Shown piece by piece: positions 1-64,000 of a stretch of 64,000 bases of DNA. The position numbers were made by a program, and so were the translations under genes. The DNA comes from a virus. Each line of letters starts with the position of its first letter. Positions within the stretch are counted from its first letter, which is position 1. The notes under the pieces were generated by a model. It saw nothing but the letters and a program-made list of their open reading frames with translations, had not been told where the DNA came from and ran no database searches. The DNA is taken from the IMG/VR virus record IMGVR_UViG_3300036766_000876, positions 1-64,000 of that record. One strand, written 5' to 3'.

Positions 1-6
1 GGGCAT
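1..6 (-). CDS. start of next minus-strand gene (only first two codons)
   Basis: An ATG (complement of bases 4-6) follows the Shine-Dalgarno-like CCGGAG with good spacing, just downstream of the ADP-ribosyltransferase-like gene. The body lies outside the window, so no product can be named. Confidence 0.3.
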
Positions 7-62
7 CTGGTTCTCCGGAGGTAGCTGTCAAGCAAGGCGGTCGAGGAATACCACACTACGTT

Positions 63-1928
63 TCAAGGCACCCCAGCGTGCTTCTTGGCGAGGAGCTTCA
101 CGGTGGCGAGCACGCCCTTCTGCGAGAGCTTCTGCCCCTTGAGGAGCTTCTTGGCGAGCACCACCTTGGCGTCCTTGGTGGCCGCCTCATAGGCCGCTGC
201 GTGCTCGCTGGCAGGGACGCCGGCCTTCTTCAGGGCCGCCTTCGCCACCTCGTTCCACAGCTTCCGGTACGGAGGCGCCTTCCCGTGGAGCTCCTCCATC
301 TTGGCGACAGAACCAGGCGAGGGATGGATGCCCTCCTCGTGGAGCGCCTCTGCGGCCTCCTGGAAGCCGGCCTTCCACTCTGCGTCTCGCGCGGAGGTGT
401 GGCCCTCAGTCACCTTCGCGATGTGGACCTGATGCTTGAGCTCGCTCTTGACCTCCGCCTCGGAGAACTTCTTGCCGTGCGCGGCACGCTCTCCATGCGT
501 CTCAAGCTCGCCCTTCGTCGCCTGCATCGCCTTGTCCACGATCGCTTGCTCGGCCGGCGCGAGGTTCTTCTTGTTCGCCTGGTAGCCGAGCTCCTTCATG
601 GCCCAGCTCTTCCACTTGTCCTTGTAGGACTTCGCCGTGTACTGGCCCTGCTCGTTGGCGGGCGTCTTCCCAACAGCAGCCTCGACATGAGCAACGGAGG
701 TGGCCGTCGCTGCCGGCTCAAGGCCCGCGGACAGCTTCACTGGCGGAGGGGCGACCCACTCGGAGTTGTGGTACCCCGTTGACTGCGTGGGTTGGTTGGC
801 GTTGTCGGCCTTCCCTTTGAGCCACGTCTTCATCCCATCGGCGGAATTTGTCTTCGGGTCGAAGCTCGATGTCTTGGAGAACTCCGCCACGAACTTCTCG
901 ACGTGTTCATGCGTCCCTGTCAGCTCAACGGTTGCGGGGGAGGTCAGTGCTCGGCTCGTCCAGGGGGTTGTCACCTTTCCGCCAGCACCCTCGATGTGGG
1001 CCTTGAGTGCGGGGTCGCTCGACTTCACCTGGAACGAAATCGTGGGGAGGGGCTTGGAGGCCGGCTCCAGCTTCTTCCCCTCGCCACTGCCGGTGAGCCC
1101 CTTGGAGGCGAAGTACGCATGGATTTCGGAGCCAGCCTTCCCGGCGATGTTCTGCATTTTGACTTCGGTCGGGCCGGCGCACATGACGGAGTGCTCCTTC
1201 TCGCTGGGGTGGTTGTCCGCGAGCCCTGGGGAAGCCTTGTGCGTGAAGAGGATTGCTTCCTTCGGGACCTGCATCCGGAACACGACACCAGAGCCGCTTG
1301 CATGGCCGAAGCCCGCGGCGACTTCGTCTGAAGCGGAGAAGCAACTCAGGCTGTTGAAGTTCACCTCCAGCTTGGCGTCGTCGTAGTGGATACCTTGGTC
1401 CGCGAGAGCCTTGGCAAACTCAACCACAGCCTTCGCCTGAGGCCCCGTCACGCCCCGCGCTAGCTCCATCATCGCCGGCTCCTTCACGAGCGCCGCTTGG
1501 GTGATGGCGTAGGTGGCTGCAATCGTCTTCTTCCACTTTTCTGCTTGGTCCGCAGGAAGGTTGAACCCCTTCTTGACGTTGCTGGATGTGTCCGTACTGG
1601 AGGCGGCACCAGGGATGTCCTCCACCTCTCGCCCGAGGAGCTTTCCCAGCGCGCCTTGGAGCTGCGCTGCCAACGAGGACTTGCAGGAGCCCGCCCAGTC
1701 CTTGCTGATGAACTTCGCCAGGTCAGCGTCGCCACCAAGCGCAGCGACAGTCTGACTGAACGCGGACATGCTCACGTAGCTGCCGGGGTCGCTTGCGTCC
1801 CATCCCTTTTCCGTGAGCTGGTCGCGTACGGCATCAGGCTTCACCCAGTAGTTCTGGGTGAACGTCTTGCCAGCGCGTTCCACCTGCTTGGGGATTGGGA
1901 CGAGGGCCGCCCCTGTGCTCTTCGCCAT
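63..1928 (-). CDS. putative ADP-ribosyltransferase head-associated protein
   Basis: A 621-residue protein. Residues about 150-260 carry what looks like the R-S-E triad of arginine-type mono-ADP-ribosyltransferases: Arg158 in ELARGV, an S-F-S-type strand at Ser195-Ser198 (LSCFSAS) followed by DEVAAGFG, and an ExE turn at Glu243-Glu245 (SEKEHSV). The N-terminal part and the lysine/alanine-rich, helical C-terminal third match nothing I recognise. It lies directly downstream of the MuF-like minor head gene and the portal, so it may be packaged in the head and injected to modify host proteins, as T4 Alt is. The triad assignment is by eye; the head location is inferred from position only. Confidence 0.6.
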   Translation of the reverse strand: MAKSTGAALVPIPKQVERAGKTFTQNYWVKPDAVRDQLTEKGWDASDPGSYVSMSAFSQTVAALGGDADLAKFISKDWAGSCKSSLAAQLQGALGKLLGREVEDIPGAASSTDTSSNVKKGFNLPADQAEKWKKTIAATYAITQAALVKEPAMMELARGVTGPQAKAVVEFAKALADQGIHYDDAKLEVNFNSLSCFSASDEVAAGFGHASGSGVVFRMQVPKEAILFTHKASPGLADNHPSEKEHSVMCAGPTEVKMQNIAGKAGSEIHAYFASKGLTGSGEGKKLEPASKPLPTISFQVKSSDPALKAHIEGAGGKVTTPWTSRALTSPATVELTGTHEHVEKFVAEFSKTSSFDPKTNSADGMKTWLKGKADNANQPTQSTGYHNSEWVAPPPVKLSAGLEPAATATSVAHVEAAVGKTPANEQGQYTAKSYKDKWKSWAMKELGYQANKKNLAPAEQAIVDKAMQATKGELETHGERAAHGKKFSEAEVKSELKHQVHIAKVTEGHTSARDAEWKAGFQEAAEALHEEGIHPSPGSVAKMEELHGKAPPYRKLWNEVAKAALKKAGVPASEHAAAYEAATKDAKVVLAKKLLKGQKLSQKGVLATVKLLAKKHAGVP

Positions 1929-1937
1929 GGGGGGTGC

Positions 1938-2147
1938 CTACTCCTCGACAGGCTTGGTTTCGCGGAGCTCGTGGAGCCAGTCGTCGTCCGAGAGGTCGAT
2001 GACACCGGGCCCTGGCTTCTTGACGGCTCCGATGGATGGGAAGAGTGCCGGCCCGCCGCGCCGCTTCTCAGCATCCGTGCGAGCGCCAGCACTCTCCTTG
2101 GCAGCCTTGGCCGCGAACGCCTTGAGCTGGTCCTTGGTCATGGCCAT
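1938..2147 (-). CDS. small hypothetical protein in head module
   Basis: 69 residues, rich in Lys, Ala and Asp (starts MAMTKDQLKAFAAKAAKE). A start at Met3 is equally possible. It sits between the MuF-like gene and the ADP-ribosyltransferase-like gene in one transcription unit. No family recognised; position suggests a small head or scaffold accessory. Confidence 0.6.
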   Translation of the reverse strand: MAMTKDQLKAFAAKAAKESAGARTDAEKRRGGPALFPSIGAVKKPGPGVIDLSDDDWLHELRETKPVEE

Positions 2148-2183
2148 GTCGGTTGTCCTTGTACAACGAAATGGTGAGACTCG

Positions 2184-3143
2184 TCACCGCACCAGCCAGG
2201 CCCGCCGCCCGGCCTGGTAGCGCCAGCCAGGCACACCCCAGTCAGCCATCCACGGGGAGAGCACTGCACGATCGTTGGGCCTGTTGGGAGGGAAGTCCCA
2301 CGAGAGTCCGATGAGCCCCTGGTACACCTTCGTGCTGCCGTCCCCATCTGGGAACGGAGCCGGCCCGGAGGGCATGGTGAAGGCCTGCCCCGGGGACGCC
2401 ACCTGGCCGTGCATGCTGATGGAGTCCGTCGCCACCCTGTCGTCGAGGGGCTCACCCTCGTCGGAGCAGTTCTCCTCCCAGCGCATCATCAGCTCCGGAA
2501 TCTCGATGGAGCTCTCCGCCACGCCGTCGCGAGCGCTCTGGTTGAAGGCGTAGGCGAGCTCGGTGCGGACAATCCGTTCGCCCTGCCACCACTCCCCATC
2601 AATGGCCTTGGCAGTGTCGTCGTAGGCGTCGCTGAGGGAGCCGCCAGACAAGAGCGTGACGGCGAGCTTCTTCTCCACCTTCTGGACGACGTTGACGCCG
2701 TAGCGGTTCATGGATGCCTGGTGCATACGCATCAGGGAAGGCTCCCTGCCCTTCACCACGCCGGCCAGAGCTCCCGCTTCGTCGATGGGGAGCGTCACCT
2801 CACTGCCGGTGAAGTGCTTGGAGAGGCGCGCCACATCCCCGACGAGCCCCTTGAGCGCCACCTCCTGCGCGTTCTTCGAGAGGGGCTTCATGTCGCCCGC
2901 CAAGCGCTTCATCACCACGGCCTGGCCCTGGCGGAGCTGCATGAGGATGGCGCGCGCTTGGTGGGACGTGAAGCTGTCCTTGTGCCCACCCTTCACCTCT
3001 CGACGGATGCGCGCCAGGACGCTCGCCTGGGCCTCCTCGTAGACGCCCTTCATCTTCAACGCACCCTGGGCCTTGACGAGCTTCTCCAAGCGCAGGCGGT
3101 GCGTGTTGACCGCCTGCATGAAGGCCTTGGGCGTCTTCGCCAC
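2184..3143 (-). CDS. minor head protein, Mu F / SPP1 gp7-like
   Basis: 319 residues. The long helical N-terminal half and the C-terminal block match the phage Mu F domain: RTELAYAFNQSARDG (about residues 190-205), then WEENCSDEGEPLDD, a MHGQ, a PFPDGDG stretch and a closing PPNRPNDRAVLSPW. In this family the protein attaches at the portal and is involved in head assembly or DNA ejection. The gene is separated from the portal by four small genes, which is common in siphophage head modules. It was recognised by motif order and context; no search was run. Confidence 0.8.
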   Translation of the reverse strand: MAKTPKAFMQAVNTHRLRLEKLVKAQGALKMKGVYEEAQASVLARIRREVKGGHKDSFTSHQARAILMQLRQGQAVVMKRLAGDMKPLSKNAQEVALKGLVGDVARLSKHFTGSEVTLPIDEAGALAGVVKGREPSLMRMHQASMNRYGVNVVQKVEKKLAVTLLSGGSLSDAYDDTAKAIDGEWWQGERIVRTELAYAFNQSARDGVAESSIEIPELMMRWEENCSDEGEPLDDRVATDSISMHGQVASPGQAFTMPSGPAPFPDGDGSTKVYQGLIGLSWDFPPNRPNDRAVLSPWMADWGVPGWRYQAGRRAWLVR

Positions 3144-3146
3144 GGC

Positions 3147-3362
3147 TCAGCTCTTTTTCTGGATGCGCACGACGACGGCCTCTGGCCCGTCCTTGCCGTC
3201 GGGGTTCCAGAAGAACGCCGCGTCATGGCCGGCGAAGTCGGCCCCATCACGCTTCGTCGCCAGCGCGACGATGAGCCCGCGGAGCTCCTCTGCGCTGATG
3301 GGGTGGCGCTTGCCGGCCATCGCGGGATCGGACATCAAGGCTTCGGCTTCCTCGTTCGTCAT
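3147..3362 (-). CDS. small hypothetical protein
   Basis: 71 residues (MTNEEAEALMSDPAMAGKRH...), ending in a basic VRIQKKS. It ends three bases before the minor head gene begins. The central part (AALATKRDG-like, DAAFFWNPDG) looks like a compact folded domain. No family recognised. Confidence 0.6.
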   Translation of the reverse strand: MTNEEAEALMSDPAMAGKRHPISAEELRGLIVALATKRDGADFAGHDAAFFWNPDGKDGPEAVVVRIQKKS

Positions 3363-3392
3363 GGCTTCTTTCCGGCCCGTGTTGGGCCTCTG

Positions 3393-3650
3393 TTAGGCGG
3401 TGAGTAACACGAGCTTCGGCTCAGCTTCAGCAGGCTCTTCCTCAACCACGAGCGGGGCTGCCTCCGGAGGCTCTGGGAGCGCGTCGATGTCCACCTTCGT
3501 GACTGGCCACACCTGGCCACCCAACGACTCCCCGCGCAGCACTCGGCGGCAGCGAGCACTGTCTGGGCAGCCTGCCGCGGTGACATCAGGGGCGGAGAGG
3601 TCACACACCGGGCAGACGAGCCAGGGCTCGTGCCCGCCATGTCCCTTCAC
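3393..3650 (-). CDS. small zinc-ribbon-like protein
   Basis: 85 residues from a GTG that overlaps the previous stop as GTGA. The N-terminal half has four cysteines in the order CPVC ... C ... C (LVCPVCDLSAPDVTAAGC, then SARC), typical of a small zinc ribbon. The C-terminal half is acidic and proline-rich and is probably disordered. A longer frame continues upstream, but there it overlaps the next gene out of phase, so the coupled GTG is preferred. Role unknown; head-module position. Confidence 0.6.
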   Translation of the reverse strand: MKGHGGHEPWLVCPVCDLSAPDVTAAGCPDSARCRRVLRGESLGGQVWPVTKVDIDALPEPPEAAPLVVEEEPAEAEPKLVLLTA

Positions 3651-4045
3651 GGAACGGCCACCACCAGCTTGTGGGTGGAGGAGAGGCCCATCTCCTCGAA
3701 CTCGACGACGAACCAGTCCTCCTTCTTGGCCGCCAGACGTTGGAGGCTCGTCTTGCACTGGTCGCAGGCGAAGAGGGACTGGACGTGGACCATCCGCCCG
3801 TACGCTGTAGGGAAGGACGGATCCTTCCCACCGAGCATCAGCACGAGCTGCATCAGCTCCCGTGGGTACTTCGCGCGGAACTCGTCGATGGGCGCGAGGA
3901 AGCGCGCCCGCATCGCCGGAGGGCCGCCGCACGTCGAGCACTCCATCCCCGAGTACATCGTCTTCCGGAAGTACTCGTCAGGGGTGCTGCGCCCACCATC
4001 GAACTTCTTGACGTGGACCGTCTTCGTCTTCTTCGCGTCGCTCAT
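3647..4045 (-). CDS. hypothetical protein with two CxxC pairs
   Basis: 132 residues. Begins at an ATG preceded by GGAAGAGGAAC and overlapping the previous gene as ATGA. Two cysteine pairs, CSTCGG (near residue 36) and CDQC (near residue 97), could form a zinc ribbon around a helical core. A copy of the dispersed bipartite element lies just upstream. No family recognised. Confidence 0.6.
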   Translation of the reverse strand: MSDAKKTKTVHVKKFDGGRSTPDEYFRKTMYSGMECSTCGGPPAMRARFLAPIDEFRAKYPRELMQLVLMLGGKDPSFPTAYGRMVHVQSLFACDQCKTSLQRLAAKKEDWFVVEFEEMGLSSTHKLVVAVP

Positions 4046-4338
4046 GTTCCTCTTCCTTGCCCCGCTGTCCTGAATTTTTCCCAGCGTGCCGCGCTGGACT
4101 TCGGCTCCGTGCCCCTCTGCGTGAGCCCCTTCGCAGCCACCTCCAACCTCCGCCACCTCACGAACTCCGTGTTGTACGCCGTCTGGCAGTCGGCGCGCAC
4201 GCACATCACGCGGCGGATGCTCCCCTTCGGAAGGAGCCGACAGCAAAACGCGCAGCGCCTGGGGCCGGCCTCCTCTTGAAACCTGCGGATGGCCGGACAC
4301 CGCGACAGCTTCAGCTCACCTGCCGGCGGTCGCGCCAT
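4042..4338 (-). CDS. small cysteine-rich basic protein
   Basis: 98 residues, starting MARPPAGELKLSRCP. A RCAFCC ... VMCVRADC arrangement suggests a small zinc finger, followed by a basic helix. The 3' end codes for WEKFRTAGQGRGT because it overlaps the dispersed GGGAAAAA element. Its stop overlaps the next start as ATGA. Unknown function, possibly nucleic-acid binding. Confidence 0.55.
   Translation of the reverse strand: MARPPAGELKLSRCPAIRRFQEEAGPRRCAFCCRLLPKGSIRRVMCVRADCQTAYNTEFVRWRRLEVAAKGLTQRGTEPKSSAARWEKFRTAGQGRGT
4055..4082 (-). repeat. dispersed bipartite element, copy 1
   Basis: Read on the minus strand: GGGAAAAA, 11 bases, GGGGCAAGG, ending 9 bases before the ATG at 4045. Exact match to the consensus shared by about a dozen sites. 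Candidate phage promoter, operator or translation-control site. Confidence 0.65.
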
Positions 4339-4540
4339 GGAATGACGCCTCCGTCTTGAGCGCGTCGCCAATCTCTTGGAGGTGGACGATGCGCAACCGG
4401 ATGAGCGCAGCCCGGTCCTCAAGGGCAGCGGCCCGGTCCTCCAGCGCCGTCAGCCGCGCTGCCTCTGCCCGCTGGCCAACGCGGTAGCCGACACCGAGAC
4501 AAAGCACGGCCAGGGCCGCGCCTATGAACGCCTTGACCAT
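4316..4540 (-). CDS. small membrane-anchored coiled-coil protein
   Basis: 74 residues. The N-terminus is one transmembrane segment (AFIGAALAVLCLGVGYRVG), followed by a heptad-like helix rich in Leu, Ala, Glu and Arg (ARLTALEDRAAALEDRAALI). It overlaps the next gene by 23 bases and follows the portal. Topology resembles spanin or holin accessories, but the real spanins are elsewhere, so the role is unknown. Confidence 0.6.
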   Translation of the reverse strand: MVKAFIGAALAVLCLGVGYRVGQRAEAARLTALEDRAAALEDRAALIRLRIVHLQEIGDALKTEASFHGATAGR

Positions 4541-4543
4541 GCG

Positions 4544-6427
4544 CTACTCCTGTGGGGCAGCGGGCAACAGAGCGCCCGGGGCCGCCTTGGGGTTGGGGTT
4601 CTCCGGCTGGTTGGCGGAGGCCATCTGTGCCATCAGGTCCGCCTGCTGCTGGGCCCCATTGGCGCGCACCTTCTCCACGAGGTCGTTCTTGTCCTCAGCC
4701 TTGAAGTACGCGGCCACGAAGCCAATGGCCGTCTCGTCGTCAATGAGCCCGCCCTGGAGGGCTGCGGCCGCGGCGGTGGCGGCAATCTGGACGTCCTGGA
4801 GGGACGGCTGGATGTAGTCCGGCCACTGGAGTTGGATGGTGCCGCCGGTCCCAAGCTCGCGCTCGACGGCCTGCATGACGCCGAGCTCATCCTTGACGTA
4901 CCTCGGGGGGAGCTGGACGACGCCGCGCGTCATGGTGGCAAACTGGTGGAGCATCCCGTCGTTGGCCTCCATACCTGGGGCCGCCGGAGCTCCCTGCGGA
5001 GCGGCAGGAGGCGTTCCGGGGCCGGGAGGAGTACCGCCGGCCGGAGCCTGAGCCTCCGCGCCCAAGGTTGCCCCGGGAGCAGCAATCGCAGCCTGGGGCA
5101 GGCCCTGGGGTGGGGGAGGTGCCTGAGGCAGTAGGCGGGGCTTCGAGAGCGCCTGAGCCGCTCGCCAAGCCATCTCCAGGACGGGGATGACGGCCTTCTG
5201 CCCGTACTGCTCCCGGTAGATGTCAGCCTTGCTGAACATCGACTGCATGTTCCGCTCGACCTCAGTGGCCGTCTTCCCACCGGAGACGGCCTGGTGCTCC
5301 AGCACGCACTGGGCGACCTCCAGCGCCATCCCGCGGAGCTGCTCAGCGAGCTCCAGGGCCGCCTTGGGGCCGGTGGCGGTGATTTCCAGGAACGAGGCAG
5401 AGCCATCCGGCACGCGGAGGGCCCTGTCCCGGCCCATCTGGACGTCGGCCAGCTCAGCCTTGGTGGTGAGGACGAGCTGTGGGTCGCAGTTGGCAATCAG
5501 CGCGCGCTGGGCCTGGGAGACGAGGGAGTCGATGGACGACACCATGTCGTAGACGGACTCCGGGCAATCCGGGTCCCCATCCACGTCGTCCTGCACGGGG
5601 ATGTTCTGCACCCAGACGATGGGGCAGAAGCCGAAGTTGTGGTCCGCCCGGCGCGCCTCCTGCCACTGGGGCTCCTCGCCGTCGTCAACCGGGGCCGGCT
5701 CGAAGAGGACGTCGCTGTTGGCGTCGATGATGCGGCGGTACCAGTACTCCTTCGTCTCCCACTTACCCGTCTCCGGGTCGCGCTCTTCCTTGGGGTAACG
5801 GTAGCGCTTCTCCAGCTTGATGAGCGTGGTGGAGCCGTGCTCGTCGAACTCGGGGAAGCACCAGCGCGGATCGTGCACCTCGATGGCCGGCTTGCCGTTG
5901 ACGAACTGGAAGCCGATGGCCGTGCTGCCCATGGACCCGCCGTACTGGCGCGCCTGAATCATCTGCTGCCAGATGCGCGTGGAGTCCGCCAAGGCGCGGA
6001 GCCAGTCCTCCGTCGCGGGGTCCCCATCCACCTTGATTTCCGGGTGCTGCCCCTCGCTGAAGAGGAGCCCCGTGAAGCGGTCCACGATGACCTTCACCAG
6101 AGCGTAGGGCGCGGTCGGCTTCCGGTACTTGAGCGGGAGGCTGGCCCCTGAGCCGTCAACGAAGCCGGGCGGCATGAAGCCCTGCGTAGAGATGACCTCG
6201 TCGTTGAAGGCGTCCGTGGCCTGCTTCCCGTCCCAGTCCACCTTCCGGTGCTTGTAGTGGGCGCAACGGTAGACGCTCCACAGGCGGTTGAGCTCCTGCT
6301 GGCGCTCGGACATCCCCAGGCGGGCAATGCGGTCCATGGCGGCTGCTCCGCGGTCCTTCCCGCCGAGCCCACCCTTCCCGGCGAGGACGCCGGCCATGCG
6401 ACTGAAGATTCCCTGTCCAGACGCCAT
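4544..6427 (-). CDS. portal protein
   Basis: 627 residues, the usual size for portals of large siphophages. Typical features are the central run YALVKVIVDRFTGLLFSEG, the wing region with IEVHDPRWCFPEFDEHG, the buried CPIVWVQNIP followed by SVYDMVSSIDSLVSQAQRAL, and a helical stem with AVSGGKTATEVERNMQSMFSKAD. The C-terminal 150 residues are proline/glutamine/alanine-rich and probably flexible. The portal forms the 12-fold ring through which terminase packages DNA. It sits next to the minor head protein, as expected, but unusually far (about 12 kb) from terminase. Confidence 0.85.
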   Translation of the reverse strand: MASGQGIFSRMAGVLAGKGGLGGKDRGAAAMDRIARLGMSERQQELNRLWSVYRCAHYKHRKVDWDGKQATDAFNDEVISTQGFMPPGFVDGSGASLPLKYRKPTAPYALVKVIVDRFTGLLFSEGQHPEIKVDGDPATEDWLRALADSTRIWQQMIQARQYGGSMGSTAIGFQFVNGKPAIEVHDPRWCFPEFDEHGSTTLIKLEKRYRYPKEERDPETGKWETKEYWYRRIIDANSDVLFEPAPVDDGEEPQWQEARRADHNFGFCPIVWVQNIPVQDDVDGDPDCPESVYDMVSSIDSLVSQAQRALIANCDPQLVLTTKAELADVQMGRDRALRVPDGSASFLEITATGPKAALELAEQLRGMALEVAQCVLEHQAVSGGKTATEVERNMQSMFSKADIYREQYGQKAVIPVLEMAWRAAQALSKPRLLPQAPPPPQGLPQAAIAAPGATLGAEAQAPAGGTPPGPGTPPAAPQGAPAAPGMEANDGMLHQFATMTRGVVQLPPRYVKDELGVMQAVERELGTGGTIQLQWPDYIQPSLQDVQIAATAAAAALQGGLIDDETAIGFVAAYFKAEDKNDLVEKVRANGAQQQADLMAQMASANQPENPNPKAAPGALLPAAPQE

Positions 6428-6437
6428 CTGTCAGCTC

Positions 6438-6992
6438 CTAGGTCCCGGCCGTGAAGTCCTGCGGCTCTGGTCGGTCGGCGTTGTATCGCATCCCGCGCGC
6501 CTTGGCCTTGGTGAGCTGCTTGCGCGCGACACTGCGCTTGAGGTTGGAGAGGTGGTCCACGAAGACGACTCCGTCCAGGTGGTCGAGCTCGTGCTGGAGC
6601 GAGTGCGCGAGCAGCCCGTCTCCCTCCACCTCGATGCGATTCCCCTCGACGTCCTGGGCCGCCACCTTCACCCACGTCGAACGCCGCACTTGCTCGACGA
6701 CTCCAGGGAGCGAGAGGCACCCCTCCTTGAGGAGCTGGCTCTCCCTGCGCTCCATGATGACGGGGTTGACGAGGGGCACCACCGAGCGGACGCCATTGCC
6801 GTCGATGACGAGGACCGTCACGAGCCGGATGGGCACGCCGAGTTGGGAGGCCGCGAGGCCAGCACCCTTCGCCTTGAGCATCGTGTCCTCCATGTCCTTG
6901 GCGAGCCGGCGGAGGCCCTCGTCGAACGAGGCGACGGGGCGGCAGTACTGCGCGAGGACAGCATGCGGCCAGATGAGAATCTCGCGGACCAT
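6438..6992 (-). CDS. def: peptide deformylase
   Basis: 184 residues with all three deformylase motifs: GAGLAASQLG (motif 1), EGCLSLPG with the metal-binding Cys (motif 2) and QHELDHLDG with the HExxH-type metal ligands (motif 3). The enzyme removes the formyl group from new proteins in the cytoplasm. Phage deformylases are known from cyanophages and a few others, where they may favour maturation of phage or host membrane proteins. A repeated 11-mer (TTTGACACATG on the minus strand) contains the start codon. Basic C-terminal tail of about 25 residues. Confidence 0.92.
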   Translation of the reverse strand: MVREILIWPHAVLAQYCRPVASFDEGLRRLAKDMEDTMLKAKGAGLAASQLGVPIRLVTVLVIDGNGVRSVVPLVNPVIMERRESQLLKEGCLSLPGVVEQVRRSTWVKVAAQDVEGNRIEVEGDGLLAHSLQHELDHLDGVVFVDHLSNLKRSVARKQLTKAKARGMRYNADRPEPQDFTAGT

Positions 6993-7000
6993 GTGTCAAA
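6990..7000 (-). repeat. TTTGACACATG 11-mer, copy 1
   Basis: Identical 11-mers occur at 30939-30949 and 36018-36028, each time at the head of a gene group and in the same orientation. Here the last three bases are the deformylase start codon and TGA is the stop of the upstream gene. Function unknown. Confidence 0.45.
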
Positions 7001-7580
7001 CCTTTCCGACCAGCGTGCGCCTGTCGATGCGGCGACGGAGGCCCCAGTACCAGATTCTGCGCTTCAAGCCGAACCACGTCCCACGCGCCCACCACGTCCA
7101 GAGGATGAACCACGCGAGGTGGAGCGCCGTGCCGCCGTTGAGGATGACGTGCCACTTGTCCGGCCAGCCGATGCCGATTTCATGGCCGTCCTCCAGGGCG
7201 GAGAAGACGTACAGGAGGCCCTTCCTGTTGGGGTCCGTCATCTCCGCGTACGACACCAACTTGCGCGTGCGTGGCTCGCGACCCGTTCCGTTCGTCGCGA
7301 CGTAGACCTTCGCGGCCGCCCCTGGAGGAGAGCGTTGCCCATCGCCGTGCTGGTCGTCCCCGAGGAGGTCCACCATCCCGTTCACCACGCCATTGTGCCA
7401 GCGGTGCCGCTTGAAGCGGGGCAAGCGCAGAGGCTTCAACAGCGGATGGAGCTCCTCCTGGATGCCGAGCCGCCGCCTGGCGTCCCACTGGGCGCTGCGA
7501 CTCTTGGCGACGCGGCCGATCCACAGGATGGCAAGGCAGGCGAGTGTCGCCGCGGCGTGGCCCCACCAGTAGGGACTCAC
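6996..7580 (-). CDS. hypothetical membrane protein
   Basis: 194 residues from a GTG overlapping the HU-like gene stop (GTGA). It has an N-terminal transmembrane segment (AAATLACLAILWIG), a soluble middle with KVYVATNGTGREPR and DPNRKGLLYVFSALEDG, and a C-terminal tryptophan-rich hydrophobic segment (ALHLAWFILWTWWARG) before a basic tail. No family recognised. Confidence 0.6.
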   Translation of the reverse strand: MSPYWWGHAAATLACLAILWIGRVAKSRSAQWDARRRLGIQEELHPLLKPLRLPRFKRHRWHNGVVNGMVDLLGDDQHGDGQRSPPGAAAKVYVATNGTGREPRTRKLVSYAEMTDPNRKGLLYVFSALEDGHEIGIGWPDKWHVILNGGTALHLAWFILWTWWARGTWFGLKRRIWYWGLRRRIDRRTLVGKV

Positions 7581-7840
7581 CGCTTCGCGTCCCGCGCCGC
7601 GCGGAAGCCGACGAGGGTGTGGGCCGGGACACGAATGAGGTCCTTGCTCTTGATGTCCCGCACGTTGCGCGCCGCCCGGGACTTCCTGATGAAGACTCCG
7701 AAGCCCGGGACACCAACACGCCCGCCATGGAGCACGCTGTCCTTGATGTGCGTGAAGGCGCTCTCCAGGATGGCGCGCGTAGCCTTGATGGTGAGCTGCG
7801 AGTCCCGCGCTGTCTCGCGGATGAGCGTGTCCCACGTCAT
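7577..7840 (-). CDS. HU/IHF-like DNA-binding protein
   Basis: 87 residues, the standard HU length. MTWDTLIRETA..., a helix with AILESAFTHIKDSVLHGGRV, then GVPGFGVFIRKSRAARNVRD matches the HU signature in which the beta-arm carries GFGxF...R...RN. HU dimers bend and compact DNA. In a phage it could help replication, recombination or packaging. Coupled at both ends by 4-base overlaps. Confidence 0.85.
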   Translation of the reverse strand: MTWDTLIRETARDSQLTIKATRAILESAFTHIKDSVLHGGRVGVPGFGVFIRKSRAARNVRDIKSKDLIRVPAHTLVGFRAARDAKR

Positions 7841-8076
7841 GTGACCTCCTGGCCGGAAGCCGAGCAGCGCTGCCGGGTGTTGGGGCTCCTGTCGTGCCCT
7901 TGGATGGTGAGGGCTGACCGGTAGTCGAAGGGTGTCTCCGGCGTTACCTCCTCCCCCCACCGCCAGCGGGCGAGCTCCTTGCGCATCCACTGGACCTTCA
8001 CCCAGCGCCCGCAGCCAGGGCACTGGGTCAGGCCGGCGAGCGCCGTCGCTGCTACCCGGGCCTCGTGGTCGCTCAC
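7837..8076 (-). CDS. small hypothetical protein with CPGC motif
   Basis: 79 residues from a GTG overlapping the previous stop. A single CPGCGRW knuckle followed by a basic tryptophan-rich helix (WMRKELARWRWGEEV) suggests half of a zinc ribbon. Unknown role. Confidence 0.5.
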   Translation of the reverse strand: MSDHEARVAATALAGLTQCPGCGRWVKVQWMRKELARWRWGEEVTPETPFDYRSALTIQGHDRSPNTRQRCSASGQEVT

Positions 8077-8591
8077 GGGAGCTTCACCACCTTCAGCCAA
8101 GCCTCGTAGGCCTCCTCAGCCTTCCGGATGCCGGCCGCCTCCCAGCCCGCGTGGTCGTACTGGACCTGCCCGTCGATGACGAGCTCGCACATGTGGGCCA
8201 TCTCGTGCGCGAGGGCGAGCATCGAGCGCCCCACGTCAACGACGTACCCGCCACGCTCAGGGTCCGTTCCCGCCTGTCCGGCCACCAGACGGCGGGAGAG
8301 GTCGCTCCAGGACTCCGACTCGCGGACGGACACACGGATGAGGTGCCCAACGAGGGCGAGGTTGGCCGCCGTGAAGCGGGTGTTGTTGATGAGTTCCGTC
8401 TCCGCGCGCTGGAGCCGCTTGACGATGAGGGCCGGCGGCACGTCCTTCGGAGCCATGTACATCGCGCCAGGGTAGTACCCGGGGAGCGGCTTCCACGGTG
8501 GGTACAGGGAGCGGAGCACCTTCCAGCCGACAACGAAGATGGCCGTCAGGGCGATGGCGAGGACCGGCCCGATGATGATCCAGGGGCTCAC
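8073..8591 (-). CDS. membrane-anchored protein with HExxH-like motif
   Basis: 172 residues from a coupled GTG. One N-terminal transmembrane helix (WIIIGPVLAIALTAIFVVGW), then a domain whose helix MLALAHEMAHMCELVIDG carries an HExxH zinc-metalloprotease signature (HEMAH). No clear third ligand can be assigned. It may be a small membrane metallopeptidase, or a protein that carries the motif by chance. Neighbours are all unknown small genes. Confidence 0.55.
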   Translation of the reverse strand: MSPWIIIGPVLAIALTAIFVVGWKVLRSLYPPWKPLPGYYPGAMYMAPKDVPPALIVKRLQRAETELINNTRFTAANLALVGHLIRVSVRESESWSDLSRRLVAGQAGTDPERGGYVVDVGRSMLALAHEMAHMCELVIDGQVQYDHAGWEAAGIRKAEEAYEAWLKVVKLP

Positions 8592-8929
8592 GGCAGCACC
8601 AGCTCGATGGCGGCGAGGGCTCGGCCCCGAAAATCGAACCACGTCTCGTTCCTGTTTGGGGGCTCCTTGAATGGCTGGAGTGCCTCACGCGCCAGCCTGA
8701 GCGCGTCCAGCACCGGGGAGCCGTCAGAGGCGAGGGCGGCACGCGCGATGCGCCCACCCTCTTCCTTGCTGCTCATGCTGTTCTGGCTGGAGAGCGAGAT
8801 GTGGTGCAGCGCAGACTCCAGCACCGCCACCCGCGCCTGGGCCTTGGCGATTTCCTCGCGCTGTCGCAGCGCCTTGGCGTTGCCTGCCTCTATCCACACC
8901 GCGTCCTCGGTCATTCCACGCACAGTCAC
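8588..8929 (-). CDS. hypothetical coiled-coil protein
   Basis: 113 residues from GTG 8929 (GTGA overlap); a Met five codons in, at 8914, is the alternative start. The first part, MTEDAVWIEAGNAKALRQREEI, resembles the start of the gene at 10218-10541 (MTEEDVWMEAENLVAEN), so the two look like diverged paralogues. Helical, probably coiled coil. Confidence 0.55.
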   Translation of the reverse strand: MTVRGMTEDAVWIEAGNAKALRQREEIAKAQARVAVLESALHHISLSSQNSMSSKEEGGRIARAALASDGSPVLDALRLAREALQPFKEPPNRNETWFDFRGRALAAIELVLP

Positions 8930-9201
8930 GGCTCCTCCAGAATCGCGAGGGCGTCGCCCAGGCCGCACTCGCACAAGTCTGGTTCGCAATCAGGCCCATG
9001 GTCCATTGCCCGGAATTGCTCCGTGACGCGCGTGAGCTTGTCCTGGGCCTTGGCGAGGTCGGCGCGGAGGGTGTCCATGATTCCCATCTCCGCCTCCAGC
9101 CGCCTGCACCCCTCGGCATAGGAATCCGGGACGAGATTTCGGCGCGCCTCCTCCGCATCGGCGCGCATGTCCGCCCAGGCATCACTGCGAGAGCCGCTCA
9201 T
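8926..9201 (-). CDS. small acidic hypothetical protein
   Basis: 91 residues, starting MSGSRSDAWADMRADAEEARR with ATGA coupling. Largely helical and acidic, with a C-terminal CEPDLCECGLGD cysteine cluster. No family recognised. Confidence 0.55.
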   Translation of the reverse strand: MSGSRSDAWADMRADAEEARRNLVPDSYAEGCRRLEAEMGIMDTLRADLAKAQDKLTRVTEQFRAMDHGPDCEPDLCECGLGDALAILEEP

Positions 9202-9482
9202 CGCTTGCCGCCCTTCTTCGCCTTCGCGCGCTCGGCTTCGAGTCGGTTGAGGGTTTCTACCGCAGACCCAAGCGAGCCGCCGTAATCTGGGGTGTTGGCG
9301 TACCAACGCATCGCCGCCTTCACGACTGCCCGCTCCGCGCGAGTGAGCCCCGCCTTGTTGAGGGCGTTGGCGATGGACGCGCCTCGGTCAAATGTGCCGA
9401 TACAGACAACCTGACCAGTGGCGTCAATGACGGTGCCGTGCCGCCTGTCAATATGCGCCGGCAGTTTGATTCGCGGGCTCAT
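9198..9482 (-). CDS. small basic hypothetical protein
   Basis: 94 residues (MSPRIKLPAHIDRRHGTVID...). An N-terminal beta-hairpin-like segment (GTVIDATGQVVCIGTFD) precedes a helix ending in a lysine-rich AERAKAKKGGKR tail. Probably nucleic-acid binding by charge; no family recognised. Confidence 0.55.
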   Translation of the reverse strand: MSPRIKLPAHIDRRHGTVIDATGQVVCIGTFDRGASIANALNKAGLTRAERAVVKAAMRWYANTPDYGGSLGSAVETLNRLEAERAKAKKGGKR

Positions 9483-9513
9483 CGCGCCACCGCTGCGTCG
9501 AGTTCGGTGGGCT

Positions 9514-10221
9514 TCATGGCTCCACCCAGCCCTTCGGCTTCGGGCACACGCTCGCCCAGGCGGCCTCATTGGCCGGCAGCGAGCGCCGCACCAGCAGGCG
9601 GTGAATCTCCTCGCTCGACTCGGCGGGCTCGCTCGCGGCGTAGCGGTTGCCGAGGCCCCCAGACGCCAGCAGGTCGAGCCCGGCGAGGTTGCGCTCGCCC
9701 GTGCGCTGGATAGTGACGGCGCCCGGCAGTAACTCGTACTCGTCGCCATCGACCCGGCGCAGCCAGCCGACGCGGGTTACGGCGTACCCATAATAGGCAC
9801 CCGTCGTCTGTATCACCTTCAGCCCTTCTCGCATGTCCGGCTCCTTCGTCAGCAGCTTGAAAAGGTTTTGATTTGCGGCGTCGTCGTCGGCGGCGTCGGA
9901 GGCGTCGGAGGCGGCGCGGGTGGCGTCGGCGGCGTCGGAGGCGGAGGCGTCGTCGGCGGTGGCGTCGTCGGCGGCGTCGGAGGCGCGGGTGGCGTCGGCG
10001 GCGTCGGAGGCGGTGGCGTCGTCGGCGGCGTCGGCGGCGCGGGCGGCGTCGGAGGCGGAGGCGTCGGCGGCGGCGGCGGAGGCGGTGGCGTCGTCGGAAA
10101 TCCACCAGAGCACCACACCAAGGCGCGTCTCGCGCCGCCCGTGCTCGATGTGCCAGTCGCTCAGCACGCGCCGCGCGTCAGGCTCGCTGCGGCGGTTGAG
10201 GAGTGCGAGTGGCGGCCTCAC
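9514..10221 (-). CDS. hypothetical protein with Ala/Asp/Ser low-complexity tract
   Basis: 235 residues from a coupled GTG. About 48 ordered residues (with DWHIEHGRRETRLGVVLWW) are followed by about 73 residues built almost only from Ala, Asp, Ser and Thr (ASDAADDATA-type repeats), then about 110 ordered residues (REGLKVIQTTGAYYGYAV...). The tract is encoded by short GC-only repeats open in every reading frame, so the other long frames here are shadows. The minus frame is chosen because its flanks look like folded protein and it is coupled to the upstream gene. Confidence 0.55.
   Translation of the reverse strand: MRPPLALLNRRSEPDARRVLSDWHIEHGRRETRLGVVLWWISDDATASAAAADASASDAARAADAADDATASDAADATRASDAADDATADDASASDAADATRAASDASDAADDDAANQNLFKLLTKEPDMREGLKVIQTTGAYYGYAVTRVGWLRRVDGDEYELLPGAVTIQRTGERNLAGLDLLASGGLGNRYAASEPAESSEEIHRLLVRRSLPANEAAWASVCPKPKGWVEP
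9877..10095. repeat. GC-rich short tandem repeat tract
   Basis: About 220 bases made of imperfect 6-, 9- and 12-base units such as GCGTCGGAG, GCGTCGTCG and GCGGGCGGC. Length changes in multiples of three would add or remove Ala/Asp/Ser residues in the minus-strand protein. The tract is prone to slippage. Confidence 0.7.
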
Positions 10222-10541
10222 GGCTCCACCCCCGGCACGACTCCGAGAGCGGCGGCGGCGCGAGACGTTCCTTTAGTGCTCACGGTTCCTTTCGCCTTTG
10301 CGCTGACACTCTGGTTGATGATTCTGGCAATTTCCTCACCATATGCGTCTGCAAGCAGGTTGTTGTGTCGCTCCACCTCACTGACCGCCGCCTGGAGCGC
10401 CTCGCGGAGCTTGGCGTTCTCCTCGCGGAGCCGCAGCACCTCCCGAGCGAACGCCCTCACCTTGGCGTTGCCGATGTTCTCTGCCACGAGGTTCTCAGCC
10501 TCCATCCACACGTCTTCCTCAGTCATGGTGGCGCTTGTCAT
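10218..10541 (-). CDS. hypothetical coiled-coil protein
   Basis: 107 residues from an ATG overlapping the upstream stop as ATGA. MTEEDVWMEAENLVAENIGNAKVRAFAREVLRLREE... continues as a long leucine/glutamate helix typical of a coiled coil. N-terminus resembles the protein at 8588-8929. Unknown function. Confidence 0.55.
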   Translation of the reverse strand: MTSATMTEEDVWMEAENLVAENIGNAKVRAFAREVLRLREENAKLREALQAAVSEVERHNNLLADAYGEEIARIINQSVSAKAKGTVSTKGTSRAAAALGVVPGVEP

Positions 10542-10609
10542 CGCTCCCTCCGGGCAACGACGCCGAGCCACCAGACGATGGTGAGAAGCAGCAGTGCGAT
10601 TGCGGTCAT
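10538..10609 (-). CDS. 23-residue transmembrane peptide
   Basis: A tiny frame (MTAIALLLLTIVWWLGVVARRER) with a strong Shine-Dalgarno (AAGGAGAG) seven to eight bases before the ATG, a copy of the bipartite element directly upstream, and ATGA coupling to the next gene. One hydrophobic helix plus a basic end. It could be a membrane effector or simply a coupling peptide. Confidence 0.5.
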   Translation of the reverse strand: MTAIALLLLTIVWWLGVVARRER

Positions 10610-10616
10610 GGGCTCT

Positions 10617-10644
10617 CCTTGCCCCAGGCCGCCCAGATTTTCCC
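10617..10644 (-). repeat. dispersed bipartite element, copy 2
   Basis: GGGAAAAT-N11-GGGGCAAGG on the minus strand (one mismatch to consensus), just before the 23-residue peptide gene. Confidence 0.6.
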
Positions 10645-10652
10645 CACCGAGG

Positions 10653-11270
10653 TCACTTCCACCAGTGGACCTCCGCCGGCTTGATGCTCTCCTCCATCGT
10701 TGCCCAACAGACTCGGGCGGACCCGGCCGGCGCCATCGCAGCGAAGACGAGCTCCGCGACAGAGCCAACGGTGACGCAAGCCGCGGAGGGCTCCTTGTAG
10801 TCCATGTACGCCCACCCCCCGGCCTGCATCTTCAGGAGGCATACGACGTGACCGTCCACGCGGAGGTTCCCCGGCTCGCACCAGAAGGCCGCGAGGAACA
10901 TCGGCGGTGCCGCCACCTCGCGCAGGAGGCCGGCCCACATGGAGCGGGTGATGGCTGCGATGAGGAAGGCCGCGTGGTCCTCGCAGTCGAGGCCGGACGT
11001 TGGGGTGAGCTCTTCCCCAGCGAAAATCTGCTGGGCCCGCTCGGGGCGCATCGTCACATCCCAGAATTGGCGTGGCCCGTCCGCCCGCCAGAGGCGCCCC
11101 CACTGGAGGAACGGCGGCAGCAAGTCCAGCGAGGCGAAGGTGCGAATCTTCACCGCTCCGTAGCCACGCTCGAACAGCGCCCGGTAGATGACGGACTTCG
11201 CCTGGTAGAGGCGAAGCCTGAGGTACAGCCACATCGCCAGGCGGCAGAGGAACAACCAGACGGAGCGCAT
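10653..11270 (-). CDS. transglutaminase-like cysteine protease fold protein
   Basis: 205 residues. After a hydrophobic/basic N-terminal helix (MRSVWLFLCRLAMWLYLRLR), the core shows a Cys-His-Asp series in transglutaminase-like order: GLDCEDHAAFLIAA, VDGHVVCLLK and YMDYKEP. Such folds act as peptidases or amide-bond transferases. The substrate cannot be told from sequence. The N-terminal helix could attach it to the membrane. Confidence 0.6.
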   Translation of the reverse strand: MRSVWLFLCRLAMWLYLRLRLYQAKSVIYRALFERGYGAVKIRTFASLDLLPPFLQWGRLWRADGPRQFWDVTMRPERAQQIFAGEELTPTSGLDCEDHAAFLIAAITRSMWAGLLREVAAPPMFLAAFWCEPGNLRVDGHVVCLLKMQAGGWAYMDYKEPSAACVTVGSVAELVFAAMAPAGSARVCWATMEESIKPAEVHWWK

Positions 11271-11276
11271 GGGGGC

Positions 11277-11456
11277 TCAGCCGTCGCAGGGGCCGGTGAG
11301 GGCTCCGGAGGCGGACACCACACCGCAGCGGCGGCAGACGCGGGCCTGCCCGCTGGGCGCCCTTGCGTGAGAGAACACGTACCAGACGTGCTCCTGGGGA
11401 GTGACCAGGAACAAGGTGGGCGCTGGCGAGAGGTGTGTCTGGGGCACGACGTTCAC
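11277..11456 (-). CDS. 59-residue zinc-knuckle protein
   Basis: A short frame from a GTG overlapping the next gene's stop (GTGA), filling the gap before the transglutaminase-like gene. The C-terminal half contains RVCRRCGVVSASG ... GPC, which looks like a zinc knuckle. No family recognised, but the coupling and gap filling support a real gene. Confidence 0.55.
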   Translation of the reverse strand: MNVVPQTHLSPAPTLFLVTPQEHVWYVFSHARAPSGQARVCRRCGVVSASGALTGPCDG

Positions 11457-11698
11457 TTGGACAGCTCCTTCATGAGTGCGTCCGCGTAGGCGACTGCCCG
11501 CCGCGCGGCATCCTGCGGGGAGAGGTTGGGGCCGTTGACGGTGAGCAGGCCCTGGAGGGCCGCCACAGCGGCCTCCGAGCGGCGGGCATCCGTCACCCAG
11601 GAGGCCTGCCGGAGCTCAGCCGCTGGCTGCGCGCCCTCAGCCGGAGGCACTGGCGCCGCCGGACGGTTGAGGAACAGGGGCGCTGGTGGGACCGTCAT
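11453..11698 (-). CDS. small hypothetical protein
   Basis: 81 residues, proline/alanine-rich at the start, then a helical C-terminal half (SPQDAARRAVAYADALMKELSK). Overlaps the upstream gene by 62 bases, a longer overlap than the 4-base norm here, so a later start is possible. Unknown function. Confidence 0.5.
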   Translation of the reverse strand: MTVPPAPLFLNRPAAPVPPAEGAQPAAELRQASWVTDARRSEAAVAALQGLLTVNGPNLSPQDAARRAVAYADALMKELSK

Positions 11699-11906
11699 TC
11701 GCGCCGGATAGCACGAGACGGGCGAGCTCCTCCAGCGCGTACCCCAAGGCCTTCCGCTTGGAGCGGCTGGTGGCGGAGGCTACGTGGCCGCAGCCGTGGA
11801 GTTGGCAGGTGAAGTACGTCCCACCGAGCTGCTCCACGGGAATCCACAGAGCCATGCGCACGGCCTCCGGCAGCGCGAGGGAGAGCACGTCGGCCGGCTC
11901 GCTCAC
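11637..11906 (-). CDS. small hypothetical protein
   Basis: 89 residues (MSEPADVLSLALPEAVRMALW...), with FTCQLHGCGHVASATSRSKRKALGYALEEL in the middle, a possible CxxxxC-H metal site. Coupled to the upstream gene by ATGA. No family recognised. Confidence 0.5.
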   Translation of the reverse strand: MSEPADVLSLALPEAVRMALWIPVEQLGGTYFTCQLHGCGHVASATSRSKRKALGYALEELARLVLSGANDGPTSAPVPQPSGGASASG

Positions 11907-12262
11907 TTCCGGGCCTCGTCCACCAGCACGTCCGCCATCTGGAGGGCCTGGCGCGCGTACCGCCGCATGGCCTCCGGCTCTGTTGGAATCGGTGAGTGGT
12001 TGGCGAGGAGCCCACTGGCGATGCCGATGCGGAAGCTGACCTTCCTGTCCGCCTCATGGCGGGCGATGTCCTCTGCCCGGTGCGCGTTGGACGTAGTGGC
12101 TACCTTCGCGAGGTCCTCGCGCAGCTCCGCCGCGTTCACAGCGAGGGCAGCCTTCAGCATCTCCGCCATGTTCGTGTCGAGGCGAAGCTGGAAGGCCGCC
12201 CGCTCCAACTCCCTCCGCTTCGCGTCGTACTCCAGTGCTTCCTTCAGCTCCGCTTCCGTCAT
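11903..12262 (-). CDS. hypothetical helical protein
   Basis: 119 residues, starting MTEAELKEALEYDAKRREL with ATGA coupling. Rich in Ala, Glu, Arg and Leu and predicted all-helical. Belongs to the run of small unknown genes from 11.4 kb to terminase. Confidence 0.55.
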   Translation of the reverse strand: MTEAELKEALEYDAKRRELERAAFQLRLDTNMAEMLKAALAVNAAELREDLAKVATTSNAHRAEDIARHEADRKVSFRIGIASGLLANHSPIPTEPEAMRRYARQALQMADVLVDEARK

Positions 12263-12654
12263 GGTGCTCCTCCGTGTGCTGCGTTTGACACAACGAGCCT
12301 GCGAACGGAATCCCGCGCTGCCTCGCGCTCCGCAATCCTGCGGTGAATCTCCGCCACAAATGGGATGGCCCGGGTGCTGGCGACCTGCTCGTCCCCACCA
12401 TCGAAGTTGCAACGGAAAAGAGCACCCTCGGAAGTGATGGTGACACGCCCGAAGTACTCCATGCCGCCGCCGTACCTCGTCTGGCCCTCAAGCGTGACTT
12501 GGTAGGTGACCCGAAAGTGGACGCTCACCCAGCGCTTGGTGCGAGCGATGTCCTCGTACCCGCCGTCGAACTCCCCGCCAATCTCGTAGGCGACGACGCC
12601 CGGCAGGAACGCCAGCACGCCATTGCAGGCCTCCGCGAACTCCGGGTACGTCAT
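12259..12654 (-). CDS. hypothetical protein
   Basis: 131 residues, from MTYPEFAEACNGVLAF. Alternating strands (WVSVHFRVTYQVTLEG, GRVTITSEGALFRCNF) then a helix ending EREAARDSVRRLV, a variant of the A..RRL ending seen in many neighbours. ATGA-coupled. Unknown. Confidence 0.55.
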   Translation of the reverse strand: MTYPEFAEACNGVLAFLPGVVAYEIGGEFDGGYEDIARTKRWVSVHFRVTYQVTLEGQTRYGGGMEYFGRVTITSEGALFRCNFDGGDEQVASTRAIPFVAEIHRRIAEREAARDSVRRLVVSNAAHGGAP

Positions 12655-13046
12655 CCCGCTGCCCCGAGGCGCCAAGCCGCGGCCTCCTTCGGGAGAATCT
12701 CCTTGGCCCACCAGCAGGCGCTAGCGAAGGAGCTGCATGGGAGGAGCAGCTTCTCCGGCTGGCCCGGGACGTACAGGAGGAGCTCGTACCACTTGGTCGT
12801 CACCTTCTCCGAGTACCAGAGCGGTCGCCGCGCGTGCCCTGGTGGGTGGACAGAGCGCGCCATGAGGTGGACGCCTGTCCCCTGCGTGACGTGGGGCGAC
12901 CACTTCGTCGTCTCGATGAAGAGCGCCCAAGCGGAGCCGTGTTCCACGGCCACGCGAGGCTCGCAGTGGAGCCCGTGCTCCCTCGCAGTCCGCTTCCGCC
13001 TCCGGACGAGGTTGGCCCACTCCCGGTTCTCCCAATTCTTGTTCAA
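12651..13046 (-). CDS. small protein of the RRLxG-ending group
   Basis: 131 residues from a TTG that overlaps the previous stop as TTGA; no ATG or GTG is available at the junction. A basic N-terminus is followed by strands (SAWALFIETTKWSPHV, KWYELLLYVPGQPEKLLLP) and a C-terminal helix ASACWWAKEILPKEAAAWRLG. This layout, a beta-rich body plus an A..A..RLG helix, recurs across 12.6-26.7 kb. Confidence 0.55.
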   Translation of the reverse strand: MNKNWENREWANLVRRRKRTAREHGLHCEPRVAVEHGSAWALFIETTKWSPHVTQGTGVHLMARSVHPPGHARRPLWYSEKVTTKWYELLLYVPGQPEKLLLPCSSFASACWWAKEILPKEAAAWRLGAAG

Positions 13047-13381
13047 CGCGCCTCCGCCATCTCTGTGAGGCGCCCAACAGCCGCCTTCGCCCTGGCAGCG
13101 CCCTCCGCCTCCACCAGCGCCTCCTTGAAGAGTCGGAAATGGAGCAGTGCTCCACCAGGGCCACGCCATGCCTTGAAGACACGCGAGCGCCCATTCCAAG
13201 GCCGGTCCGGCTCTACAAAGTCCAGCCTCTCGTAGAAGGCGCAATGGGCTCCATCAACCTCGACCTCCCAGAGGCCAAGGCCCTTGTGGGTCAGCCAGGC
13301 CCCGCTCTTGAGCAGCATCCGCTCGTTGACGAGCAGCCTGCTGGGGCTCTTCCCAGTGACGCCAGTGACGCCGCGCATCAT
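13043..13381 (-). CDS. hypothetical protein
   Basis: 112 residues from the ATG at 13381 (ATGA). Beta-rich body (AWLTHKGLGLWEVEVDGAHCAFYERLDF), ending in an alanine helix with AARAKAAVGRLTEMAEAR. Probable member of the small-protein group. Confidence 0.5.
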   Translation of the reverse strand: MMRGVTGVTGKSPSRLLVNERMLLKSGAWLTHKGLGLWEVEVDGAHCAFYERLDFVEPDRPWNGRSRVFKAWRGPGGALLHFRLFKEALVEAEGAARAKAAVGRLTEMAEAR

Positions 13382-13722
13382 CCTTGGAGCCTCCACCGCG
13401 CGTCGAGCACTTCAAAGTCTCGCCGCACAGCGTCCATGGCGGCCTCTGGGGATGTGTACTTCCCGGCAGAAGCCGACGGGACCTTCAGCCCCGTCGCGGC
13501 AGCGAACCAGGAGACGCCCCAGCTCGGAAACAGAGCCGTCAGCTCGGCGGTGAGGACAACGGTTGGCCCACGCGCCCGGGCGTAGCTCATGGTGCCCCGC
13601 TCGTCGTCGAACGCGGCCAACAACCGGAACTGGAAGTCATCGACGGCGAGAGCAGTGAGCCCGCGGGCCTGCGCGAGGAGGACGACGCTCACCAAGGTCT
13701 GCTCCGCGGGTGTGATGCTCAC
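13378..13722 (-). CDS. small protein of the RRLxG-ending group
   Basis: 114 residues from a GTG coupled as GTGA. Ends SPEAAMDAVRRDFEVLDARWRLQG, the repeated C-terminal helix. The body contains AVDDFQFRLLAAFDDERG and VVLTAELTALFPSWGVSWF. Unknown. Confidence 0.55.
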   Translation of the reverse strand: MSITPAEQTLVSVVLLAQARGLTALAVDDFQFRLLAAFDDERGTMSYARARGPTVVLTAELTALFPSWGVSWFAAATGLKVPSASAGKYTSPEAAMDAVRRDFEVLDARWRLQG

Positions 13723-14420
13723 CGGCTCCTCCCTTGCCCCGGCCGGTCCCGTTTTCCCGGCACACTCGGGAGCGCCACAGGGGCAACGTACGGGCGGATG
13801 TCGGTGATGCCGTGGGACTCGAACGCCTCCCTGAGAGTCGGGAAGCGCCGGCCGGCCAAGGCAAACACAGGGGGCTTCCGCGTGCGGCCACCGAGGCGAT
13901 CCACGGACTCGTTCACCACCTCCAGCTCGCGCTCCATCTCCCAACGTGCGCCGTACAGCTTCCTGTTGAGCTCCGTCTCCATGAGGACTCCCTCCACGGC
14001 CAAGCGGAGCGCCGCTCGAAGGCTGGCGCTGGAGCCAAGCCAGACGTGCTCCTGGTGCCGGCGAGCACGGCTGAGCCGCCACCAGCGCTCCATCTGAACG
14101 CCCCAGCGCCTCCCATTGAAGAAGAGCCAGCAGGTGACGGAGGCGCGGCTCCAGAGGCCCCAGCGGAGGACCTTGGTGCGCTTCTTCAGGCGCTTCCCGA
14201 TACTGCTCGGCGCCATCTCATCCCGGGCCTCGCGCGCCTTGGGGCCGTAGCTCTCCCAGATGAACGCCTCGTGCAGTGCTGCGTAGTGCTGGGAGGTGAA
14301 GCCGTGCGCCTCCAGCTCCGCCCGGACAGCGAGCTCGTACACCAGGCGAGGGAGGCCTCCTGGGTGGTGGCCGGAGATGAACGTCTGCTCCCGCATGAGC
14401 CTCGTTCGGTACACGCTCAT
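13719..14420 (-). CDS. hypothetical basic protein
   Basis: 233 residues from an ATG (ATGA). Very Arg/Trp-rich in the middle (SIGKRLKKRTKVLRWGLWSRAS, ERWWRLSRARRHQEHVW), then a helical region. Its end (GKRDRPGQGRSR) overlaps a copy of the bipartite element. Possibly nucleic-acid binding by charge; no family recognised. Confidence 0.5.
   Translation of the reverse strand: MSVYRTRLMREQTFISGHHPGGLPRLVYELAVRAELEAHGFTSQHYAALHEAFIWESYGPKAREARDEMAPSSIGKRLKKRTKVLRWGLWSRASVTCWLFFNGRRWGVQMERWWRLSRARRHQEHVWLGSSASLRAALRLAVEGVLMETELNRKLYGARWEMERELEVVNESVDRLGGRTRKPPVFALAGRRFPTLREAFESHGITDIRPYVAPVALPSVPGKRDRPGQGRSR
13732..13758 (-). repeat. dispersed bipartite element, copy 3 (10-base spacer)
   Basis: GGGAAAAC, 10 bases, GGGGCAAGG on the minus strand. 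One base shorter than the usual 11-base spacer. Lies 9 bases before the GTG at 13722. Confidence 0.5.
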
Positions 14421-14797
14421 CGCCCGCGGAGCCTCCGCACGGAGTCCGTCGTGACGACTTGCTCCTTGGCGTCCTGGATGGCGTCGTCGAGCTTGTCGAA
14501 CCAGCGCTCCCCGAGGGGGCCAGACGACAGGTACTCCTTGGACGCGGCGAGCTCCGGCCCGTACTGCGGCCAGCGGCGCACCCCTGCGACAGGGTCCCCG
14601 AAGATGATGCCCGTCTTCAGGCGAAGCGTGTTCCGCTTCTCCACCTCCTCGCCACCAAAGCGGATGTGCCACCGCCGCTGCTTCTGACGCTCGCAGACGA
14701 CGTGGTGCTCGTCGTCGATGATGACCCGCGCCCCAACGGGCATGGTGGCGATGTTCCAGCGATGGGGCCCTGGCGAGGGCTGGATGCCGGTCCTCAT
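14417..14797 (-). CDS. small protein of the RRLxG-ending group
   Basis: 126 residues, ATGA-coupled at both ends. Beta-rich N-terminus (GARVIIDDEHHVVCERQKQR), then FGDPVAGVRRWPQYG and the ending DAKEQVVTTDSVRRLRGR. Unknown. Confidence 0.55.
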   Translation of the reverse strand: MRTGIQPSPGPHRWNIATMPVGARVIIDDEHHVVCERQKQRRWHIRFGGEEVEKRNTLRLKTGIIFGDPVAGVRRWPQYGPELAASKEYLSSGPLGERWFDKLDDAIQDAKEQVVTTDSVRRLRGR

Positions 14798-15084
14798 CCT
14801 GCGAGCCTCCGCCTGGCATCCTCGCGGAGCCCCTCTCGGAGCGCCGCCCGAAATACGACGGGCCAGCGGCCTTCCGACACGAGCACGTCGTCAGCGGCTC
14901 TGGACTTGACGATGACGGCCCGCCACGTTCCGTTCGCGCGCCCGATGGCGACCATCGTGGCGATCCGCCAGTTTCTGTCGGGGCAGATTTGCAGCATGTA
15001 CATGTTGCGCGAGCGCCGGAACAACGCCGCAACTCGCTTCACTCGGCGGACGAAGCGGAGGAGGGATGACCGGGGCCCCATCAC
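14794..15084 (-). CDS. small basic protein of the RRLxG-ending group
   Basis: 96 residues from GTG 15084 (GTGA); ATG 15081 is the alternative. Basic N-terminal helix (SSLLRFVRRVKRVAALFRRS), strands, then AALREGLREDARRRLAG. Unknown. Confidence 0.5.
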   Translation of the reverse strand: MMGPRSSLLRFVRRVKRVAALFRRSRNMYMLQICPDRNWRIATMVAIGRANGTWRAVIVKSRAADDVLVSEGRWPVVFRAALREGLREDARRRLAG

Positions 15085-15290
15085 CACTCCTGTGGAGGCG
15101 CAATCTCACCGATGGCGAGCTCGTTCTTCCCCTTGTACCGCGCGTGGAAGTACATCTTCTGTCGCCCGCCCATCAGCATCTTCACCTCCTCTGAGAGGGG
15201 AGCCTCGAACTGGACGGTGCGCTTCTCGTCGTGTGCGAGCATCCGCTGGAAGCCGTTGACGCCGATGGACACCTGAATCTTGAGAATCAT
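15081..15290 (-). CDS. small hypothetical protein
   Basis: 69 residues (MILKIQVSIGVNGFQRMLAH...), two strands and a helix, following a copy of the bipartite element. No family recognised. Confidence 0.55.
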   Translation of the reverse strand: MILKIQVSIGVNGFQRMLAHDEKRTVQFEAPLSEEVKMLMGGRQKMYFHARYKGKNELAIGEIAPPQEW

Positions 15291-15616
15291 GCTTCCCCCT
15301 CTTGCCCCGTGGACTCGGCTTTTTCCCAACGTGCGCCGGGCCGCCCCGTGAACGCTGGGTCCTGGAGCTCCCCCGTCAAGCGCCACACCGTGGCCGCGAG
15401 GGCGATGAGCCCCTTCGCCTCCGCCATGGCGTCGGTGAATGTCCCATGGCGAGTCCTGCCCTCCGCCCATTGCGTCTCCCATGGCATCGAGCTGACGAAG
15501 TACTTGCCCTCCGCGAGAAGGACGTACAGCGCGTTGCGCACAGCCTTGTTGTTCACCCGCCAGACGGGCTTCCGCTTCCACTGCTTGTAGTACGTCCCGT
15601 CCCTGTCAGCGCCCAC
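15287..15616 (-). CDS. hypothetical protein of the small-gene group
   Basis: 109 residues from GTG 15616. Body with KPVWRVNNKAVRNALYVLLAEGKYFVSSMPW, helix TDAMAEAKGLIALAATVWRLTG (the shared ending), then a tail WEKAESTGQEGEA encoded by the bipartite element itself. Confidence 0.55.
   Translation of the reverse strand: MGADRDGTYYKQWKRKPVWRVNNKAVRNALYVLLAEGKYFVSSMPWETQWAEGRTRHGTFTDAMAEAKGLIALAATVWRLTGELQDPAFTGRPGARWEKAESTGQEGEA
15300..15327 (-). repeat. dispersed bipartite element, copy 4
   Basis: GGGAAAAA-N11-GGGGCAAG plus one mismatch, on the minus strand, 9 bases before the ATG at 15290. Confidence 0.65.
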
Positions 15617-15887
15617 GGAGCCGCCCCTCCGCGTCCCTGGCGAGCCGGAGCTCGACGGCGGAGCGCAGCCCTTCGTGGAACGGGAGCGTCACCGGCTCGA
15701 AGCCCATCGTCTCAGCCACCTTGAGCAGCCAGGTGTGGTGCTTCTCGCAAAGTGAGAGGGGCAGGGTGGCCCCGGGCCATGTCCCGATCCACTTCGTTGG
15801 TTCTCCGCAAAGCTCGGTGTCGAGGCGCCGCTCCAGCTTCTGGTTGCAGCGCAGCTCCATGTGGTGCGTGAGGTCCGAGGTGTTCAT
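15606..15887 (-). CDS. small zinc-finger-like protein
   Basis: 93 residues from an ATG (ATGA). Cysteines in MELRCNQK, ELCGEPTKW and LSLCEKHHTWLL could bind zinc as a treble-clef-like C..C..C-H. Ends HEGLRSAVELRLARDAEGRLRGR, the shared helix. Unknown. Confidence 0.55.
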   Translation of the reverse strand: MNTSDLTHHMELRCNQKLERRLDTELCGEPTKWIGTWPGATLPLSLCEKHHTWLLKVAETMGFEPVTLPFHEGLRSAVELRLARDAEGRLRGR

Positions 15888-16423
15888 TCGAGTCCCTGCT
15901 CCTCCGCCTCTTCGGCCGCGCCCAGCTTGGCCCGGCGCCGCCTGTACGTCTCGCGGCACTCGGGGCAGGGCTTGAGCTGCGTGGCCAGGAAGTCCGGCAC
16001 GCGCCCGGACAAGGCCTCCTTGGCGAAGAGGGCCCTGAGCCGCTCCTCCGCCTGCTGCACGCAGTCGATGGGGACGTCCTGGGGCGACATCACGTTGCTC
16101 GTTGGCTTGCGCGCCCCGCGCGCCCGAGGCCACGCGCCCTTCCAGACGTCGGGCCTCAGGGCCGGGTTGGAGAGGCGCATCGACAGGAGGCCGGACTTCC
16201 AGCGCCGGAGGTACACCACCAGGACGGAGATGGAGGAGGCCCCACAGTACGAGGTGCCGTCCTCCCGGGTGCGCATCATCCGGAGCTGGGCCACGCCCTG
16301 CTCCCCAGCGCCAACGTCCTTCCCGATGCGATGGACGTGCTCGTGGACGGAGCAGCCCGGCGGGCAGAGGCCACCGAAGAGGGGGCTCCAGGCAGCGCGC
16401 GAGGTGGGGCGGTAGGGACTCAC
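15884..16423 (-). CDS. hypothetical protein with two cysteine clusters
   Basis: 179 residues from a coupled GTG. N-terminal CPPGCSVHEHVH and C-terminal LKPCPECRETYRRRR are both zinc-ribbon-like; the middle has a strand-rich stretch (SSISVLVVYLRRWKSG). It ends in an acidic EEAEEQGLE tail. No family recognised. Confidence 0.5.
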   Translation of the reverse strand: MSPYRPTSRAAWSPLFGGLCPPGCSVHEHVHRIGKDVGAGEQGVAQLRMMRTREDGTSYCGASSISVLVVYLRRWKSGLLSMRLSNPALRPDVWKGAWPRARGARKPTSNVMSPQDVPIDCVQQAEERLRALFAKEALSGRVPDFLATQLKPCPECRETYRRRRAKLGAAEEAEEQGLE

Positions 16424-16890
16424 CCGTGCCTCACCCTGCGGGGTAGCTTCCCCTGGAGCCGCCGCGTGGCCTCCTCCGCGAGGAGCTGGTCCTCGAAGGC
16501 CCGGGCCGCCAGCCGGATGTTGCGGAGGCGGTACGGGTCCTCCACGAGGTACTTCCCATCCACGCCCTGCTTCAGCCGCCAGACCTCCGCGTAGTGAGCA
16601 ACGTGGCCGGAGCTGATGTGGACGTCCTCCCGCTCAAAGAGGCCCGTGTTGAAGAGGAGCTCGCGAACGTCGCATGGCTCGTGCTCCCTGACGTGAATCT
16701 CGTCGTCTCCCAGGAGCTCGTCCGGGAGGTTGGTGGAGAGCGTGTCCCAGGGCACCTGCTGCGGCCCGAGCACCTGGAAGGCCGGGCGCCTGTTGCCGTA
16801 CCGGCCGACCTTGAGCGTGTAGACGCCGCGATGGGGGCCGGTCGCCAAGACGAGCGGTAGGTCCTGGAGCGCCTCGAACGGGGATGCCAT
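16420..16890 (-). CDS. hypothetical protein of the RRLxG-ending group
   Basis: 156 residues from an ATG eight bases after a perfect bipartite element. The body (ALQDLPLVLATGPHRGVYTL, GHVAHYAEVWRLKQGVDG) ends LAARAFEDQLLAEEATRRLQG plus a basic tail. Unknown. Confidence 0.55.
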   Translation of the reverse strand: MASPFEALQDLPLVLATGPHRGVYTLKVGRYGNRRPAFQVLGPQQVPWDTLSTNLPDELLGDDEIHVREHEPCDVRELLFNTGLFEREDVHISSGHVAHYAEVWRLKQGVDGKYLVEDPYRLRNIRLAARAFEDQLLAEEATRRLQGKLPRRVRHG

Positions 16891-16898
16891 GCCCTCTC

Positions 16899-16926
16899 CC
16901 TTGCCCCGGTGGGGCCAGTTTTTCCC
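16899..16926 (-). repeat. dispersed bipartite element, copy 5 (exact)
   Basis: GGGAAAAA-N11-GGGGCAAGG on the minus strand, right after the TAG stop of one gene and just before the start of the next. Confidence 0.7.
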
Positions 16927-17279
16927 TACAGGCTCCGGTCCGGATCCGGCGCCTGGCCGAGCAACCTCTCCAGGGCCTCCCTCTGAGACTCCGACATCGA
17001 GTAGAGCGCCACCGCCCGCGCGTGGCCGGCCAGCGCCTCCGCCTCCGTGCAGTACCGCTCCTGGTAGGGCCACTTCCCAGAGCCCATGTGCTGGACCATC
17101 GTCTCGAAGATGACCGGCTCCGCGTCCGTGCTGAAGCTGTGATCGCTCCCGAGCCAGACGGTGGACACCCAGTAGGCCCCGCACGTCGTCTCCGCCACCC
17201 GCTTGTACTTCGAGTCCGTGAGGAGGGCGCCGTACTCCTCGTACGTGAGCGGCTGCCCCTGCTTGTCGAAGTGCCTCAC
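16926..17279 (-). CDS. hypothetical protein
   Basis: 117 residues from a coupled GTG (GTGA). YEEYGALLTDSKYKRVAETT then strands around YWVSTVWLGSDHSFSTDAEP and a helical end with ESQREALERLLGQAPD, similar to the shared C-terminal helix. Unknown. Confidence 0.5.
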   Translation of the reverse strand: MRHFDKQGQPLTYEEYGALLTDSKYKRVAETTCGAYWVSTVWLGSDHSFSTDAEPVIFETMVQHMGSGKWPYQERYCTEAEALAGHARAVALYSMSESQREALERLLGQAPDPDRSL

Positions 17280-17587
17280 AGCGGAGCCCCCAAGCGCACG
17301 AGGGAGTCCTTCTCGATGGCCCAAGCCAGGAGGCTCTGAGCCACCTCCCCGGCCTTGAGCCCGAGCTCGCGGTACTCGGCGTTGCCGAGAAACCTGTTGG
17401 ACTCACCCGTCCAGTTGATGCCCCAATGGATGAAGAGCCGGAAGGTGAGGATGACGTCTGGCCCCGTCGTGACCTGGACCGCCACACGGCCCTTGAAGAC
17501 TTCCGCCTTGACGCTCTTCGCGCCGAAGCGTTCCTCCAGGGCGCGGAAGACGGCCCGCTTGACGGTGTGCGTCGTGTCCGGGCTCAC
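17276..17587 (-). CDS. hypothetical protein of the RRLxG-ending group
   Basis: 103 residues from a coupled GTG. A helix (TVKRAVFRALEERFGAKSVK) is followed by strands (VFKGRVAVQVTTGPDVILTF) and the ending AQSLLAWAIEKDSLVRLGAPL. Unknown. Confidence 0.5.
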   Translation of the reverse strand: MSPDTTHTVKRAVFRALEERFGAKSVKAEVFKGRVAVQVTTGPDVILTFRLFIHWGINWTGESNRFLGNAEYRELGLKAGEVAQSLLAWAIEKDSLVRLGAPL

Positions 17588-17913
17588 GTTGCCGGCCCAA
17601 TCCAGTCGAGGTGATGCGGAACGTGGGAGCCGTCCAGGCGACGAGCTGCTTGCTCCGCCTTGCGCTTCTCCTGTTGGAGCCGGCGCTTCTCGTCCCACTT
17701 CCGGAGCTCGTGGTCCATGTACGGGCGGAGGTCTGTCGGGTCCACGCCCTCCTTCCACGAGGTGCGCACCCACGCCGGGTATGGGTGGGACGAGTACCGC
17801 CCCGGGTTGGTCCACGGGAGCACCACCCGGTCGCCCCACTTGGTAAGCGCACCAGCCGCGCCCACCCACTCCTCGAAGGTGAGGCCCTCCGGGTTGGTGG
17901 AGTAGCGAGCCAT
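17584..17913 (-). CDS. hypothetical protein
   Basis: 109 residues (MARYSTNPEGLTFEEWVGAAG...). A coupled GTG one codon earlier is an alternative start. Contains a highly charged helix (RKWDEKRRLQQEKRKAEQAARRLDG) holding the shared AARRLxG box, then a short tail. Unknown. Confidence 0.5.
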   Translation of the reverse strand: MARYSTNPEGLTFEEWVGAAGALTKWGDRVVLPWTNPGRYSSHPYPAWVRTSWKEGVDPTDLRPYMDHELRKWDEKRRLQQEKRKAEQAARRLDGSHVPHHLDWIGPAT

Positions 17914-18293
17914 CACCAAACCCCGGGTCTGTCTGAACGCCACTCAGGGAGCACAACCCCAAGGCGCACCTTCGCGGCGGCCACGTTGTACAGGCGCAGC
18001 GCCTCGACCTTGGCCTCCTTGAGAGAGCAGCGGAGCTTCGTGAGGCCCCCGTGGAGGTCCCTGCGCGGGCGCACAGAGAGGTCCCAGGCATCCCACCTCT
18101 TGGAGAAGATCCGCCTGGAGAGACGCGCGCAGACGAAGCGCCCGTCACCGGGCCCCTCGAACGAGCCGGCCCGTGGGAGGAGCCACAGAAGGTGGTCGCC
18201 AAAGGTGTCCCGCCTCCACCAGAACGTGAGCGGCTCCGGGAGCTTGGTGCGCCTGGCGAGCTCCTCAAGCTCGGCGTACGTGTAGGTCTTCAC
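17913..18293 (-). CDS. hypothetical protein
   Basis: 126 residues from a coupled GTG (MKTYTYAELEELARRTKLPEP...). Strands around TFWWRRDTFGDHLLWLLPRAG and a helix with KEAKVEALRLYNVAAAKVRLG, a variant of the shared ending. Unknown. Confidence 0.5.
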   Translation of the reverse strand: MKTYTYAELEELARRTKLPEPLTFWWRRDTFGDHLLWLLPRAGSFEGPGDGRFVCARLSRRIFSKRWDAWDLSVRPRRDLHGGLTKLRCSLKEAKVEALRLYNVAAAKVRLGVVLPEWRSDRPGVW

Positions 18294-18589
18294 CAGTGCT
18301 CCCTCTGCTCCTGGAGGGCCACCTTCAGCTCATCCCGCTCCGCTTCGAGCCGGGCGACGTACGTCTTGGCGAGGTCGAGCCCCTTCGCCATCGCCTGCCC
18401 CTGCGTCTGGTAACCGGCCTTCGCTGCGGAGGCGGCAGCCCGCATGATGAGCGAGCAGGCCCGGGCCCAATCGAGAGCAGGCATACGCTGGAGGGCTGCA
18501 AGCCGGGCCTTCAGCTCGGCAATCTCCTCTAGGGCAGCTTCGTAGGTGGCGGGAGGGGGTGGCGCTGGACGGCGGGAAGGGACCTTCAT
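18290..18589 (-). CDS. hypothetical coiled-coil protein
   Basis: 99 residues from an ATG (ATGA). A proline-rich start precedes two long helices (EAALEEIAELKARLAALQR, KTYVARLEAERDELKVALQE) typical of coiled coil. Unknown. Confidence 0.5.
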   Translation of the reverse strand: MKVPSRRPAPPPPATYEAALEEIAELKARLAALQRMPALDWARACSLIMRAAASAAKAGYQTQGQAMAKGLDLAKTYVARLEAERDELKVALQEQREHW

Positions 18590-18858
18590 CGCTTCCTCCG
18601 CTTCAGTGTCAGGGCCTCGCACGCGCGGAAGGCCGCGCGCTGGGCCGCCTGCCAGGTGCGGGCGCGGCCAACGGACATCCCCTCGTTGGCATCCATGGCG
18701 GACTGGGCCTTCACCCACTCGGTAGGATTCTCCACGCGCCAGCTCCACTCCTCCTTGTGGAACTTCCCATGGACGAGGACGCTGAAGTGCTTGTGCCCGA
18801 CCGTCACCGCGAGGTTGGAGACGCCGAACTGCACCTTGAGGCCGCTGCTCTTGCGCAT
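18586..18858 (-). CDS. small basic hypothetical protein
   Basis: 90 residues (MRKSSGLKVQFGVSNLAVTV...), a beta-rich body then RTWQAAQRAAFRACEALTLKRRKR. It follows terminase in the transcript and is preceded by a copy of the bipartite element. Unknown. Confidence 0.5.
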   Translation of the reverse strand: MRKSSGLKVQFGVSNLAVTVGHKHFSVLVHGKFHKEEWSWRVENPTEWVKAQSAMDANEGMSVGRARTWQAAQRAAFRACEALTLKRRKR

Positions 18859-18866
18859 GCCCTCTC

Positions 18867-18894
18867 CCTTGCCCGGGCCCGCCCGCTTTTTCCC
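18867..18894 (-). repeat. dispersed bipartite element, copy 6
   Basis: GGGAAAAA-N11-CGGGCAAGG on the minus strand (one mismatch), starting at the terminase stop codon and ending before the gene at 18858. Confidence 0.65.
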
Positions 18895-21602
18895 TACCGG
18901 CTGAGGACGTCCATCCGGCCAGCCTCGACGCGCATGGAGCCGAGGCGGTGCCCCTCGCGGGCGAACCAGCTCGCCATGAGGGAGTCCCCGGTATGCGCTG
19001 CGGGCGCGTAGTAGAGCATCTCCTGGATCCACGTCGCGATTTCTGGATGGGCCGGCATCCCGCCTCGGGAGGGGATGATCCACTTCCGGCCGGCGAGCTC
19101 CGTCGCCATCGACTCGATGCCGAACTCCGGGTGCGCCTTGTTCCGCCCCGTGGTGAACGGCCTGATGGGGACGGCGAAAGCGCCCCTGGCGAACTGGACG
19201 ATGAAGTCCTGAGCGTTGTGAACGACGAAGTCCTCCACCGTGTAGCTCTCGTCCTCCTCGACGGTGAGGTTGAAGACGGCCCCTCCCTTGTTGTCGAGGA
19301 ACGGCGCCTCCTCCATGTCTGGCACCTTGCTCCAACCGTGGAGCCTCTCCAGTACGATGGTGCCGTTTGACTTGCGCCTCGTCTTGGCGGCATCGCTCTC
19401 GAACCAGCGCTTCCAACGTTCCGCCTCCGTCGGCGTTGTCATCCTCTTCCGCAAAGCGCTTGAGCCCTCGTGCGTGAGGGTGAGCAGGTTGAGCGGGCGC
19501 CGCGTCACGACTCGCCCCTCGATGCTGTCTGTCTTCCGGTCGCTGGCGCTGAGCGCCATCGGGATGCCGGCCTGCCCCAGCGTGCTCCGGACGAACATCA
19601 TCCAGTCCCTGGAGATGCTGCACCCAGACAGGAACCACTGCGGCCACTTCGTCGAGGCGTTGTTGGGGCGCGCGCAACCGTCCCCCATCAGCCAGCCGCG
19701 CACCAGCGCGAGGCGGAGCCTCAGTGGCCAGCCCATCCACTTGAGGGGCAGGCACTTCTTGGCGCCCGTCCCGATCCGGAGCGCGTTCGCGAGCTGCGTC
19801 GAGGAGACGACGACGCGCAGCGTGCCCCTGTCCGTTGGGCGCAGCGTCACCTTCCCCCTCACGAGCTTCCACACCTCTCGCTCCACGAGGGCCGCGAGGT
19901 ACGTCTCCTTCTTGCCGAACGTCCAGTACACCTGGCCGCGCGTGGCGTGCCCCTCCGCCATGAAGAGCCCCAGCACGAGGGCGAGGTCCTCCGTGACGGG
20001 CACCGTCTTCGCGGCGTCCCTGAGCGTCTCCGGCAGGTGGAACTGTGCCTTCAGGGCAGGCCAGCGGGGCAGCGCCACCGCCGCGTACGCCGGCTCATCG
20101 CGCACCCCGTAGGACACCCACTGCGCCGCCCCGACTGGCCGGTGGTGGCCCGTCGAGGAGCGCCCGGCCTTGCGGAGCCAGAACCAATGGTTGGGCGTCG
20201 TGACGACTGGCAAGCAACCCTTCGCCTGCGCCCTCACCGTCGTCTGGGCGGTGCCCTCATGCGTCCCGGTGACGGGGCGCCAGCGCCCCTTGTGCGTCCA
20301 GACGAGGTCCCCGAGCTGGACCTGCTCGATGGGCTTGTAGCCCTCGCTGGTGAGCACGCGAGTCCCTGGGGCGAAGCAGGCGTTGTTCTCCACCACGACG
20401 ATGGAGAGGAACCGGCGGTGGTGGTCGATGATGCGGGAGACAATCTCCGGCCCGCTCCACTTCCCCCGCTCGATGTTCAGCACCTCCCTGTCGTTGGTGT
20501 TGGGATGGACGGCGATGGTGAAGAGCACCGTCGAGTCGGAGCCATCCTTCTGCTGCACGGCGAGGTCCACTCCCGTGTACGTCTTGAAGCCCGGGGGGAG
20601 CTTGTCCATCCCGTAGCAGAGCTGCTTGCCCTCGCCACGCGCCAGGCAGACGTCGATCCACTCCTTCTTGAAGCGGGCCTCGTCGTCGGAGCGCGCCACG
20701 CAGAGGAGCTGTCGGGCGAACTCCAGTGGCCCCAGCGTCTCCCGGACGCGGGCGATGCGCTCTGGGGGCCAGCGCTCCGCCCACCTCGGAGTGCCGTCCT
20801 CCAGGAGCACCGGGTAGCGCATCGCCTTGAAGCCCGGCATGCGAGCCAGCCGGTGGAGGGCGTCGTCGGGGTGGAAGGCCGTGCCCACGACGAGGACGCG
20901 CCCCTTTGACGTGAGGCGGGAGAGGCAAGCCGCCTGGAGCCACGCGAAGCAGTCCTCCCTCCCCTGCGCGCTGCGGGTGTTCTCCACGTCGAGGAGGTCA
21001 TCCACGATGAGGAGGTCGAGCCGGGAGCCGAGGATGTTTCCGTGGACGCCGATGCCCTGGATGGAAGGGTCCTTCGAGATGCTCTGACGCTTCACCGTGA
21101 TGGCGCTCGTCGTCCACTGGTCCGAGCTGGGGCGGAGGTCCGGGAACACCGCGTGGAGCTCCGGGCTCGACTCGATGTACCGCTTGATGGAGCGGAGCAC
21201 CTTCTGGCTCTGCCCCGCCGTGTTGGAGACGATGCCGATGCGCAGACCCTTGTCCCGCCCGAGCTCGAAGAGCGTGCGGGCGATGCTGAGCTGGCTCGTC
21301 TTCCCGGACTCGATGGAGCTCCAGAGCATCAGCCTGTCGTTCTCGCTCGCCAGCTTGTGCCAGGCCCGGTGGACCTCCGCCTGCTCCAAGGGAAGGCCAG
21401 TCCGCTCGTCTCGCATGACGGTAGTGACGAAGCAGTTGATGTCCTCACGGGCGGCCTCCAGGAGGTTCTGCGTCAGGTAGGCGTCGGACTCGGCATCGAG
21501 CGGCACCTCCACGGCCAAGTCCAGGGCAGCAGGCTGCCCCGCCGGCCAAGCACTGAGGGTGGGGCCGCCGAAGAGGCTGGTTGGCGTTGGGGCGTTTGCC
21601 AT
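18894..21602 (-). CDS. terminase large subunit, interrupted by an intein
   Basis: 902 residues encoded, of which 388 are an intein, leaving a 514-residue terminase. ATPase: Walker A SSIESGKTSQ (residues 95-104), Walker B LDLLIVDD (195-202), coupling motif VVGTAFHPDD (238-247). Nuclease: first acidic residue in YTGVDLA (Asp346), second in VVVE (Glu405), and a C-terminal acidic region around YYAPAAHTGDSLMA. The enzyme cuts concatemers and drives DNA into the head at the portal. The intein sits four residues after Glu405, in the most conserved part of the nuclease centre. The putative small subunit is immediately upstream. Confidence 0.9.
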   Translation of the reverse strand: MANAPTPTSLFGGPTLSAWPAGQPAALDLAVEVPLDAESDAYLTQNLLEAAREDINCFVTTVMRDERTGLPLEQAEVHRAWHKLASENDRLMLWSSIESGKTSQLSIARTLFELGRDKGLRIGIVSNTAGQSQKVLRSIKRYIESSPELHAVFPDLRPSSDQWTTSAITVKRQSISKDPSIQGIGVHGNILGSRLDLLIVDDLLDVENTRSAQGREDCFAWLQAACLSRLTSKGRVLVVGTAFHPDDALHRLARMPGFKAMRYPVLLEDGTPRWAERWPPERIARVRETLGPLEFARQLLCVARSDDEARFKKEWIDVCLARGEGKQLCYGMDKLPPGFKTYTGVDLAVQQKDGSDSTVLFTIAVHPNTNDREVLNIERGKWSGPEIVSRIIDHHRRFLSIVVVENNACFAPGTRVLTSEGYKPIEQVQLGDLVWTHKGRWRPVTGTHEGTAQTTVRAQAKGCLPVVTTPNHWFWLRKAGRSSTGHHRPVGAAQWVSYGVRDEPAYAAVALPRWPALKAQFHLPETLRDAAKTVPVTEDLALVLGLFMAEGHATRGQVYWTFGKKETYLAALVEREVWKLVRGKVTLRPTDRGTLRVVVSSTQLANALRIGTGAKKCLPLKWMGWPLRLRLALVRGWLMGDGCARPNNASTKWPQWFLSGCSISRDWMMFVRSTLGQAGIPMALSASDRKTDSIEGRVVTRRPLNLLTLTHEGSSALRKRMTTPTEAERWKRWFESDAAKTRRKSNGTIVLERLHGWSKVPDMEEAPFLDNKGGAVFNLTVEEDESYTVEDFVVHNAQDFIVQFARGAFAVPIRPFTTGRNKAHPEFGIESMATELAGRKWIIPSRGGMPAHPEIATWIQEMLYYAPAAHTGDSLMASWFAREGHRLGSMRVEAGRMDVLSR
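19215..20378 (-). mobile_element. intein with LAGLIDADG-type endonuclease in terminase
   Basis: Residues 409-796 of the terminase frame. Block A starts with Cys409 (CFAPGTRVLTSEG), block B has the TxxH form (VVTTPNHWFW), and the end reads FNLTVEEDESYTVEDFVVHN, with the usual penultimate His and terminal Asn796. Two dodecapeptide-like motifs, LVLGLFMAEGH (543-552) and LVRGWLMGDGC (633-643), keep an acidic residue each, so the homing endonuclease looks intact. The next residue after Asn796 is Ala797, not Cys, Ser or Thr as canonical splicing needs. Joined exteins would read VENNA-AQDF. Confidence 0.85.
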
Positions 21603-21605
21603 GGC

Positions 21606-22601
21606 CTACTTGCTTTCTGTTGGTGAGAGGGCTATCGCGGGCGAGCCCGCGACGCTGCTGGAGCCGCCGGCCCCTCCCGCCACCATGCGCATCCCCTGGG
21701 CAGCCGCCCGGGCAGTGGCCTCCGCCCGCTTGTCCTCCAGATGGCGCTGGATGGCCCTGAGCTTGATTTCCTTCTCCTCCAGGCCTCCATCCACGGTGGT
21801 GATGCCCAGCACCTCTGTCGGCTGGCCCATGCGCAGGCGCTCTCCCTGGAGCGCGAGGATGAGGCTCTTCTCCGCGGCCTCCACCAGGCGAATCATCTCC
21901 CGGGCCATCCGCAGCGCCTGTTGTGGGCTCAGCTTGGAGAGGTCCCCCATGGCCGTGCGGAGCTGACTGGCGATGAGCTGGGCATCCTTCAGGATGAGCG
22001 CAGCGATGGCGGTGGCGCCCAGGGCCGCCTTCCGGCCGAACTTCGCAGCCTGGGCCTCGTCCGCCATCGTCTCCGCGGCGTCCACCTTGGCCCGCCGGAG
22101 GAGGTCCGCCAGGCGCATCTTGGCCTGCGTCTCAGCGTTGCCCATGGTGGCCATGGCCACGGCTTCCGCGTCGGCAAGCTTCTTCAGGCTCAGGGCCTCC
22201 ACCTCCGCCAGGCGCTTCTCCGCCTCCGCCATGAGGCTGATGGCGCGCTTCTCCGCCGCCTCAGCCTTCTCCGCGGCGTTGACGAGCATCAGCTCGGCGG
22301 TGGCCGTCCCTACGGAGGCCTCCGTCATGGAGTCCTTGATGATGTCCGCGGCCGCGATCGCACTCAGCCCCTCGGAGCCGAAGCCCTCCCGGGCCGCCCT
22401 GGCGAAGAGCTGCTCCTTGTGGATGAGCTCCTTGATGGCGATGCACCCGTCGATGCTCTTCCAGCCCGTGTGCCAGAGGCCGGACACCGTCTCCCGGTTG
22501 AGGCCCGTCACCTTGGCCACCTTGGAGAACTTCGGCCCGTATTGCCGCAGGTAGTGGACAGCCGAGTCGTACAGCGCCTTTGTCCGTTTGATTCCGGCCA
22601 C
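21606..22601 (-). CDS. putative terminase small subunit / HTH-coiled-coil protein
   Basis: 331 residues. An N-terminal helix-turn-helix-like segment (SKVAKVTGLNRETVSGLWHTG, residues 26-46) is followed by a very long alanine/glutamate helix (about 100-200, AEKAEAAEKRAISLMAEAEK) and a glycine/serine tail. DNA-binding N-terminus, oligomerising middle and position directly upstream of the large subunit fit a terminase small subunit. It is longer than most and sequence homology is not recognised, so the call rests on layout. A cluster of AATGCCGCAGG repeats lies just upstream and could be its binding site. Confidence 0.6.
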   Translation of the reverse strand: MAGIKRTKALYDSAVHYLRQYGPKFSKVAKVTGLNRETVSGLWHTGWKSIDGCIAIKELIHKEQLFARAAREGFGSEGLSAIAAADIIKDSMTEASVGTATAELMLVNAAEKAEAAEKRAISLMAEAEKRLAEVEALSLKKLADAEAVAMATMGNAETQAKMRLADLLRRAKVDAAETMADEAQAAKFGRKAALGATAIAALILKDAQLIASQLRTAMGDLSKLSPQQALRMAREMIRLVEAAEKSLILALQGERLRMGQPTEVLGITTVDGGLEEKEIKLRAIQRHLEDKRAEATARAAAQGMRMVAGGAGGSSSVAGSPAIALSPTESK

Positions 22602-22615
22602 TTGCGTCCCTTCCC

Positions 22616-22827
22616 TAATGCCGCAGGCCTGGTTGGCCTACCCGAGTGAAGCCCCGTGGAGGGTCCCCAAATGCCGCAGGGCACCTCGCCTGCGGCATTC
22701 CTTAACACGGTCCAGCCCCGAGTCGAGAGCCCCCGGAGGCACCTGCGGCATTAGGAGCGGCATTCGGATGCCCAAGCGCGGCCGGCCAGACACGGCTGGA
22801 TGGCTAATGCCGCAGGTGATGCCGCAG
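22616..22827. repeat. AATGCCGCAGG repeat cluster upstream of terminase
   Basis: Five exact copies of AATGCCGCAGG in 200 non-coding bases: 22617-22627 (+), 22670-22680 (+), 22689-22699 (-), 22742-22752 (-) and 22806-22816 (+), with partial copies near 22758 and 22819. The second and third copies form a perfect 11-base inverted repeat with an 8-base loop. Placement before the terminase genes suggests a packaging (pac/cos) or operator site. The region 22602-22871 contains no gene that I can support. Confidence 0.75.
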
Positions 22828-22871
22828 CCGGCCCAGGGGGCCTAGAAGGCCCCGAGACGGGCGCAGAGGCT

Positions 22872-23210
22872 TCAGGGTGGGGAAGGGCTGGGTTGCCCCG
22901 CGCTCAGCCTGTAGGCGGCATCCCTGGCAGCGAGGAGGGCATCGGCTGCGTTCAGCGCCTCCTCCAAAGTCGGGAACTGCTCGTCAGCGACATTCATGAC
23001 GCCGGGCTTGCCGCTCCGCATCACGGAAGCCCCGTGGCCCGGGCTGCCTTCATGGACGTAGGCGCAGAGCTTGGTGTGGGTACCCCCAAAGGGTGTGCGC
23101 TCCAACCAGATGAAGCCCTCCCAGAGCCGGGTGCCTTGAGCCGCCTTCACGCACAGCCACCTTGCGCCGGAGGGACCGACCCAGCCGTCGTCAGGGCCAG
23201 TCCGCCTCAT
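22872..23210 (-). CDS. small protein of the RRLxG-ending group
   Basis: 112 residues, ATGA-coupled. Beta-rich body (ARWLCVKAAQGTRLWEGFIW, CAYVHEGSPGHG), then LEEALNAADALLAARDAAYRLSAGQ, the shared ending, and a PSPSPP tail. Similar in layout to the next gene upstream. Unknown. Confidence 0.55.
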   Translation of the reverse strand: MRRTGPDDGWVGPSGARWLCVKAAQGTRLWEGFIWLERTPFGGTHTKLCAYVHEGSPGHGASVMRSGKPGVMNVADEQFPTLEEALNAADALLAARDAAYRLSAGQPSPSPP

Positions 23211-23557
23211 CGCTGGTCCCGGCTCCCTGTCAGACGCCTGGCTGCCTCACCGGCCCGGAGCTCTGCCTCAGCAGCGTCCAGGGCCTCCCCGCGACTCTTG
23301 TACCTCCGGCGCAGGTAGTCAGAGGCGGAAGCCATCCTGTAGCGCGCCCGCCGGAGGGGTAGGTTGGCGGCCTGCCCTACGGTGAGGACGCACCACTTGC
23401 CCCGGGGGAGCAGGACAACGTACCGGCGCCAGTTGATGAGGCCGCTGATGAGCTCCACCATCCAGACCTCATCTGAGTCGATGTCGTTGTCCTCCAGGCG
23501 TCGCCGGGTCGGCTCCCGGCTCGTCTCGTAGACGGGGTGAATCACCCGAGCCTCCAT
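23207..23557 (-). CDS. small protein of the RRLxG-ending group
   Basis: 116 residues. Strands (DEVWMVELISGLINWRRYVV, KWCVLTVGQAAN) then GEALDAAEAELRAGEAARRLTG and a short basic tail. Starts 15 bases inside the upstream gene. Unknown. Confidence 0.55.
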   Translation of the reverse strand: MEARVIHPVYETSREPTRRRLEDNDIDSDEVWMVELISGLINWRRYVVLLPRGKWCVLTVGQAANLPLRRARYRMASASDYLRRRYKSRGEALDAAEAELRAGEAARRLTGSRDQR

Positions 23558-23829
23558 GCCGCGGCCATGGCACGGAGCCAGACCTCAGCAGCCTGGAAGG
23601 CCTCCTCCTTGGTGGAGAACAGAGGGAGCCCCGCCACCCTGTTGGCCCTCACGCGCTTCTTGTCCGCCAGCACGGCCCAACTGGGCGCTGGAGCGCTTGG
23701 AGGGCCAAGCCTGCTGCGGACCCACGCCAGGTAGATGTTGGTCCCATGAGCGCCGCGAGGCTCCCTCAGCTCCACCACCCACGTCTCGGGCTGGTACCCG
23801 TCCAGGAGTGCGTAGTGGACGGCGCTCAC
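23542..23829 (-). CDS. small protein of the RRLxG-ending group
   Basis: 95 residues from a coupled GTG. Strands (TWVVELREPRG, NIYLAWVRSRLG, SWAVLADKKRV), then FSTKEEAFQAAEVWLRAMAAAWRLG. The WxVEL strand and the ending match the previous gene in order, supporting common descent. Confidence 0.55.
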   Translation of the reverse strand: MSAVHYALLDGYQPETWVVELREPRGAHGTNIYLAWVRSRLGPPSAPAPSWAVLADKKRVRANRVAGLPLFSTKEEAFQAAEVWLRAMAAAWRLG

Positions 23830-24122
23830 GGCCAGCGAGCCCCGAGGCGCAGGCTGGCATCGCAGACGACGAGGAGGTCCTTGGCGGCCTCGACGGCCTC
23901 CGCCTCGGTCGCCAGCGCCGTGTAGGAGAGGCGCACCCAGCGGCCGTCCCCGAGGTCCACGTCGTGCGGAGCGCAGTCCACCAGCCACCGGCCATCGTAC
24001 ATCTGGAGGACGCTGCGGTGGAGGTTGCCAAGGCTCAGCAGGACCATCCTCCGCTTGGAGCCCGGCGAGTCCCCCGCCAAAGGCTTCCCCTCCGACACGA
24101 CGACGCTCCGCTGGCCGCTCAC
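23826..24122 (-). CDS. small protein of the RRLxG-ending group
   Basis: 98 residues from a coupled GTG. LQMYDGRWLVDCAPHDVDLG in the middle, then TEAEAVEAAKDLLVVCDASLRLGARWP. Unknown. Confidence 0.55.
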   Translation of the reverse strand: MSGQRSVVVSEGKPLAGDSPGSKRRMVLLSLGNLHRSVLQMYDGRWLVDCAPHDVDLGDGRWVRLSYTALATEAEAVEAAKDLLVVCDASLRLGARWP

Positions 24123-24454
24123 AGGATGCCCAACAGCCGGCGCGATGCGTCCTGCTTCACCCACTCGGACAAGGCGCGGAGGGCTGCCTTGCTGAAGCCG
24201 TCGTACGCGCCCAAGTGCCGGCCGCCGCCCCACTGGTCGTGGTCGAACACGGTCAGCTCCCAGTGCATGCCAACCTTCTGCATGGCGACGTAGTGCTTGG
24301 CCCTCCCGTGGCGAACCCCGTCGTCGAGCTGGACGAGCTCCCACTGCCCGATGCGCTGGCAGACGAGGTCCGCCCCAGAGGCCTTGAGCGCCTCGATGAG
24401 GGCCCCTGCGCCCGGGGAGAGCATATCCGCTGGTACGTCGAAGATGGATGTCAC
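24119..24454 (-). CDS. small protein of the RRLxG-ending group
   Basis: 111 residues from a coupled GTG. QRIGQWELVQLDDGVRHG and HWELTVFDHDQWGGGRHLG strands, then SKAALRALSEWVKQDASRRLLG. Unknown. Confidence 0.55.
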   Translation of the reverse strand: MTSIFDVPADMLSPGAGALIEALKASGADLVCQRIGQWELVQLDDGVRHGRAKHYVAMQKVGMHWELTVFDHDQWGGGRHLGAYDGFSKAALRALSEWVKQDASRRLLGIL

Positions 24455-24849
24455 GTCCCGGCCCCAAGCCGGAGCCCGGCCTCAGCGATGAGGAACTCCC
24501 TGGAGAGCTCCCGGAGGACGTCCGCCGCGAAGGAACAGGGGATGCCGCTGACGGTCATGTGGGTGGCGCCGAAGCTGCTGGGCTCCGCGAAGGCCTCCAT
24601 CATGACGTGGACGCGCGCAGACGGGAGGGCCGACAAGGGGAGCGGCTTGTCCGAATCCACCATCAGGAGGAGCGTCACCGTTGCCTGGACGCCGAACCGG
24701 GGCCCCGGGCGGACCTCCAGCGTGACATGGAGCCTCCCGTGGTAGGGCGCCGCCGCGTCGTTGACGAGAGGGAGCAGCCAGTCGTTGAAGGCGCCTGCAT
24801 GGCGCTCCTCCAGGCTCTCCGCCAGAGAGCGGTTTCGCGTGGCGGTCAT
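24451..24849 (-). CDS. small protein of the RRLxG-ending group
   Basis: 132 residues, ATGA-coupled. Three strands (GRLHVTLEVRPGPRFG, VQATVTLLLMVDSDKP, ATHMTVSGIPCSF), then ADVLRELSREFLIAEAGLRLGAGT. Unknown. Confidence 0.55.
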   Translation of the reverse strand: MTATRNRSLAESLEERHAGAFNDWLLPLVNDAAAPYHGRLHVTLEVRPGPRFGVQATVTLLLMVDSDKPLPLSALPSARVHVMMEAFAEPSSFGATHMTVSGIPCSFAADVLRELSREFLIAEAGLRLGAGT

Positions 24850-25208
24850 GCTCCACCCCCGAGTCGAAGCTCCGCCTCGATGGCGCTGAGCTGCTGGCGG
24901 ACGAAGACGTCGAGCCCCTCCGGGCTGGTGGCCTTCCAAATCTGGGCACCCCTGGCGACGAAGCCATCCCCGGACTGCAAGGAGCCAACGAGGAGCGTTC
25001 GCTGGCCCATGTTGGGAAGGCTCACCGACTGCCCTGGGAAGTGCGTCGGCTTCAAGCCCACCACGAGCTGGTGGCAAGTCCCAAACAGCTTCGCGTCCAC
25101 GATGAGCGCAATGTCCGTGTCAGGACCAGGGCCCGTCCTGGCGAGGGCGGTCGTAATTGAGAGGGCCGGGTGAAGCTCCCGGAGGTGGTCCCAGCGCCAG
25201 GTCCACAT
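24846..25208 (-). CDS. small protein of the RRLxG-ending group
   Basis: 120 residues (MWTWRWDHLRELHPALSITT...). Strands (DIALIVDAKLFGTCHQLVVG, QRTLLVGSLQSGDGFVA), then GLDVFVRQQLSAIEAELRLGGGA. Start overlaps the upstream stop by one base (TGATG). Unknown. Confidence 0.55.
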   Translation of the reverse strand: MWTWRWDHLRELHPALSITTALARTGPGPDTDIALIVDAKLFGTCHQLVVGLKPTHFPGQSVSLPNMGQRTLLVGSLQSGDGFVARGAQIWKATSPEGLDVFVRQQLSAIEAELRLGGGA

Positions 25209-25942
25209 CAGAAGGCCCCCTGGTTGGCCGCATGGGAGAAGTGCCGAGGCCTGTCGCGGAACTCTCGCCAGGAGTGCTCCCCAAGGAGCCTGTTGGCCGC
25301 GTCCTGGGCGAGCACCTCCCTGGCGAGCGCCAACACCACCGGGCAGAAGCGGTACGGGGTGCGCTCCGCCCCCTCGCAGACGGGGATGTGAGGCCACCCC
25401 ACCATCGCCTTCCAGAGCCCGTCGTGGTCGAGCCCGAGGAGGTCCTGCGCCTGCCCCTGGCTGAGCGTCTCTCCCTTGGGCTCCGCCCGCATCTGGAAGC
25501 GGATGCTCTCGAAGCCTGTTGTGTAATTCCTGGACCGCATGTGAAGGAGCTCGGAGCCTTCCCACAGCGGGAGCGGTGCCTCCTTCGAGCAGCGGGCGCA
25601 GAGCCACTTCCCACCGAGCTTGATGGTCGGCTTCCCACGGCAGCGCCGGTAGTCCCGCGGGCGGGCCTTGAGGAAGGCGAGCAGCGGGCCGGTACCCCGA
25701 GCCCTCGGCTTGACGGGGTAGAGCTGCCGGTTGGCGCACTTGGGGAACGGCTCAAAGGCGAGCTCGAAGCGTTCGTCGGTGGCCGGCCAGCCGTTGTAGA
25801 CGCTGTACGCCGGGAAGAGCCGCTCACCCTTGAACTCGCGCGCCTTCGACTCCTCGGGCAGGGCCGCCTGGATGGCGGTGGCAAGCCCGTCACGCCAGGC
25901 CTTCACCATCGCACGCTTGCGGTACCCGCGGAGCCACGTCAT
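25208..25942 (-). CDS. hypothetical protein with zinc-ribbon-like cysteines
   Basis: 244 residues, ATGA-coupled. Cysteines at about 69, 101, 115 and 118 (FPKCAN ... RRCRGK ... WLCARCSK) may bind zinc. Near the end, LAREVLAQDAANRLLGE carries the shared box, followed by a basic tail. A larger relative of the small-gene group; function unknown. Confidence 0.5.
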   Translation of the reverse strand: MTWLRGYRKRAMVKAWRDGLATAIQAALPEESKAREFKGERLFPAYSVYNGWPATDERFELAFEPFPKCANRQLYPVKPRARGTGPLLAFLKARPRDYRRCRGKPTIKLGGKWLCARCSKEAPLPLWEGSELLHMRSRNYTTGFESIRFQMRAEPKGETLSQGQAQDLLGLDHDGLWKAMVGWPHIPVCEGAERTPYRFCPVVLALAREVLAQDAANRLLGEHSWREFRDRPRHFSHAANQGAF

Positions 25943-26415
25943 CGCTTCCACCAGAGGAAGACGGAGCCGAACTCGGGCTGGCCCTGCTTCTTCGCCAGGA
26001 GGTCCCCGGGCTTCCCGTACTGGAGGCGTGCCGGGAGGAAGCGAACATGCAGTGGGGAGCCAGGCCTGTCGCGGAACGGCTCGACGTGCTCGTGCCACCA
26101 GGCGAGGTCCGTCCGCGTCGCGGGGAGGAGCATCCCGATGACCTTCACCACGCGGCGCCTGCGCCTCCACTCACTCCAGGCCTTCTTCACCCAGGGGCCC
26201 ACGTTGCTCCAGGGAGGGTTGCACCAGACGCGCCCCCACCAGGAATGGAGGAGCCCGTTGTCGGCCTTGGTGAGGTACTTCGGGGCGAGGTGCGCCTCCA
26301 GGCAGGCCGCCACGTCGAGGTCCCACGCCTTCACGCCGGCAGCGGCGTTGCAGAGCAGCTTGACGTGCTCCAGCGTGTAGCGCTCGTCGGTGTCGAGGTC
26401 CGCGATGCCCACCAC
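25939..26415 (-). CDS. Dam-like DNA N6-adenine methyltransferase
   Basis: About 158 residues from GTG 26415 (start uncertain; the frame is open to 26553, but the first 28 residues of that longer form only shadow the neighbouring gene). DERYTLEHVKLLCNAAAGVK, then LDVAACLEAHLAPKY and WWGRVWCNPPWSN, which has the N-P-P-W form of the catalytic DPPY-type motif, match the phage Dam family. It would methylate adenine in a short site, probably for protection. No matching endonuclease lies nearby. It lies next to the hypermodification operon, consistent with an anti-restriction block. Confidence 0.75.
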   Translation of the reverse strand: MVGIADLDTDERYTLEHVKLLCNAAAGVKAWDLDVAACLEAHLAPKYLTKADNGLLHSWWGRVWCNPPWSNVGPWVKKAWSEWRRRRRVVKVIGMLLPATRTDLAWWHEHVEPFRDRPGSPLHVRFLPARLQYGKPGDLLAKKQGQPEFGSVFLWWKR

Positions 26416-26464
26416 CTCCGGGAAGGCTTCGAGCTGACCCGTCAGGGCCCACCGGAGACTCCGC

Positions 26465-26701
26465 TCAGCCGCCGATGAGGCGGGTGACGGCCTCTTGGGC
26501 GAGGGCCGCCTCGACGTCTGAGCGGCGGTAGTAGATGGCGACGTGCGAGCCATCCCTCACCAACCTCCGTTCGAGGCCAATCTGGAGGTAGTCGCTGGCG
26601 TGGCGCCTGTCGGCCAGGGAGTTGAGCGACATAGCGAGCTCGTCCGGATCGACGGAGTGCTCCATCGCTGCCTGCTCCACGCTGACCCAGGAGTCGTCCA
26701 C
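26465..26701 (-). CDS. small HTH-like protein
   Basis: 78 residues from a GTG that follows the bipartite element. The N-terminal VSVEQAAMEHSVDPDELAMSL could be a helix-turn-helix, with YLQIGLERRLVRDGSHVAIYYRRSDVEAAL as a winged part. Ends AQEAVTRLIGG, the shared box. Possibly a small regulator; low certainty. Confidence 0.5.
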   Translation of the reverse strand: MDDSWVSVEQAAMEHSVDPDELAMSLNSLADRRHASDYLQIGLERRLVRDGSHVAIYYRRSDVEAALAQEAVTRLIGG

Positions 26702-26711
26702 ACGCCCTCCC

Positions 26712-26739
26712 CCTTGCCCCGGCCGGCCTACTTTTTCCC
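26712..26739 (-). repeat. dispersed bipartite element, copy 7 (exact)
   Basis: GGGAAAAA-N11-GGGGCAAGG on the minus strand. It overlaps the last codons of the kinase gene (GKK and stop) and lies 10 bases before the GTG at 26701. Confidence 0.7.
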
Positions 26740-27276
26740 GAGGAGCCTGACCTCCAACACCTCAAGCAGCGACTCGGGCGGTAGCACGGCCACCAATTCC
26801 AGCCTGTCCTCCTCCGGGAAGCCATCGAAGAAATTACGCGCCTTGGTGACGCGCCCTTTCACCCACGTTGGGTTCTGGAGCTCCGTCCCGGCGACTGCCG
26901 CGCGCTCCGCTCGACGCTTCTCCCCGAGGCCTGGAGGGAGCGAGACGAGGGCGCACACCTGGCGGACTCCGGTGTTGCCAAAGAAGGTGCGTGCAGTGCT
27001 GTTGCTGAAGCGGTCCCCATCGAGCACCGTCAGCAGAGCCTTCTGGTAGAGCACCTCCCGCCAGAAGCCCAGCGCCACGTCCACGCCGTTGTAGGGCACG
27101 GTGTCCGCACCATCGAACGCCGCGCCTGTGTAGTGCCCGGCAGCGACCACTCGGGGACCGATGGTCCACTTCGGCTTCGCCTGGAGGCGCACTTCCGCGT
27201 CGAGGAGCCCGCGGGCCAGCGTCGTCTTGCCTGAGCCGGGCTCCCCCACCAGCCAGAGGACAGTCCCCCGGTTCAC
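26728..27276 (-). CDS. P-loop kinase, candidate 5-hydroxymethyl-dU DNA kinase
   Basis: 182 residues from a coupled GTG. Walker A is LVGEPGSGKTT (residues 9-19); a later LTVLDGDRFSNSTARTFFGNTG (about 82-103) would hold the second acidic site and a substrate loop. There is no thymidylate- or nucleotide-kinase lid of the usual kind. In phages with hypermodified thymine, a stand-alone P-loop kinase phosphorylates the hydroxymethyl group of 5-hmdU in DNA so it can be displaced. Here it is the last gene of a six-gene coupled operon with a TET/JBP dioxygenase and an amino-acid transferase candidate. Kinase fold certain; DNA substrate inferred from neighbours. Confidence 0.75.
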   Translation of the reverse strand: MNRGTVLWLVGEPGSGKTTLARGLLDAEVRLQAKPKWTIGPRVVAAGHYTGAAFDGADTVPYNGVDVALGFWREVLYQKALLTVLDGDRFSNSTARTFFGNTGVRQVCALVSLPPGLGEKRRAERAAVAGTELQNPTWVKGRVTKARNFFDGFPEEDRLELVAVLPPESLLEVLEVRLLGKK

Positions 27277-28124
27277 GCGAACCCCAACAAGTGCAGCGCC
27301 TGCTCTGCTGCCCAGAAGCTCATCAAGCCCCCAATGCGGCCGCCCCCCGTGGCGACCACCAGCGAGTCCGCGACGGCAGTCACCGTCGGGCCCTTGTCCA
27401 CCAGCGGGCGCCAGCCATGGTAGCGCCGCACCTCTTGGCGCTCCCCGAGGTACGGAGCGACGCGCGCCAGCATCTTCTGGATGTACTCCTCGGAGTGCCC
27501 CTCGCGCTTCTCCTGCGTGGCGCAGACGCGAATCATCCCCGGGTTCCACTCCCGGACGGCAATCTGGTTGTACGGGGTGACTTCATGGAGGAGCACCTCC
27601 TTGTGCGGGGGCTCACCCGCGAGAATCACCCCAGACCCAGCCAGCCGCTTGACGCCAATCGTTGGTAGGCCGCTGGCCGAGAGCAGCTCGTCGGTCCACG
27701 CGCCAGCGGCCACGACCACCCCGCGGGCTTGCCAACGCTCACCCGTCACCTGCACGAAGCCGGAGCCGACACGCTCCACCTCTGCTTCCGCGTCTGGAGG
27801 GCGGAGCGCGAGGAACCCAGCCGGGCTGAACGTGTACCAGTCCTGTCGGTAGCGGGACTTGGTGCGGTCCTTCATCCCATGGACACGCGCACCCGAGTTG
27901 TAGAGCGCAACGCCACAGCTCTCCGCCTGTGCGCGGGCCCGCTGGAGCCGGCCCTTCCACTCACCGCTGTACCAGCCATCCGCGAAGTACCCACTGGCAG
28001 CGGGGCTCGCTGCCTCCGCGCGAGCACCGTCCACCAGCAGGACAGAGTGCCCCGCGCGCTCCGCCATCAGCGCCGTCGCGACGCCCCAGTACCCAGCGCC
28101 CACCACGATGAGGTCCGCGTCCAC
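27273..28124 (-). CDS. FAD-dependent oxidoreductase/lyase, DAO (glycine-oxidase-like) family
   Basis: 283 residues. N-terminal Rossmann motif LIVVGAGYWGVATAL with the acidic end LLVDG (residues 5-32), VVVAAGAWTDELL in the middle and a C-terminal VATGGGRIGGLMSF FAD-contact region, as in D-amino-acid/glycine oxidases. It is shorter than typical members (about 370). Flavin-dependent lyases are known to cut amino acids already attached to modified thymine in phages, leaving for example an aminomethyl group. The position between the acetyltransferase and kinase genes supports that role over free amino-acid oxidation. GTG start directly follows the upstream stop. Confidence 0.75.
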   Translation of the reverse strand: MDADLIVVGAGYWGVATALMAERAGHSVLLVDGARAEAASPAASGYFADGWYSGEWKGRLQRARAQAESCGVALYNSGARVHGMKDRTKSRYRQDWYTFSPAGFLALRPPDAEAEVERVGSGFVQVTGERWQARGVVVAAGAWTDELLSASGLPTIGVKRLAGSGVILAGEPPHKEVLLHEVTPYNQIAVREWNPGMIRVCATQEKREGHSEEYIQKMLARVAPYLGERQEVRRYHGWRPLVDKGPTVTAVADSLVVATGGGRIGGLMSFWAAEQALHLLGFA

Positions 28125-28535
28125 TCACAGCCTCCGGTAGATGTTGAAGAGCCGAGTCCCATCAGTACTCGTCTTCTGCCCGGCGAGCGAGAAGCCAAGG
28201 CGCTGGTAGAAGCTGTTGGACTCGGCGCTGTCGGCGTTCGTCTTCAGCTCCATTGGGTAGCCGATGGCTGCGAGCAGCTCCTTGCCGAGGCCCTGTCGCT
28301 TGGCTGCCGGGTCCACCGCCACCTCGTAGAGGACCTTCACGCCGTCGCGCTGCCTGGTGAGGTAGTGGGCGAAGGCGAGCTCGGGGATGCCGATCCACCG
28401 CGCGTTCTTCGGGAGCGGGTTCCATGCACGCCACCAGATGACGCCCGGGTCCGTCCCCAGGATGTGCTCGTAGTGCTTCCAGATGCGAATCACCCATGGC
28501 TTGTCGGCCAGGGTGAGGCCCACGACGCGGCTCAC
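28125..28535 (-). CDS. GNAT-family N-acetyltransferase
   Basis: 136 residues from a coupled GTG. The acetyl-CoA loop is VAVDPAAKRQGLGKELL (residues 72-88, Q/R-x-x-G-x-G form), and ESNSFYQRLGFSLAG is the typical motif B. GNAT enzymes acetylate amines. In thymine hypermodification, acetyltransferases cap the amine left by the flavin lyase, which fits the adjacent gene. Acetylation of a protein cannot be excluded from sequence alone. Confidence 0.8.
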   Translation of the reverse strand: MSRVVGLTLADKPWVIRIWKHYEHILGTDPGVIWWRAWNPLPKNARWIGIPELAFAHYLTRQRDGVKVLYEVAVDPAAKRQGLGKELLAAIGYPMELKTNADSAESNSFYQRLGFSLAGQKTSTDGTRLFNIYRRL

Positions 28536-29416
28536 ACCAGCACCTCGCCCGTCTTGAGGTAGTGCCCCTTGAGCTCCTTGCGCACGCCCATCCAGCCGCC
28601 GAACTCCCCCAGGTACTTGTGGTCGAACGAAGCGAGGCGCGCCTTCTTCAGAGCCTCGGAGCAGGGGGCCAGTGTCTCCCGCTGTTGGTCGAGGTCGTGC
28701 CCCATGTAGTACGAGCCCTTCGAGAGGGAGTTGAAGTCGCAGCAAGCCGTCTCCAGCATGTCGAGCCCGTTGAATGGCACCAGCCGGCGGACTGCCTCGT
28801 CGTGGACGGCCTGCTGGAGCTCGACATCGACCACGATTCGCTTCCAGCTCTCACCAGTGATGCGGACCATGCCCGGCACCGGGCCCGCCGTCTCACCGCC
28901 GCCTCCGACTCCAATGTCCGCCGCGGTGATGGGGTAGCCATGGACGTTCTTCAGGAGGTCGGCCCACTTGTAGCTACTCCAGTGGCCGCCGTACGGCACC
29001 TGTTGGAAGGCCCCGCGCACCTGCTGCCAGCCGGCCTTCCCGCCCGGCCCAACGGCCGCCTCCACCCAGTTGCTCAGCTTCCCACCGAAACGGGAGCGTA
29101 CGAGTGCGAGGAGGGTGTTCACATGGAGCGCTGCCAGGTTGTTCCCTCGGAAGCCTCTGCGCTCAGTACCGGTGGCGAGGCGCAGGTCGTTGGGGAGCTC
29201 CCTTGGAGAGGGATAGCGGGTCCACGCCAGCTCAGCGCTGCTCAGGTTGTACCAAGTCACGTACAGGAGGGTGCGCCACAGGGCCTGCTCCGTGGGGATG
29301 CCCTCGTCGGCGTAGAAGCGCTTGAGCACGGGGTACGTCGGGTCGAGGTCCCCGCTGACAATCTGAGCCGTGGCGAAGGTGCAGAACTTCGCGAACACCG
29401 GCTCCACCAGCTTCAT
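28532..29416 (-). CDS. candidate amino-acid:DNA transferase (aGPT-pyrophosphorylase-like)
   Basis: 294 residues, ATGA-coupled. All-helical N-terminus with LYVTWYNLSSAELAW and RRGFRGNNLAALHVN. A central GGHWSSYKWADLLKNVHG is followed by the glycine-rich IGVGGGGETAGPVPG, and the C-terminal ETACCDFNSLSKGSYYMGHD has the charged/aromatic pattern of the glycosylase-like aGPT-pyrophosphorylase families. These are predicted to swap the (pyro)phosphate on 5-hydroxymethyl-dU for an amine donor. The family assignment is by pattern and operon context and needs a profile search; the protein could instead be an unrecognised DNA-base modifying enzyme. Confidence 0.55.
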   Translation of the reverse strand: MKLVEPVFAKFCTFATAQIVSGDLDPTYPVLKRFYADEGIPTEQALWRTLLYVTWYNLSSAELAWTRYPSPRELPNDLRLATGTERRGFRGNNLAALHVNTLLALVRSRFGGKLSNWVEAAVGPGGKAGWQQVRGAFQQVPYGGHWSSYKWADLLKNVHGYPITAADIGVGGGGETAGPVPGMVRITGESWKRIVVDVELQQAVHDEAVRRLVPFNGLDMLETACCDFNSLSKGSYYMGHDLDQQRETLAPCSEALKKARLASFDHKYLGEFGGWMGVRKELKGHYLKTGEVLV

Positions 29417-30249
29417 GGAGCCGCCGGCCCGCGGCGCTTCTGCTCGCGGGAGGTCTTCACAGCGCGGATCCGCTCCAGCTCCTGGATGGGCGTGCCGCAG
29501 TGACACATCCCCTGGAGCGCGTAGTAGACGATGGTGTAGCGGTAGGCCCGCGGGGAGAGCTTCCTGAACGGGGTGACTCCATGAAGGAAGTGCTGCGCGT
29601 TGAAGATGCTCAACGTGCCGTCGCGTACCGCCAGAGCCACGTCGAGCTGGGGCACCGCCAGGTAGCCCCCCTCCAGGTCCTTCTTGAAGGTGAGCATCGC
29701 GTTCCAGGTGCCCGGGTAGTTCCCAGTGTCGAAGTGGTACCGGAGCAGGTTGTTCCAGTTGCAGATGCCGCTGGTGTAGCTGCTGTTGGGGAGAATCCAC
29801 TCCGGCTTCGTCTGCGCGCGGACGATGGCCTCTTGGTGGGCCGCCTGCTCCGGGAGGTAGTGCTTGAGGTAGCGCGTCGCCAGGGCAGCGCCTTCGCACA
29901 AGACGGAGTGCTCCGCTGGTGACTCATGGGCGAGCGCGGCTGTCGTGCAGAAGTCCCGCCGGATGGTGATGCGCGGCTGGTACCCGATGACCCTACTCGT
30001 CGTCTTCAAGCCCGCCGTCCTGGCGGTGGACTGGTACTCGATGGCCTGCACCGCGTTGCGGATGGCGGACGTCTCCTCTGTTGGTGGCACGATGTACAAG
30101 CCGGCCAACACGCCATCCACGTACAGCAGGGAGGACTCCTCCAGTAGCTGGGAGCAGTCCTCCGCCTTGGGGGCAACCTTGCGCAGGAGCTTCTTGGTGT
30201 CGAGCTCCCTGCTCTTGAGGTCCACCCTCGGCAGGACCGGGAACGTCAC
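29413..30249 (-). CDS. TET/JBP-family Fe(II)/2-oxoglutarate DNA dioxygenase
   Basis: 278 residues from a coupled GTG. The iron site reads His172-x-Asp174 (RYHFDTGNYPGTW) and His223 (FLHGVTP); Arg237 in RAYRYTIVYYAL is placed to bind 2-oxoglutarate. The double-stranded helix core (AMLTFKKDLEGGYLAVPQLD, GTLSIFNAQHFLHGV) matches TET/JBP rather than AlkB. TET enzymes oxidise 5-methylcytosine and JBP enzymes oxidise thymine in DNA. No cytosine-C5 methyltransferase is visible in the window and the operon partners are those of thymine hypermodification, so thymine to 5-hydroxymethyl-uracil is favoured. Confidence 0.8.
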   Translation of the reverse strand: MTFPVLPRVDLKSRELDTKKLLRKVAPKAEDCSQLLEESSLLYVDGVLAGLYIVPPTEETSAIRNAVQAIEYQSTARTAGLKTTSRVIGYQPRITIRRDFCTTAALAHESPAEHSVLCEGAALATRYLKHYLPEQAAHQEAIVRAQTKPEWILPNSSYTSGICNWNNLLRYHFDTGNYPGTWNAMLTFKKDLEGGYLAVPQLDVALAVRDGTLSIFNAQHFLHGVTPFRKLSPRAYRYTIVYYALQGMCHCGTPIQELERIRAVKTSREQKRRGPAAP

Positions 30250-30929
30250 GCCTTGCTCGGTTTCTCCCAGTGCTCCAGGAGCTTCTGGAAGACCTCGGTG
30301 TTGGAAGCGACGCCCATTGCCTTCTGGGCCGCCTCCAGCCGCGTGACGATGACGTCGTACTGTGGTGCCTCGAAGTACAGGACGATCTGCTTGATTTCCG
30401 CCGCCAAGAACTTGGGGAGGAGCTCGTCGGGCGAGGCACCAACGACCGGAGCCGTCGCGGCTGCGACCTCCCTGTCAAGGGCGTCGAGGTCCGTCTGCTG
30501 GAAGCCCGTGCCGAGGAGTGTGGATGTGTCCGAGAGGTCGCGCAGGATGTCGGCCAGCCCCGCCTCGTCCCACCCACCAATCTCCACCAGGCGGTTCGAG
30601 GTCAGCAAGTACGCCTCTGCCTCCGCCACGTCCTTGAAGGCGACGCCCCGCACCACAGGGACCATCCAGTCCTGGCCCTTCATGGCGATGCGCGCTGGTG
30701 GCGTCTTCCCTGCGGCCTTCCGTCGCTGGAGCGCCTCCAGCCGCCCGTGGCCGGCCACCAGCTTCCCGGACTTCTCATCCAGGATGAGAGGCTCTGTGAA
30801 GCCGAAGCGTTCAAGGCTCGCGTCGATTCCAGGCTCGTCGTGCTTCTTGGGGTTGCGCGGCCAGCGCTGAACCTCCGCCAGTGGGACGTACTCGACGCGG
30901 TAGCCCTTCTCTGCCTGCTTCTCGGTCAT
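30246..30929 (-). CDS. ParB-like domain protein of the modification operon
   Basis: 227 residues from the ATG at 30929, preceded by GGAGG (an upstream ATG at 30941 would add four residues). YVPLAEVQRWPRNPKKHDEPGIDASL, then FGFTEPLILDEKSGKLVAGHGRLEALQ, is the ParB/Srx nucleotide-binding fold. The middle AYLLTSNRLVEIGGWDEAGLADIL and the C-terminal KQIVLYFEAPQYDVIVTRLEAA resemble ParB-like proteins linked to DNA methyltransferases. Such proteins are recurrent partners of phage base-modification genes. It may guide or regulate modification. First gene of the six-gene operon. Confidence 0.8.
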   Translation of the reverse strand: MTEKQAEKGYRVEYVPLAEVQRWPRNPKKHDEPGIDASLERFGFTEPLILDEKSGKLVAGHGRLEALQRRKAAGKTPPARIAMKGQDWMVPVVRGVAFKDVAEAEAYLLTSNRLVEIGGWDEAGLADILRDLSDTSTLLGTGFQQTDLDALDREVAAATAPVVGASPDELLPKFLAAEIKQIVLYFEAPQYDVIVTRLEAAQKAMGVASNTEVFQKLLEHWEKPSKA

Positions 30930-30938
30930 CACGGCCTC

Positions 30939-30949
30939 CATGTGTCAAA
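30939..30949 (-). repeat. TTTGACACATG 11-mer, copy 2
   Basis: Identical to the copies at 6990 and 36018. Sits at the head of the hypermodification operon, just upstream of the ribosome binding site. Confidence 0.45.
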
Positions 30950-30954
30950 CCACC

Positions 30955-31266
30955 CTAGCCCCGCTTCGACCGCGCTCCAAGCATCCGCGCGGCCTGTGCA
31001 GAACGAATCCGACGAGAGCGCTCCCGGTACACAGAAGCCCACTCGCTCCATGCCTCGACGGAGCGCACCGCGTACCACCAGCCGCCGCGGCGCCCAAGCG
31101 GCTTCATGTCGAAGACACCGGCCCGCTTGGCGCTCATGAAGGCGCTGGGGCTGAGGATGCCGTACGGCCAACCAACCCAGTGGATGTAATCCCGGAACTC
31201 CCCATCCACGAGCGGTGGCCGATCCGGAACGGAGTCTCCTGTTGCCCTCCGGTCAAGCTCAGCCAC
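30955..31266 (-). CDS. hypothetical protein
   Basis: 103 residues from a GTG. IHWVGWPYGILSPSAFMSAKRAGVFDM followed by WWYAVRSVEAWSEWASVYRERSRRIRS, ending SAQAARMLGARSKRG, a variant of the shared RRLxG box. Possibly HTH-like. Lies between the SbcC-like gene and the modification operon. Confidence 0.5.
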   Translation of the reverse strand: MAELDRRATGDSVPDRPPLVDGEFRDYIHWVGWPYGILSPSAFMSAKRAGVFDMKPLGRRGGWWYAVRSVEAWSEWASVYRERSRRIRSAQAARMLGARSKRG

Positions 31267-31275
31267 TGGGGAGCC

Positions 31276-32892
31276 TCACGAGACTCTCCCCGCCTCCACC
31301 TTCCAGCGGAGCGCAGCGGGTGCCCTGGCAGCGAGGGACTCGTTGTGCGTGATGAGGACGACGGCCCTGTCCTTGGCGAGCTCCGCCAGGACATCCACAA
31401 CCGCCTCGATGCCATCGTCGTCGAGGGCGTCCATCACCTCGTCGAGGAAGAGCGTTCCCCGGCCGGCGAAGGCGAGGAGGAGGGCGAGGTCTATCCGCCG
31501 CCGCTCCCCACCGCTGCTTGCCTTGTAGCCCTCGCCACCGCCAGCCCCAAGGACGGTGATGCCGATGGCGTCAGAGAGGCCTCCGGCCTTCCTCTCGCTG
31601 TAGGGCTTGAGCTCAAGCCGCAGCCCCGGCCCGGCCAGCCGGGCCAACCACCCATTCGCGGCCGCCTCAAGCCCGGAGAGCAGCCGGGTGAGCATCCCTG
31701 CGCGCGCGCCACGCAGGCCAAGGGCAGCTTCAGCCGCAGTGAGTATCGTTGCCTCTCGGCGCAGCGAGGGCAGCTCCTGCTCAACCTCCTGCCGCAGTGC
31801 CTCCGCCTTTTGCTGCTCCGCAGCGGCCCTGGCGAGCGTGTCCTCCGCCGTCTTCCGGCTTCGCCCGGCCTGCTCCGCCGCCCCGGCCTCCCGGCTGGCC
31901 GCAGCTTCCCTCTCACGCAGACGGGAGAGCGTCTTCTCGTCGTCCGAGAGCTGCACCGCGAGGGCCTCCAATTCCCCGGCCTTCGCTTCCCTCGCGCCCT
32001 TGGCGGCCGCCTCTGCTGCCAAGGCGTCCTGCTCCAGCCGGGTGCGCGCAGCCACGTCTACCGGGAGGGTCTGTCCGCACTCGCCGCAGGTTGCCCCGGG
32101 CTTCGACAGCCGTCCAAGCCGGTGGCGGACGTTGACGGCCTCCTGTCGGTGGACAGACTCCGCTGAGGCGAGCTCCTGCTGCTCCTTGCGCAGGTCCTTG
32201 AGCGAGGCCTCGGTGGTGCGTACGGAATGTCTGAGGTTGGCCAGCACCGTCCCATGACCACCAAGCGGTGGCGCTGGTGGGAGTGCCGCCAGAGTGCGCT
32301 CAGCGTCCTCCCGCCGAGTACCGTGGAGCTCCGCCTCGCGCTGGAGCATTTGCGCGCGCCCGGTGGATGCGTCCAAGCGGGTCTGCACACCGCGAAGCTC
32401 CGCACGACAGCGTTCCAGCGCGGCGTCGAAGCGCCCGAGGCCCAGCCACGCCTCCAGGAAGAGCTTGCGCTCCTTGTCCGTCGCCATGGTGAAGTGCGCC
32501 GCGTCCGCGCTGCTGAAGACGTGGGTGCGCCGCCAGGACTCGAAGCCGCCAATGACGGCCTCCAGCGCGTCCTGGGCCTTCGTGGTTGTCGGGTACTCGG
32601 TGCCGCGCCCCTCTGGGTCCGTCCATGAGAGCTTGGCTGAGCCGCTCTTGCGGATCCGCTCCGCGGTGGCCGCATCCGTCTCCAGCCTCACGCAGCAGGG
32701 CTTCTTCCCATCCCCGCCTGGATGTGTCCCCCGGAGCGTCTCACCGAAGGCCCCCCAGGCAACCGCCTCTGGGATGCTGGACTTGCCGCCGCCGTTAGGC
32801 CCCGTGACGACAACAAGGCCGCGCTCCGGGAAGTCGAGCACCGTGTCCTCGTGCTTGGTGAAGCCATCCAGCTCGACGCGGCTCACGTTCAC
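31276..32892 (-). CDS. SbcC/Rad50-like (T4 gp46-like) recombination nuclease ATPase
   Basis: 538 residues, the size of T4 gp46 and half that of bacterial SbcC. Walker A GPNGGGKSS (31-39), coiled coil, zinc-hook CGEC (269-272), second coiled coil, ABC signature SSGGERRR (459-466), Walker B LFLDEVMDALDD (481-492). With the SbcD-like subunit it would trim DNA ends for recombination-dependent replication. Coupled to the thymidylate kinase gene upstream by GTGA. Confidence 0.9.
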   Translation of the reverse strand: MNVSRVELDGFTKHEDTVLDFPERGLVVVTGPNGGGKSSIPEAVAWGAFGETLRGTHPGGDGKKPCCVRLETDAATAERIRKSGSAKLSWTDPEGRGTEYPTTTKAQDALEAVIGGFESWRRTHVFSSADAAHFTMATDKERKLFLEAWLGLGRFDAALERCRAELRGVQTRLDASTGRAQMLQREAELHGTRREDAERTLAALPPAPPLGGHGTVLANLRHSVRTTEASLKDLRKEQQELASAESVHRQEAVNVRHRLGRLSKPGATCGECGQTLPVDVAARTRLEQDALAAEAAAKGAREAKAGELEALAVQLSDDEKTLSRLREREAAASREAGAAEQAGRSRKTAEDTLARAAAEQQKAEALRQEVEQELPSLRREATILTAAEAALGLRGARAGMLTRLLSGLEAAANGWLARLAGPGLRLELKPYSERKAGGLSDAIGITVLGAGGGEGYKASSGGERRRIDLALLLAFAGRGTLFLDEVMDALDDDGIEAVVDVLAELAKDRAVVLITHNESLAARAPAALRWKVEAGRVS

Positions 32893-33536
32893 GTCGTCCT
32901 CCGCTCCTTCCAGGCGGCCACGGCGGAGGCAATCTCGTGCGTCACTTCCTCCAAGCCCGTCTTGGACACGATGACCCACCTGTCCGGGGAGCCCTCGTGG
33001 GCCATCTGCTTCCAAAGCTCCCGGTAGTTGTTGGCCACCTGCCAAAGGTGTTCCGCGTTCCGCTCGTACCTGTCACGCGCCTCAGGCCGGCGCTTCGCCA
33101 GGAGCTCTGGAGTGCTGTCGAGGAGGATGAACAAGTCGGGCTGTGGCAGCCACCTGTGGAGCCCGATGAGGTACTCGCCGTCGAGCCCATCGGCCTTGCC
33201 ATAGGCGTAGCCGGAGGGCCAGTAGCGGTCCATCACCACGTTGCCAGCGGCGGCATCCTCGAAGAGCTGGCTCGCCACCTCCATCCTGTTGGCCACCTGG
33301 AGCGCCTGGAAGACGAGGGCGTCGATGTGCTTCTCGCGCGCAACGTCGATGCCCTTCTGCACGTCGTCCTCGCTGTGCGTGGACCACGTCCCTGCCAGGT
33401 GCTCGTAGATGAGCTTCCCCGTCGGGCTGTCCTTGTTGGGGAACTTCCACAGCTTCGCCCGGAGCCGGCCCGCCAGGATCGCGCACTGCGTCGTCTTGCC
33501 GGACCCGTCCAGCCCCTCGATGCAAACGATTGCCAT
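32889..33536 (-). CDS. tmk: thymidylate kinase
   Basis: 215 residues, normal length. Walker A CIEGLDGSGKTTQ (residues 5-17), the DR(Y/W) motif in VMDRYWPSGYAYG, and FILLDSTPELLAKRRPEARDRYERN as the LID region. It phosphorylates dTMP. In a phage that may hypermodify thymine, it probably secures dTTP supply, or could act on 5-hmdUMP if that nucleotide is made elsewhere in the genome. ATG follows a bipartite element. Confidence 0.88.
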   Translation of the reverse strand: MAIVCIEGLDGSGKTTQCAILAGRLRAKLWKFPNKDSPTGKLIYEHLAGTWSTHSEDDVQKGIDVAREKHIDALVFQALQVANRMEVASQLFEDAAAGNVVMDRYWPSGYAYGKADGLDGEYLIGLHRWLPQPDLFILLDSTPELLAKRRPEARDRYERNAEHLWQVANNYRELWKQMAHEGSPDRWVIVSKTGLEEVTHEIASAVAAWKERRTT

Positions 33537-33544
33537 GAACCTCT

Positions 33545-33572
33545 CCTTGCCCTCAGCGGGGCGTTTTTTCCC
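33545..33572 (-). repeat. dispersed bipartite element, copy 8
   Basis: GGGAAAAA-N11-AGGGCAAGG on the minus strand (one mismatch), 8 bases before the tmk ATG and overlapping the 3' end of the upstream gene (VWEKTPR). Confidence 0.65.
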
Positions 33573-33921
33573 AGACAGCGACCGGAGCCCCGTGCCGCGA
33601 GCCCCTCGTGGTGGCGACGAAGCGCCCCGTCTTCCGGATGGTCCGCTCCTTGGCTATGGCCTGCATCACACCGCCGAGTGCCCGCGGTTCCGGAGGCGGC
33701 GCCAGGCCGGTAGCCCAGACATCGTCTGCCGTGAAGCCGCCCGGCCGGTTGGCTGCGACACCGAGGATGGCCGCTCTTGCTGCGAGCTCCCAGCCAGTTG
33801 GGGCAGCCGCCAGGGCCCTCTGCGCGGCACGCCTACCGAGCACTCTGCTGTGCTCGCGCTCCTCGTTGGCGAGCTTGGCAGCCTCTTCGATGAGGGTGAG
33901 CGTTCCCTGGTTCCCCATCAC
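33553..33921 (-). CDS. hypothetical protein, possible winged helix
   Basis: 122 residues from a coupled GTG (an ATG follows at once). A helical N-terminus is followed by FTADDVWATGLAPPPEPRAL and GGVMQAIAKERTIRKTGRFVA, ending in a beta wing, as in small winged-helix proteins of phage replication modules. DNA binding is plausible but unproven. Confidence 0.5.
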   Translation of the reverse strand: MMGNQGTLTLIEEAAKLANEEREHSRVLGRRAAQRALAAAPTGWELAARAAILGVAANRPGGFTADDVWATGLAPPPEPRALGGVMQAIAKERTIRKTGRFVATTRGSRHGAPVAVWEKTPR

Positions 33922-35027
33922 GGAGCGCCTCCAGCCATGAAGGAGCGCACCTTGGCGAGTACGTCCTGGCGGAGCTCCGGATCCTCCAGTGGCATCTGCC
34001 CGACATAGGCCGCCAGGGCGGCATCGACCGTCGTCGCCTCCCGGGCCGCGCCAGACGCCTGGCTCATAGCCACCTTGGCCTCCGTAGCATCAGGGATGAG
34101 CTCGACAACGACGTCCTCCTCGACCAGTGCGGCCCCCTCCGCCCTGGCCTCCACCTCCTCCGATGGCTCGAACGTCCTCCGCATGTACGGCTGGCAGCCC
34201 TTGGACAACGCCCGCCGGGCCTCCACGGCGTTGGAGACGAAGCGCGGCCCGGGAACGGGGATGACCTCCACGTCCCCGGCAGACCAGCCCTTCCGCGAGC
34301 CATCGTGGAGGAACGCCATGGTGCCGTACCCGAGGCCCGGATTGTTCCACCCAGTGGGAGCGAGGCACCCCACTTGGCAGACTGTCAGCCCGCCCTCCTC
34401 CCACAGCTTGGGCTCGTGCCAGTTGCCGGCGAAGGCGTGGGTGAAGCCGTGCGCGTGCATCAGCTCCCGGAGGGCGTCAACGTGGATGCTGTCATGGGCA
34501 CCCTGGAGCCACGGAGGCGTGCTCCCGTCCTGGATGCCGAGGTGGACCACCAGCACCCTGCGCTCGTACTTGAAGTCCTTGGCGGCTGCCGCAACGACGC
34601 GGGGGAGCCACTCGCTGGCGGGCCCCGGCTTGAACGGGATGGCGAGCAGGCTCAGCCCGTCGTCCTGGAAGAGCGCTGGCGAGTCAGACACATCCGCCAC
34701 GGGCAGCAGCGGAGCCAGGGAGTTGTCCCCCCGTACCTCGGAGGTCATCTCATGGTTGCCGAGGAGCGCCACCACGTCGATGTTGGACTTCGCGGCCGCC
34801 TCGAAGATGTGCTGCGCCTCCCGGATGAGCTGGGGCTCCGGCTTGGCGGAGTCGAACAGGTCCCCGCACGAGACGAGGGTGTCGCACTTCCGGTCCTGCG
34901 CCTCCATCACCGCCCTGGTGAGGGCGCCGAGCACGAGCCGCCCACGCCGGTTGACTCCGCGCTCCATGGCGCCGCCGTGCTGCTTGGGAGAGCCGAGGTG
35001 TACGTCGCTCACGAAGGCGATCGTCAC
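33918..35027 (-). CDS. SbcD/Mre11-like (T4 gp47-like) nuclease subunit
   Basis: 369 residues from a coupled GTG. Metallophosphoesterase motifs in order: SDVHLGS (D-x-H), CGDLFDS (G-D), LLGNHEMTS (G-N-H-E), LVVHLGIQDG and GNWHEPKLW (G-x-H). Manganese nuclease partner of the SbcC-like protein two genes downstream. The C-terminal about 110 residues are helical and probably contact the partner. Confidence 0.9.
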   Translation of the reverse strand: MTIAFVSDVHLGSPKQHGGAMERGVNRRGRLVLGALTRAVMEAQDRKCDTLVSCGDLFDSAKPEPQLIREAQHIFEAAAKSNIDVVALLGNHEMTSEVRGDNSLAPLLPVADVSDSPALFQDDGLSLLAIPFKPGPASEWLPRVVAAAAKDFKYERRVLVVHLGIQDGSTPPWLQGAHDSIHVDALRELMHAHGFTHAFAGNWHEPKLWEEGGLTVCQVGCLAPTGWNNPGLGYGTMAFLHDGSRKGWSAGDVEVIPVPGPRFVSNAVEARRALSKGCQPYMRRTFEPSEEVEARAEGAALVEEDVVVELIPDATEAKVAMSQASGAAREATTVDAALAAYVGQMPLEDPELRQDVLAKVRSFMAGGAP

Positions 35028-36004
35028 TTGGCGGCCTTCGCCTTCTTGGGCTTCTCGCCACCCAGGCGCTCTGCCGCCTCGCTCACCGTTGGCGAGGGCC
35101 AACCAAGCGCCAGGTACGCAGCCTCCGAGCTCCTGGTGGCGTCCGGGACGAGCTTGAGGTCCTTGGCGTGGTTGAGCGTCGTCCAGGAGTCGTCCCACCC
35201 ATTCTGGAAGTGCAGGAAGGAGAGCATCTCCCGGCCCGGCTCACCCAGCTTGTTCTTGTGACACTTCACCTTCACCTCCAGGCCTCCGTCGCGCCGCTTG
35301 ACGCCGGCTGTCCGCAGGCGCGCCGTGGCGTAGAACTTGAGCGCCTTCCCACCAGGCGTGTACTCGGGCGAGCCCCACATCACGCCCGGCTTCTCCCGAA
35401 TCTGGTTCACGAAGATGACATGCGCGTGCTTCCCCTTGAGGGCCTTCACCAGTCGCGGGATGAACTTCGACATCACCCGCGCCATTGGGCTCATGTGCGC
35501 GTCCTCCACATCGCTCTTGCCCTCCGCCTCCGTCACCATGGCCGGCACGGAGTCGTAGACGGCGAGGAGCGGGACGTCGTTCTTGTGGGCGTCCACCGTG
35601 TCGAGGAGGAGCTGGAACGCCTCCTCCGCGGAGTCGATGTCAGACGCCATCAGCAGCTCCTCCTTGTTGACGCCGAGGACGTCGCACCGCTCCTGGGTGC
35701 AGGCGTTCTCCACGTCGATGTAGAGCCCGATGCCGGCCCGCTGGACCTCCGCCAGGCAGCCCATGACGAGGGAGCTCTTCCCGGAGGACTCCGGCCCGAA
35801 AATCTCGCTCATCCGCTCGAAGGCGAAGCCACCCGGCCCGAGGACGTAGTGGTTGAGAGCAGAGAGCGGCGACGGCACAGCCCCAAGGACGTGGCCGATG
35901 TTCCCCTTGGCCATCGTGGTGAGCGAGTCCCCGTGCTTCTTCCCAACACGCTCCAGGATGCGCTCCAGCGCCTTCAGCTTCGCGGACTGCTTGTCGTCGG
36001 CCAC
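35024..36004 (-). CDS. recA: RecA/UvsX-type recombinase
   Basis: 326 residues from GTG 36004 with GGAG upstream. Walker A EIFGPESSGKSSL (68-80), IDVENACTQERCDVLGVN after it, Walker B region PLLAVYDSVPAMV, and VIFVNQIREKPGVMWGSPEYTPGGKALKF (L2 region). Forms filaments on single-stranded DNA for strand exchange. The end (SEAAERLGGEKPKKAKAAK) carries the same kind of A..RLGG helix as the small-gene group, perhaps by chance. Works with the gp46/47-like nuclease and the single-strand binding protein. Confidence 0.92.
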   Translation of the reverse strand: MADDKQSAKLKALERILERVGKKHGDSLTTMAKGNIGHVLGAVPSPLSALNHYVLGPGGFAFERMSEIFGPESSGKSSLVMGCLAEVQRAGIGLYIDVENACTQERCDVLGVNKEELLMASDIDSAEEAFQLLLDTVDAHKNDVPLLAVYDSVPAMVTEAEGKSDVEDAHMSPMARVMSKFIPRLVKALKGKHAHVIFVNQIREKPGVMWGSPEYTPGGKALKFYATARLRTAGVKRRDGGLEVKVKCHKNKLGEPGREMLSFLHFQNGWDDSWTTLNHAKDLKLVPDATRSSEAAYLALGWPSPTVSEAAERLGGEKPKKAKAAK

Positions 36005-36017
36005 GTTGGCTCCGTTT

Positions 36018-36028
36018 CATGTGTCAAA
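36018..36028 (-). repeat. TTTGACACATG 11-mer, copy 3
   Basis: Identical to the copies at 6990 and 30939, here just upstream of the recA ribosome binding site. Confidence 0.45.
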
Positions 36029-36103
36029 GATGGAAGTGGGCGTGCTCTCCGCCCTGTCACGCCTCGTCCGGCCCGCTGCCGGTCGGCGTTCACCGGCCGT
36101 GCT

Positions 36104-36886
36104 TCAGTACTCGATGTCTTCCTTGTCCTGAGCCTTGGGCGTCACATCCCGCTCCTGGCGGCCTCTGCCACCTGAGCCGGAGCGCTTGTTGTCGCCCCCA
36201 CCGCGGGCCTCGAACTCCCCTTCGAGAGCCTTGTCCTGCTCCTCGTCGGAGGGAAGCTGCTCGACCGTCTCCAGGTCTACCTGGCTGCCGATGAGCTCCT
36301 CCGCGTTGGGGAGGGCGCTGGCCTCGCGAGCGACCGTGTGGCCGGTGTACTTGGTGTTCATCTTCTCACCAGTACGCTTGAAGACGACGTTGTAGCCCTT
36401 CACCGGGTCCGCGAAGACACTCCCCACGTCGGCCATCTCGATGGCCGCCATGATGTCCTTGAACAGCCCCGGGCTCATCTTCCAGACCTGCACGCCCTTC
36501 TCGGGCTCCTGCATGTCCACCACGTTGACGTACATCGAAGAGCGCGGCTGGTACGCCTTGGCCGCCTCCGCGTCCGCCCGATTCCCACTGGCGCGGAGCT
36601 GCTGCCCCTTCTCGCACAGCGGGCACGGCTGGTTGGTCTGGAACTTGGCGCAGACGAGGGCCTTCGTGTCACCGCCCGCCGTGAAGAAGTGCTTGTGCCA
36701 CGCCTTCATCGGCTTCCGGCCCTTGAGCGGGGGGAGGAAGCGCACGACGTTCTTCCCCTGCTTCGGGGTGAAGCCCGAGGCGAAGCTTGTTGGGAGCGCC
36801 TCCGCCTCCTTCTGCATCTCCGACAGGTCGAAGCTGCCGTACTGCACCAACTGCGAGCCCTGCTTCTTCTCAATCTCGTTGCCCAT
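36104..36886 (-). CDS. zinc-binding single-stranded DNA-binding protein (gp32-like)
   Basis: 260 residues from an ATG preceded by AGAGGTGA. Residues 47-125 hold the OB core start (NVVRFLPPL) and a zinc site of the T4 gp32 kind: His64/His66, Cys79, Cys88 and Cys91 (AWHKHFF ... LVCAKF ... PCPLC). The C-terminus is glycine/charged and ends acidic (DKEDIEY), as single-strand binding proteins use to recruit partners. It coats DNA for RecA and polymerase. Confidence 0.8.
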   Translation of the reverse strand: MGNEIEKKQGSQLVQYGSFDLSEMQKEAEALPTSFASGFTPKQGKNVVRFLPPLKGRKPMKAWHKHFFTAGGDTKALVCAKFQTNQPCPLCEKGQQLRASGNRADAEAAKAYQPRSSMYVNVVDMQEPEKGVQVWKMSPGLFKDIMAAIEMADVGSVFADPVKGYNVVFKRTGEKMNTKYTGHTVAREASALPNAEELIGSQVDLETVEQLPSDEEQDKALEGEFEARGGGDNKRSGSGGRGRQERDVTPKAQDKEDIEY

Positions 36887-36975
36887 CGTGTCACCTCTGG
36901 TTGCGGCTCCTTGCCATCGCGCCTTGCGGAAGTCCGCCGTGCGCCCCGGCTCGTCGCCTGGTTGTACGTCTGCTG

Positions 36976-37446
36976 CTACTCCCCAACTCCTCTGCCCTCC
37001 CTGTTGCGGAGCGCTGAGCGCTCCCGGAGCTGAACGTCGCCTTGCATCTCCTGGCGCTGAGTCGCGCCCTCGGAGACGAGCATCTCCCGCTTGGTCCGCA
37101 GCGACTCCAGGATGCCCCGGAGGTGCTCGCGCTCCGCCTGCGCCTCGATGAGCGCCAGGTGCGCCTCGTCGTAGGCCGGATCCATCGTCACCAGCGCGTC
37201 CACTGCTGCCTCCGTGGGGGGCTTCTTCCCCTCCGGGGCCTCCTTGTGCTTCAGGTAGAGGCCGGCGCGACACTTCTTCTCGTCGCGCTCCCGCATGAGC
37301 ATCACCCTGTTGGCCGCGGAGTACTTCTCGTTCCAGTAGGCGTAGTCGCCCGACATGCGGGCGAACTCCTCGTGGAGCTGTGTTGGCTCGAAGTCAACGC
37401 ACTGCTTGAGGAAGTCGCTCACCTCTACGTCACCGATGTTCGCCAT
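36976..37446 (-). CDS. hypothetical helical protein next to SSB
   Basis: 156 residues, almost wholly helical and charged (NEKYSAANRVMLMRERDEKK, LALIEAQAEREHLRGILESL). It lies between polymerase and SSB, where T4-like phages often carry a recombination mediator (UvsY). That role is a guess from position and helicity only. Confidence 0.55.
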   Translation of the reverse strand: MANIGDVEVSDFLKQCVDFEPTQLHEEFARMSGDYAYWNEKYSAANRVMLMRERDEKKCRAGLYLKHKEAPEGKKPPTEAAVDALVTMDPAYDEAHLALIEAQAEREHLRGILESLRTKREMLVSEGATQRQEMQGDVQLRERSALRNREGRGVGE

Positions 37447-37473
37447 GCTCCCAACCTTTCTTGTCCACCCTCT

Positions 37474-37501
37474 ACTTGCCCCATGGGACTGACATTTTCC
37501 C
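37474..37501 (-). repeat. dispersed bipartite element, copy 9
   Basis: GGGAAAAT-N11-GGGGCAAGT on the minus strand (two mismatches), beginning at the polymerase stop codon, 27 bases before the next ATG. Confidence 0.6.
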
Positions 37502-40086
37502 TACAGCTTCACCTTCTCCAGGCTCCCCCAGGACGCCCCCATCTCGACGTCCACCTCCAGGGGCACGAAGTCGGTGGCCCAAGGGAAGTTGAGCATCTCG
37601 TGGCGAGCGGCCAGCGCGGCGTCCTTCCACGTCTTCTTGGGAGCCACCAGCATGATGCTGTCGTGGATGGGGAGCACGAGCTCCGCGTCGATGGCCCCGG
37701 CCTCGATTCGGCTCACCACGCGGGCGATGGAGGCGACGCAGAAGTCGCTGGAGGTGCCCTGGATGGGGCTGTTGATGGCGCCGTTCTTGGCATTGGAGGC
37801 CGCGTACCGCCCCTCGTCGCTGTCGTCCCCGATCCGCCACAGCGGCCGCCACCGGGCCTTCTGGCCCTCCCAGATTGTCCAGCAGCCGCCCGCGGCCCGA
37901 GCGAAGGACACAGCCTCCCTCGTCCAGCGGCCGTACGCCTTGAACTCCCCGAAGATGGCCGCACGAATGGCCGCCGCCCTGTGCTCGTCGATGCCGAGCT
38001 CCGCGGCCAGGGAGCGGTCCGTCTTCCCGTAGGCGATGCCAAAGTTGTACGCCTTGGCGCCTGTGCGGTGGACCTTCGTCACCTGCTCCGGCTCGATGTT
38101 CCAGGCGAGCTTGCAGATGAGCTTCGCTGTGCCGAGGTGGAAATCCACGCCTGACTTGAACAGCGCGGCCATGGCCTCGTCCCGGCTGAGGAGCGCCGCA
38201 ATCCGGAGCTCTAGCTGGCTGTAGTCGAGCTGGACGAGGACCTTCCCATGCGGCGCGCGGAAGCAGTCCCGGGCCCGCTTGCCGTCCGCGTCGTCCGCCC
38301 GTGGCAGGTTCTGGAGGTTGGGATTGCTGCACGACGTCCTTCCAGACCGCGCCCCGTCCAGGTGGATGCTGGGGCGGATCCTCCCGTCGTCGTCAACGTA
38401 CCGCGGCCAGTCGTCGGAGTAGCCCACGAGCTTCTGGTGGTGGCGGTACTCCAGGATGTACCCAGGGAGCGGGTGTTGCCCCTTGAGGAGGCTGAGCGCC
38501 TCCTCCCCAGTGCTCGGCGCCCCGCCCTCCGTCTTGAATGGCGGGTTGAGCCCGAGCTCGTCATACAGCACGCGCGCAAGCTGCTGCGGGCTGTCCACGT
38601 TGAGCGTCGTTCCACCAAGCGCGTACTGCTGCACCTTGTCGAAGGCCTCGTCGCGCGCCTGGCGAGCCATGTCCCCGAACAGGAGGCCCGCCTGCGCGTC
38701 GAAGGGCACACCCCACTCCTCCACGCGCTGGATGGCGACTGCCGCCGGCATCACGACGTTGTCGAGAATGGCCTGGCGCTCGGGGCTCCGCATCACCTCC
38801 AGGCTCAACCTCGACTCGATGCGCGCCGTGGAGAGCGCGTCCCGCGCGGCGTACCGCTGGCGGAGCTCCGGCTGGAGGAAGGCGAAGGCGATGGCCTTGG
38901 GGTTGGGGGCGTACTTGGCGATGTCGAAGCCCTGCCACTCCTCCAGGTCGATGTCGTTGAGGAAGCTGAACGAGCCTGTCCTCGCGGCGGCATCCTTTGC
39001 CTGCTGGGCGGCAGCCGTGGCGATGCGCAGACACACTGCGTCGAGCGCCTCGTCCGCCTCCCGCTTGTGGCCGCCCATCCCAACGAGCTCAGCCATGTCT
39101 GCCAGGTTGCCCGTCGCCTCCGGGTCCATCAGCTTCCGCTTCAGCCGCACATCGAAGGAGATGCCCCTCACGATGCAGCCGAGAGCCGACTTGAGCGCTG
39201 CCTGATCCACCTTGACGTTGGCCCCGCCCTTGGGCGCGCTGGCGTCCTCCAACAGGGAACGGAGAGGCGCGAACACGGCGGCATCGAGGAGCGCCTTCTC
39301 GCCCCAGACGAAGACTTCCTGTCCGCCAACAGGGGCCGCGGAGAGCTCCAGCAACTTGAAGTCGGGCCCCCACTTGCTCCCTGCGTACTCCAGGTCGAAC
39401 GCGAAGGAGTCCGCCGCCTTCAGGACACCAACAGCGGAGGCGCTGTCCTCCGGCGTCTCCACAACGGCTGCCTCCGCTGAGAGGTGCCACGGCTGCTGGA
39501 CGGCCGCCTTGAGCGCCCACCGGAGGTCCTCCTCGAAGTACTTCCACAGGAAGCGGTTGTGCCCACAGTCGCGTGGGTGGAGCACAAAGAAGACCGGCAC
39601 CGGCCTCCCGTCGTTCCACAGCCAGGTGTACGTCTTCCGCGCGTTGAGGGGCTGCACCCTGCGGCCCACAAAGGAGAGCGCCGCCTCCGCCCCGAGGAGG
39701 ACGACGCGATCCGGCTGCGTCTCCCTCAGCGTCTCCGCCAGGTGGCTCCGGCACGCCAGGATGTCACGGTCCGTCGTCTCCACCTTGCCGAGGCACCGGA
39801 TGCCGCTGTCCAAGACGATGCCACCGTCCCACCAGCGGCGTACCAACGGGCGGAGCTTCGCGCTCGCGGCCCCAACGAACGGCCGCCCCTCCATGTCCTC
39901 CGCCCTACCCGGACGGTCCCCTACGACAAGGAGCTTTGGCCCCTCGGCAGGGAACACCTCCGGCATGAGCACCCGCTTGCGCCCGTCCGACTGAGCGCAG
40001 CGGTTGCAATCCTGGCCAACCTGGCGTGGCGTGGCGAGCTCGACCGCGAGGCGCGGTGGCGTCGGGTAGAGCTTGATGCGCCGCAC
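37501..40086 (-). CDS. polA: DNA polymerase I-type with N-terminal uracil-DNA-glycosylase domain
   Basis: 861 residues. Residues 25-190 look like a family-4 uracil-DNA glycosylase: four cysteines in the iron-sulfur pattern (27, 30, 98, 112), GDRPGRAEDMEGRPFVGAA (56-74) and a late HP (170-171). Then a 3'-5' exonuclease (FAFDLEYAG, Asp231/Glu233), and the polymerase with motif A VQLDYSQLELR (Asp621), motif B RTGAKAYNFGIAYG (674-687) and motif C LPIHDSIML. There is no 5'-3' nuclease domain. Replicates the phage genome; the glycosylase domain may scan for uracil in the template. Confidence 0.88.
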   Translation of the reverse strand: MRRIKLYPTPPRLAVELATPRQVGQDCNRCAQSDGRKRVLMPEVFPAEGPKLLVVGDRPGRAEDMEGRPFVGAASAKLRPLVRRWWDGGIVLDSGIRCLGKVETTDRDILACRSHLAETLRETQPDRVVLLGAEAALSFVGRRVQPLNARKTYTWLWNDGRPVPVFFVLHPRDCGHNRFLWKYFEEDLRWALKAAVQQPWHLSAEAAVVETPEDSASAVGVLKAADSFAFDLEYAGSKWGPDFKLLELSAAPVGGQEVFVWGEKALLDAAVFAPLRSLLEDASAPKGGANVKVDQAALKSALGCIVRGISFDVRLKRKLMDPEATGNLADMAELVGMGGHKREADEALDAVCLRIATAAAQQAKDAAARTGSFSFLNDIDLEEWQGFDIAKYAPNPKAIAFAFLQPELRQRYAARDALSTARIESRLSLEVMRSPERQAILDNVVMPAAVAIQRVEEWGVPFDAQAGLLFGDMARQARDEAFDKVQQYALGGTTLNVDSPQQLARVLYDELGLNPPFKTEGGAPSTGEEALSLLKGQHPLPGYILEYRHHQKLVGYSDDWPRYVDDDGRIRPSIHLDGARSGRTSCSNPNLQNLPRADDADGKRARDCFRAPHGKVLVQLDYSQLELRIAALLSRDEAMAALFKSGVDFHLGTAKLICKLAWNIEPEQVTKVHRTGAKAYNFGIAYGKTDRSLAAELGIDEHRAAAIRAAIFGEFKAYGRWTREAVSFARAAGGCWTIWEGQKARWRPLWRIGDDSDEGRYAASNAKNGAINSPIQGTSSDFCVASIARVVSRIEAGAIDAELVLPIHDSIMLVAPKKTWKDAALAARHEMLNFPWATDFVPLEVDVEMGASWGSLEKVKL

Positions 40087-40674
40087 TCAGCCCTCGCCGG
40101 CCTCTCCATAGGCGGCGAGGTTGGACACCACCTTGTCGCGGAGGTCGCGCACACGGGACACCACAGGCAGCGCGCGGAGCTTCTCGCACTCTGCGATGAT
40201 GGCCTCCACGTCGGAGGGCTTGAAGCCCTTGGACTTCATCACCCAGTCGAGGACCTCGATGAAACGCCCCGTCTTCGCCACCTTCTCCGGCACGCCCTCG
40301 ATGGCGGGCGACGGCTGCGCCGCTGGAGCCGCCGACTCCGTCTCTGAAACCTTCTTGGCCCCCTGCCCCACCCACGGAGCGGCCTCCTGGACAGCCTCCT
40401 TGGGCGCAGAAGACAACGAAGGGCTCGTGGCCATGGCCTCTACCAGCGCACGTGGGCTCGCAGCAGCCCTTGGCACCTCGACCGTCGAGCCAGCAGCCGG
40501 CCCGCCCACGCGCACGGCCTGGATGGACTTCGAGGCGAGCTTCTCCAGCACCGCGTAGGCGTCCTCCAGGGAGAGCCCGCTGATGCTCAGCACTGGGGCG
40601 TCGTACCGGACCAGCCTCAGCCCGCCCATCACCTCAGCCTCGCCACCAAACTCCGTCACCTTCGTCAAAGCCAT
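40087..40674 (-). CDS. hypothetical protein upstream of polymerase
   Basis: 195 residues. Small N-terminal domain (LRLVRYDAPVLSISGLSLED, a helix with AYAVLEKLASKSIQAV), an alanine/serine/proline linker and a helical C-terminal domain (FIEVLDWVMKSKGFKPSDVEAI). Stop abuts the polymerase start. No family recognised; possibly a replication accessory. Confidence 0.55.
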   Translation of the reverse strand: MALTKVTEFGGEAEVMGGLRLVRYDAPVLSISGLSLEDAYAVLEKLASKSIQAVRVGGPAAGSTVEVPRAAASPRALVEAMATSPSLSSAPKEAVQEAAPWVGQGAKKVSETESAAPAAQPSPAIEGVPEKVAKTGRFIEVLDWVMKSKGFKPSDVEAIIAECEKLRALPVVSRVRDLRDKVVSNLAAYGEAGEG

Positions 40675-40712
40675 GTCGTCCAGCCTCCCCGGGGTTGATT
40701 CCCCGCCTTCCC

Positions 40713-40740
40713 CCTTGCCCGGCTCGCTCCAGTTTTTCCC
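40713..40740 (-). repeat. dispersed bipartite element, copy 10
   Basis: GGGAAAAA-N11-CGGGCAAGG on the minus strand (one mismatch), starting directly after a TGA stop, 38 bases before the next ATG. Confidence 0.65.
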
Positions 40741-41130
40741 TCACGCCTTCCCGGTTGTGAACTGCGGGAACGTGAACGGCTCGTTGCCCCGCGGCTGCTC
40801 CTTCTGGCCCGTGTGGAAGACGTGCTCCTGCATCCACTCCTCGATGAGGCTCCTCACACCGTCCGGGGCCGCGTCGATGAGGTCCACCGCGTGCTGGCGG
40901 GAGCCGGCCTGGTGGAGCCCCTCCTCGATGTCGGAGAAGAGCTCCTCCAGGAGCTGGTCCACCAGCAGGTACACCGTCACGGTCGCGGAGAGCCGCGAGT
41001 CCTCCTTGGTGTTGCACGGGAGGTGGTACACCTCGCGGAGGGCTCGCTTGAGAGCATCAGCCACCTCCCCAACGTGGATGCCCCTTGGCTCCACCCGCTT
41101 CCTGCGCCGCTGCTCGGTCACGTCAGACAT
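40741..41130 (-). CDS. hypothetical protein downstream of primase
   Basis: 129 residues from MSDVTEQRRRKRVEPRG. Mostly helical (VADALKRALREVYHLP, VYLLVDQLLEELFSDIEEG), with start overlapping the primase 3' end by 13 bases. No family recognised. Confidence 0.55.
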   Translation of the reverse strand: MSDVTEQRRRKRVEPRGIHVGEVADALKRALREVYHLPCNTKEDSRLSATVTVYLLVDQLLEELFSDIEEGLHQAGSRQHAVDLIDAAPDGVRSLIEEWMQEHVFHTGQKEQPRGNEPFTFPQFTTGKA

Positions 41131-41969
41131 CTTCGCACCTCCTCCGCCAACCACGCCTTGTCCACTTCATCTGGGTCCTTCTTTGGTGGGAGCCGCACGC
41201 TCCCAGCCCGCTGCCCCTCCAGCCCCAGGCGCATCGCCAGGGCATCCCCCTCCTCCCATGCGTCCCCATCCAGGACGATGGCCACGGGCCGGGGGCAGTC
41301 GGCCAGGGCGAGGACCTGCGGCTCGCTGGGCTTCCCCAACAGGGCCACGGCGTCCGGCCAGAGCGCCAGCGCGTCGAGCACGCCCTCCACCACCATCACC
41401 GGGCGCTCCGTCTGCTCGTTCAGCGCGGTGTGATTGTAGAGCAAGTTGGCCCGGTCCATCCGTGGCGGGTACAGGTACGGTGAGACAGCGAGCCCCGTCC
41501 AGTCGCGCGTGACGTACCCCTGCCACACGTTGTCTGGGGAGAGCACCGGCACCACGATGCGGTCCTTGTACCTGCCGGCGACACACGCCCCGACCTTGGC
41601 CTGCCTCCAGACGCCCTCGTCAACGAGCCCCCTGCCCAGGAGGTACTTCCGTGCCGGAGCCAGCGAGAGCGCCCCGCGCCCCTCCGCGCTGGCGAGCTCG
41701 TAGAAGCCCTCCGGCGCGCCCATGTCCGCCGGCCCATCGAGCTCCGGGCGCAGCTCAAACTCCTTCGCGTCGTAGCCCTCCAGGCGCCCGACAAGCCCAC
41801 ACTTGAAGCAGCGGTACCAACCAGTCGCCGGGCTGAACGAGAAGCAACCTCGCCTGTCGGCCTTCCCAGTGCGGACGATGCACGCCAGGCAGATGCCGCG
41901 GACGTGCTCCCCACCTCCGTGGCAGGCACGCGCGGACTTCTCCGCCAGCTCTCGAACGTTGGACTTCAG
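41118..41969 (-). CDS. DNA primase (zinc finger + TOPRIM), probable CTG start
   Basis: 283 residues if it starts at CTG 41969, which overlaps the previous stop as CTGA; the first ATG (41723) would delete the zinc domain. The N-terminal part translates to a CHC2-like finger: CHGG (17-20), GICLACIV, then WYRCFKCGLVG. The TOPRIM domain has VMVVEGVLDALALWP (Glu) and VAIVLDGDAWEEGDALA (D-x-D). Makes RNA primers for the DnaB-like helicase encoded two genes upstream. No ATG, GTG or TTG exists before the finger in this frame. Confidence 0.8.
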   Translation of the reverse strand: MKSNVRELAEKSARACHGGGEHVRGICLACIVRTGKADRRGCFSFSPATGWYRCFKCGLVGRLEGYDAKEFELRPELDGPADMGAPEGFYELASAEGRGALSLAPARKYLLGRGLVDEGVWRQAKVGACVAGRYKDRIVVPVLSPDNVWQGYVTRDWTGLAVSPYLYPPRMDRANLLYNHTALNEQTERPVMVVEGVLDALALWPDAVALLGKPSEPQVLALADCPRPVAIVLDGDAWEEGDALAMRLGLEGQRAGSVRLPPKKDPDEVDKAWLAEEVRRCLT

Positions 41970-42241
41970 ATGTCCTCCTCGTAGAGGACATCACCGCTGC
42001 ACTCGAACGTGGCCCCGTGGCCAGTGCTGTAGGACTTGGCGAAACTGATGAGCCGCAACCGCTGGAGCGTCATGGGCGAGCCCCGCGACTGCTTGCTCGT
42101 CGAGCGGATGACGATGAAGCCCTGGCCCAAGCCCTCTTCGTCCATCCGGTCCGCCAGCAGGCGCTGGAGGTCCGCCGTCGAGAGCCCGGCCAGCCTGGCG
42201 ACGGCATCGGCGCGGAGCTCGCTGTCGCGGCGTGGACTCAA
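41966..42241 (-). CDS. small hypothetical protein between helicase and primase
   Basis: 91 residues from a TTG overlapping the helicase stop (TTGA). LRADAVARLAGLSTADLQRLLADRMDEEG, then strands with IVIRSTSKQSRG and a C-terminal GATFECSGDVLYEEDI. Unknown; coupled to replication genes on both sides. Confidence 0.5.
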   Translation of the reverse strand: MSPRRDSELRADAVARLAGLSTADLQRLLADRMDEEGLGQGFIVIRSTSKQSRGSPMTLQRLRLISFAKSYSTGHGATFECSGDVLYEEDI

Positions 42242-43797
42242 AACGGGGCTGCCTCTCCACCAGCGTCTCCGCCGCCCGGCTCGTCGTCCTCATCATCACC
42301 AGGCACTCGCATGGCGTTCTTCAGCCCCTTGTAGGCGTCGCTGACGGTGGCTCCCAGGAGGAGCGCAGCGGAGGCGGCAGCGCTCGCGGTCTTGACGTCC
42401 AGCGCGCCCGAGAGCGGGGTGAAGCCCACCAGCGGCGTGTGAGACGCAGGGAGGTGATGCGTGATGAGCGGGAGCGGCCGCCGGTCGATTGGGGCCACCT
42501 GGCCGCAGGCGAAGTTGGTGGGCACGGGCCCGGCCTTCTTGCGGCCCTCCCCGTAGCGAATCTTCGCCAGCCAGAAGGTCATCTCCTTCGTCTCGTCATC
42601 GAGGTTGAGGGTGATGAACTGGTCCACCACGCGCGCCTTGTGCATGGAGTCGGCGGTGTGCTCCAGGTCAATCATCTTCCCCTTCTTCTCATCCCGGCCG
42701 CGGCTCTGGCTCGCTGTCAGACCCAGCTTCCGCTCCGCTTGGACGTGGATGCGCATCTTCTCGTAGACGACGCGCATCTCCTGGTACATGCCCTTCTCGT
42801 CCACCTTCCCGGTGGAGGTCAGCTTGTCGGCGTAGTCCACCACGAGCACGTCCACCCGCCTCCCAAGCCGCCGCTCGATTTCGCGCTCCCACTCGATGAG
42901 CATTTCCACGGTGGTGACGTGCGGCGCGAAGTCCTGCACGACGACGGGCGTCGGCTTGTACGCCCGGAGGCGCATGTCCACGGCCTTGTCGTCCGTGCCA
43001 CCGTACACCTCGTCGATGGTGAAGCCCGTCTGGTTGGCGTAGATGCGAGAGAGGACCTGCTCCGTCGGGAGCTCCAGCGTCGCGTAGGCCACCTGGAGGT
43101 TCCTCATGCTGAGCTGGCTGGCGATGTGGCTCAAGGTCATCGACTTGGCTCCACCAGCCGCCGCCATGAAGCACGTCAGCGTCCCCCATGGGACGCCTCC
43201 ATTGAGGGACTCATCCAGCCCGGCCACGCCGAACTCGCACTTGGGCATCCCTCGGACACGGGCGATGGCAGCCAGCCCGGCATCCGGCGTGGCAACGATG
43301 CCGATGCCGGCCTCACCCTTCCCGAGGGACTCCTCGCGCTGCATGATGGAGCGAAGCTGCTCCCAGTCCTCGGCGCCGTGCTCGTCAACGGCCGCCTGCG
43401 CAGCGGCGAAGCGCAGCCGCTTCCGGAGTACTGCCACCAGCTCCGCCTCGACCTCCTCCGCGTCTGGTGGGCGATCCACGTCGTCGTAGGCGTCGAAGAG
43501 CCCGGCGACGGAGCGCACGTCCTCCTCGGTCAGCTTGCCAGCCTCCCGGCGAGAGGCGACGTGGGCAATGACGACGGCGGAGCTCGACGGGCCCGCGCCT
43601 CGCTCCCGGAGGATGGTCTGCGCGCTCTCCAGAGCCAGCCTGCACTCCGGCTGCTTCAGGAGCTCCGGCCGGCACTCGTGCGCGGTGCGCGCCAGGAAGC
43701 GCGGCACCGTGCAGGCGAGGAAGGCTACGGCCCGCTCGAACTCCTTGGGCAGGTTGTACGGCGCGTCCTGTCGTCCAGCCTTCTTCTGTGGTGCCAA
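42238..43797 (-). CDS. DnaB-type replicative helicase
   Basis: 519 residues from a TTG two bases after the upstream stop. N-terminal helical domain, linker, then a RecA-fold ATPase: FGVAGLDESLNGGVPWGTL, a P-loop AAAGGAKSM (unusual GAKS rather than GKT/S), YATLELPTEQVLSRI (H1a Glu), VLVVDYADKL (Walker B), GLTASQSRGRDEKKG (H3 Gln). Unwinds the fork. The last 70 residues are acidic/glycine-rich and probably disordered. Confidence 0.88.
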   Translation of the reverse strand: MAPQKKAGRQDAPYNLPKEFERAVAFLACTVPRFLARTAHECRPELLKQPECRLALESAQTILRERGAGPSSSAVVIAHVASRREAGKLTEEDVRSVAGLFDAYDDVDRPPDAEEVEAELVAVLRKRLRFAAAQAAVDEHGAEDWEQLRSIMQREESLGKGEAGIGIVATPDAGLAAIARVRGMPKCEFGVAGLDESLNGGVPWGTLTCFMAAAGGAKSMTLSHIASQLSMRNLQVAYATLELPTEQVLSRIYANQTGFTIDEVYGGTDDKAVDMRLRAYKPTPVVVQDFAPHVTTVEMLIEWEREIERRLGRRVDVLVVDYADKLTSTGKVDEKGMYQEMRVVYEKMRIHVQAERKLGLTASQSRGRDEKKGKMIDLEHTADSMHKARVVDQFITLNLDDETKEMTFWLAKIRYGEGRKKAGPVPTNFACGQVAPIDRRPLPLITHHLPASHTPLVGFTPLSGALDVKTASAAASAALLLGATVSDAYKGLKNAMRVPGDDEDDEPGGGDAGGEAAPF

Positions 43798-43798
43798 G

Positions 43799-45610
43799 TC
43801 ACTCCCTCAGGGCCTTTGGCAGTTGCCAGACCCAGCGGCCTTCGTTGATTCGCTCACGCACTACTTGCCCCACGCGCATCGAATTTTCCCGAGCAATCCG
43901 CCGCGCCTCGCTCGCCCCCTCCGGGAAGTGCGCAGCCACCAGGGGCTCGATGCTGGCCCGGTCCCGGAGCGGGAGCCCCAACACGTCGAGCATCAGCTTG
44001 CGGTAGCGGTCCCCGAACTCCTTGCCAGAGCGAGTCGGGATGAGCGCTGTCACCGAGTAGTCGCCGGCCGACTCCCGGAACATCCACCGGCCCTCTGTCA
44101 GCGTCTTGGGGGACAGGAGCATCTTCGTCTGCGGCACGAAGCGCTTCCTGGCGTTGGTGGGGAGCTTCGTCAGGATGCGGTCCAGCGCCCAAGCGACCCA
44201 GGCCCCAGGCCGGATGTCGTGCTCCAGGAAGACGTCCAGCGCGTCCTCGAAGTACTTCCGCGTCTCGCCGGCCATGCGGATGGGGCGGCACCTCCCGACA
44301 CGGGACTCCACGGCTGAGCGGTACCACTTGGCGCAGAAGGCGAGCTGTGCGTCCCTCACCTTGTCCTCCGGGATGTCCTCGTACGTGGGCACCTTCGGGG
44401 GTGGTGGTAGCTGCGAGCACGTCTCGTCAGCGGTGGGGTGAGGAGGCAGCCCGTTGAGCCCCGGCAGGGTGACTCCGGGGAACGGGCCCGAGAAGGCCCC
44501 GAGGGCCTCTAGACGAGCGCGGGTGGCTGGGGTGCCGCCCTCCCCCACCTTGGGGGTTGAAAACAGCGAGGCGGGCCTCTCGCGGCCTTCCGGCAGGACT
44601 TCGCGGAGGGAGGTAGCGGCCGGCTTCTTGAGCTTTGGAGCCTTCTTGGGTGCCACGTTGGGGGCCTCTTCCGTTGAACTTTGAAGGGTGCACGCGGCGG
44701 GCTGTTTCGCCGCGTGCGTTCCCGAGCGAAGCGAGGGAACAAGCTCCTTAGAGACTTGTAGAGGGTAACTACTTAGGGGCGCCTCTTGATCGTGCCCCAG
44801 TTCGGCGCCTCTATCGTGGCCTGTCGGATTCAAAACGGCCTCGAACTTTTGGTGCTTTTCTTCGGCGCCGACTTGGCGTGGGTCCACCCAGTTCTCCTTG
44901 GCTCCTTTCTGGATGTTCGCTCGCGCGGGGAGCCATTGGTGGTTCTCCGGGCGCATGGCCTCAAGGACGTGAGCCTGTTGTGTGAGGTCGAACCTGGCCA
45001 ATGGCTTCACATGGTCGATGTGCCAAGCGGAGCGTTCCCCGGGGCACGGTCCGAGCGCCTCGCAGATCGCCTGGTAACTGAAGCCGTGAATGTCGTCGAA
45101 AGCAGGCCTAGCTTTGCCGCTGGTGGCCCAGCTCCGGAAGGCGTTCGCCAGGTTCGCTCTGAGGCGCCGCGCAACTTCCTCTGAGGCGGTAGACTGGATT
45201 TTTTTGACGCCAGCACCCTCCCGTTTCCCACCGTGGTTCCGGCTGATTGGGAGCTTCATCACCGTTCCCCAGGTGTCTGTGGGGACGAGGACGTGCTCGC
45301 GGCCGGCCCACGCGCCTCGCACCTCCCGGACGTACACGCGGATGGGTGCGCCGGAGTCCTGCCTCTTCCAGACGAAGCCGAGGTCCCTCACCAGCCCCGC
45401 CTCCCGGAGGCGCATCAGGGCCCGCTGAGCGGTGCGCCGCTTGAGCTTGGAGAAGCCCTTGGCCCGGCAGATGCCTGGCACCGTGGCGGTGACGGTGCCG
45501 TAGTAGTCCCTCAGCCGGCAGAGGTAGCTCCACACCTGCACCGCCACGTCCCCCAAGCGGAGCTCGAAGCTCCTCCGCGGGATGCGCGCGTCCCCAACGA
45601 GGGAGCTCAA
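43799..45610 (-). CDS. replication initiator-like protein with internal HNH domain
   Basis: 603 residues from a TTG overlapping the helicase stop (TTGA). N-terminal winged helix (VAVQVWSYLCRLRDYYGTVT, KRRTAQRALMRLREAGLVRD). At 186-241, an HNH-like segment (GPCPGERSAWHIDHVKPLA, then RPENHQWLPARANIQKGAK) resembles HNH homing/endonuclease domains. A long proline/serine linker follows, then a helical C-terminal domain with EDALDVFLEHDIRPGAWVAW. Position beside DnaB suggests helicase loading or origin binding. The HNH block may be a captured mobile nuclease or a working origin-nicking domain. Confidence 0.6.
   Translation of the reverse strand: MSSLVGDARIPRRSFELRLGDVAVQVWSYLCRLRDYYGTVTATVPGICRAKGFSKLKRRTAQRALMRLREAGLVRDLGFVWKRQDSGAPIRVYVREVRGAWAGREHVLVPTDTWGTVMKLPISRNHGGKREGAGVKKIQSTASEEVARRLRANLANAFRSWATSGKARPAFDDIHGFSYQAICEALGPCPGERSAWHIDHVKPLARFDLTQQAHVLEAMRPENHQWLPARANIQKGAKENWVDPRQVGAEEKHQKFEAVLNPTGHDRGAELGHDQEAPLSSYPLQVSKELVPSLRSGTHAAKQPAACTLQSSTEEAPNVAPKKAPKLKKPAATSLREVLPEGRERPASLFSTPKVGEGGTPATRARLEALGAFSGPFPGVTLPGLNGLPPHPTADETCSQLPPPPKVPTYEDIPEDKVRDAQLAFCAKWYRSAVESRVGRCRPIRMAGETRKYFEDALDVFLEHDIRPGAWVAWALDRILTKLPTNARKRFVPQTKMLLSPKTLTEGRWMFRESAGDYSVTALIPTRSGKEFGDRYRKLMLDVLGLPLRDRASIEPLVAAHFPEGASEARRIARENSMRVGQVVRERINEGRWVWQLPKALRE
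43863..43890 (-). repeat. dispersed bipartite element, copy 11
   Basis: GGGAAAAT-N11-GGGGCAAGT on the minus strand (two mismatches), inside the 3' end of the initiator-like gene, 65 bases before the DnaB start. Confidence 0.5.
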
Positions 45611-47061
45611 GGCGCCCCCAGTGGCAGCGCCCGCTGTTGGCTGTCCGTAGGAGCGGAGGGCACCAGGCTGACGACGGACACCTGGAACTTCTCCCGCTGG
45701 TAGGCGAGCCGGCGAGCCTTGGCGTGGCGCTCCAGCCAGGCCTCCCCCTCGTCCGCCACGTCCCACACCTCGAAGGTGTCCTTGCCGTCGGAGCGCCGCA
45801 TGCCGCGGCCGATCCGCTGGAGGGCCGCGATGACGCTCTTCCCGCCCGAGGCAACAACAACGGAGCGGAGCTCAGGGATGTCCACACCCTCCTGGAAGAT
45901 GACGCTGCTCACCAGCACCTCGGTGTCTCCGCGCAGCAGCCGGCGCACAGCGTCCTTCCGGGCCTGGAGGCTGGCGTCCCCCCAGATGAAGTCGCTGCGG
46001 AGGCTCCTGGCCTTGAGGGCCCTGTCGAACGCCTTGCCATGGAGAATCTCCTTCACGAAGACGAGGCATGGCTTCTCCGCCCGCGCCACGGCTGCCAGCA
46101 GCGCCCGGTTCCGCTGGAGGCTCCGCACCACGCCCTCGTCGTACACCTTGTTCCACTTCCAGCGCCGGATGAGCCCGTGTTGGTCCACCTGGCGGAACTC
46201 CTGCTTCACCTTCACCATCTTGATGAGGGGCTTCGCCAGGTAGCCTGCCTTGATGAGGCTGTCCGCGCGGTGCTCGTAGATGACGGGCCCAAGGCTCGCC
46301 ACGGCGAACACCCCGCGCTTGTCCTCCCTGTCGAGCGGCGTGGCGCTGATGCCCAGGCGGAGGCGCGCGTTGGGCAGCGCCATCGACACCTCGTAGTAGC
46401 TAGCCGCCGGCAACGTGTGGGCCTCGTCCACGATGAGGCCCGTCCACGCCTTGAAGGACGCCAGGTGCTTCCCCTTCTTCAGTGCGGAGGAGAGGCTCTG
46501 GAAGGTGGCACAGGTGAAGTGCGCCTCCTCGTTCCAGGCCCCCTCCCCGATGCGCCCGGCCTTGTTGCCGGTGAGGGCCTCGTACCGCTCCGCCGCTTGC
46601 TCCATCAGGGTGGCCCTGTGGGCGAGGAAGAGCCAGCGCACCGTCGGGAAGCGCTGCGCGATGGCAACGGCCACGTTCGTCTTCCCGCCGCCAGTGGCAA
46701 TCTGGATGATGCCGCGCTCCAACCGCACGGCCACCGTCTCCGCGTCGAGCTGGTAGCCACGCGCCGTCGAGCCGTCGGCCGTCAGTGGCGACGGGATGGC
46801 CACTGGGCCAGGGCCCCGCCCGTCGATGACTTGCGCCTGGATGCCGCACGCCCTGGCGCTCTCCATCACGCCGGGGAGGAAGCCGGCCGGGAAGGTGCTC
46901 TCCAACAGGTCGTAGAAGCGGACCCGGTCCACCTCCCCCTTGGCGAAGAGGCCTCGCTTGTCGCTGAAGGTGAGCCCGCTGTCCTTGCTCCGCAGCCACT
47001 CCACCTCCTCGTCGGAGGCGCGCGTCACCTTCACGTTCAGGTTGCCCTTGGTCAGCCACAT
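45607..47061 (-). CDS. superfamily 2 DEAH helicase (UvsW-like)
   Basis: 484 residues. After an about 105-residue N-terminal domain come motif I IIQIATGGGKTNVAVA, Ia FLAHRATLMEQ, II GLIVDEAHTLPA, III LGISATPLDRED, then V VLVSSVIFQEGVDIPE and VI IAALQRIGRGMRRSDG. Layout and size match T4 UvsW/XPB-like helicases that unwind branched DNA and R-loops during recombination-dependent replication. Confidence 0.88.
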   Translation of the reverse strand: MWLTKGNLNVKVTRASDEEVEWLRSKDSGLTFSDKRGLFAKGEVDRVRFYDLLESTFPAGFLPGVMESARACGIQAQVIDGRGPGPVAIPSPLTADGSTARGYQLDAETVAVRLERGIIQIATGGGKTNVAVAIAQRFPTVRWLFLAHRATLMEQAAERYEALTGNKAGRIGEGAWNEEAHFTCATFQSLSSALKKGKHLASFKAWTGLIVDEAHTLPAASYYEVSMALPNARLRLGISATPLDREDKRGVFAVASLGPVIYEHRADSLIKAGYLAKPLIKMVKVKQEFRQVDQHGLIRRWKWNKVYDEGVVRSLQRNRALLAAVARAEKPCLVFVKEILHGKAFDRALKARSLRSDFIWGDASLQARKDAVRRLLRGDTEVLVSSVIFQEGVDIPELRSVVVASGGKSVIAALQRIGRGMRRSDGKDTFEVWDVADEGEAWLERHAKARRLAYQREKFQVSVVSLVPSAPTDSQQRALPLGAP

Positions 47062-47072
47062 GACAGCACCCC

Positions 47073-47100
47073 TCTTGCCCCCAGCGTTGCCCCTTTACCG
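47073..47100 (-). repeat. dispersed bipartite element, copy 12 (degenerate)
   Basis: The GGGGCAAGA half is clear 11 bases before the helicase ATG. The A-rich half reads CGGTAAAG and is poor, so this copy is doubtful. Confidence 0.35.
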
Positions 47101-47298
47101 CTTCCATCCATCCGGCCGCCGCCCGTCGAGCCGTACCGGCTTGGCGATCGGCCTCTGCCACACCTCCCTCGCCAGCGCCTTCTTGAGGTACCAGATGGAG
47201 TCCTGGAGCTCGTCGCGCCCAGCCAGTCTCCTGGCAGCGTCCTCTGCGGCCTTCCGCTGGAGCACCTCCTTGCTGTACCCAAGGAGGGCCCGCTTCAC
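47095..47298 (-). CDS. small basic hypothetical protein
   Basis: 67 residues from a coupled GTG. YSKEVLQRKAAEDAARRLAGRDELQ holds the shared AARRLxG box, here at the N-terminal side, followed by SIWYLKKALAREVWQRP and a basic tail. Unknown. Confidence 0.5.
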   Translation of the reverse strand: MKRALLGYSKEVLQRKAAEDAARRLAGRDELQDSIWYLKKALAREVWQRPIAKPVRLDGRRPDGWKR

Positions 47299-47519
47299 GC
47301 CTGGCTGCCCATCATTCGGGCCGCCTCCGGGCTGGTCTGCTTCAGGTAGGCGACGACGCTCCGCCACTCAACCCAGTGGGCGGCACCGAGGCGCTCCCCA
47401 TGGACGGCACCAGCCTTAATCCAGTTGTAGATGGTCGGGAGGGTGAGCCCCAGGCGCGCGGCCACCTCCTTGGCGGGCACGTACCCCTTGGCGCGTAGCT
47501 TGTCCTTGATGTTGAGCAT
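47295..47519 (-). CDS. MerR/AlpA-like small HTH protein
   Basis: 74 residues. KGYVPAKEVAARLGLTLPTIYNWIKAGAVHGER is a classic excisionase/AlpA winged-helix N-terminus. Likely a small DNA-binding regulator in the sigma-factor/ParB-like cluster. Confidence 0.75.
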   Translation of the reverse strand: MLNIKDKLRAKGYVPAKEVAARLGLTLPTIYNWIKAGAVHGERLGAAHWVEWRSVVAYLKQTSPEAARMMGSQA

Positions 47520-48190
47520 CAGCTTGCCTCCTTGCGCTTCGTGTCTTCCCCGAGGAGCACCATCAGCCCCGCGGCCATGTCTCCGCCCTTGCCCGCCGCC
47601 CTGCGCAGGCCCTTCTTGGCGCGCAGGAAGTCCGCCCGCGCGGTGAACTCCAGCTCCAGGAGGAATGGCTTCGTTGGCGCGTCCTCCGCTTGGTAGTCCT
47701 CGGCGGAGGGCACGGCCATGTCCGGCGAGAGAGCGGCATCGACGTCCTGGCTGACCGCCCCCATCAGGTCCCTCACCTCGTCCTCGTTGAAGCCCGTCAC
47801 GGTGAGCTGCTCCGTGCTCCAGCCGGCCTCAGCGAGCTCCTTGAGGATGCTCCCCACCATCGTCAAGTCCGGCTCCCCGCGGAGGTTGTTCATCCCCACG
47901 CGGAGGGCCCGCTCCTCGTCCTCCGTCCCACTGGCCACGACGCAGGGCACCTCCCCCATGCCCAGCTTCCGCGCGGCCAGGAGGCGGTGGTGCCCGTCCA
48001 CCACGGAGAACAGAGTCTCCCCGTGGCGCTCCGCGCCCTTCAGCGGGCGCACCAGCAACGGCTGGAGGAAGCCGAACCGCTGGATGGCCAGGACGAGCAG
48101 GTCGAACTTCTCCGTGCTCATCTGGTTGGGGTTGTCCTGCGCCGGCTGGAGGAGCTCCACCCGGATGTTCCTGCTGACGACGTTGCTCAT
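47519..48190 (-). CDS. ParB-like domain protein
   Basis: 223 residues. VELLQPAQDNPNQMSTEKFDLLVLAI, then FGFLQPLLVRP and FSVVDGHHRLLAARKLGMGEVP are the ParB N-terminal boxes, with VGMNNLRGEPDLTMVGSILKEL after them. It lacks a recognisable ParB HTH. Same overall order as the protein at 30246 but otherwise divergent. It could bind CTP and act as a regulator. Coupled to the sigma-factor gene. Confidence 0.8.
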   Translation of the reverse strand: MSNVVSRNIRVELLQPAQDNPNQMSTEKFDLLVLAIQRFGFLQPLLVRPLKGAERHGETLFSVVDGHHRLLAARKLGMGEVPCVVASGTEDEERALRVGMNNLRGEPDLTMVGSILKELAEAGWSTEQLTVTGFNEDEVRDLMGAVSQDVDAALSPDMAVPSAEDYQAEDAPTKPFLLELEFTARADFLRAKKGLRRAAGKGGDMAAGLMVLLGEDTKRKEAS

Positions 48191-48735
48191 CGTATCTCCT
48201 CGTACAGCGCTTGCGCCTCGCTGCTGCGCCGGGCTCGTCGGGTCATCTCCTTGCGGGCCCGGTACACCTCTGCCACGGGCACCGCCGCCTGGCGAGCGAG
48301 CTCGCTGGAGGTCACCAACCCCAGGGCCGCCGCCAGGCCCAGCTTCCCCTCTGTCGGGTCGAGCGGCCGCAGCACGTCGTAGACACGCTCCGCGAGCTGT
48401 CTGTCCTCCGCGAGGGAGGCCGGCGAGGGAGCGGTGGCGGCGAGTGTGTACAGCGGGTCTTCTCCGAGCGCTGTTGGGCAGGCGCGCTCCAACCCGTGCT
48501 GGGCCCTGTTGCAGACCCTGTCATCTCGGATTTCCCACCAGTGGCGCTGGACGCCCTTCAGGACGGCTCTGTAGCAGTAGGTCTTGAAGGGCCCCTTGTC
48601 CGGGTCGTACGTCTGACGTGCATCGAGGACGACGAGGACGGCCTGTTGGAGTAGGTCCTGCGCCACGTACCGAGCGATGGGCCTGCGCCGAAGGAAGTAC
48701 TGCGTCGCTGCCTGGGCAATCTCCATGTCTTCCAT
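48187..48735 (-). CDS. sigma-70-family RNA polymerase sigma factor
   Basis: 182 residues (or starting at Met4). Region 2: VAQDLLQQAVLVVLDARQ, then GPFKTYCYRAVLKGVQRHWWE. Region 4: LARQAAVPVAEVYRARKEMTRRARR as helix-turn-helix. The two-domain size is like ECF sigma factors. It would direct host RNA polymerase to phage promoters; the dispersed bipartite element is a candidate target. Preceded by an A-rich leader with AGGGGAAGGG as ribosome binding site. Confidence 0.8.
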   Translation of the reverse strand: MEDMEIAQAATQYFLRRRPIARYVAQDLLQQAVLVVLDARQTYDPDKGPFKTYCYRAVLKGVQRHWWEIRDDRVCNRAQHGLERACPTALGEDPLYTLAATAPSPASLAEDRQLAERVYDVLRPLDPTEGKLGLAAALGLVTSSELARQAAVPVAEVYRARKEMTRRARRSSEAQALYEEIR

Positions 48736-48785
48736 TTTTGTTTTCCCTTCCCCTTTGTTTTCTTACACGATTTTCGGAGCACAGG

Positions 48786-49346
48786 CTACGGCGTTCCAGG
48801 GCCTCGCTGGAGCAGGGGGGAGCCGGTGAGGCTTGCCCCGGCCAACAGCGCCTTCCGGCGCGTGAGGCTCTTAGACGCCTCGCGAATCCGAGCCACGACG
48901 ACACGGTCGTCCCGCCTGTCAGAAAGGAGCACGCTCTCGATGGCGAGCAACGCCCAGAGCGGCGTCCAGGCCTCGTTGGGTACGTGGCCCCAACGGATTG
49001 GCGGCCTCTGGAGCGGCGCCTTGGCCTCTGCGATGCGGGCGAGCTTCCACCCATCGCCTACCTGACCCCAACCGCGACGCTTCATCTTCAGGCGCCACCT
49101 GGCAGTCTGCGCCTCCGGCGAAGTCCGCCGCCCCTCCCGGGTGTCAGAGCCGATGTTGAGCTTGGGCTTGGCGATGTTGGGGTACTCCTTGTCCATCAGG
49201 GCGAGGAGGCGCCTGGCCTGGAGGCGCACCTCATGCCGGGCGTTCCCCCTGGCGATGCGCCCCTGCTCCTTGTCGAGCCTCCCCAGGTTCACCGCCATGG
49301 CGCGGACCAGCCCCCGGAACTGTGGGTCGTACGATGCCAACCTCAT
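48786..49346 (-). CDS. hypothetical basic protein
   Basis: 186 residues (MRLASYDPQFRGLVRAMAVN...). Helical and Arg-rich, with DTREGRRTSPEAQTARWRLK and WTPLWALLAIESVLLSDRRDD. Preceded by a two-hairpin leader element. No family recognised. Confidence 0.55.
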   Translation of the reverse strand: MRLASYDPQFRGLVRAMAVNLGRLDKEQGRIARGNARHEVRLQARRLLALMDKEYPNIAKPKLNIGSDTREGRRTSPEAQTARWRLKMKRRGWGQVGDGWKLARIAEAKAPLQRPPIRWGHVPNEAWTPLWALLAIESVLLSDRRDDRVVVARIREASKSLTRRKALLAGASLTGSPLLQRGPGTP

Positions 49347-49360
49347 GGTGCTTCTCCTCT

Positions 49361-49411
49361 CGTTGGGAGCTGAAGCGCTCCAGCAGGTGCCCCGGGAACC
49401 GCCCGGGGCAC
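49361..49411 (-). promoter_or_regulatory. two-hairpin leader element, copy 1
   Basis: Minus-strand order: a perfect 10-base stem with 5-base loop (49387-49396 with 49402-49411), then a GGAGC-6-GCTCC stem (49366-49370 with 49377-49381), CAACG and the ribosome binding site of the gene at 49346. The same order is seen at four other genes. Confidence 0.7.
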
Positions 49412-49422
49412 CCATGCAGGGC

Positions 49423-49839
49423 TCAGACCTTCCGCTTGTACTTGTCGCTCCACCGCTCCAGCTTCTCGATGGAGCCCTTCACCGCCTCCGAAAGCTGGGC
49501 GTCATCCCAGTCCTCGTAGTGCTTCCGCCCGCACGCCCCGCACGCGCTCTCCTTGACGTTGAGGTGCGGCACGAGCACCTTGAGCTCCGCCACTGCTCGA
49601 CCCAGGAGCTTCGTGATGACGTTCCTGCGGGCGACGGCAGCCTCCGAGTTGGACTGCGCCGGGAGGACCTCCATCACGTCCTCCTCATCGAGGTGCGTCA
49701 GGTCGCAGGCTCCGGTGGGCCAGGTTCCATCTGGCTCCGGGAGCTCCGCCCACCAGCAATTGCTGCCAGGAGGGGAGACGCGCCCCTTGAGGCGCGCGTG
49801 CTCGCCAGACTTCAGCCGGACGACGTCGCCGGCCTTCAC
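49423..49839 (-). CDS. hypothetical protein with CxxC motif
   Basis: 138 residues from a coupled GTG. The N-terminal AGDVVRLKSGEHARLKGRVS looks like a small SH3-like barrel; the C-terminal half has SACGACGRKHYEDWDDAQL and a helix. Follows the MoxR/VWA module in the transcript. Unknown. Confidence 0.55.
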   Translation of the reverse strand: MKAGDVVRLKSGEHARLKGRVSPPGSNCWWAELPEPDGTWPTGACDLTHLDEEDVMEVLPAQSNSEAAVARRNVITKLLGRAVAELKVLVPHLNVKESACGACGRKHYEDWDDAQLSEAVKGSIEKLERWSDKYKRKV

Positions 49840-50738
49840 GGCGCCTCCTCTCGCGCCATGGCGATGAGGGCCGCCGCCGCCAAGTTCGCCTGGAGCTGCT
49901 CCAAGCGGGTACGCACCTCCTCCAGCTTCACCCCGAGGAGCCGCTCGTACACGCCCAGCTTCTCGGTGGCATCCTCGCAGCGGCCCACGCGCGTCTTGAT
50001 GGCGCGTGTGCCCATGCCGTCCGCCGTCTGCGCGGCAGCAGCCAGCTCAGCCTCCATGGAGCCGCTGAACTGGTCCGCCTCCCGGCGGAGCGAGTCGAGG
50101 ATGGCGTCCACGGCCTCACTCGACTGGAGCGCTGGAATCTCCGCGATGAAGGTGGCGGAGGCAGCGCGCAGGGAGGCAACAACCTTCCGCCAGATGGGGA
50201 GCGTCTGGCGCGGGATGAAGTACACCCCGCCCGTGTCGCGGAGGGGCACCGCCTGGACGTGCTTCACCATCTGGCAGAGCCACTCAGCGGTGTCGTACGC
50301 CTCCAGCCGGCGCATGTTGGCCCGGAAGGCTGCGTGAATCTGGTCTGACACGAGCGACGTCGCCCCGGAGTGCGACATGTCGAGGTAGCAGCCATCGGGG
50401 TGGACGTCGGACTTCACCAGCCGGACCTGGAGGATGACTTGGTACTGGAGCGGCGCGCTGGCGTCGTCCTCCGCAGAGTGCTCGGAGACGAGCGCGTACC
50501 CCTTGCCCGGGAGGGCGCGCATCAGGACCCGCTTGTCCACTTGGTCCTGCATCGCCCGCCGGAGGGCCACCTCGGGGGAGGGCAGGTCCGGGAGGAGCTT
50601 CTCGTCCATGCCCTGCGCCACGAAGGCTGCGCGGAGAGCATCGAAGTTGGTTTCCCCAGACAACCTCCAGAGGACGATTGCCCCGGCTGCGTCTCGGCTC
50701 ACGTCGCTGATTGCCATCACGTCTGCGATTGCGTTCAT
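49836..50738 (-). CDS. hypothetical protein of the MoxR/VWA module
   Basis: 300 residues. N-terminal alpha/beta part (GAIVLWRLSGETNFDALRAAF, PSPEVALRRAMQDQVDKRVLMRAL), a strand-rich middle (YQVILQVRLVKSDVHPDGC) and a helical C-terminal half. It looks like a phage family that I cannot name safely; proteins of this layout are often encoded beside MoxR ATPases. Preceded by the two-hairpin leader. Confidence 0.55.
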   Translation of the reverse strand: MNAIADVMAISDVSRDAAGAIVLWRLSGETNFDALRAAFVAQGMDEKLLPDLPSPEVALRRAMQDQVDKRVLMRALPGKGYALVSEHSAEDDASAPLQYQVILQVRLVKSDVHPDGCYLDMSHSGATSLVSDQIHAAFRANMRRLEAYDTAEWLCQMVKHVQAVPLRDTGGVYFIPRQTLPIWRKVVASLRAASATFIAEIPALQSSEAVDAILDSLRREADQFSGSMEAELAAAAQTADGMGTRAIKTRVGRCEDATEKLGVYERLLGVKLEEVRTRLEQLQANLAAAALIAMAREEAP

Positions 50739-50754
50739 TGTGTAGCTCCTTCCT

Positions 50755-50810
50755 CGTTGGGGACTTGAGCGTCCCAGCAGGGGTCCCGAGCAGGCTGCCT
50801 CGGTCCCCCC
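50755..50810 (-). promoter_or_regulatory. two-hairpin leader element, copy 2
   Basis: Stem GGGAC-6-GTCCC (50760-50764 with 50771-50775), preceded by an imperfect GGGG-CCGAG stem (50781-50810) and followed by CAACGAGGAAGGAGC before the ATG at 50738. The short stem differs from copy 1 by compensatory changes. Confidence 0.7.
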
Positions 50811-50819
50811 ATGCGTCGC

Positions 50820-52196
50820 TCAACCTCCTGAAGCGCTCTTCAACACGACGACCTTCCCCCACTTCGCGGGGGCCTCGTTGGCGCCGGCACCACACACGAG
50901 CCAGATGGTGTTCATCCGCATTGGCTCCGGCCCAGGGTCCCCGATGTGCCCGTCCGTGCAGATGACGAGCACCTCCGGGCGCCGGGCCGCCTTGCAGGCA
51001 GCGTCGATGGCGGGCTTCATGTCCGTCCCGCCTCCGCCCTTCATGGCGGCCGCTGCCTCCTTCACATTGCGGATCCTCACCGCCGCGTGGACGTCAGCGT
51101 CGCAGGCGTAGAAGGCCACCTCCGCGCCAACGGCCGCCAGGATGCCCTTCACTTCCTGGAGCCCCTCCTTGATGGAGTCGTCCCCCATGGAGCCAGAGGT
51201 GTCCTGGATGACGGCCACGGCCGGGATGGGCATGCGCAGCGCCGGGAACACCGGCTTGCCGCTCCCGTACCCGATGGCTCCCTGCCGCCGCGACGGCCTG
51301 TCGTAGCGGTAGTCACCGGCACCAGGGCGGTAGGCGATGGCGTTGCGCACGACGCGCGCCAACTCCTGCTGCCAGGGTACCTGCGGTGGCCCCAGGACTT
51401 CCTCCGCCCAGCGCTGGAGGCCCGCTGGGACGGAGCCCCGGCCCTTGCTGGCAGTGTGCTTGCGGACGGCCTCAGCGACGGCGCGCTGAACCCGCTTCTG
51501 CTCCGCCGAGCTCTTCCCCAGCTCAGCCGGGACGCTGTCCTCCAGCTCCCCAGCCTTGTTGCCTGCCCCGGAACCACACCCTGCGCAGCCTCCGTGAGGC
51601 ACTACAACGTCCCCCTCACCGGGGGCACCCTTCCCCTTGCCGCTCTGCGGCTTGCCGTCTCCGGGCTGCCTCTGCGCCATCCCGGCCTTGCCCTGGGGCG
51701 GAGCCTTCCGGCGCAGCGCCGCGTAGTACTCCTCTGCCAGGCGCCCCTCCGGTTGGCCGAAGTCCCCTGGGAGCACCTGGTAGTGAATCGACTGCCCAGC
51801 CAGGTCCTCGTGGATGAACTTCCCGTCCACCCTCGGGTACTTCGCGCCGGCCGCCACGAGGTCGTCGTCAATCTCGGCGTCAGCAGCGTAGTTCCAGAGC
51901 TTGGCGAGGTCCGGCTGCGCGGTGGCGCCGACCTGCTCTGCCCGCTGGAGGTGCGTCCGTACCCAGTGGCAGGCCTCGTGGAGGAGCGTCCAAGCAGCCT
52001 CCTCGACGCTCCACACCGCACTCAGCGCCGGGTCCCAGAGGAGCACCCCGCGCTTGGTGACGGCCATCGTCTTCAGCCCAGGCGTTTGGTGGGGCACGAG
52101 CCCCATCACCGCCGCGCTGAAGTACGGCATGAGCTGCGTGGCCTTGATGCGCGCCGCCGCGAACCAGCTCGCAGGGTCCTTCAGTGCATTTGCCAT
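50820..52196 (-). CDS. VWA-domain protein with HExxH metallopeptidase-like domain (DUF2201-type)
   Basis: 458 residues. The N-terminal domain has AAWTLLHEACHWVRTHLQRA (HEACH, zinc-peptidase-like) and NYAADAEIDDDLV. The middle is a glycine/proline linker with GGCAGCGSG. The C-terminal VWA-like domain has the metal site VIQDTSGSMGDDSI and VLVICTDGHIGDPGP. Such proteins pair with MoxR AAA+ ATPases, here encoded by the next gene upstream, as chaperone or activation complexes. Its function in a phage is unknown. Confidence 0.8.
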   Translation of the reverse strand: MANALKDPASWFAAARIKATQLMPYFSAAVMGLVPHQTPGLKTMAVTKRGVLLWDPALSAVWSVEEAAWTLLHEACHWVRTHLQRAEQVGATAQPDLAKLWNYAADAEIDDDLVAAGAKYPRVDGKFIHEDLAGQSIHYQVLPGDFGQPEGRLAEEYYAALRRKAPPQGKAGMAQRQPGDGKPQSGKGKGAPGEGDVVVPHGGCAGCGSGAGNKAGELEDSVPAELGKSSAEQKRVQRAVAEAVRKHTASKGRGSVPAGLQRWAEEVLGPPQVPWQQELARVVRNAIAYRPGAGDYRYDRPSRRQGAIGYGSGKPVFPALRMPIPAVAVIQDTSGSMGDDSIKEGLQEVKGILAAVGAEVAFYACDADVHAAVRIRNVKEAAAAMKGGGGTDMKPAIDAACKAARRPEVLVICTDGHIGDPGPEPMRMNTIWLVCGAGANEAPAKWGKVVVLKSASGG

Positions 52197-52228
52197 GGTT
52201 GGTTCTCCTTGTTGGGGGTTGGTTGGGG

Positions 52229-53383
52229 CTACTCGCTCCTGGCCACGAAGCCCGCCGCCGCCAGGATGGGCTGAATCTTGGCGAGGCTGGCGTACGCGCT
52301 CTTCCCGCTGGTGAAGCCCTTCTTGGCGAGCACCATGGCGGCATCCACGACGATGTCTGCGTTCTTGTCGATGACAGTGCCGATGATTTCCCACAGCTTC
52401 TCAGCCCGCTCCTTACGCTTGGGAGCCTTGTCCGGAGCGATGAGCGCCGCGCAGGAGGCGAGCACCGACACCGTGCGGTCCAGCCGGCGGACGTCGTGCT
52501 TGAACTCCGTGTTGCCGTCGAGCACGTCGGCCGGATCCGGCAGGTCAACCTCCTTGATGTAGGAGAGGAACTCCGCCGCCGCCCCGACGCCGATGAACGC
52601 CGTCAGGAGCTCCTCCTTGTCGGCCTGGTCGATGCGATGCAGCTCCGCGCCCGCCCACGCGCGGCACCCGAGCTCCCAGGTGCGGTGCGACGGCCACGCG
52701 CGCCCCGCCTCCGGGCTGCCGGACTTGGGCATCATGTGGAGCATCGACGGCTTGGCCGTGATGAAGCCCGAGACGAGCCCCTTGGCGCGGGCGAACGGCT
52801 CTGCCCACTCCTTCTCGACACGGGCCTCCAGGTCCGCCGCCTTCACCTTGATGGCGCCGGCCTCACCGCCGCCCAGCAGCCAGGCGCTCCACTGGCGCGC
52901 GTCCGGCTTCTCCCAGGCGAGGTGCCCGAAGCGGTTTGCCAGCGGGGGAGCGAGGTCCCAGCCGCCGGCCGCGTCACCCACCTTGTTCTGCGCCGCAAGG
53001 ATGCGGACGGTGTGGGGCATCTTGTACTCCCCCACGGCGCCGTCGGTCGCCAGCCGGAGCATCGCGGCCTGCATGGCGGGAACGTTGGTGTTCAGCTCGT
53101 CGAGGAAGACCACCCCGCGGAGCGCCTTGGCCATGTCCAGCGCCCACGCCGGGGGCACCAGGCGGAAGCGGTCGTCCTCCAGGCGGGCCAGGCCGCCAAC
53201 GTCCGTGGGCTCCCGGATGCTTCCGAGGATGACCTCGACCTTGAGCCCGTAGTCGAGCTCCACCTGCTCGACGATGTTCGTCTTCGCCGTCCCGGGCTCC
53301 CCCTCGAAGATGACCGGGAGGCCCCAGCGGCCCTTGCTGCCGGGGGTGAAGAGGACCACCTTCATGATTGCCTTGATGTCCAC
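52229..53383 (-). CDS. MoxR-type AAA+ ATPase
   Basis: 384 residues from GTG 53383. Walker A IFEGEPGTAKTNI, Walker B GVVFLDELNTNVPAMQ, sensor 1 RILAAQNKVGD, arginine-finger region PPLANRFGHLAWE. The C-terminal half is helical. MoxR ATPases remodel client proteins together with VWA partners; the partner is encoded directly downstream. Expression is probably shared through the two-hairpin leader at 53407. Confidence 0.85.
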   Translation of the reverse strand: MDIKAIMKVVLFTPGSKGRWGLPVIFEGEPGTAKTNIVEQVELDYGLKVEVILGSIREPTDVGGLARLEDDRFRLVPPAWALDMAKALRGVVFLDELNTNVPAMQAAMLRLATDGAVGEYKMPHTVRILAAQNKVGDAAGGWDLAPPLANRFGHLAWEKPDARQWSAWLLGGGEAGAIKVKAADLEARVEKEWAEPFARAKGLVSGFITAKPSMLHMMPKSGSPEAGRAWPSHRTWELGCRAWAGAELHRIDQADKEELLTAFIGVGAAAEFLSYIKEVDLPDPADVLDGNTEFKHDVRRLDRTVSVLASCAALIAPDKAPKRKERAEKLWEIIGTVIDKNADIVVDAAMVLAKKGFTSGKSAYASLAKIQPILAAAGFVARSE

Positions 53384-53406
53384 GGTGTCCGACCTTTCGT
53401 GCTGCG

Positions 53407-53458
53407 CGTTGGGAGCATGAGCGCTCCAGCAGGACGCCCAGAGCCTTCCTGGGCGCCC
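53407..53458 (-). promoter_or_regulatory. two-hairpin leader element, copy 3
   Basis: Stem GGAGC-6-GCTCC (53412-53416 with 53423-53427), preceded by a CGCCCAG/CTGGGCG stem (53435-53441 with 53449-53455). CAACG follows the short stem as in the other copies; the GTG of the MoxR gene is about 24 bases on. Confidence 0.7.
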
Positions 53459-53468
53459 CATGCAGGGC

Positions 53469-53711
53469 TCACTCGAAGAACTGCGGGTTCTTGGTCTGGC
53501 GCTTCACCTCCGCCACCACGCCGTGGAGGAGGTCGTCGATGGCGGCCACCGTCACCGTCTCGGCCACCTGATGCCGCACGATGGCGAGGATGCGCGCCTC
53601 CACGATGGCGATGCGCATCGTGCTGGTGAGGTACTTGAACGCCCGCCCACGCTCGAAGTCCACTTCGAGGACTTCCTTGGCGAAGGTCCGCTTCTGGCTG
53701 GCGTTCCACAT
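53469..53711 (-). CDS. small hypothetical protein
   Basis: 80 residues (MWNASQKRTFAKEVLEVDFE...), helical, with AIVEARILAIVRHQVAETVTVAAIDDLL. First base of the ATG is shared with the upstream stop (TGATG). Unknown. Confidence 0.55.
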   Translation of the reverse strand: MWNASQKRTFAKEVLEVDFERGRAFKYLTSTMRIAIVEARILAIVRHQVAETVTVAAIDDLLHGVVAEVKRQTKNPQFFE

Positions 53712-54202
53712 CAGAGCACCTCCTTTTCGTTCTGCACGGAGCTCTCCTCTTCGCCCATGCAGATTTCGCAGTGCTCCCGCTCTTCTTCTGGGTGCTCGCC
53801 GCAGCACTCAGCGACGTGGCAGCCATCGGCTTCTTCCCCCAACTCCACCAGCCGTGCCTCCGCTTCCTGCACTGAGAACATGCCGTTCTCAGTGCATCCT
53901 TCATCGTTGAAAATCCCAAATTCCGGCATGTGGTTCCTTTCCAGTTGTGGGGGTGTGGTGGCCTTGAGGCGCGCCCGGCTGAACGCAGCGAGCCACGTAG
54001 GGCCTGTCCCGAGGCAGCTCACGGAGGACAGCTCCGCGCGCCGCAGCCAGATGGTGCGCGTCCCACCACTGGCCTCCGCGAAGGCTTGCGGGCCGAACTC
54101 CCGGACCGCCAGGAGGGTGGCCTGCTTCGCCGTGAGGCGCTCTCGGCGGATTGGGCCGCCGAGCCGCGTGATGGCATCGGCCGCTTCCAGGGGCAGCTTC
54201 AT
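53711..54202 (-). CDS. hypothetical protein with acidic Cys-rich C-terminus
   Basis: 163 residues from an ATG overlapping the upstream stop (ATGA). N-terminal half: AADAITRLGGPIRRERLTAK, TIWLRRAELSSVSC. The C-terminal half begins with a second ATG at 53929 that has its own ribosome binding site (GGAAAGGAACC) and encodes a separate-looking acidic, cysteine-rich protein (CHVAECCGEHPEEEREHCEI). It could therefore give two products. Confidence 0.55.
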   Translation of the reverse strand: MKLPLEAADAITRLGGPIRRERLTAKQATLLAVREFGPQAFAEASGGTRTIWLRRAELSSVSCLGTGPTWLAAFSRARLKATTPPQLERNHMPEFGIFNDEGCTENGMFSVQEAEARLVELGEEADGCHVAECCGEHPEEEREHCEICMGEEESSVQNEKEVL

Positions 54203-54417
54203 GTGCACACCCGGATGCAGACGTAGCAGTTGGTGGCGGGGAAGCGCCGCTTGGCCTCCGCCCGGGCCGCCTTCTTGGCCTCGGTGTACGTGCAGGACGG
54301 AGTGACCCACCAGGGCTCCTTGTGGTCGTCGTCTGGGAAGGTGAACGCCCAGCTCCCGTAGCCGCGAGGATTGCCGTGGCTGAGGCGGTACTCGCTGGTG
54401 TCGAAGTCGATGGTCAT
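54199..54417 (-). CDS. small hypothetical protein
   Basis: 72 residues (MTIDFDTSEYRLSHGNPRG...), with YGSWAFTFPDDD, a TYTEAKKAARAEAKRRFPAT helix and a YVCIRVCT end. ATGA-coupled. Unknown. Confidence 0.55.
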   Translation of the reverse strand: MTIDFDTSEYRLSHGNPRGYGSWAFTFPDDDHKEPWWVTPSCTYTEAKKAARAEAKRRFPATNCYVCIRVCT

Positions 54418-54644
54418 GGCCGCCTCCCAACCAGACGCAGGACACGTTCGAGCTCGGCAACCAGCCGAGCCGCGTTGGTCTGCATGTCGCGGAGGTTTGC
54501 TACACAGTCCTCCGCCGTCTCGCAGGACTCGGCGTCGCTGCGATTCATCTCCAGCTCTTGCGTGCAGGCCTCCAGGTTGCTGTCGCCAAGCTCCTCCAAC
54601 ATCTCCTCCAACGACGTGCTGAAGCGCTTCCCGAGCGTGCTCAT
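54414..54644 (-). CDS. small acidic helical protein
   Basis: 76 residues (MSTLGKRFSTSLEEMLEELG...), helical, with three cysteines in AESCETAEDCVANLR-type spacing. ATGA-coupled at both ends. Unknown. Confidence 0.55.
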   Translation of the reverse strand: MSTLGKRFSTSLEEMLEELGDSNLEACTQELEMNRSDAESCETAEDCVANLRDMQTNAARLVAELERVLRLVGRRP

Positions 54645-54853
54645 CGCAGCACCAGGACAGACTTGCGGCCGGGGCCGTCGTCACCGACCACCAGCGCGCA
54701 GTGGTAGTCGGACTGCACCACCGTCTCCTTCTCGCCACTGGTGACCTCGCGGACGATGGTGCTCTTCCAGTAGTCCCCGGATGGGACGGCGAAGTGGACC
54801 TTGGTGCCCGGGGGGAACGCCGACAGCAGCTCCATCAGCTCTTTGGCAGTCAT
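54641..54853 (-). CDS. small hypothetical protein
   Basis: 70 residues. MTAKELMELLSAFPPGTKVHFAV followed by strands (STIVREVTSGEKETVVQ, HCALVVGDDGPGRKSVLVL). This is a common layout of small phage proteins of unknown role. ATGA-coupled. Confidence 0.6.
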   Translation of the reverse strand: MTAKELMELLSAFPPGTKVHFAVPSGDYWKSTIVREVTSGEKETVVQSDYHCALVVGDDGPGRKSVLVLR

Positions 54854-55107
54854 GAGCGCACCCCAAGCACTGGCAGCAGGGCTGCGATGATTTTGCGAGC
54901 CTCATCGACCATGCAGTCGCCTCCGGGGCACGGAGCCCCGGGAGCAAGCGGCTTGGACTTGCTGCTCCAACTGTGGTTGTGGTCCCCGGTCAGCTCGTAG
55001 GCGTGCAGGGCTTCGGGCAGTGTCCGAATTGCACGCAGCACATCTGCGAGTGCCTCTCGGGCAGCTCGCTTGCGCTCGTCTGCCAAAATGCTTCCCATGC
55101 TTGTCAT
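54850..55107 (-). CDS. small hypothetical protein
   Basis: 85 residues (MTSMGSILADERKRAAREAL...), helical with a GAPCPGGDCMVDEARKII loop. ATGA-coupled. Unknown. Confidence 0.55.
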   Translation of the reverse strand: MTSMGSILADERKRAAREALADVLRAIRTLPEALHAYELTGDHNHSWSSKSKPLAPGAPCPGGDCMVDEARKIIAALLPVLGVRS

Positions 55108-55505
55108 GACTGGCTCCCTTTCAACGAGTTGGTGAGGCGGCGAATCTCCGCCTTGGTCACAGCAATCGACTCGAACACTGCCGTCAGCTCCTCATCGCGC
55201 TCCGCCCGCTCTGCGCGGGACGAAACCTTCCTGCCAAGGAGCGCCGCCCTGTCAGCCTCGAACTCGGCCAGCGCGCCCCGCTCGGTGTCCAAGAGGCTGT
55301 TGATGGCCGTGATGCGGAGGACCGCTGCCTGCGCAGCAGCCGCCCGCTGGGCATCGACCTTGGCGCGGTACTCCGGGCTGGCCCGGTAGGCGCGCTCCTC
55401 TGCTGCGAACCGTGCGTCAACGACGAGGAGGTCCAGGAGGGCCTTCGCCAGGCCCTCCGGCATGGCGTTGATGGCCACGTAGGCCTTCTTGTGGCTGGCG
55501 CTCAT
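55104..55505 (-). CDS. hypothetical coiled-coil protein
   Basis: 133 residues (MSASHKKAYVAINAMPEGLA...), nearly all helical and charged (RAKVDAQRAAAAQAAVLRIT, RAERAERDEELTAVFESI). Unknown; early-region position. Confidence 0.55.
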   Translation of the reverse strand: MSASHKKAYVAINAMPEGLAKALLDLLVVDARFAAEERAYRASPEYRAKVDAQRAAAAQAAVLRITAINSLLDTERGALAEFEADRAALLGRKVSSRAERAERDEELTAVFESIAVTKAEIRRLTNSLKGSQS

Positions 55506-55771
55506 CGCGCACGCTCCAGCGCATCGACCAAGCGGTAGTCGCCAGCGGCGCCCATACGTGCAGCTTGGTCGTGCTGCGCGTCCAAGGCCGAATCCACCGC
55601 GCACCCTGCGCAGGAGTCGATGTACCCATCGAGCCCTGGAACGCTCCAGGGCCGCGACCCGTAGGCGCCGCACCGGGGGCAGTCACCGTCAATCGGCCCC
55701 AGGCACTTGATCCTGGCCAATTCGTGCAAGGACAGCGTGCTCCACGGGGTTGCCGTGCTGTGTGCATCCAT
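55502..55771 (-). CDS. small zinc-ribbon protein
   Basis: 89 residues. GDCPRCGAYGSRPWSV and DSCAGCAVDSALDA give two CxxC knuckles 20-odd residues apart, a zinc ribbon. The two-hairpin leader lies just upstream. Possibly a small nucleic-acid or protein-binding early protein. Confidence 0.6.
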   Translation of the reverse strand: MDAHSTATPWSTLSLHELARIKCLGPIDGDCPRCGAYGSRPWSVPGLDGYIDSCAGCAVDSALDAQHDQAARMGAAGDYRLVDALERAR

Positions 55772-55787
55772 TTTGTTGCTCCTTGTT

Positions 55788-55839
55788 CGTTGGGTGCTCT
55801 TTTGCACCGCTGAGCAGCGGAGGCTGACTGCGCCTCCGC
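55788..55839 (-). promoter_or_regulatory. two-hairpin leader element, copy 4
   Basis: Stem GGTGC-6-GCACC (55793-55797 with 55804-55808), preceded by a perfect GCGGAGGC/GCCTCCGC stem (55817-55824 with 55832-55839), followed by CAACGAACAAGGAGC and the ATG at 55771. Confidence 0.7.
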
Positions 55840-55860
55840 CGGCACGCGCTGCTGTTCGAG

Positions 55861-55926
55861 CTACTCGACTCGGCCACACGTCGCCGCGATGAGGGCGACG
55901 CACACCAGCACCGCCAGGGCGACCAT
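55861..55926 (-). CDS. 21-residue hydrophobic peptide
   Basis: Short frame MVALAVLVCVALIAATCGRVE, starting two bases after the upstream stop. Looks like a single membrane helix. Too short to be sure; listed because gene order is otherwise gapless here. Confidence 0.3.
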   Translation of the reverse strand: MVALAVLVCVALIAATCGRVE

Positions 55927-55927
55927 T

Positions 55928-56164
55928 TCAGTCCTCTCCGCAGCAGGCCTTCGCGTCACGCAGCGTGTCGAAGTCCTGGAGGGTGGGCCGCCCGGCGACG
56001 GGGTGCCGTGCCGTGTCCCAGAGCACCCACTCCCGCTTCCAACAGCCGTTGCGGCTGCTGGCCATCATCCGGCTGTGGATGACGTAGCGCCCATCCGCGC
56101 TGGTGTACTCGACCTCGTTCCAGCCGCCTCGTGTTGCTGTCCGCTTCCAGGGTCCAAGGCTCAT
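55928..56164 (-). CDS. small hypothetical protein
   Basis: 78 residues from MSLGPWKRTATRGGWNEVEY, with GAAGGAGG as ribosome binding site (an in-frame ATG at 56191 is the alternative). Strands DGRYVIHSRM and CWKREWVLWDTARHP, then a helix ending DAKACCGED. Unknown. Confidence 0.55.
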   Translation of the reverse strand: MSLGPWKRTATRGGWNEVEYTSADGRYVIHSRMMASSRNGCWKREWVLWDTARHPVAGRPTLQDFDTLRDAKACCGED

Positions 56165-56193
56165 GGCGCCTCCTTCGTTGGTCGGCTTCATGT

Positions 56194-56412
56194 TCAGCCC
56201 TCCGCCAGGCTGCCATCGGGCTGGACGATTCCGTAGACGCGGCCAACAGCGACCTCACCGCGGTAGAAAATTGCGGCGACACCACCGTTGACCGTCACGT
56301 TCACCTGGACCCTGTCGTACTCCGGAGCCACCGGGGACCCGATGGTCGCCAGCCACAGCGCGGCCGCCTTCGCCGCCAGCCTCTGAGTCTCAAACAGCTT
56401 GTCGTTGCTCAT
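56194..56412 (-). CDS. small hypothetical protein, first gene of leftward early unit
   Basis: 72 residues (MSNDKLFETQRLAAKAAALW...). Helix then strands (VQVNVTVNGGVAAIFYRGE). First minus-strand gene after the long non-coding region, preceded by a two-hairpin leader with AAAGGAAG as ribosome binding site. Unknown. Confidence 0.6.
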   Translation of the reverse strand: MSNDKLFETQRLAAKAAALWLATIGSPVAPEYDRVQVNVTVNGGVAAIFYRGEVAVGRVYGIVQPDGSLAEG

Positions 56413-56423
56413 GTGCTTCCTTT

Positions 56424-56467
56424 CGTTGGGTGCTGGATCGCACCACTCAGCCCGCGACCTCGTCGCG
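56424..56467 (-). promoter_or_regulatory. two-hairpin leader element, copy 5
   Basis: Stem GGTGC-6-GCACC (56429-56433 with 56440-56444), preceded by a CGCGA/TCGCG stem (56453-56457 with 56463-56467), followed by CAACGAAAGGAAGC and the ATG at 56412. Confidence 0.7.
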
Positions 56468-56974
56468 CTGCTGGGTGGAACGGGCGAGCTCTCGCTCGCC
56501 GCTCCGCTCTCTCGCCGGTCTTCCCTCCGTGCCCATGCACGCCCGCTGCAACCAACCCGCCCTCTGGGAGCCCTCCCGATCGTCGCCTCTTCGGCGCCTC
56601 GCGGTTGTTGGGACTCTTCCCAGTTTTACCCGGCTTCTATGCGGAGACTTCGGTGCCGAGCTGGACGCGGGTAAAGCCCCCGTCCGGCTTGTCCGCCTCC
56701 CCGGATGCCTAGTGGGCCGGGAGATGCGGGCGCTCAGTGTTGTCGGCTCCGGGTCGCTTTGGGGGGAGGTCGCGTCCGGGGGGAGGTGGCCGTTTCCGGC
56801 CTGCCTCTACCGCCCTTCCGCTTCCCGCCGCCCGCCGCCGCCCGCCACCAACAACAAAGGAAGTATCCCTCCCAAAAAGAAAAAAAGCAAACAAACTCAA
56901 AAAATAAAATAGGGCCAAGAACGCAGGGTCTTAGGAGCCCATGTGGAGCCGTCGAGCTCACTGTCGTGTTGGGC
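56468..56974. promoter_or_regulatory. long non-coding divergent control region with AT-rich tract
   Basis: Lies between the leftward gene at 56412 and the rightward gene at 57010. I see no supported gene. It holds an inverted pair TTTACCCG/CGGGTAAA (56625-56632 with 56668-56675), a direct repeat GGGGGGAGGT (56761-56770 and 56778-56787, possible G-quadruplex) and an A-rich, low-GC stretch at about 56855-56925, striking in this genome. Likely home of early promoters and perhaps an origin. Confidence 0.5.
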
Positions 56975-57002
56975 GGGAAAAAGCCCACTGGCCGGGGCAA
57001 GG
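56975..57002 (+). repeat. dispersed bipartite element, plus-strand copy (exact)
   Basis: GGGAAAAA-N11-GGGGCAAGG on the plus strand, 7 bases before the ATG at 57010. It is the only plus-strand copy and it precedes the only plus-strand operon, which shows that the element tracks transcription direction. Confidence 0.75.
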
Positions 57003-57009
57003 TACTGTC

Positions 57010-57471
57010 ATGCCTCTAAAACGCTCTCCGCAGCAGATAGGACGACTCTCCCGTCGTAAGGGTAAGGCCCATGAGCAAGCTGTCGCCCGGGCCCTCCGCG
57101 CTGTCTTCGGCGCAGGGGTGAAGCGCGGCTGGCAGGCGCGCGAGGGGGATGACGCTCCTGACATCGACGGCACCCCCTACTGGGTGGAGGCGAAGTGCGG
57201 CCGCCGGGTGAACTACCAGGCCGCCATGCAGCAGGTGGTGGACGCCAAGGAGAGCGCCCTCCGGAAGAAGGATCCGCGCGCCACACTCCCGCCGCTCGTC
57301 GTCGGGCGGGACGACAACGGGGAGGCCTTCGCGCTGCTCCGCTTCGAGGACTTCGTCAAGCTCCTGCGGACAAATGGCGAAGTGCCCGCAGCCGGCACAC
57401 CCGGAGTAGCTACTACCCCTGTGGCGCGGCCGGTCGAGGAGCTCACCCTGGCGCAGCCGCCAGGCCGGTGA
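57010..57471 (+). CDS. PDDEXK nuclease, Holliday-junction-resolvase/VRR-like
   Basis: 153 residues from ATG 57010 (chosen over an in-frame ATG at 56941 because the element and ribosome binding bases precede it). SRRKGKAHEQAVARALRAVFG (residues about 14-34) and the catalytic GDDAPDIDGTPYWVEAKCGRRV (D ... E-x-K) define the fold; LPPLVVGRDDNGEAFALLRFEDFVKLL follows as in small archaeal-type resolvases. It would cut branched DNA before packaging. One of only two plus-strand genes. Confidence 0.8.
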   Translation: MPLKRSPQQIGRLSRRKGKAHEQAVARALRAVFGAGVKRGWQAREGDDAPDIDGTPYWVEAKCGRRVNYQAAMQQVVDAKESALRKKDPRATLPPLVVGRDDNGEAFALLRFEDFVKLLRTNGEVPAAGTPGVATTPVARPVEELTLAQPPGR

Positions 57472-57806
57472 GCCCGCCCGTCGTCTCCCCTTCAGACGAC
57501 CCGCGCTGGGCGCTCTCCACGTCGCCCATCAGGAGCGACCGTTGGGAGCGCCGCCTGGCGGTGGGGGACCTCTCCTGCCACCTCCGCTGCGAGCGCGTCT
57601 TCAAGATGAAGGGGCGCTGGGGAGCGCGTGTCGGAAGGGGCAAGGACGTCTGGATGTGGGAGCTCATCCGCACCGCCTGGAGCATCTCCGCCGGCAGTGC
57701 GGTGTCCCTCGTCCAAGCGATGGAAGACGCCAACAGGGCCTTCGACGCAGCGGAGGCAGCCTTCCGGTTCAGTGGGCGGACGCCGGACTACCTCGACCAG
57801 GACTAG
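57468..57806 (+). CDS. hypothetical protein of the plus-strand operon
   Basis: 112 residues from a GTG overlapping the nuclease stop (GTGA). RWERRLAVGDLSCHLRCERVFKMKGRWGAR, then a helical end with MEDANRAFDAAEAAFRFSG. Converges with the lysis genes. Unknown. Confidence 0.55.
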   Translation: MSPPVVSPSDDPRWALSTSPIRSDRWERRLAVGDLSCHLRCERVFKMKGRWGARVGRGKDVWMWELIRTAWSISAGSAVSLVQAMEDANRAFDAAEAAFRFSGRTPDYLDQD

Positions 57807-58138
57807 CTCCCGGCGTCGAGGCTCCCAGCGTCCCGGGGGCCGCAGCGAATCCAGGCCTCGTCCTGCCAGCGCCGGGAGGCCTCCAGGGAGCCCGCGAGGC
57901 GCGCCCCAGGGCCAGGCAGCAGGCAGCCGGCGAAAACAGCAGGGCAGCCCGTCTCCGGCCCCTCAACGGGCACGGGGAGGATGGCCGGCGGGGGCTCCTT
58001 CAGGCACTCCCGGGCGACCTCGACCCGGACCGGCTCAGGGCACGGTCGGGCCGCCGAGCAGCCGGCGGAGGCGATCGCGCACAGCAGCAGGGTCCGCACA
58101 GGCAGCGACGTCCTTCTCCAGAATCTCAATCTCGGCAT
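57803..58138 (-). CDS. Rz1-like outer-membrane spanin lipoprotein
   Basis: 111 residues. After a basic start, LLLCAIASAGCSAARP is a lipoprotein signal with the lipobox cysteine at about 27 (IASAGC). The mature part is proline-rich (PPPAILPVPVEGPE), as usual for Rz1. Its start lies inside the Rz-like frame. It would span the periplasm with the inner spanin and fuse the membranes at lysis. Implies a Gram-negative host. Confidence 0.75.
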   Translation of the reverse strand: MPRLRFWRRTSLPVRTLLLCAIASAGCSAARPCPEPVRVEVARECLKEPPPAILPVPVEGPETGCPAVFAGCLLPGPGARLAGSLEASRRWQDEAWIRCGPRDAGSLDAGS

Positions 58139-58355
58139 GAAGCCTCCTCACGACGTCTTCCAGGCGAGCGCTGTCGTCCTTCCGGGCCGCCTCGGAGAGC
58201 TGAAGCCCTGTGGCATTGGCGTCCGCGTCGCGCCTGGCCTGGACCGTCTCGCCCTTGGATGTGGCGAGCTCCGCCTGGATGCCGCGGAGGCGCACCCACA
58301 TGACGAGGGTCGCCACTGCGCCGGCCAAGCCGGTCGCGAGAAGGGCCCAGCTCAA
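58035..58355 (-). CDS. Rz-like inner-membrane spanin
   Basis: 106 residues from a TTG overlapping the holin-candidate stop (TTGA). N-terminal membrane helix (LLATGLAGAVATLVMWVRL) then a periplasmic coiled coil (AARKDDSARLEDVVRRLHAE, LEKDVAACAD). The Rz1-like gene overlaps its 3' end in another frame, the classical arrangement. Confidence 0.75.
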   Translation of the reverse strand: MSWALLATGLAGAVATLVMWVRLRGIQAELATSKGETVQARRDADANATGLQLSEAARKDDSARLEDVVRRLHAEIEILEKDVAACADPAAVRDRLRRLLGGPTVP

Positions 58356-58951
58356 GGCGCCGCGGGGGCCGGAGCGCTTGGGGCCGCGGGCGGGGACTTC
58401 CGCGCCTGGAACCACTCCAGGATGTCCTTGCCCATCTCCCACAGGGCCGCGCCCGTCACCGCCACGGTCAGGATGGGCTTCACCAGCGTCCAGTTGACCG
58501 GCTCCCCGGCCATCAGGGCAGTACCGCAGCCGCCGGCCACGGCCGTCGCGATGTTGAGGAGCCAGCCGCCCGGCTTGGTGTCGAAGACGAACCAGAAGGG
58601 CTTGTCCCACAGGGAAGCGTCCGGGATGAGCTCGTGCAGCTTCTTCCCGTAGGTGCGGAGCAGGCTCACCACCAGGACGAGCAGGGCAGAGGCCGCCGCC
58701 CACCAGTTGCCGCTCTTGACGCTGGTGAAGACGAGCTTGACGAAGCTGACCGGGTTCTCCAGGGAGGGGGCTGCTGCGGCCGCGCCAGGGACGGCCAGCG
58801 GGTCCGCCGGCAGGACGACGACGGTGCCTGGCTCCGCCAGGGACAGGTCCCCAGGGCTGGCCGTCGGGGCGGGGGCCGGCATCGGCTGGGCGAACGCGAA
58901 GGGCGAGAGGCCCGCCACGAGGACTGCTGCGAGGATGAGGGCGGTCTTCAT
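58352..58951 (-). CDS. putative holin / lysis membrane protein
   Basis: 199 residues. Signal-peptide-like N-terminus (ALILAAVLVAGLSPFAFAQP), a proline/alanine spacer, then membrane helices WWAAASALLVLVVSLL, WLLNIATAVAGGCGTALMAG and LTVAVTGAALWEMG. Lies between the amidase and spanin genes, so it is the best holin candidate in the cassette. Confidence 0.6.
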   Translation of the reverse strand: MKTALILAAVLVAGLSPFAFAQPMPAPAPTASPGDLSLAEPGTVVVLPADPLAVPGAAAAAPSLENPVSFVKLVFTSVKSGNWWAAASALLVLVVSLLRTYGKKLHELIPDASLWDKPFWFVFDTKPGGWLLNIATAVAGGCGTALMAGEPVNWTLVKPILTVAVTGAALWEMGKDILEWFQARKSPPAAPSAPAPAAP

Positions 58952-58962
58952 GGGGCCGGAAG

Positions 58963-59718
58963 CTAGGGGCCCCCGAAGGCACCGTCAAGGATGGCAGGGA
59001 GGAGCTGGTCCAGCCAGCGCGAGCCTGGGTCCTCCTTGCGGCCCTGGTCGAACATGACGTGCCCGTACCTGCACACGTCGCGAATCAGGCCGTACTTGAG
59101 GTGGAGGGCCTGGACGAGGCGCCCCGCGGCCTGCTGCTGGTCAGCCGGGAAGTCGTCGAAGAAGGCATCCCCCACCTTGATGGCCCTGGAGGCGTCGAGC
59201 TCCAGGCGAGGGTCCGGCAGGCGCAGGGCCACGACAGCGGTGGGGTTGCTGTAGAACGGCCAGCAGTAGAACTTCCCTGCCACCTGGACGAGGCGCCCCG
59301 CGTTCTCCAGCTCCACGCCCACCGTCACCTTGTTGACGTTCGCCACCAGGCGGCCGCCTGCCCACGCGGTGGCGTCCCACTTCCCGTCCGGGCCGACTGT
59401 CGGGGGAGCCCCGATGCGGCCAGGTCGTCCGACGTGCCAGGAGCCCTTGGTGAAGGGGATGGACTGGAAGACGCGCCCGTCGCGGGCGATGAGGACGTGC
59501 CAGCTCGCTGCCCGGTCCTTCGCCTTGTCGTACTCCCGAATCTCATTCACCGTCGCCACGGCGAACTCCGGGGAGCGACAGCGACCACCCGTCCAGTGCC
59601 AGACGATGCCCGCCGGCCCCTGCCCGTCGAGCTGGGTGACGCGGGTGGAGGGGACCTTGATGACGGGCGGGAGGCCCTCCGCCGCTGCCTGTAGCCAGCC
59701 TGCGGAATCGACCATCAC
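58963..59718 (-). CDS. endolysin, N-acetylmuramoyl-L-alanine amidase
   Basis: 251 residues. Amidase_2 features in order: AGIVWHWTGG with the first zinc His, ASWHVLIARDGRVFQSIPF, NVNKVTVGVELENAG (catalytic Glu region) and GHVMFDQGRKEDPGSRW, where the second zinc His and the lysine of the usual HxxxxxxKxDPG motif are kept. No signal peptide, so it needs the holin. Cuts peptidoglycan between muramic acid and the peptide. Confidence 0.88.
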   Translation of the reverse strand: MMVDSAGWLQAAAEGLPPVIKVPSTRVTQLDGQGPAGIVWHWTGGRCRSPEFAVATVNEIREYDKAKDRAASWHVLIARDGRVFQSIPFTKGSWHVGRPGRIGAPPTVGPDGKWDATAWAGGRLVANVNKVTVGVELENAGRLVQVAGKFYCWPFYSNPTAVVALRLPDPRLELDASRAIKVGDAFFDDFPADQQQAAGRLVQALHLKYGLIRDVCRYGHVMFDQGRKEDPGSRWLDQLLPAILDGAFGGP

Positions 59719-60098
59719 GGGAGGGTGGCCGCCGCCTCAAGCCGGAACGGGGAGAGGGGCACCACCGCGTTCCGCACCCCGCCCACTTCGTGCCAGACGT
59801 CGTAGACGTACTGGCCGGCCGCGAAGCGCTTGGTGTCCGCCGGAAGGACCGCAAAGGAAGCCGCCCCAGCGGCCAGCGTGGCCGTCTTGACGAACACCTT
59901 TTGGGCGTCCTCCGGCTTCTTCTTCAGCGTCCAGGTGAGGGTGCCGGCCGGGGCATTCTGCCCGCTGGGGAGCACCACCCTGAGCCGGAGCGTGACGTTG
60001 CTCCCAATGGGGAAGGAGAGCGCCAGGCGCGGGTTCTCCGGCACCCCGCTGGAGCGGGGACCACCGTCCTCCAGTACTCCAACGAGGTCGATGACCAT
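59715..60098 (-). CDS. hypothetical beta-sandwich protein
   Basis: 127 residues. NVTLRLRVVLPSGQNAPAG, LTWTLKKKPED and GQYVYDVWHEVGGVRNAVVP look like an immunoglobulin-like or BppU-like sandwich found in phage tail proteins. Between tail and lysis genes; coupled to the endolysin. Confidence 0.6.
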   Translation of the reverse strand: MVIDLVGVLEDGGPRSSGVPENPRLALSFPIGSNVTLRLRVVLPSGQNAPAGTLTWTLKKKPEDAQKVFVKTATLAAGAASFAVLPADTKRFAAGQYVYDVWHEVGGVRNAVVPLSPFRLEAAATLP

Positions 60099-60102
60099 GG
60101 GG

Positions 60103-61560
60103 CTACTCGAAGAAGATGGAGCCGTAGGTGTTGGTGACGAGCTTGGGGCTGGCCGCCCGCATGGTGGCGTAGTCGGAGGCAGTGCCGTCGAGGCTGACTT
60201 CGGTTGTGCCTGTGAACGTGGTGCTCGTATCAACCCGCGCCTTAGCTCCAAACGAGAGCTTGAGGGCAGTCGTGTTGCCTGTCCCAATTACGGCTCGCAG
60301 CCAGAGCGCGCTCGTCCCTTCCAACTGGATACCAATCGCGTTGGCCGACACGTTGACGCCTGAGAACTGCGCGGAGGCGTATGGGAATCCCGGGCTGTTG
60401 ATTGTCGATGTCCAGCCAACGGTGGTGCAGTTTCTAATGGTGTTCTGGAGGAACTGTAGATTGAAGCTGGAGCCGACAAGCCAGCCCGATGCTGCCCCAT
60501 CGACGATGACACCCTGCGCACTTCCAGCCTGAATCGCCGTGGCGTTGACACCCTGGTTTCCGCCCTTGAGGAGTGTCGAGGACACTGACATCCCTGCGCT
60601 GGCGTCGTTGAGAAGAACGTGGGTCCCGACACCGGTAGGCATGACGCTGGACAGGTTGCGGATGGAGATCAGACCATTGCGCTCTCGCGAGGTAGTGGTG
60701 ATTCCATTGGAGCTACCAGCCGCCCCGATGACCTGAACACCCGTCACTTGGAGCCTGGCTAAGCCGCTTGCGAGCCCGATGGGCATTGCAGTGCTCGTCT
60801 CCAGACCGACCTTGAATACAGTGTAGAAGTTGCCCCTGTTGTTGATGAAGGCCAAGCCAGTCCCTGTTGGATAAGAGGTTGCGACGGATGAGAACGACGT
60901 GCCGGGGACCGGGCTGAACGCCTGGTTCACCCGCGTAACGGACTGCTGGATTTCGTAGCCCATGCCAGCGTCGAGGTTTGTCGCCGTTGCCCCCGCCGCC
61001 AAAGTTACCGTCGTCGCGGTGTTGTCGATGATCGGCCACATCGGGACCGTCACCTCGTTGTAGTTAGCCGGGACCTTTGAGACGACAGCAAAAAACTGAC
61101 CAATCAGCCCTCCGTCTGCCCAGTTCTGCGTTGTGTCAGTGATGACTGGCATGGCGGAAGAAGCCTGGGGGAGCACTGATGAAATGAGCCCACTGCCCGT
61201 CCCAGCATCCGGCGGAAACATACCCATCTTGCCCCGTAGTTCGAGGTTCGGAATGCTGGCGTCTGGGTTGACGCTGACAGCCGAGTTGAAGCCGTTGATG
61301 TAGGCCCCGACAAATCTGGTGATGCCGCCGTCCTCCAGACCAAGGAGCTGGACGGTCTGGTGGTGGTAGAGATTCTTCGGCACCTTGTCGTAGGCGCCCT
61401 GAATCGTCTTGCACGGCCGGTTCGGCTGGAGGCAGTCGAAGCCGTCGCTGCCGCCGGGGCCAACCCAGTAGGTCTGGTCCTTGGTGGTGACAGAGTCGGG
61501 CGGCATCCCGACGAAGGGCTGTGACTGGCCGAGGGCCAGCGCGACGAGGAGGGCGATCAT
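60103..61560 (-). CDS. right-handed beta-helix tail protein with signal-like N-terminus
   Basis: 485 residues. MIALLVALALGQSQPFVG looks like a short signal peptide, unusual for a virion protein. YWVGPGGSDGFDCLQPNRPCKTIQGAY is the typical opening of pectate-lyase-like beta helices, followed by many short strands (NGITTTSRERNGLISIRNLS, GVIVDGAASGWLVGSS). Probably a receptor-binding or depolymerase tail protein. Confidence 0.65.
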   Translation of the reverse strand: MIALLVALALGQSQPFVGMPPDSVTTKDQTYWVGPGGSDGFDCLQPNRPCKTIQGAYDKVPKNLYHHQTVQLLGLEDGGITRFVGAYINGFNSAVSVNPDASIPNLELRGKMGMFPPDAGTGSGLISSVLPQASSAMPVITDTTQNWADGGLIGQFFAVVSKVPANYNEVTVPMWPIIDNTATTVTLAAGATATNLDAGMGYEIQQSVTRVNQAFSPVPGTSFSSVATSYPTGTGLAFINNRGNFYTVFKVGLETSTAMPIGLASGLARLQVTGVQVIGAAGSSNGITTTSRERNGLISIRNLSSVMPTGVGTHVLLNDASAGMSVSSTLLKGGNQGVNATAIQAGSAQGVIVDGAASGWLVGSSFNLQFLQNTIRNCTTVGWTSTINSPGFPYASAQFSGVNVSANAIGIQLEGTSALWLRAVIGTGNTTALKLSFGAKARVDTSTTFTGTTEVSLDGTASDYATMRAASPKLVTNTYGSIFFE

Positions 61561-61576
61561 GGGTGCTCCGAGGGTA

Positions 61577-63931
61577 CTACGGGTTGGCGGGGTGGATGAC
61601 TTCAGCGAAGCACTGCTTGATGGTGGCCGTCTTCGCCGCGCCAGTGGTGAGCGTGACGTTGATGAACTGCTGGGCGGTGGTGCTGTTGAAGGTGGCCGCC
61701 GTGCCTGCGAGGACGTTGGTGGCGAGGTTGATGAAGCCCGCCGCAGCGGCGCTGTTGATGATGGTGCATTCACCAACGTTGGTGGCCGCCGCTCCGAGGG
61801 TGCGAATCGTCACCTCGATGGTGGCCCGCCACTCAGAGGCTGCGGCGGTGCCGATGGTCGAGGTGAACGTCTGGATGTTGGCGTCCGCCGTCGTACCAGC
61901 AGTGCCGACCTTGACGTTGAAGACGTTGGCCGCGACGCCGACAGCCGCCGCCGAGCCGCAGATGGTCCACTTCAGGGCCGTGCCAATCTGGAATCCCTGG
62001 GGAGGGACCGCGATGAGCGAGCCAGTGATGAGGGTCGCCGTGGCCGCCGCGATTGCCTGGTCCGCGATCGCAGCCGCCGATGTGACTGACGCGTCCATGC
62101 CTCCGTTGGTGGTCCAGTCGAAGTAGGCCCCTCCCTCGACGACAGGGACCGGAGCACCGTTCCCGAGCTGATACCTCAGCCAGTAGTGGGGCTGGCTCAT
62201 CGCCAGGAGCCTGGCTCCCGCATTGTTGACGCCCATGACGCTGACGCCACCAGCGCCCGCGTCGCCGTCGTTGAAGACGTTGTTGCGCGAGGCCAGCGTT
62301 GCCGAAACGATGCTGCCGTTCAGCCGCACGCCTGGCTTGCGGATGCGATTGATGGCCCCGTCGTTGGTGGCAATCCCACCGTTGATCATCATCTGGTTCG
62401 CGATGACGGAGTCGCTGTTGGCGTACTCGATTGCAGCAGGGCCCCAAGTTGTACCGTGCGAGAGCTGGAGCATCGTCATCGAGCCGCAGCAGGTGTTTGC
62501 CGCCGTGCCGCCGCCCAGCTCGATGCACTCCCCGTTGCCAGGCACAGCCTGGACGACGTTGCCGCCGTTGACTGTCGTTGGAGTCAAGACAACGTCTTCC
62601 AGCGCCACCACGCAGCCGGTCAGCGTCACAGAGCCGCCACCGCCCGTGTACCGGACGAGGGTGGGTGCTCCCACTGTCGTGGCCGTCCAGAGGTAGCCGC
62701 TGGTGGGAAGCGTGTTGGCTGCGACAGTCAGATTCTGCGGCGTCGTCGTCAGGACGACTGCGCTCGTCATCAGAATCGGCGTCGTCATAGCGACTGCCGG
62801 GTTGTCGAGCTGGCGCGAGCAGAACTGATTGATGCTGAAGCGGGTGGTGTCCTTCGCCTCTGTCGGCGTGGTGCCGATGTCTGTCCAGATTCCGCAAGCG
62901 AGTGCGTCGATGATGAACAGGTTGTGCAGGTTGAAACCGTGGCACGAGTAGAGCTTGAGCCCGTACAAGGCCTCGTTCTGGTCGCCGTTGCGGCAGTCGA
63001 TGGTGAGGTTCCGCACCGAGACGCCCTTGAGGGACTGGACGCCAGTCGGGTTGAACTCGAAGAAGCCGCCGAACCCTGTGGCTCCGTCCGAGTCAGTGCC
63101 CCACCAAGCGAGACGGGTGCCACCAGCCTTGGTGTAGTCGCCCGAGTCTGTCGTCCAACTGTTGGAGATTCCCTCGATGACGGCAGCCTTGTTGAAGACG
63201 ACGCGGCTGGTGAATCCGTAGGCGTTGGTCGCGCTCTGCCCGAAGAAGATGTGCGTGCCTGGGTACACCGCGTTGTTGACGGTGCTCACCATCAGCGTCG
63301 TCGCAGCCGCGTTGTCGGTGCCGAACGAGGTGCCCTTGTTGGAAACCGTGGTTCCTGCGTTGGCGTTGAGCGTGACGATGCTCGTCGATGTGAAGCTCAG
63401 GATGGTGGTGGTGAGCTGCACCCCGGCAGCTCCAGCCCCCGCCACGGTGATGCGCTTGCCAACGTCGCCAGCCACGAACGGTGCGCTGGTGGCGCAGGTG
63501 AGCGTGGCGAGCCCAGAAGTCATGGCCCCGTCGAACACCGTCGCCAAGTCTCCGACGAAGCCGAAGTCCGCGACGGCATCGTAGAACTGCCCCATCCGCT
63601 TCTTGTCCGTCGTGGACATCAGCCCCTTGAGGCTGGTGGTGGCCTCATCGAGCATCGCCGTCGTCTGTGTCGGCGTCAGGTTTTCTACAGAGCCCGTGCC
63701 TGCCGTTGTACGCCCGTGGATGACCGGGGCAGTGACGTTGACCAGCATCGCGTTGGTGACCGAGTTGGCTGGGGGCGTGCCGTTGAGCAGCGTCACCACC
63801 GCCGAGCTGTCCTTCGTCGCCGGGTAGCCGCTGACGGAATCGACGAAGAGGACGTGCTCCCCAGCGGCAGGCGTCGCCACAGTCGCGATGACCTTGTCGG
63901 GGAAGGTGATGGTCTGGTTCAGGTCGGCCAT
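61577..63931 (-). CDS. tail fibre/tail spike protein, beta-helix
   Basis: 784 residues. N-terminus MADLNQTITFPDKVIATVAT and a helical VENLTPTQTTAMLDEATTSL linker suggest virion attachment. The middle opens a beta helix (ADFGFVGDLATVFDGAMTSG, then NLTIDCRNGDQNEALYGLKL and FNLHNLFIIDALACGIW). The C-terminal domain (ATVEVTIRTLGAAAT-type strands) may trimerise. Threonine/alanine-rich like other tail fibres. Confidence 0.75.
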   Translation of the reverse strand: MADLNQTITFPDKVIATVATPAAGEHVLFVDSVSGYPATKDSSAVVTLLNGTPPANSVTNAMLVNVTAPVIHGRTTAGTGSVENLTPTQTTAMLDEATTSLKGLMSTTDKKRMGQFYDAVADFGFVGDLATVFDGAMTSGLATLTCATSAPFVAGDVGKRITVAGAGAAGVQLTTTILSFTSTSIVTLNANAGTTVSNKGTSFGTDNAAATTLMVSTVNNAVYPGTHIFFGQSATNAYGFTSRVVFNKAAVIEGISNSWTTDSGDYTKAGGTRLAWWGTDSDGATGFGGFFEFNPTGVQSLKGVSVRNLTIDCRNGDQNEALYGLKLYSCHGFNLHNLFIIDALACGIWTDIGTTPTEAKDTTRFSINQFCSRQLDNPAVAMTTPILMTSAVVLTTTPQNLTVAANTLPTSGYLWTATTVGAPTLVRYTGGGGSVTLTGCVVALEDVVLTPTTVNGGNVVQAVPGNGECIELGGGTAANTCCGSMTMLQLSHGTTWGPAAIEYANSDSVIANQMMINGGIATNDGAINRIRKPGVRLNGSIVSATLASRNNVFNDGDAGAGGVSVMGVNNAGARLLAMSQPHYWLRYQLGNGAPVPVVEGGAYFDWTTNGGMDASVTSAAAIADQAIAAATATLITGSLIAVPPQGFQIGTALKWTICGSAAAVGVAANVFNVKVGTAGTTADANIQTFTSTIGTAAASEWRATIEVTIRTLGAAATNVGECTIINSAAAAGFINLATNVLAGTAATFNSTTAQQFINVTLTTGAAKTATIKQCFAEVIHPANP

Positions 63932-63935
63932 GAGG

Positions 63936-64000
63936 TCACTTCACTCCCACAAGAGCACCCCGGAGGTCGAGGCCCCCCTCCAAGCGGATGCCGAGCTTGA
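63936..64000 (-). CDS. C-terminal end of a tail-module gene (partial)
   Basis: The last codons of a minus-strand gene entering from the right edge, ending LRGALVGVK and TGA four bases upstream of the fibre start. Frame chosen because it stays open to the edge and looks protein-like. Product unknown. Confidence 0.45.
   Translation of the reverse strand, partial: KLGIRLEGGLDLRGALVGVK

Follow-up and report, generated by a model that had tools for sequence, protein, structure and literature searches.

Inteins are regarded as requiring a nucleophilic residue at the +1 position, and the lack of one is taken as a mark of the mostly cleaving bacterial intein-like (BIL) domains. The locus analysed here raises the question of whether, and by what route, a phage terminase (TerL) can be restored from a precursor in which an otherwise canonical intein is followed by Ala.

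The TerL gene and its intein

The analysed DNA (the window) covers the initial 64 kb of a virus record that is 94,299 bases long. The host protein of the intein was identified as TerL by a match to phrog_38, which covers residues 43–408 with an E value of 9.1e-55. The features of the gene are collected in Table 1, and the splice-site flanks read VVVENNA|C...VVHN|AQDFIVQF. The preliminary description of this locus as a canonical intein (Cys1, TxxH, terminal His-Asn, two LAGLIDADG motifs) followed by Ala797 was confirmed by translation, domain matches and alignment. The size of 514 residues that it gave for the spliced product is likewise correct (902 − 388), as is its placement of the insertion four residues after the Glu of VVVE. 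That Glu and the Asp of HTGD are invariant in the TerL alignment and, from what is known of terminases, are putative metal ligands of the nuclease.

Table 1. Features of the intein-containing TerL gene in the window
Feature	Position	Strand	Basis
Complete TerL ORF, 902 aa, no internal stops	18894..21602	-	Translation
N-extein, residues 1–408 (ending VVVENNA), with the ATPase domain of TerL and the initial portion of the nuclease	20379..21602	-	phrog_38 match; alignment with intein-free TerLs
Putative metal-binding Glu405 of the nuclease (VVVE), with Cys1 four residues further on	20388..20390	-	Invariant in TerL alignment
Intein, residues 409–796 (388 aa, Cys1 to Asn388): HINT splicing domain with inserted LAGLIDADG endonuclease	19215..20378	-	Domain matches; predicted fold; four same-site homologues
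Cys1 (codon TGC), N-terminal nucleophile of intein, invariant in 5/5	20376..20378	-	Alignment of five inteins
Block B TPNH (TxxH); TPNH in 4/5, SPTH in L152	20187..20198	-	Alignment of five inteins
LAGLIDADG motif 1, with the end LGLFMAEG; L003 has ARG, without the acid	19950..19979	-	Alignment
LAGLIDADG motif 2 (VRGWLMGDG); L003 has GAG, without the acid	19677..19703	-	Alignment
His387-Asn388 of block G, the Asn being the C-terminal residue that cyclises; invariant in 5/5	19215..19220	-	Alignment
+1 residue, Ala797 (codon GCT), side chain non-nucleophilic; Ala in 5/5 intein-bearing TerLs	19212..19214	-	Codon and alignment
C-extein: remaining TerL nuclease, 106 aa and stop codon; third putative catalytic Asp (HTGD)	18894..19214	-	Alignment with intein-free TerLs

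Two further ORFs of the window were annotated. That at 37501–40086 (-) encodes 861 aa, with a uracil-DNA glycosylase domain (residues 44–179) followed by 3′-5′ exonuclease and family A DNA polymerase domains. That at 50820–52394 (-) encodes a putative metallopeptidase/VWA-like DUF2201 protein, for which the PHROGs label is HNH endonuclease family. No tRNA was found in the 64-kb window.

Domain matches and predicted fold

Within the intein, Hint_2 was matched above the Pfam cut-off (E value 7.5e-9), and the match to the NCBIfam model intein_Cterm (TIGR01443; 17.2 bits, against a cut-off of 15.6) stops exactly at Asn796. The match to LAGLIDADG_3 was weak (E value 0.03) and below the cut-off. The two LAGLIDADG motifs retain their terminal acids (AEG, GDG) in the window and in three of the same-site homologues described below (L145, L146 and L152), and a homing endonuclease is predicted for these four.

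A first structure model, built from five aligned rows (mean pLDDT 59.9), was too weak and was set aside. The model used was built from 20 aligned HINT domains and has a mean pLDDT of 77.9. Taken over its length, the predicted fold matches LAGLIDADG-bearing inteins (TliVMA, 7qsu; Z score 28.1, rmsd 3.3 over 318 residues). The predicted splicing domain was matched about equally by a BIL from C. thermocellum (2lwy; Z score 14.5, rmsd 2.3 over 121 residues), a DnaB mini-intein (1mi8; Z score 14.5) and the RecA intein of Mtu (3ifj; Z score 13.8), so that the modelled fold does not separate an intein from a BIL.

Same-site inteins in other viral contigs

Homologous inteins at the identical TerL site were found in five viral contigs, i.e. 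the window, L003 (3300031463_000006), L145 (3300010413_000018), L146 (3300008267_008223) and L152 (3300032893_000015). The five are 370–397 aa in length, and the other four share 42–60% identity with the window intein. Cys1, the block B T/SxxH and the terminal His-Asn are invariant, and the +1 residue is Ala in every case, encoded by four different codons (GCT, GCG, GCC, GCA and, again, GCG). These five form one homologous group, so their agreement does not amount to five independent proofs. No conserved Cys, Ser or Thr occurs within positions +1 to +8 in the alignment of the five TerLs.

A pattern in which the +1 residue was left open (HN-x-Q[DE][FY]xxQ) matched 34 contigs. Three of these (L120, L123 and L136) were TerL inteins, all with Ala, and in the remaining 31 the translations gave no sign of a TerL or intein setting. 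Copies with changed downstream residues are overlooked by this pattern, as in the case of L152; when the collection was scanned twice more with profiles, L152 was gained and no further same-site intein was found. At the nucleotide level, 50,697 phage records were searched without a match. A protein search of the same records gave partial matches in 93, none covering at least 80% of the query, and TerL with this intein was absent from the 40 of these 93 that were listed.

The insertion site in intein-free TerLs

The site lies inside the TerL nuclease domain at a conserved position, where the intein is an in-frame insert that is absent from the intein-free relatives. In the alignment, those relatives span the site as VENN-A-A-QDF, and excision of the intein gives exactly VENNA-AQDF. 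An alternative boundary with Cys, Ser or Thr at +1 was sought and rejected, as only the HN|A end regenerates the intein-free sequence. Of the 160 relatives that were confirmed, the best 80 were retained. Among 86 intein-free loci the residue corresponding to +1 was Ala in 80, Ser in four and Gly in two (66, four and one, respectively, in 71 distinct sequences), counts that favour Ala to some extent, as one of the two peptide patterns that fetched most of these relatives contained AQ[DE].

It is apparent from these alignments that TerL natively carries Ala at the +1 site, and no nucleophile need therefore have been lost by mutation in the window phage. By the same token, Ala in all five intein-bearing genes is what the host background (80 of 86) would lead one to expect, and alone is no proof of adaptation of the intein to Ala.

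The preliminary description had also raised the possibility of a sequencing error concealing Cys, Ser or Thr at 19212–19214. A single base change would make GCT a Ser or Thr codon, and the virus record of the window stems from a metagenome; nevertheless, the same Ala-preceding insertion recurs in four further contigs, with four different Ala codons among the five, which rules out a miscalled base, and the intein-free relatives mostly have Ala as well. A base-call or assembly error in this codon thus has a negligible probability, and a recent mutation of the +1 residue is rejected on the same grounds. As judged from the sequences, Ala at +1 is neither an error nor a decayed junction.

The +1 residue in other inteins and at other TerL sites

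The first profile scan also yielded 14 non-TerL loci, two pairs of which are near-copies, and all 14 have a nucleophile at +1 (Cys in nine, Ser in four and Thr in one). Four relatives from named phages all have Cys. Six non-TerL loci came from the second scan: one has Ser at +1, and five are short HINT domains with Gly at +1 between poly-Gly stretches. These short domains (L149/L154 at about 4001–4402, and L156–L159) are 130–133 aa in length, with Cys1, a terminal His-Asn and Gly-rich flanks, and are BIL-like. Such Gly-flanked HINT ORFs occur in viral contigs and in a Leptolyngbya genome record (L149, the one relative that the genome scan gave).

The block G residue five before the terminal Asn (19230–19232, -, in the window) is D/D/D/E/D in the five inteins with Ala at +1. 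The corresponding residue is Gly in 12/12 aligned inteins with Cys, Ser or Thr at +1 and in three of the four named-phage inteins, the exceptions to Gly being L155 (+1 Ser), with Asp, and the named-phage L162, with Asn. A link between the replacement of this Gly and Ala at +1 may be regarded as a lead only.

Inteins were also observed at two other TerL sites. A different intein occupies the Walker A loop in L006 (1527–2594) and L010 (5166–6206), with Thr and Ser, respectively, at +1; these two begin with Ala and have Cys in block F, and would therefore be class-3-like. A 155-aa mini-intein in L066 (1876–2340), with Ser at +1, adjoins the HTGD Asp and represents a third TerL insertion site. A nucleophile is thus present at +1 at the Walker A and HTGD sites, whereas none is present at the nuclease-domain site studied here.

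Selection, phylogeny and mobility

In L003 the acids of both LAGLIDADG motifs have been lost (AEG to ARG and GDG to GAG), so its endonuclease is probably dead. The same copy retains Cys1, TTPNH, the terminal His-Asn and an open frame of 924 aa. In all ten pairwise comparisons among the five, identity is higher over the N-terminal 115 residues of the intein (46–69%) than over the endonuclease part (33–55%). The motifs TGVDL, VENN and H-x-x-D are intact in all five exteins, which indicates that TerL is under selection.

When mapped on a phylogeny of 73 TerLs, the presence of the intein required four changes, four being forced by well-supported branches; an equally low number was obtained with shuffled labels in 43 of 500 trials, and clustering of the intein on the tree is accordingly not established. 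For the five copies, the tree of the inteins does not conflict with that of the exteins, L003 and L152 grouping in both (support 58/42 and 100/100), so that recent homing among the five is not demonstrated. The closest intein-free relatives of L145 and L146 (L006 and L075, respectively) have Ser at +1, yet L145 and L146 themselves have Ala. That in two lineages Ser is close by while the intein-bearing gene has Ala is suggestive only. L146 and its intein-free sister L075 have a nucleotide identity of 0.58 in the 20 codons past the site, compared with 0.79 overall. A co-conversion reading of this difference was dropped, since L070, of the same clade, has residues there in common with L146.

A possible route of splicing and its alternatives

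The retention of Cys1 and of the His-Asn end means that the standard first and third steps of splicing stay possible, whereas the second, side-chain transfer, is impossible with Ala at +1. The reading that we favour, with moderate confidence, is that this mobile-type intein lineage, established at one TerL nuclease site, most likely achieves both excision and extein ligation with no nucleophile at +1. Cys1 would take up the N-extein as a thioester, by an N-S acyl shift aided by TxxH. Asn388 would then cyclise with the help of His387, freeing the C-extein with a new Ala N-terminus, and the α-amine of that Ala would attack the Cys1 thioester directly to give a native Ala-Ala bond. Since the two extein ends lie within a single nuclease fold, this fold may keep the amine close to the thioester, to the advantage of ligation against hydrolysis. 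We infer each of these chemical steps, as well as the templating by the extein. There is precedent in type A BILs lacking a +1 nucleophile, which are described in PMC4031507 as able to splice via a Cys1 thioester, Asn cyclisation and amine attack. The same source describes cleavage products as dominant in the BILs that it reviews, and a Magnetospirillum BIL in which no splicing occurred until the +1 residue was changed to Cys.

The main rival is cleavage only, in which both ends are cut without ligation and the TerL chains of 408 and 106 aa associate as a working nuclease domain. The conservation of Cys1 and His-Asn suits cleavage as well as splicing, and type A BILs are reported to give mainly cleavage products (PMC4031507, PMC7664689). 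The cut would, however, fall within one nuclease fold, between putative catalytic residues, and TerL is kept as one frame across the site in 86/86 intein-free relatives, obtained in searches not aimed at split TerLs; cleavage alone is on balance unlikely. The preliminary description had offered alternative splicing or cleavage into associating fragments. The conservation of the group argues against a failed intein and favours alternative splicing, while ligation and cleavage plus association are not told apart.

Splicing might also follow a nearly canonical course, with a substitute nucleophile inside the intein and a branched intermediate like that of class 3. An internal Cys stands in for the missing end nucleophile in class 3 inteins according to PMC4031507, and some Ser and Thr residues are invariant in the five inteins, including the Ser of VE(E/D)D(E/H)S. 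This alternative is nonetheless improbable: the sole invariant Cys is Cys1, block F position 4 is Asn rather than Cys in 5/5, and the block F Ser is common to relatives with Cys, Ser or Thr at +1. An inert intein, with the 902-aa precursor as the working terminase, would be in keeping with a precursor trapped by the absent +1 chemistry, but the enzyme would then need to accommodate a 388-aa insert beside its nuclease Glu, and the splicing residues are retained in five divergent copies, even where the acids of the endonuclease are gone. It is viewed here as a rather remote alternative.

If ligation without a +1 nucleophile does occur as proposed, it would be efficient enough for a mobile element to persist in an essential enzyme of divergent phages. 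The range of insertion sites would be wider, since inteins could colonise sites closed to class 1, and protein chemists would gain a means of ligation after which the junction contains no Cys, Ser or Thr. With five divergent examples from nature, the splicing question is open to direct test.

Comparison with known intein and BIL classes

The TerL inteins resemble class 1 endonuclease-bearing inteins, such as TliVMA and that of the Pseudomonas phage Lana methylase, in Cys1, TxxH, His-Asn and the LAGLIDADG insert. They differ in that class 1 uses Cys, Ser or Thr at +1, where the TerL inteins have Ala in 5/5. The Lana intein, 23.5% identical to the TerL intein over the matched part, has Cys at +1. 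Inteins of mycobacteriophage TerLs have the same type of host protein, and the five tested are reported to splice, but all seven of the sites described lie in the ATPase domain (PMC5050341, Kelley et al. 2016) rather than in the nuclease domain. Class 3 inteins lack Cys1 and have Cys at block F position 4, whereas Cys1 is present here. Inteins that lack Cys1 or Ser1 while keeping the +1 residue, as they are described, likewise make non-standard use of nucleophiles, and the TerL intein, with Cys1 kept and the +1 nucleophile lacking, is their mirror case. In the literature searched, which left out most subscription journals, no description was found of an endonuclease-bearing intein with Ala at +1.

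The likeness to type A BILs consists in Cys1, the His-Asn end, the lack of a +1 nucleophile and the match of the HINT fold to 2lwy. BILs are given as about 130–155 aa in length (PMC9185962) and as occupying variable regions of non-conserved proteins (PMC7765530, PMC5874633), in contrast to the TerL inteins, with their greater length, their LAGLIDADG domain and a fixed, conserved site in an essential enzyme. The TerL intein departs from class 1 in its +1 residue and from BILs in size, endonuclease and location, and it is neither class 2 nor class 3. A fourth mechanistic class of intein, mobile, with Cys1 and no +1 nucleophile, and with direct thioester aminolysis made efficient by the extein fold, is put forward only tentatively. 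Taken together, the comparisons indicate that the TerL intein probably behaves as a homing intein in its distribution and site, while its chemistry, as we infer it, is that of a BIL.

Follow-up and report, generated by a model that had tools for sequence, protein, structure and literature searches.

A six-gene viral operon with a TET/JBP dioxygenase as the putative start of a post-replicative thymine hypermodification pathway

The window analyzed in this study (bases 1–64000 of a 94,299-base viral contig, hereafter the 94.3 kb contig) contains a six-gene operon that we read, with a probability of roughly 0.7, as a pathway for hypermodifying thymine after replication, with a TET dioxygenase in place of the thymidylate-synthase (TS) homologue of Pseudomonas phage PaMx11. 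In the proposed pathway, a ParB-like protein may help to bring TET to DNA, and TET would hydroxylate thymine in DNA to 5-hydroxymethyl-dU (hmdU), as the interchange of TET and TS genes suggests. A kinase of the Ploopntkinase3 family would then phosphorylate the hydroxymethyl group to 5-phosphomethyl-dU, a role indicated by its position and co-occurrence. The amino acid:DNA transferase (ADDT) would exchange the phosphate for glycine to give N-alpha-glycinylthymidine, and a DAO-type flavoenzyme would cleave the glycine oxidatively to 5-aminomethyl-dU; these two steps are modeled on the homology and folds of the PaMx11 enzymes PUGT and NGTO, respectively. A GNAT acetyltransferase would finally acetylate the amine, in keeping with its homology and with the same gene set in PaMx11. 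The predicted product is 5-aminomethyl-dU, probably N-acetylated, and the likely purpose of the pathway is protection from host restriction.

The operon occupies positions 26728–30941 of the minus strand and consists of six intact, contiguous reading frames, all with good coding scores. Overlaps of 4 nt were found at the ParB/TET, TET/ADDT, ADDT/GNAT, and DAO/kinase junctions, and the GNAT and DAO genes abut directly with no overlap. These frames and junctions, together with the coding scores and the Pfam and PHROG matches given below, bear out the preliminary description of six consecutive genes of the named families that overlap or touch one another. The same six genes in the same order were identified in three diverged IMG/VR contigs (L035, L099, and L100), and this arrangement is therefore far beyond what would be expected by chance.

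The transferase (28532–29416, minus strand, 294 aa) matches Pfam ADDT (PF18724, 4.8e-9), also known as aGPT-PPlase2. A profile of this protein searched against the PDB retrieved 25qc (2.5e-14) and the glycinyltransferase 8z2m (2.7e-9). Its AlphaFold model (pLDDT 95.5) had PaMx11 gp46, or PUGT, as the sole Foldseek match with E < 0.001 in the PDB (E 1e-6, TM 0.61–0.63). Both the Pfam match and the fold place the protein in the ADDT family, and its PDB title describes PUGT as a 5-phosphomethyl-dU glycinyltransferase. The prominence of PUGT among the matches may simply reflect that it is among few solved ADDTs, and homology cannot fix the donor amino acid because the fold is common to all ADDTs.

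The flavoenzyme (27273–28124, minus strand, 283 aa, GTG start) matches Pfam DAO (1.7e-25) and retains an intact dinucleotide motif, GAGxxG. As a single sequence, its top match in the PDB was “Flavin-dependent lyase” (8z2o/8z79, 1.1e-6). A profile built only from the window protein and the IMG/VR cassettes, with PaMx11 rows left out, matched the flavin lyase at 1.6e-23, twelve orders of magnitude ahead of the next family, glycine oxidase (1.4e-11). Such profiles were required for finding relatives, since a scan with the window protein alone as query returned none. The best three PDB folds for its AlphaFold model (pLDDT 84) were all NGTO (TM 0.81–0.83), which is PaMx11 gp47 and, by PDB title, an N-alpha-glycinylthymidine FAD lyase. 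Over its full length, the DAO is therefore nearest to the NGTO lyase among flavoenzymes of known structure, and we propose that it may cleave N-alpha-glycinylthymidine in DNA.

The acetyltransferase gene (28125–28535, minus strand, 136 aa, GTG start) matches Pfam Acetyltransf_7 (1.1e-8), and the CoA motif RQGLGK of its product, a candidate for aminomethyl N-acetylation, is intact. A tblastn search of 50,697 phage records with this protein yielded matches that include the acetyltransferases of Abidjanvirus, PaMx11 gp48 among them. The GNATs of other cassettes share only 19–41% identity with that of the window, and those of diverse cassettes could act on something else. We considered a dependency of GNAT on DAO as a statistical argument and dropped it: a flavoenzyme is present in 11 of 12 GNAT-bearing clusters, but flavoenzymes are so common that this does not reach significance.

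These features bear on a variant of the same thymine pathway with another outcome, in which ADDT transfers an amino acid other than glycine, or the pathway ends in something other than acetyl-aminomethyl-dU, GNAT having another target group or working at another step. ADDTs of different phages take different donors, and that of the window shares only 20–22% identity with PUGT when the folds are aligned. The GNAT gene lies between ADDT and DAO in the window and ahead of ADDT in L022 and L032, and amidoligase, phosphatase, or amidotransferase genes are swapped into related cassettes. Against this, no other flavoenzyme of known structure is as close to the DAO as the glycinylthymidine lyase, and ADDT, DAO, GNAT, and kinase genes occur together in PaMx11. 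We consider such a different donor or product unlikely and retain the glycine and acetyl branch as the preferred reading.

The last gene (26728–27276, minus strand, 182 aa, GTG start) encodes a P-loop kinase with an intact Walker A motif (GEPGSGKT), proposed here as a 5-hydroxymethyl-dU DNA kinase. Ploopntkinase3 (PF18751, 2.7e-8) was its only Pfam match above the curated cut-off, and its profile retrieved only generic P-loop NTPases from the PDB. Membership in the HMUDK family was rejected, as HMUDK_HMUD1 gave no Pfam match to the kinase at E up to 1 and no HMUDK_hel was identified in the 94.3 kb contig. The protein may still work like HMUDK, and a homologue is present in 54 of 57 ADDT clusters. 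Of the three proteins that the preliminary description proposed to check for matches to unrelated metabolic families, two came out in its favor, the transferase and the flavoenzyme having PUGT and NGTO as their nearest matches; the kinase belongs to Ploopntkinase3 and not HMUDK.

The gene row of PaMx11 is ADDT-DAO-GNAT-kinase-HMUDK_hel-TS, corresponding to gp46 (PUGT), gp47 (NGTO), gp48 (acetyltransferase), gp49 (kinase), gp50 (HMUDK_hel), and gp51 (TS homologue). Counterparts of the transferase, flavin lyase, GNAT, and kinase of the window are all found in this PaMx11/Abidjanvirus cluster, which also supplied the best folds for the transferase and flavoenzyme. Because transferase, flavoenzyme, and GNAT were sought independently and all match PaMx11, a single pathway is indicated. 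The closest known pathway is that of PaMx11 and not those of ViI or M6, which the preliminary description had named. The two systems differ at the start: PaMx11 has a TS homologue and HMUDK_hel, whereas the window has ParB and TET and a kinase of the Ploopntkinase3 family.

At this start, the ParB-like protein is encoded by the first gene (30246–30941, minus strand; 231 aa, or 227 aa from an alternative ATG at 30929). It matches PHROG_620 ParB-like (1.3e-27), and a Pfam search gave no match. The second gene (29413–30249, minus strand, 278 aa, GTG start) encodes a TET/JBP Fe(II)/2-oxoglutarate dioxygenase that scores above the cut-off of Pfam Tet_JBP (PF12851, 1.7e-9). It retains the HxD...H iron triad and distal arginine of the family (H172-x-D174, H223, and R237), and these four residues are invariant in an alignment of 13 TET homologues. 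ParB and TET are closely associated, the latter being present in 47 of 48 ParB-bearing ADDT clusters.

Assignment of this dioxygenase as a putative thymine hydroxylase draws on its interchange with TS-family proteins. Across the 94.3 kb contig, which may be incomplete and whose host could contribute enzymes, TS (PF00303) gave no match at E up to 10, and neither ThyX nor dUTPase was found; a nucleotide-level route to hmdU encoded by the contig was accordingly rejected. The TS homologue that makes hmdU as a nucleotide in PaMx11-type clusters is thus missing here, and we class the operon as a TET-started variant.

Among 57 ADDT clusters drawn from phages, IMG/VR, and genomes, TET was identified in 50, TS in three (within the fetched locus), and both in none (Fisher p 0.0012, or 8.9e-5 if L086, with TS elsewhere in its contig, is counted as TS), while 39 whole records comprised 31 with TET, five with TS, and none with both (p 1e-4); these tests ignore relatedness, TET-linked sequences served as seeds for the ADDT search, and some of the records may not be complete. 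In the transferase tree, four TS rows fall at four separate places inside TET clades, and at least three of these placements are forced by well-supported branches. The four TS-family proteins scored (one partial) fall well below the ThyA equivalog cut-offs, as expected for hydroxymethylases. With PaMx11 gp50 as query, no TET locus yielded HMUDK_hel, which occurred in TS-type records only, except for L189, in which neither front end was seen.

It therefore seems that TET replaces TS as the source of 5-hydroxymethyl-dU. The simplest reading is that two interchangeable front ends, TS with HMUDK_hel or ParB with TET, feed one back end, and TET should therefore make 5-hydroxymethyl-dU from thymine in DNA. 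The earlier suggestion that the hydroxyl is added in finished DNA by the dioxygenase, making the pathway post-replicative, gains support from the lack of a nucleotide-level hmdU route in 94.3 kb and from the mutual exclusion of TET and TS, with the chemistry itself predicted from these patterns. A more ambitious version holds that the route from thymine to N-acetyl-5-aminomethyl-dU is fully post-replicative and guided by a ParB-like DNA clamp, and that TET has been repeatedly and independently exchanged with TS-type hydroxymethylases, serving as a plug-in start to one conserved back end that phosphorylates, aminates, trims, and caps. We advance this version tentatively, judging its chances to be slightly short of even.

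The dioxygenase might instead oxidize 5-methylcytosine (5mC), with the transferase branch building a hypermodified cytosine. Its profile places it nearest to CMD1 and TET2 among solved relatives, both of which are 5mC enzymes, and a host could supply 5mC. Phage TET/JBP proteins encoded beside C5-cytosine methyltransferases and glycosyltransferases work on polymeric DNA and reportedly act on 5mC (Burke 2021, as cited in PMC12730594). Unlike those systems, the contig yielded no C5-cytosine methyltransferase when searched. Such genes are also absent from most ADDT-TET records (39 related records searched) and from 49 records, many of them short, that carry TETs among the nearest relatives. Moreover, the TS-family proteins with which TET alternates operate at the level of uracil or thymine, and the solved homologues of the transferase and lyase act on thymidine derivatives, placing these two proteins in the thymidine branch. 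Cytosine as the substrate is thus improbable, and we favor thymine. A precedent for the latter is base J synthesis by kinetoplastid JBP1/2, in which a TET/JBP enzyme hydroxylates thymine in DNA; there, glucosylation follows rather than phosphorylation and amino acid transfer.

An operon that has decayed or become inactive, or that modifies few sites in a regulatory and not a protective role with ParB setting the sites, seems very improbable. ParB almost always adjoins TET, and a gene for a Dam-type methyltransferase is present in the genome as well, both of which would suit such a role, but the reading frames and catalytic signatures are all intact and gene order is kept across deep divergence. 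We therefore continue to regard the six genes as a hypermodification pathway.

With its overlapping genes, the operon belongs to the ParB-TET-aGPT-PPlase2-kinase phage cassettes. Iyer and colleagues reportedly predicted such operons in 2013. Cassettes of ParB, TET, ADDT, and kinase genes, some with DAO, are found in the actinophages Tonitrus, Wooper, CaiB, Phelemich, MO526, and Kozie, just ahead of the terminase gene, and two papers describe them as genes that may serve thymidine hypermodification or the modification of nucleotides (PMC11955845; PMC9302106). They share the core genes and 4-bp overlaps with the window; unlike it, they have no GNAT, and their proteins are about 24–36% identical to those of the window. 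We found no modified base reported for these cultured phages in the literature searched. The DNA polymerase and terminase of the virus studied here have no close phage match.

The novelty of the cassette was thus overstated in the preliminary description, as isolated actinophages already offer examples of this type, which is also frequent in IMG/VR; the PaMx11 chemistry is likewise known. As far as we searched, two things are new: a TET start joined to the complete glycine, lyase, and acetyl branch, which was in no isolated phage searched (50,697 phage records in the GNAT tblastn), and the comparative evidence for mutual replacement of TET and TS. If the proposed pathway is true, hydroxylation at the nucleotide level and at the DNA level would be interchangeable starts for one complex DNA decoration, and a prediction would follow for every phage with ParB-TET-ADDT-kinase genes, cultured actinophages included. 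A compact enzyme set might then write an amine or acetyl-amine on thymines of ordinary DNA with nucleotide pools unaltered.

The commonest ADDT-bearing order in IMG/VR is ParB-TET-ADDT-DAO-kinase (28 loci, a count that includes two of the fetched records, both from phages), and two loci (L049 and L042) have the order ParB-ADDT-GNAT-DAO-kinase-TET. Genes for an amidoligase and a low-molecular-weight phosphatase are inserted in other loci. In some loci, the DAO is replaced by a diverged Rossmann-type protein, which is also encoded at the end of the Wooper and Tonitrus cassettes, where it is labeled “hypothetical.” The ADDT of the window is nearest to that of L021 and its TET to that of L030, while the TET of L021 falls in a different deep clade; parts of these cassettes have therefore been exchanged.

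In many environmental cassettes, the position of the flavoenzyme is filled by a member of a diverged Rossmann/DAO-like family, the connection of which to DAO is weak (hhalign 90%). The last gene of the cassettes of the isolated actinophages Wooper (Gordonia) and Tonitrus (Rhodococcus), annotated as "hypothetical protein," encodes a member of this family, which is represented among the fetched loci by L003:3054-3926, L002:3761-4642, and L024:6858-7757. Because some cassettes with both the TET/JBP dioxygenase (TET) and the amino acid:DNA transferase (ADDT) add genes for an amidoligase and/or a low-molecular-weight phosphatase (L041:6927-8185, L074:7643-8218, and L097:2253-3089), yet other end products are suggested. 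No transferase was identified in the fetched loci of the ParB-TET-kinase cassettes L004, L008, and L181, which possibly end at phosphomethyl-dU.

ParB-TET loci lacking ADDT include L101 and L120. Four such loci were read, and in two of them TET is paired with a TET-associated glycosyltransferase (PF20691). This pairing, together with the absence of C5-MTase from all 49 TET-only records, many of which are short, indicates that these loci may represent base-J-like thymine systems.

Downstream of the operon, at a distance of a few hundred bases and with a 78-aa gene in between, lies a gene for a Dam-family N6-adenine methyltransferase (window 25939-26412, minus strand), a possible second DNA modification of this virus. 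The 94.3-kb contig also encodes a dTMP kinase-like gene (32889-33536, minus strand), and a search of its full length found no thymidylate synthase homologue, ThyX, or dUTPase. A second ParB-like protein (47519-48190, minus strand) has a Pfam ParB_N match, unlike that of the operon. The terminase large subunit (18894-21602, minus strand) contains a Hint/intein-like domain starting at approximately residue 409, and comparable segments were matched in unrelated phage proteins.
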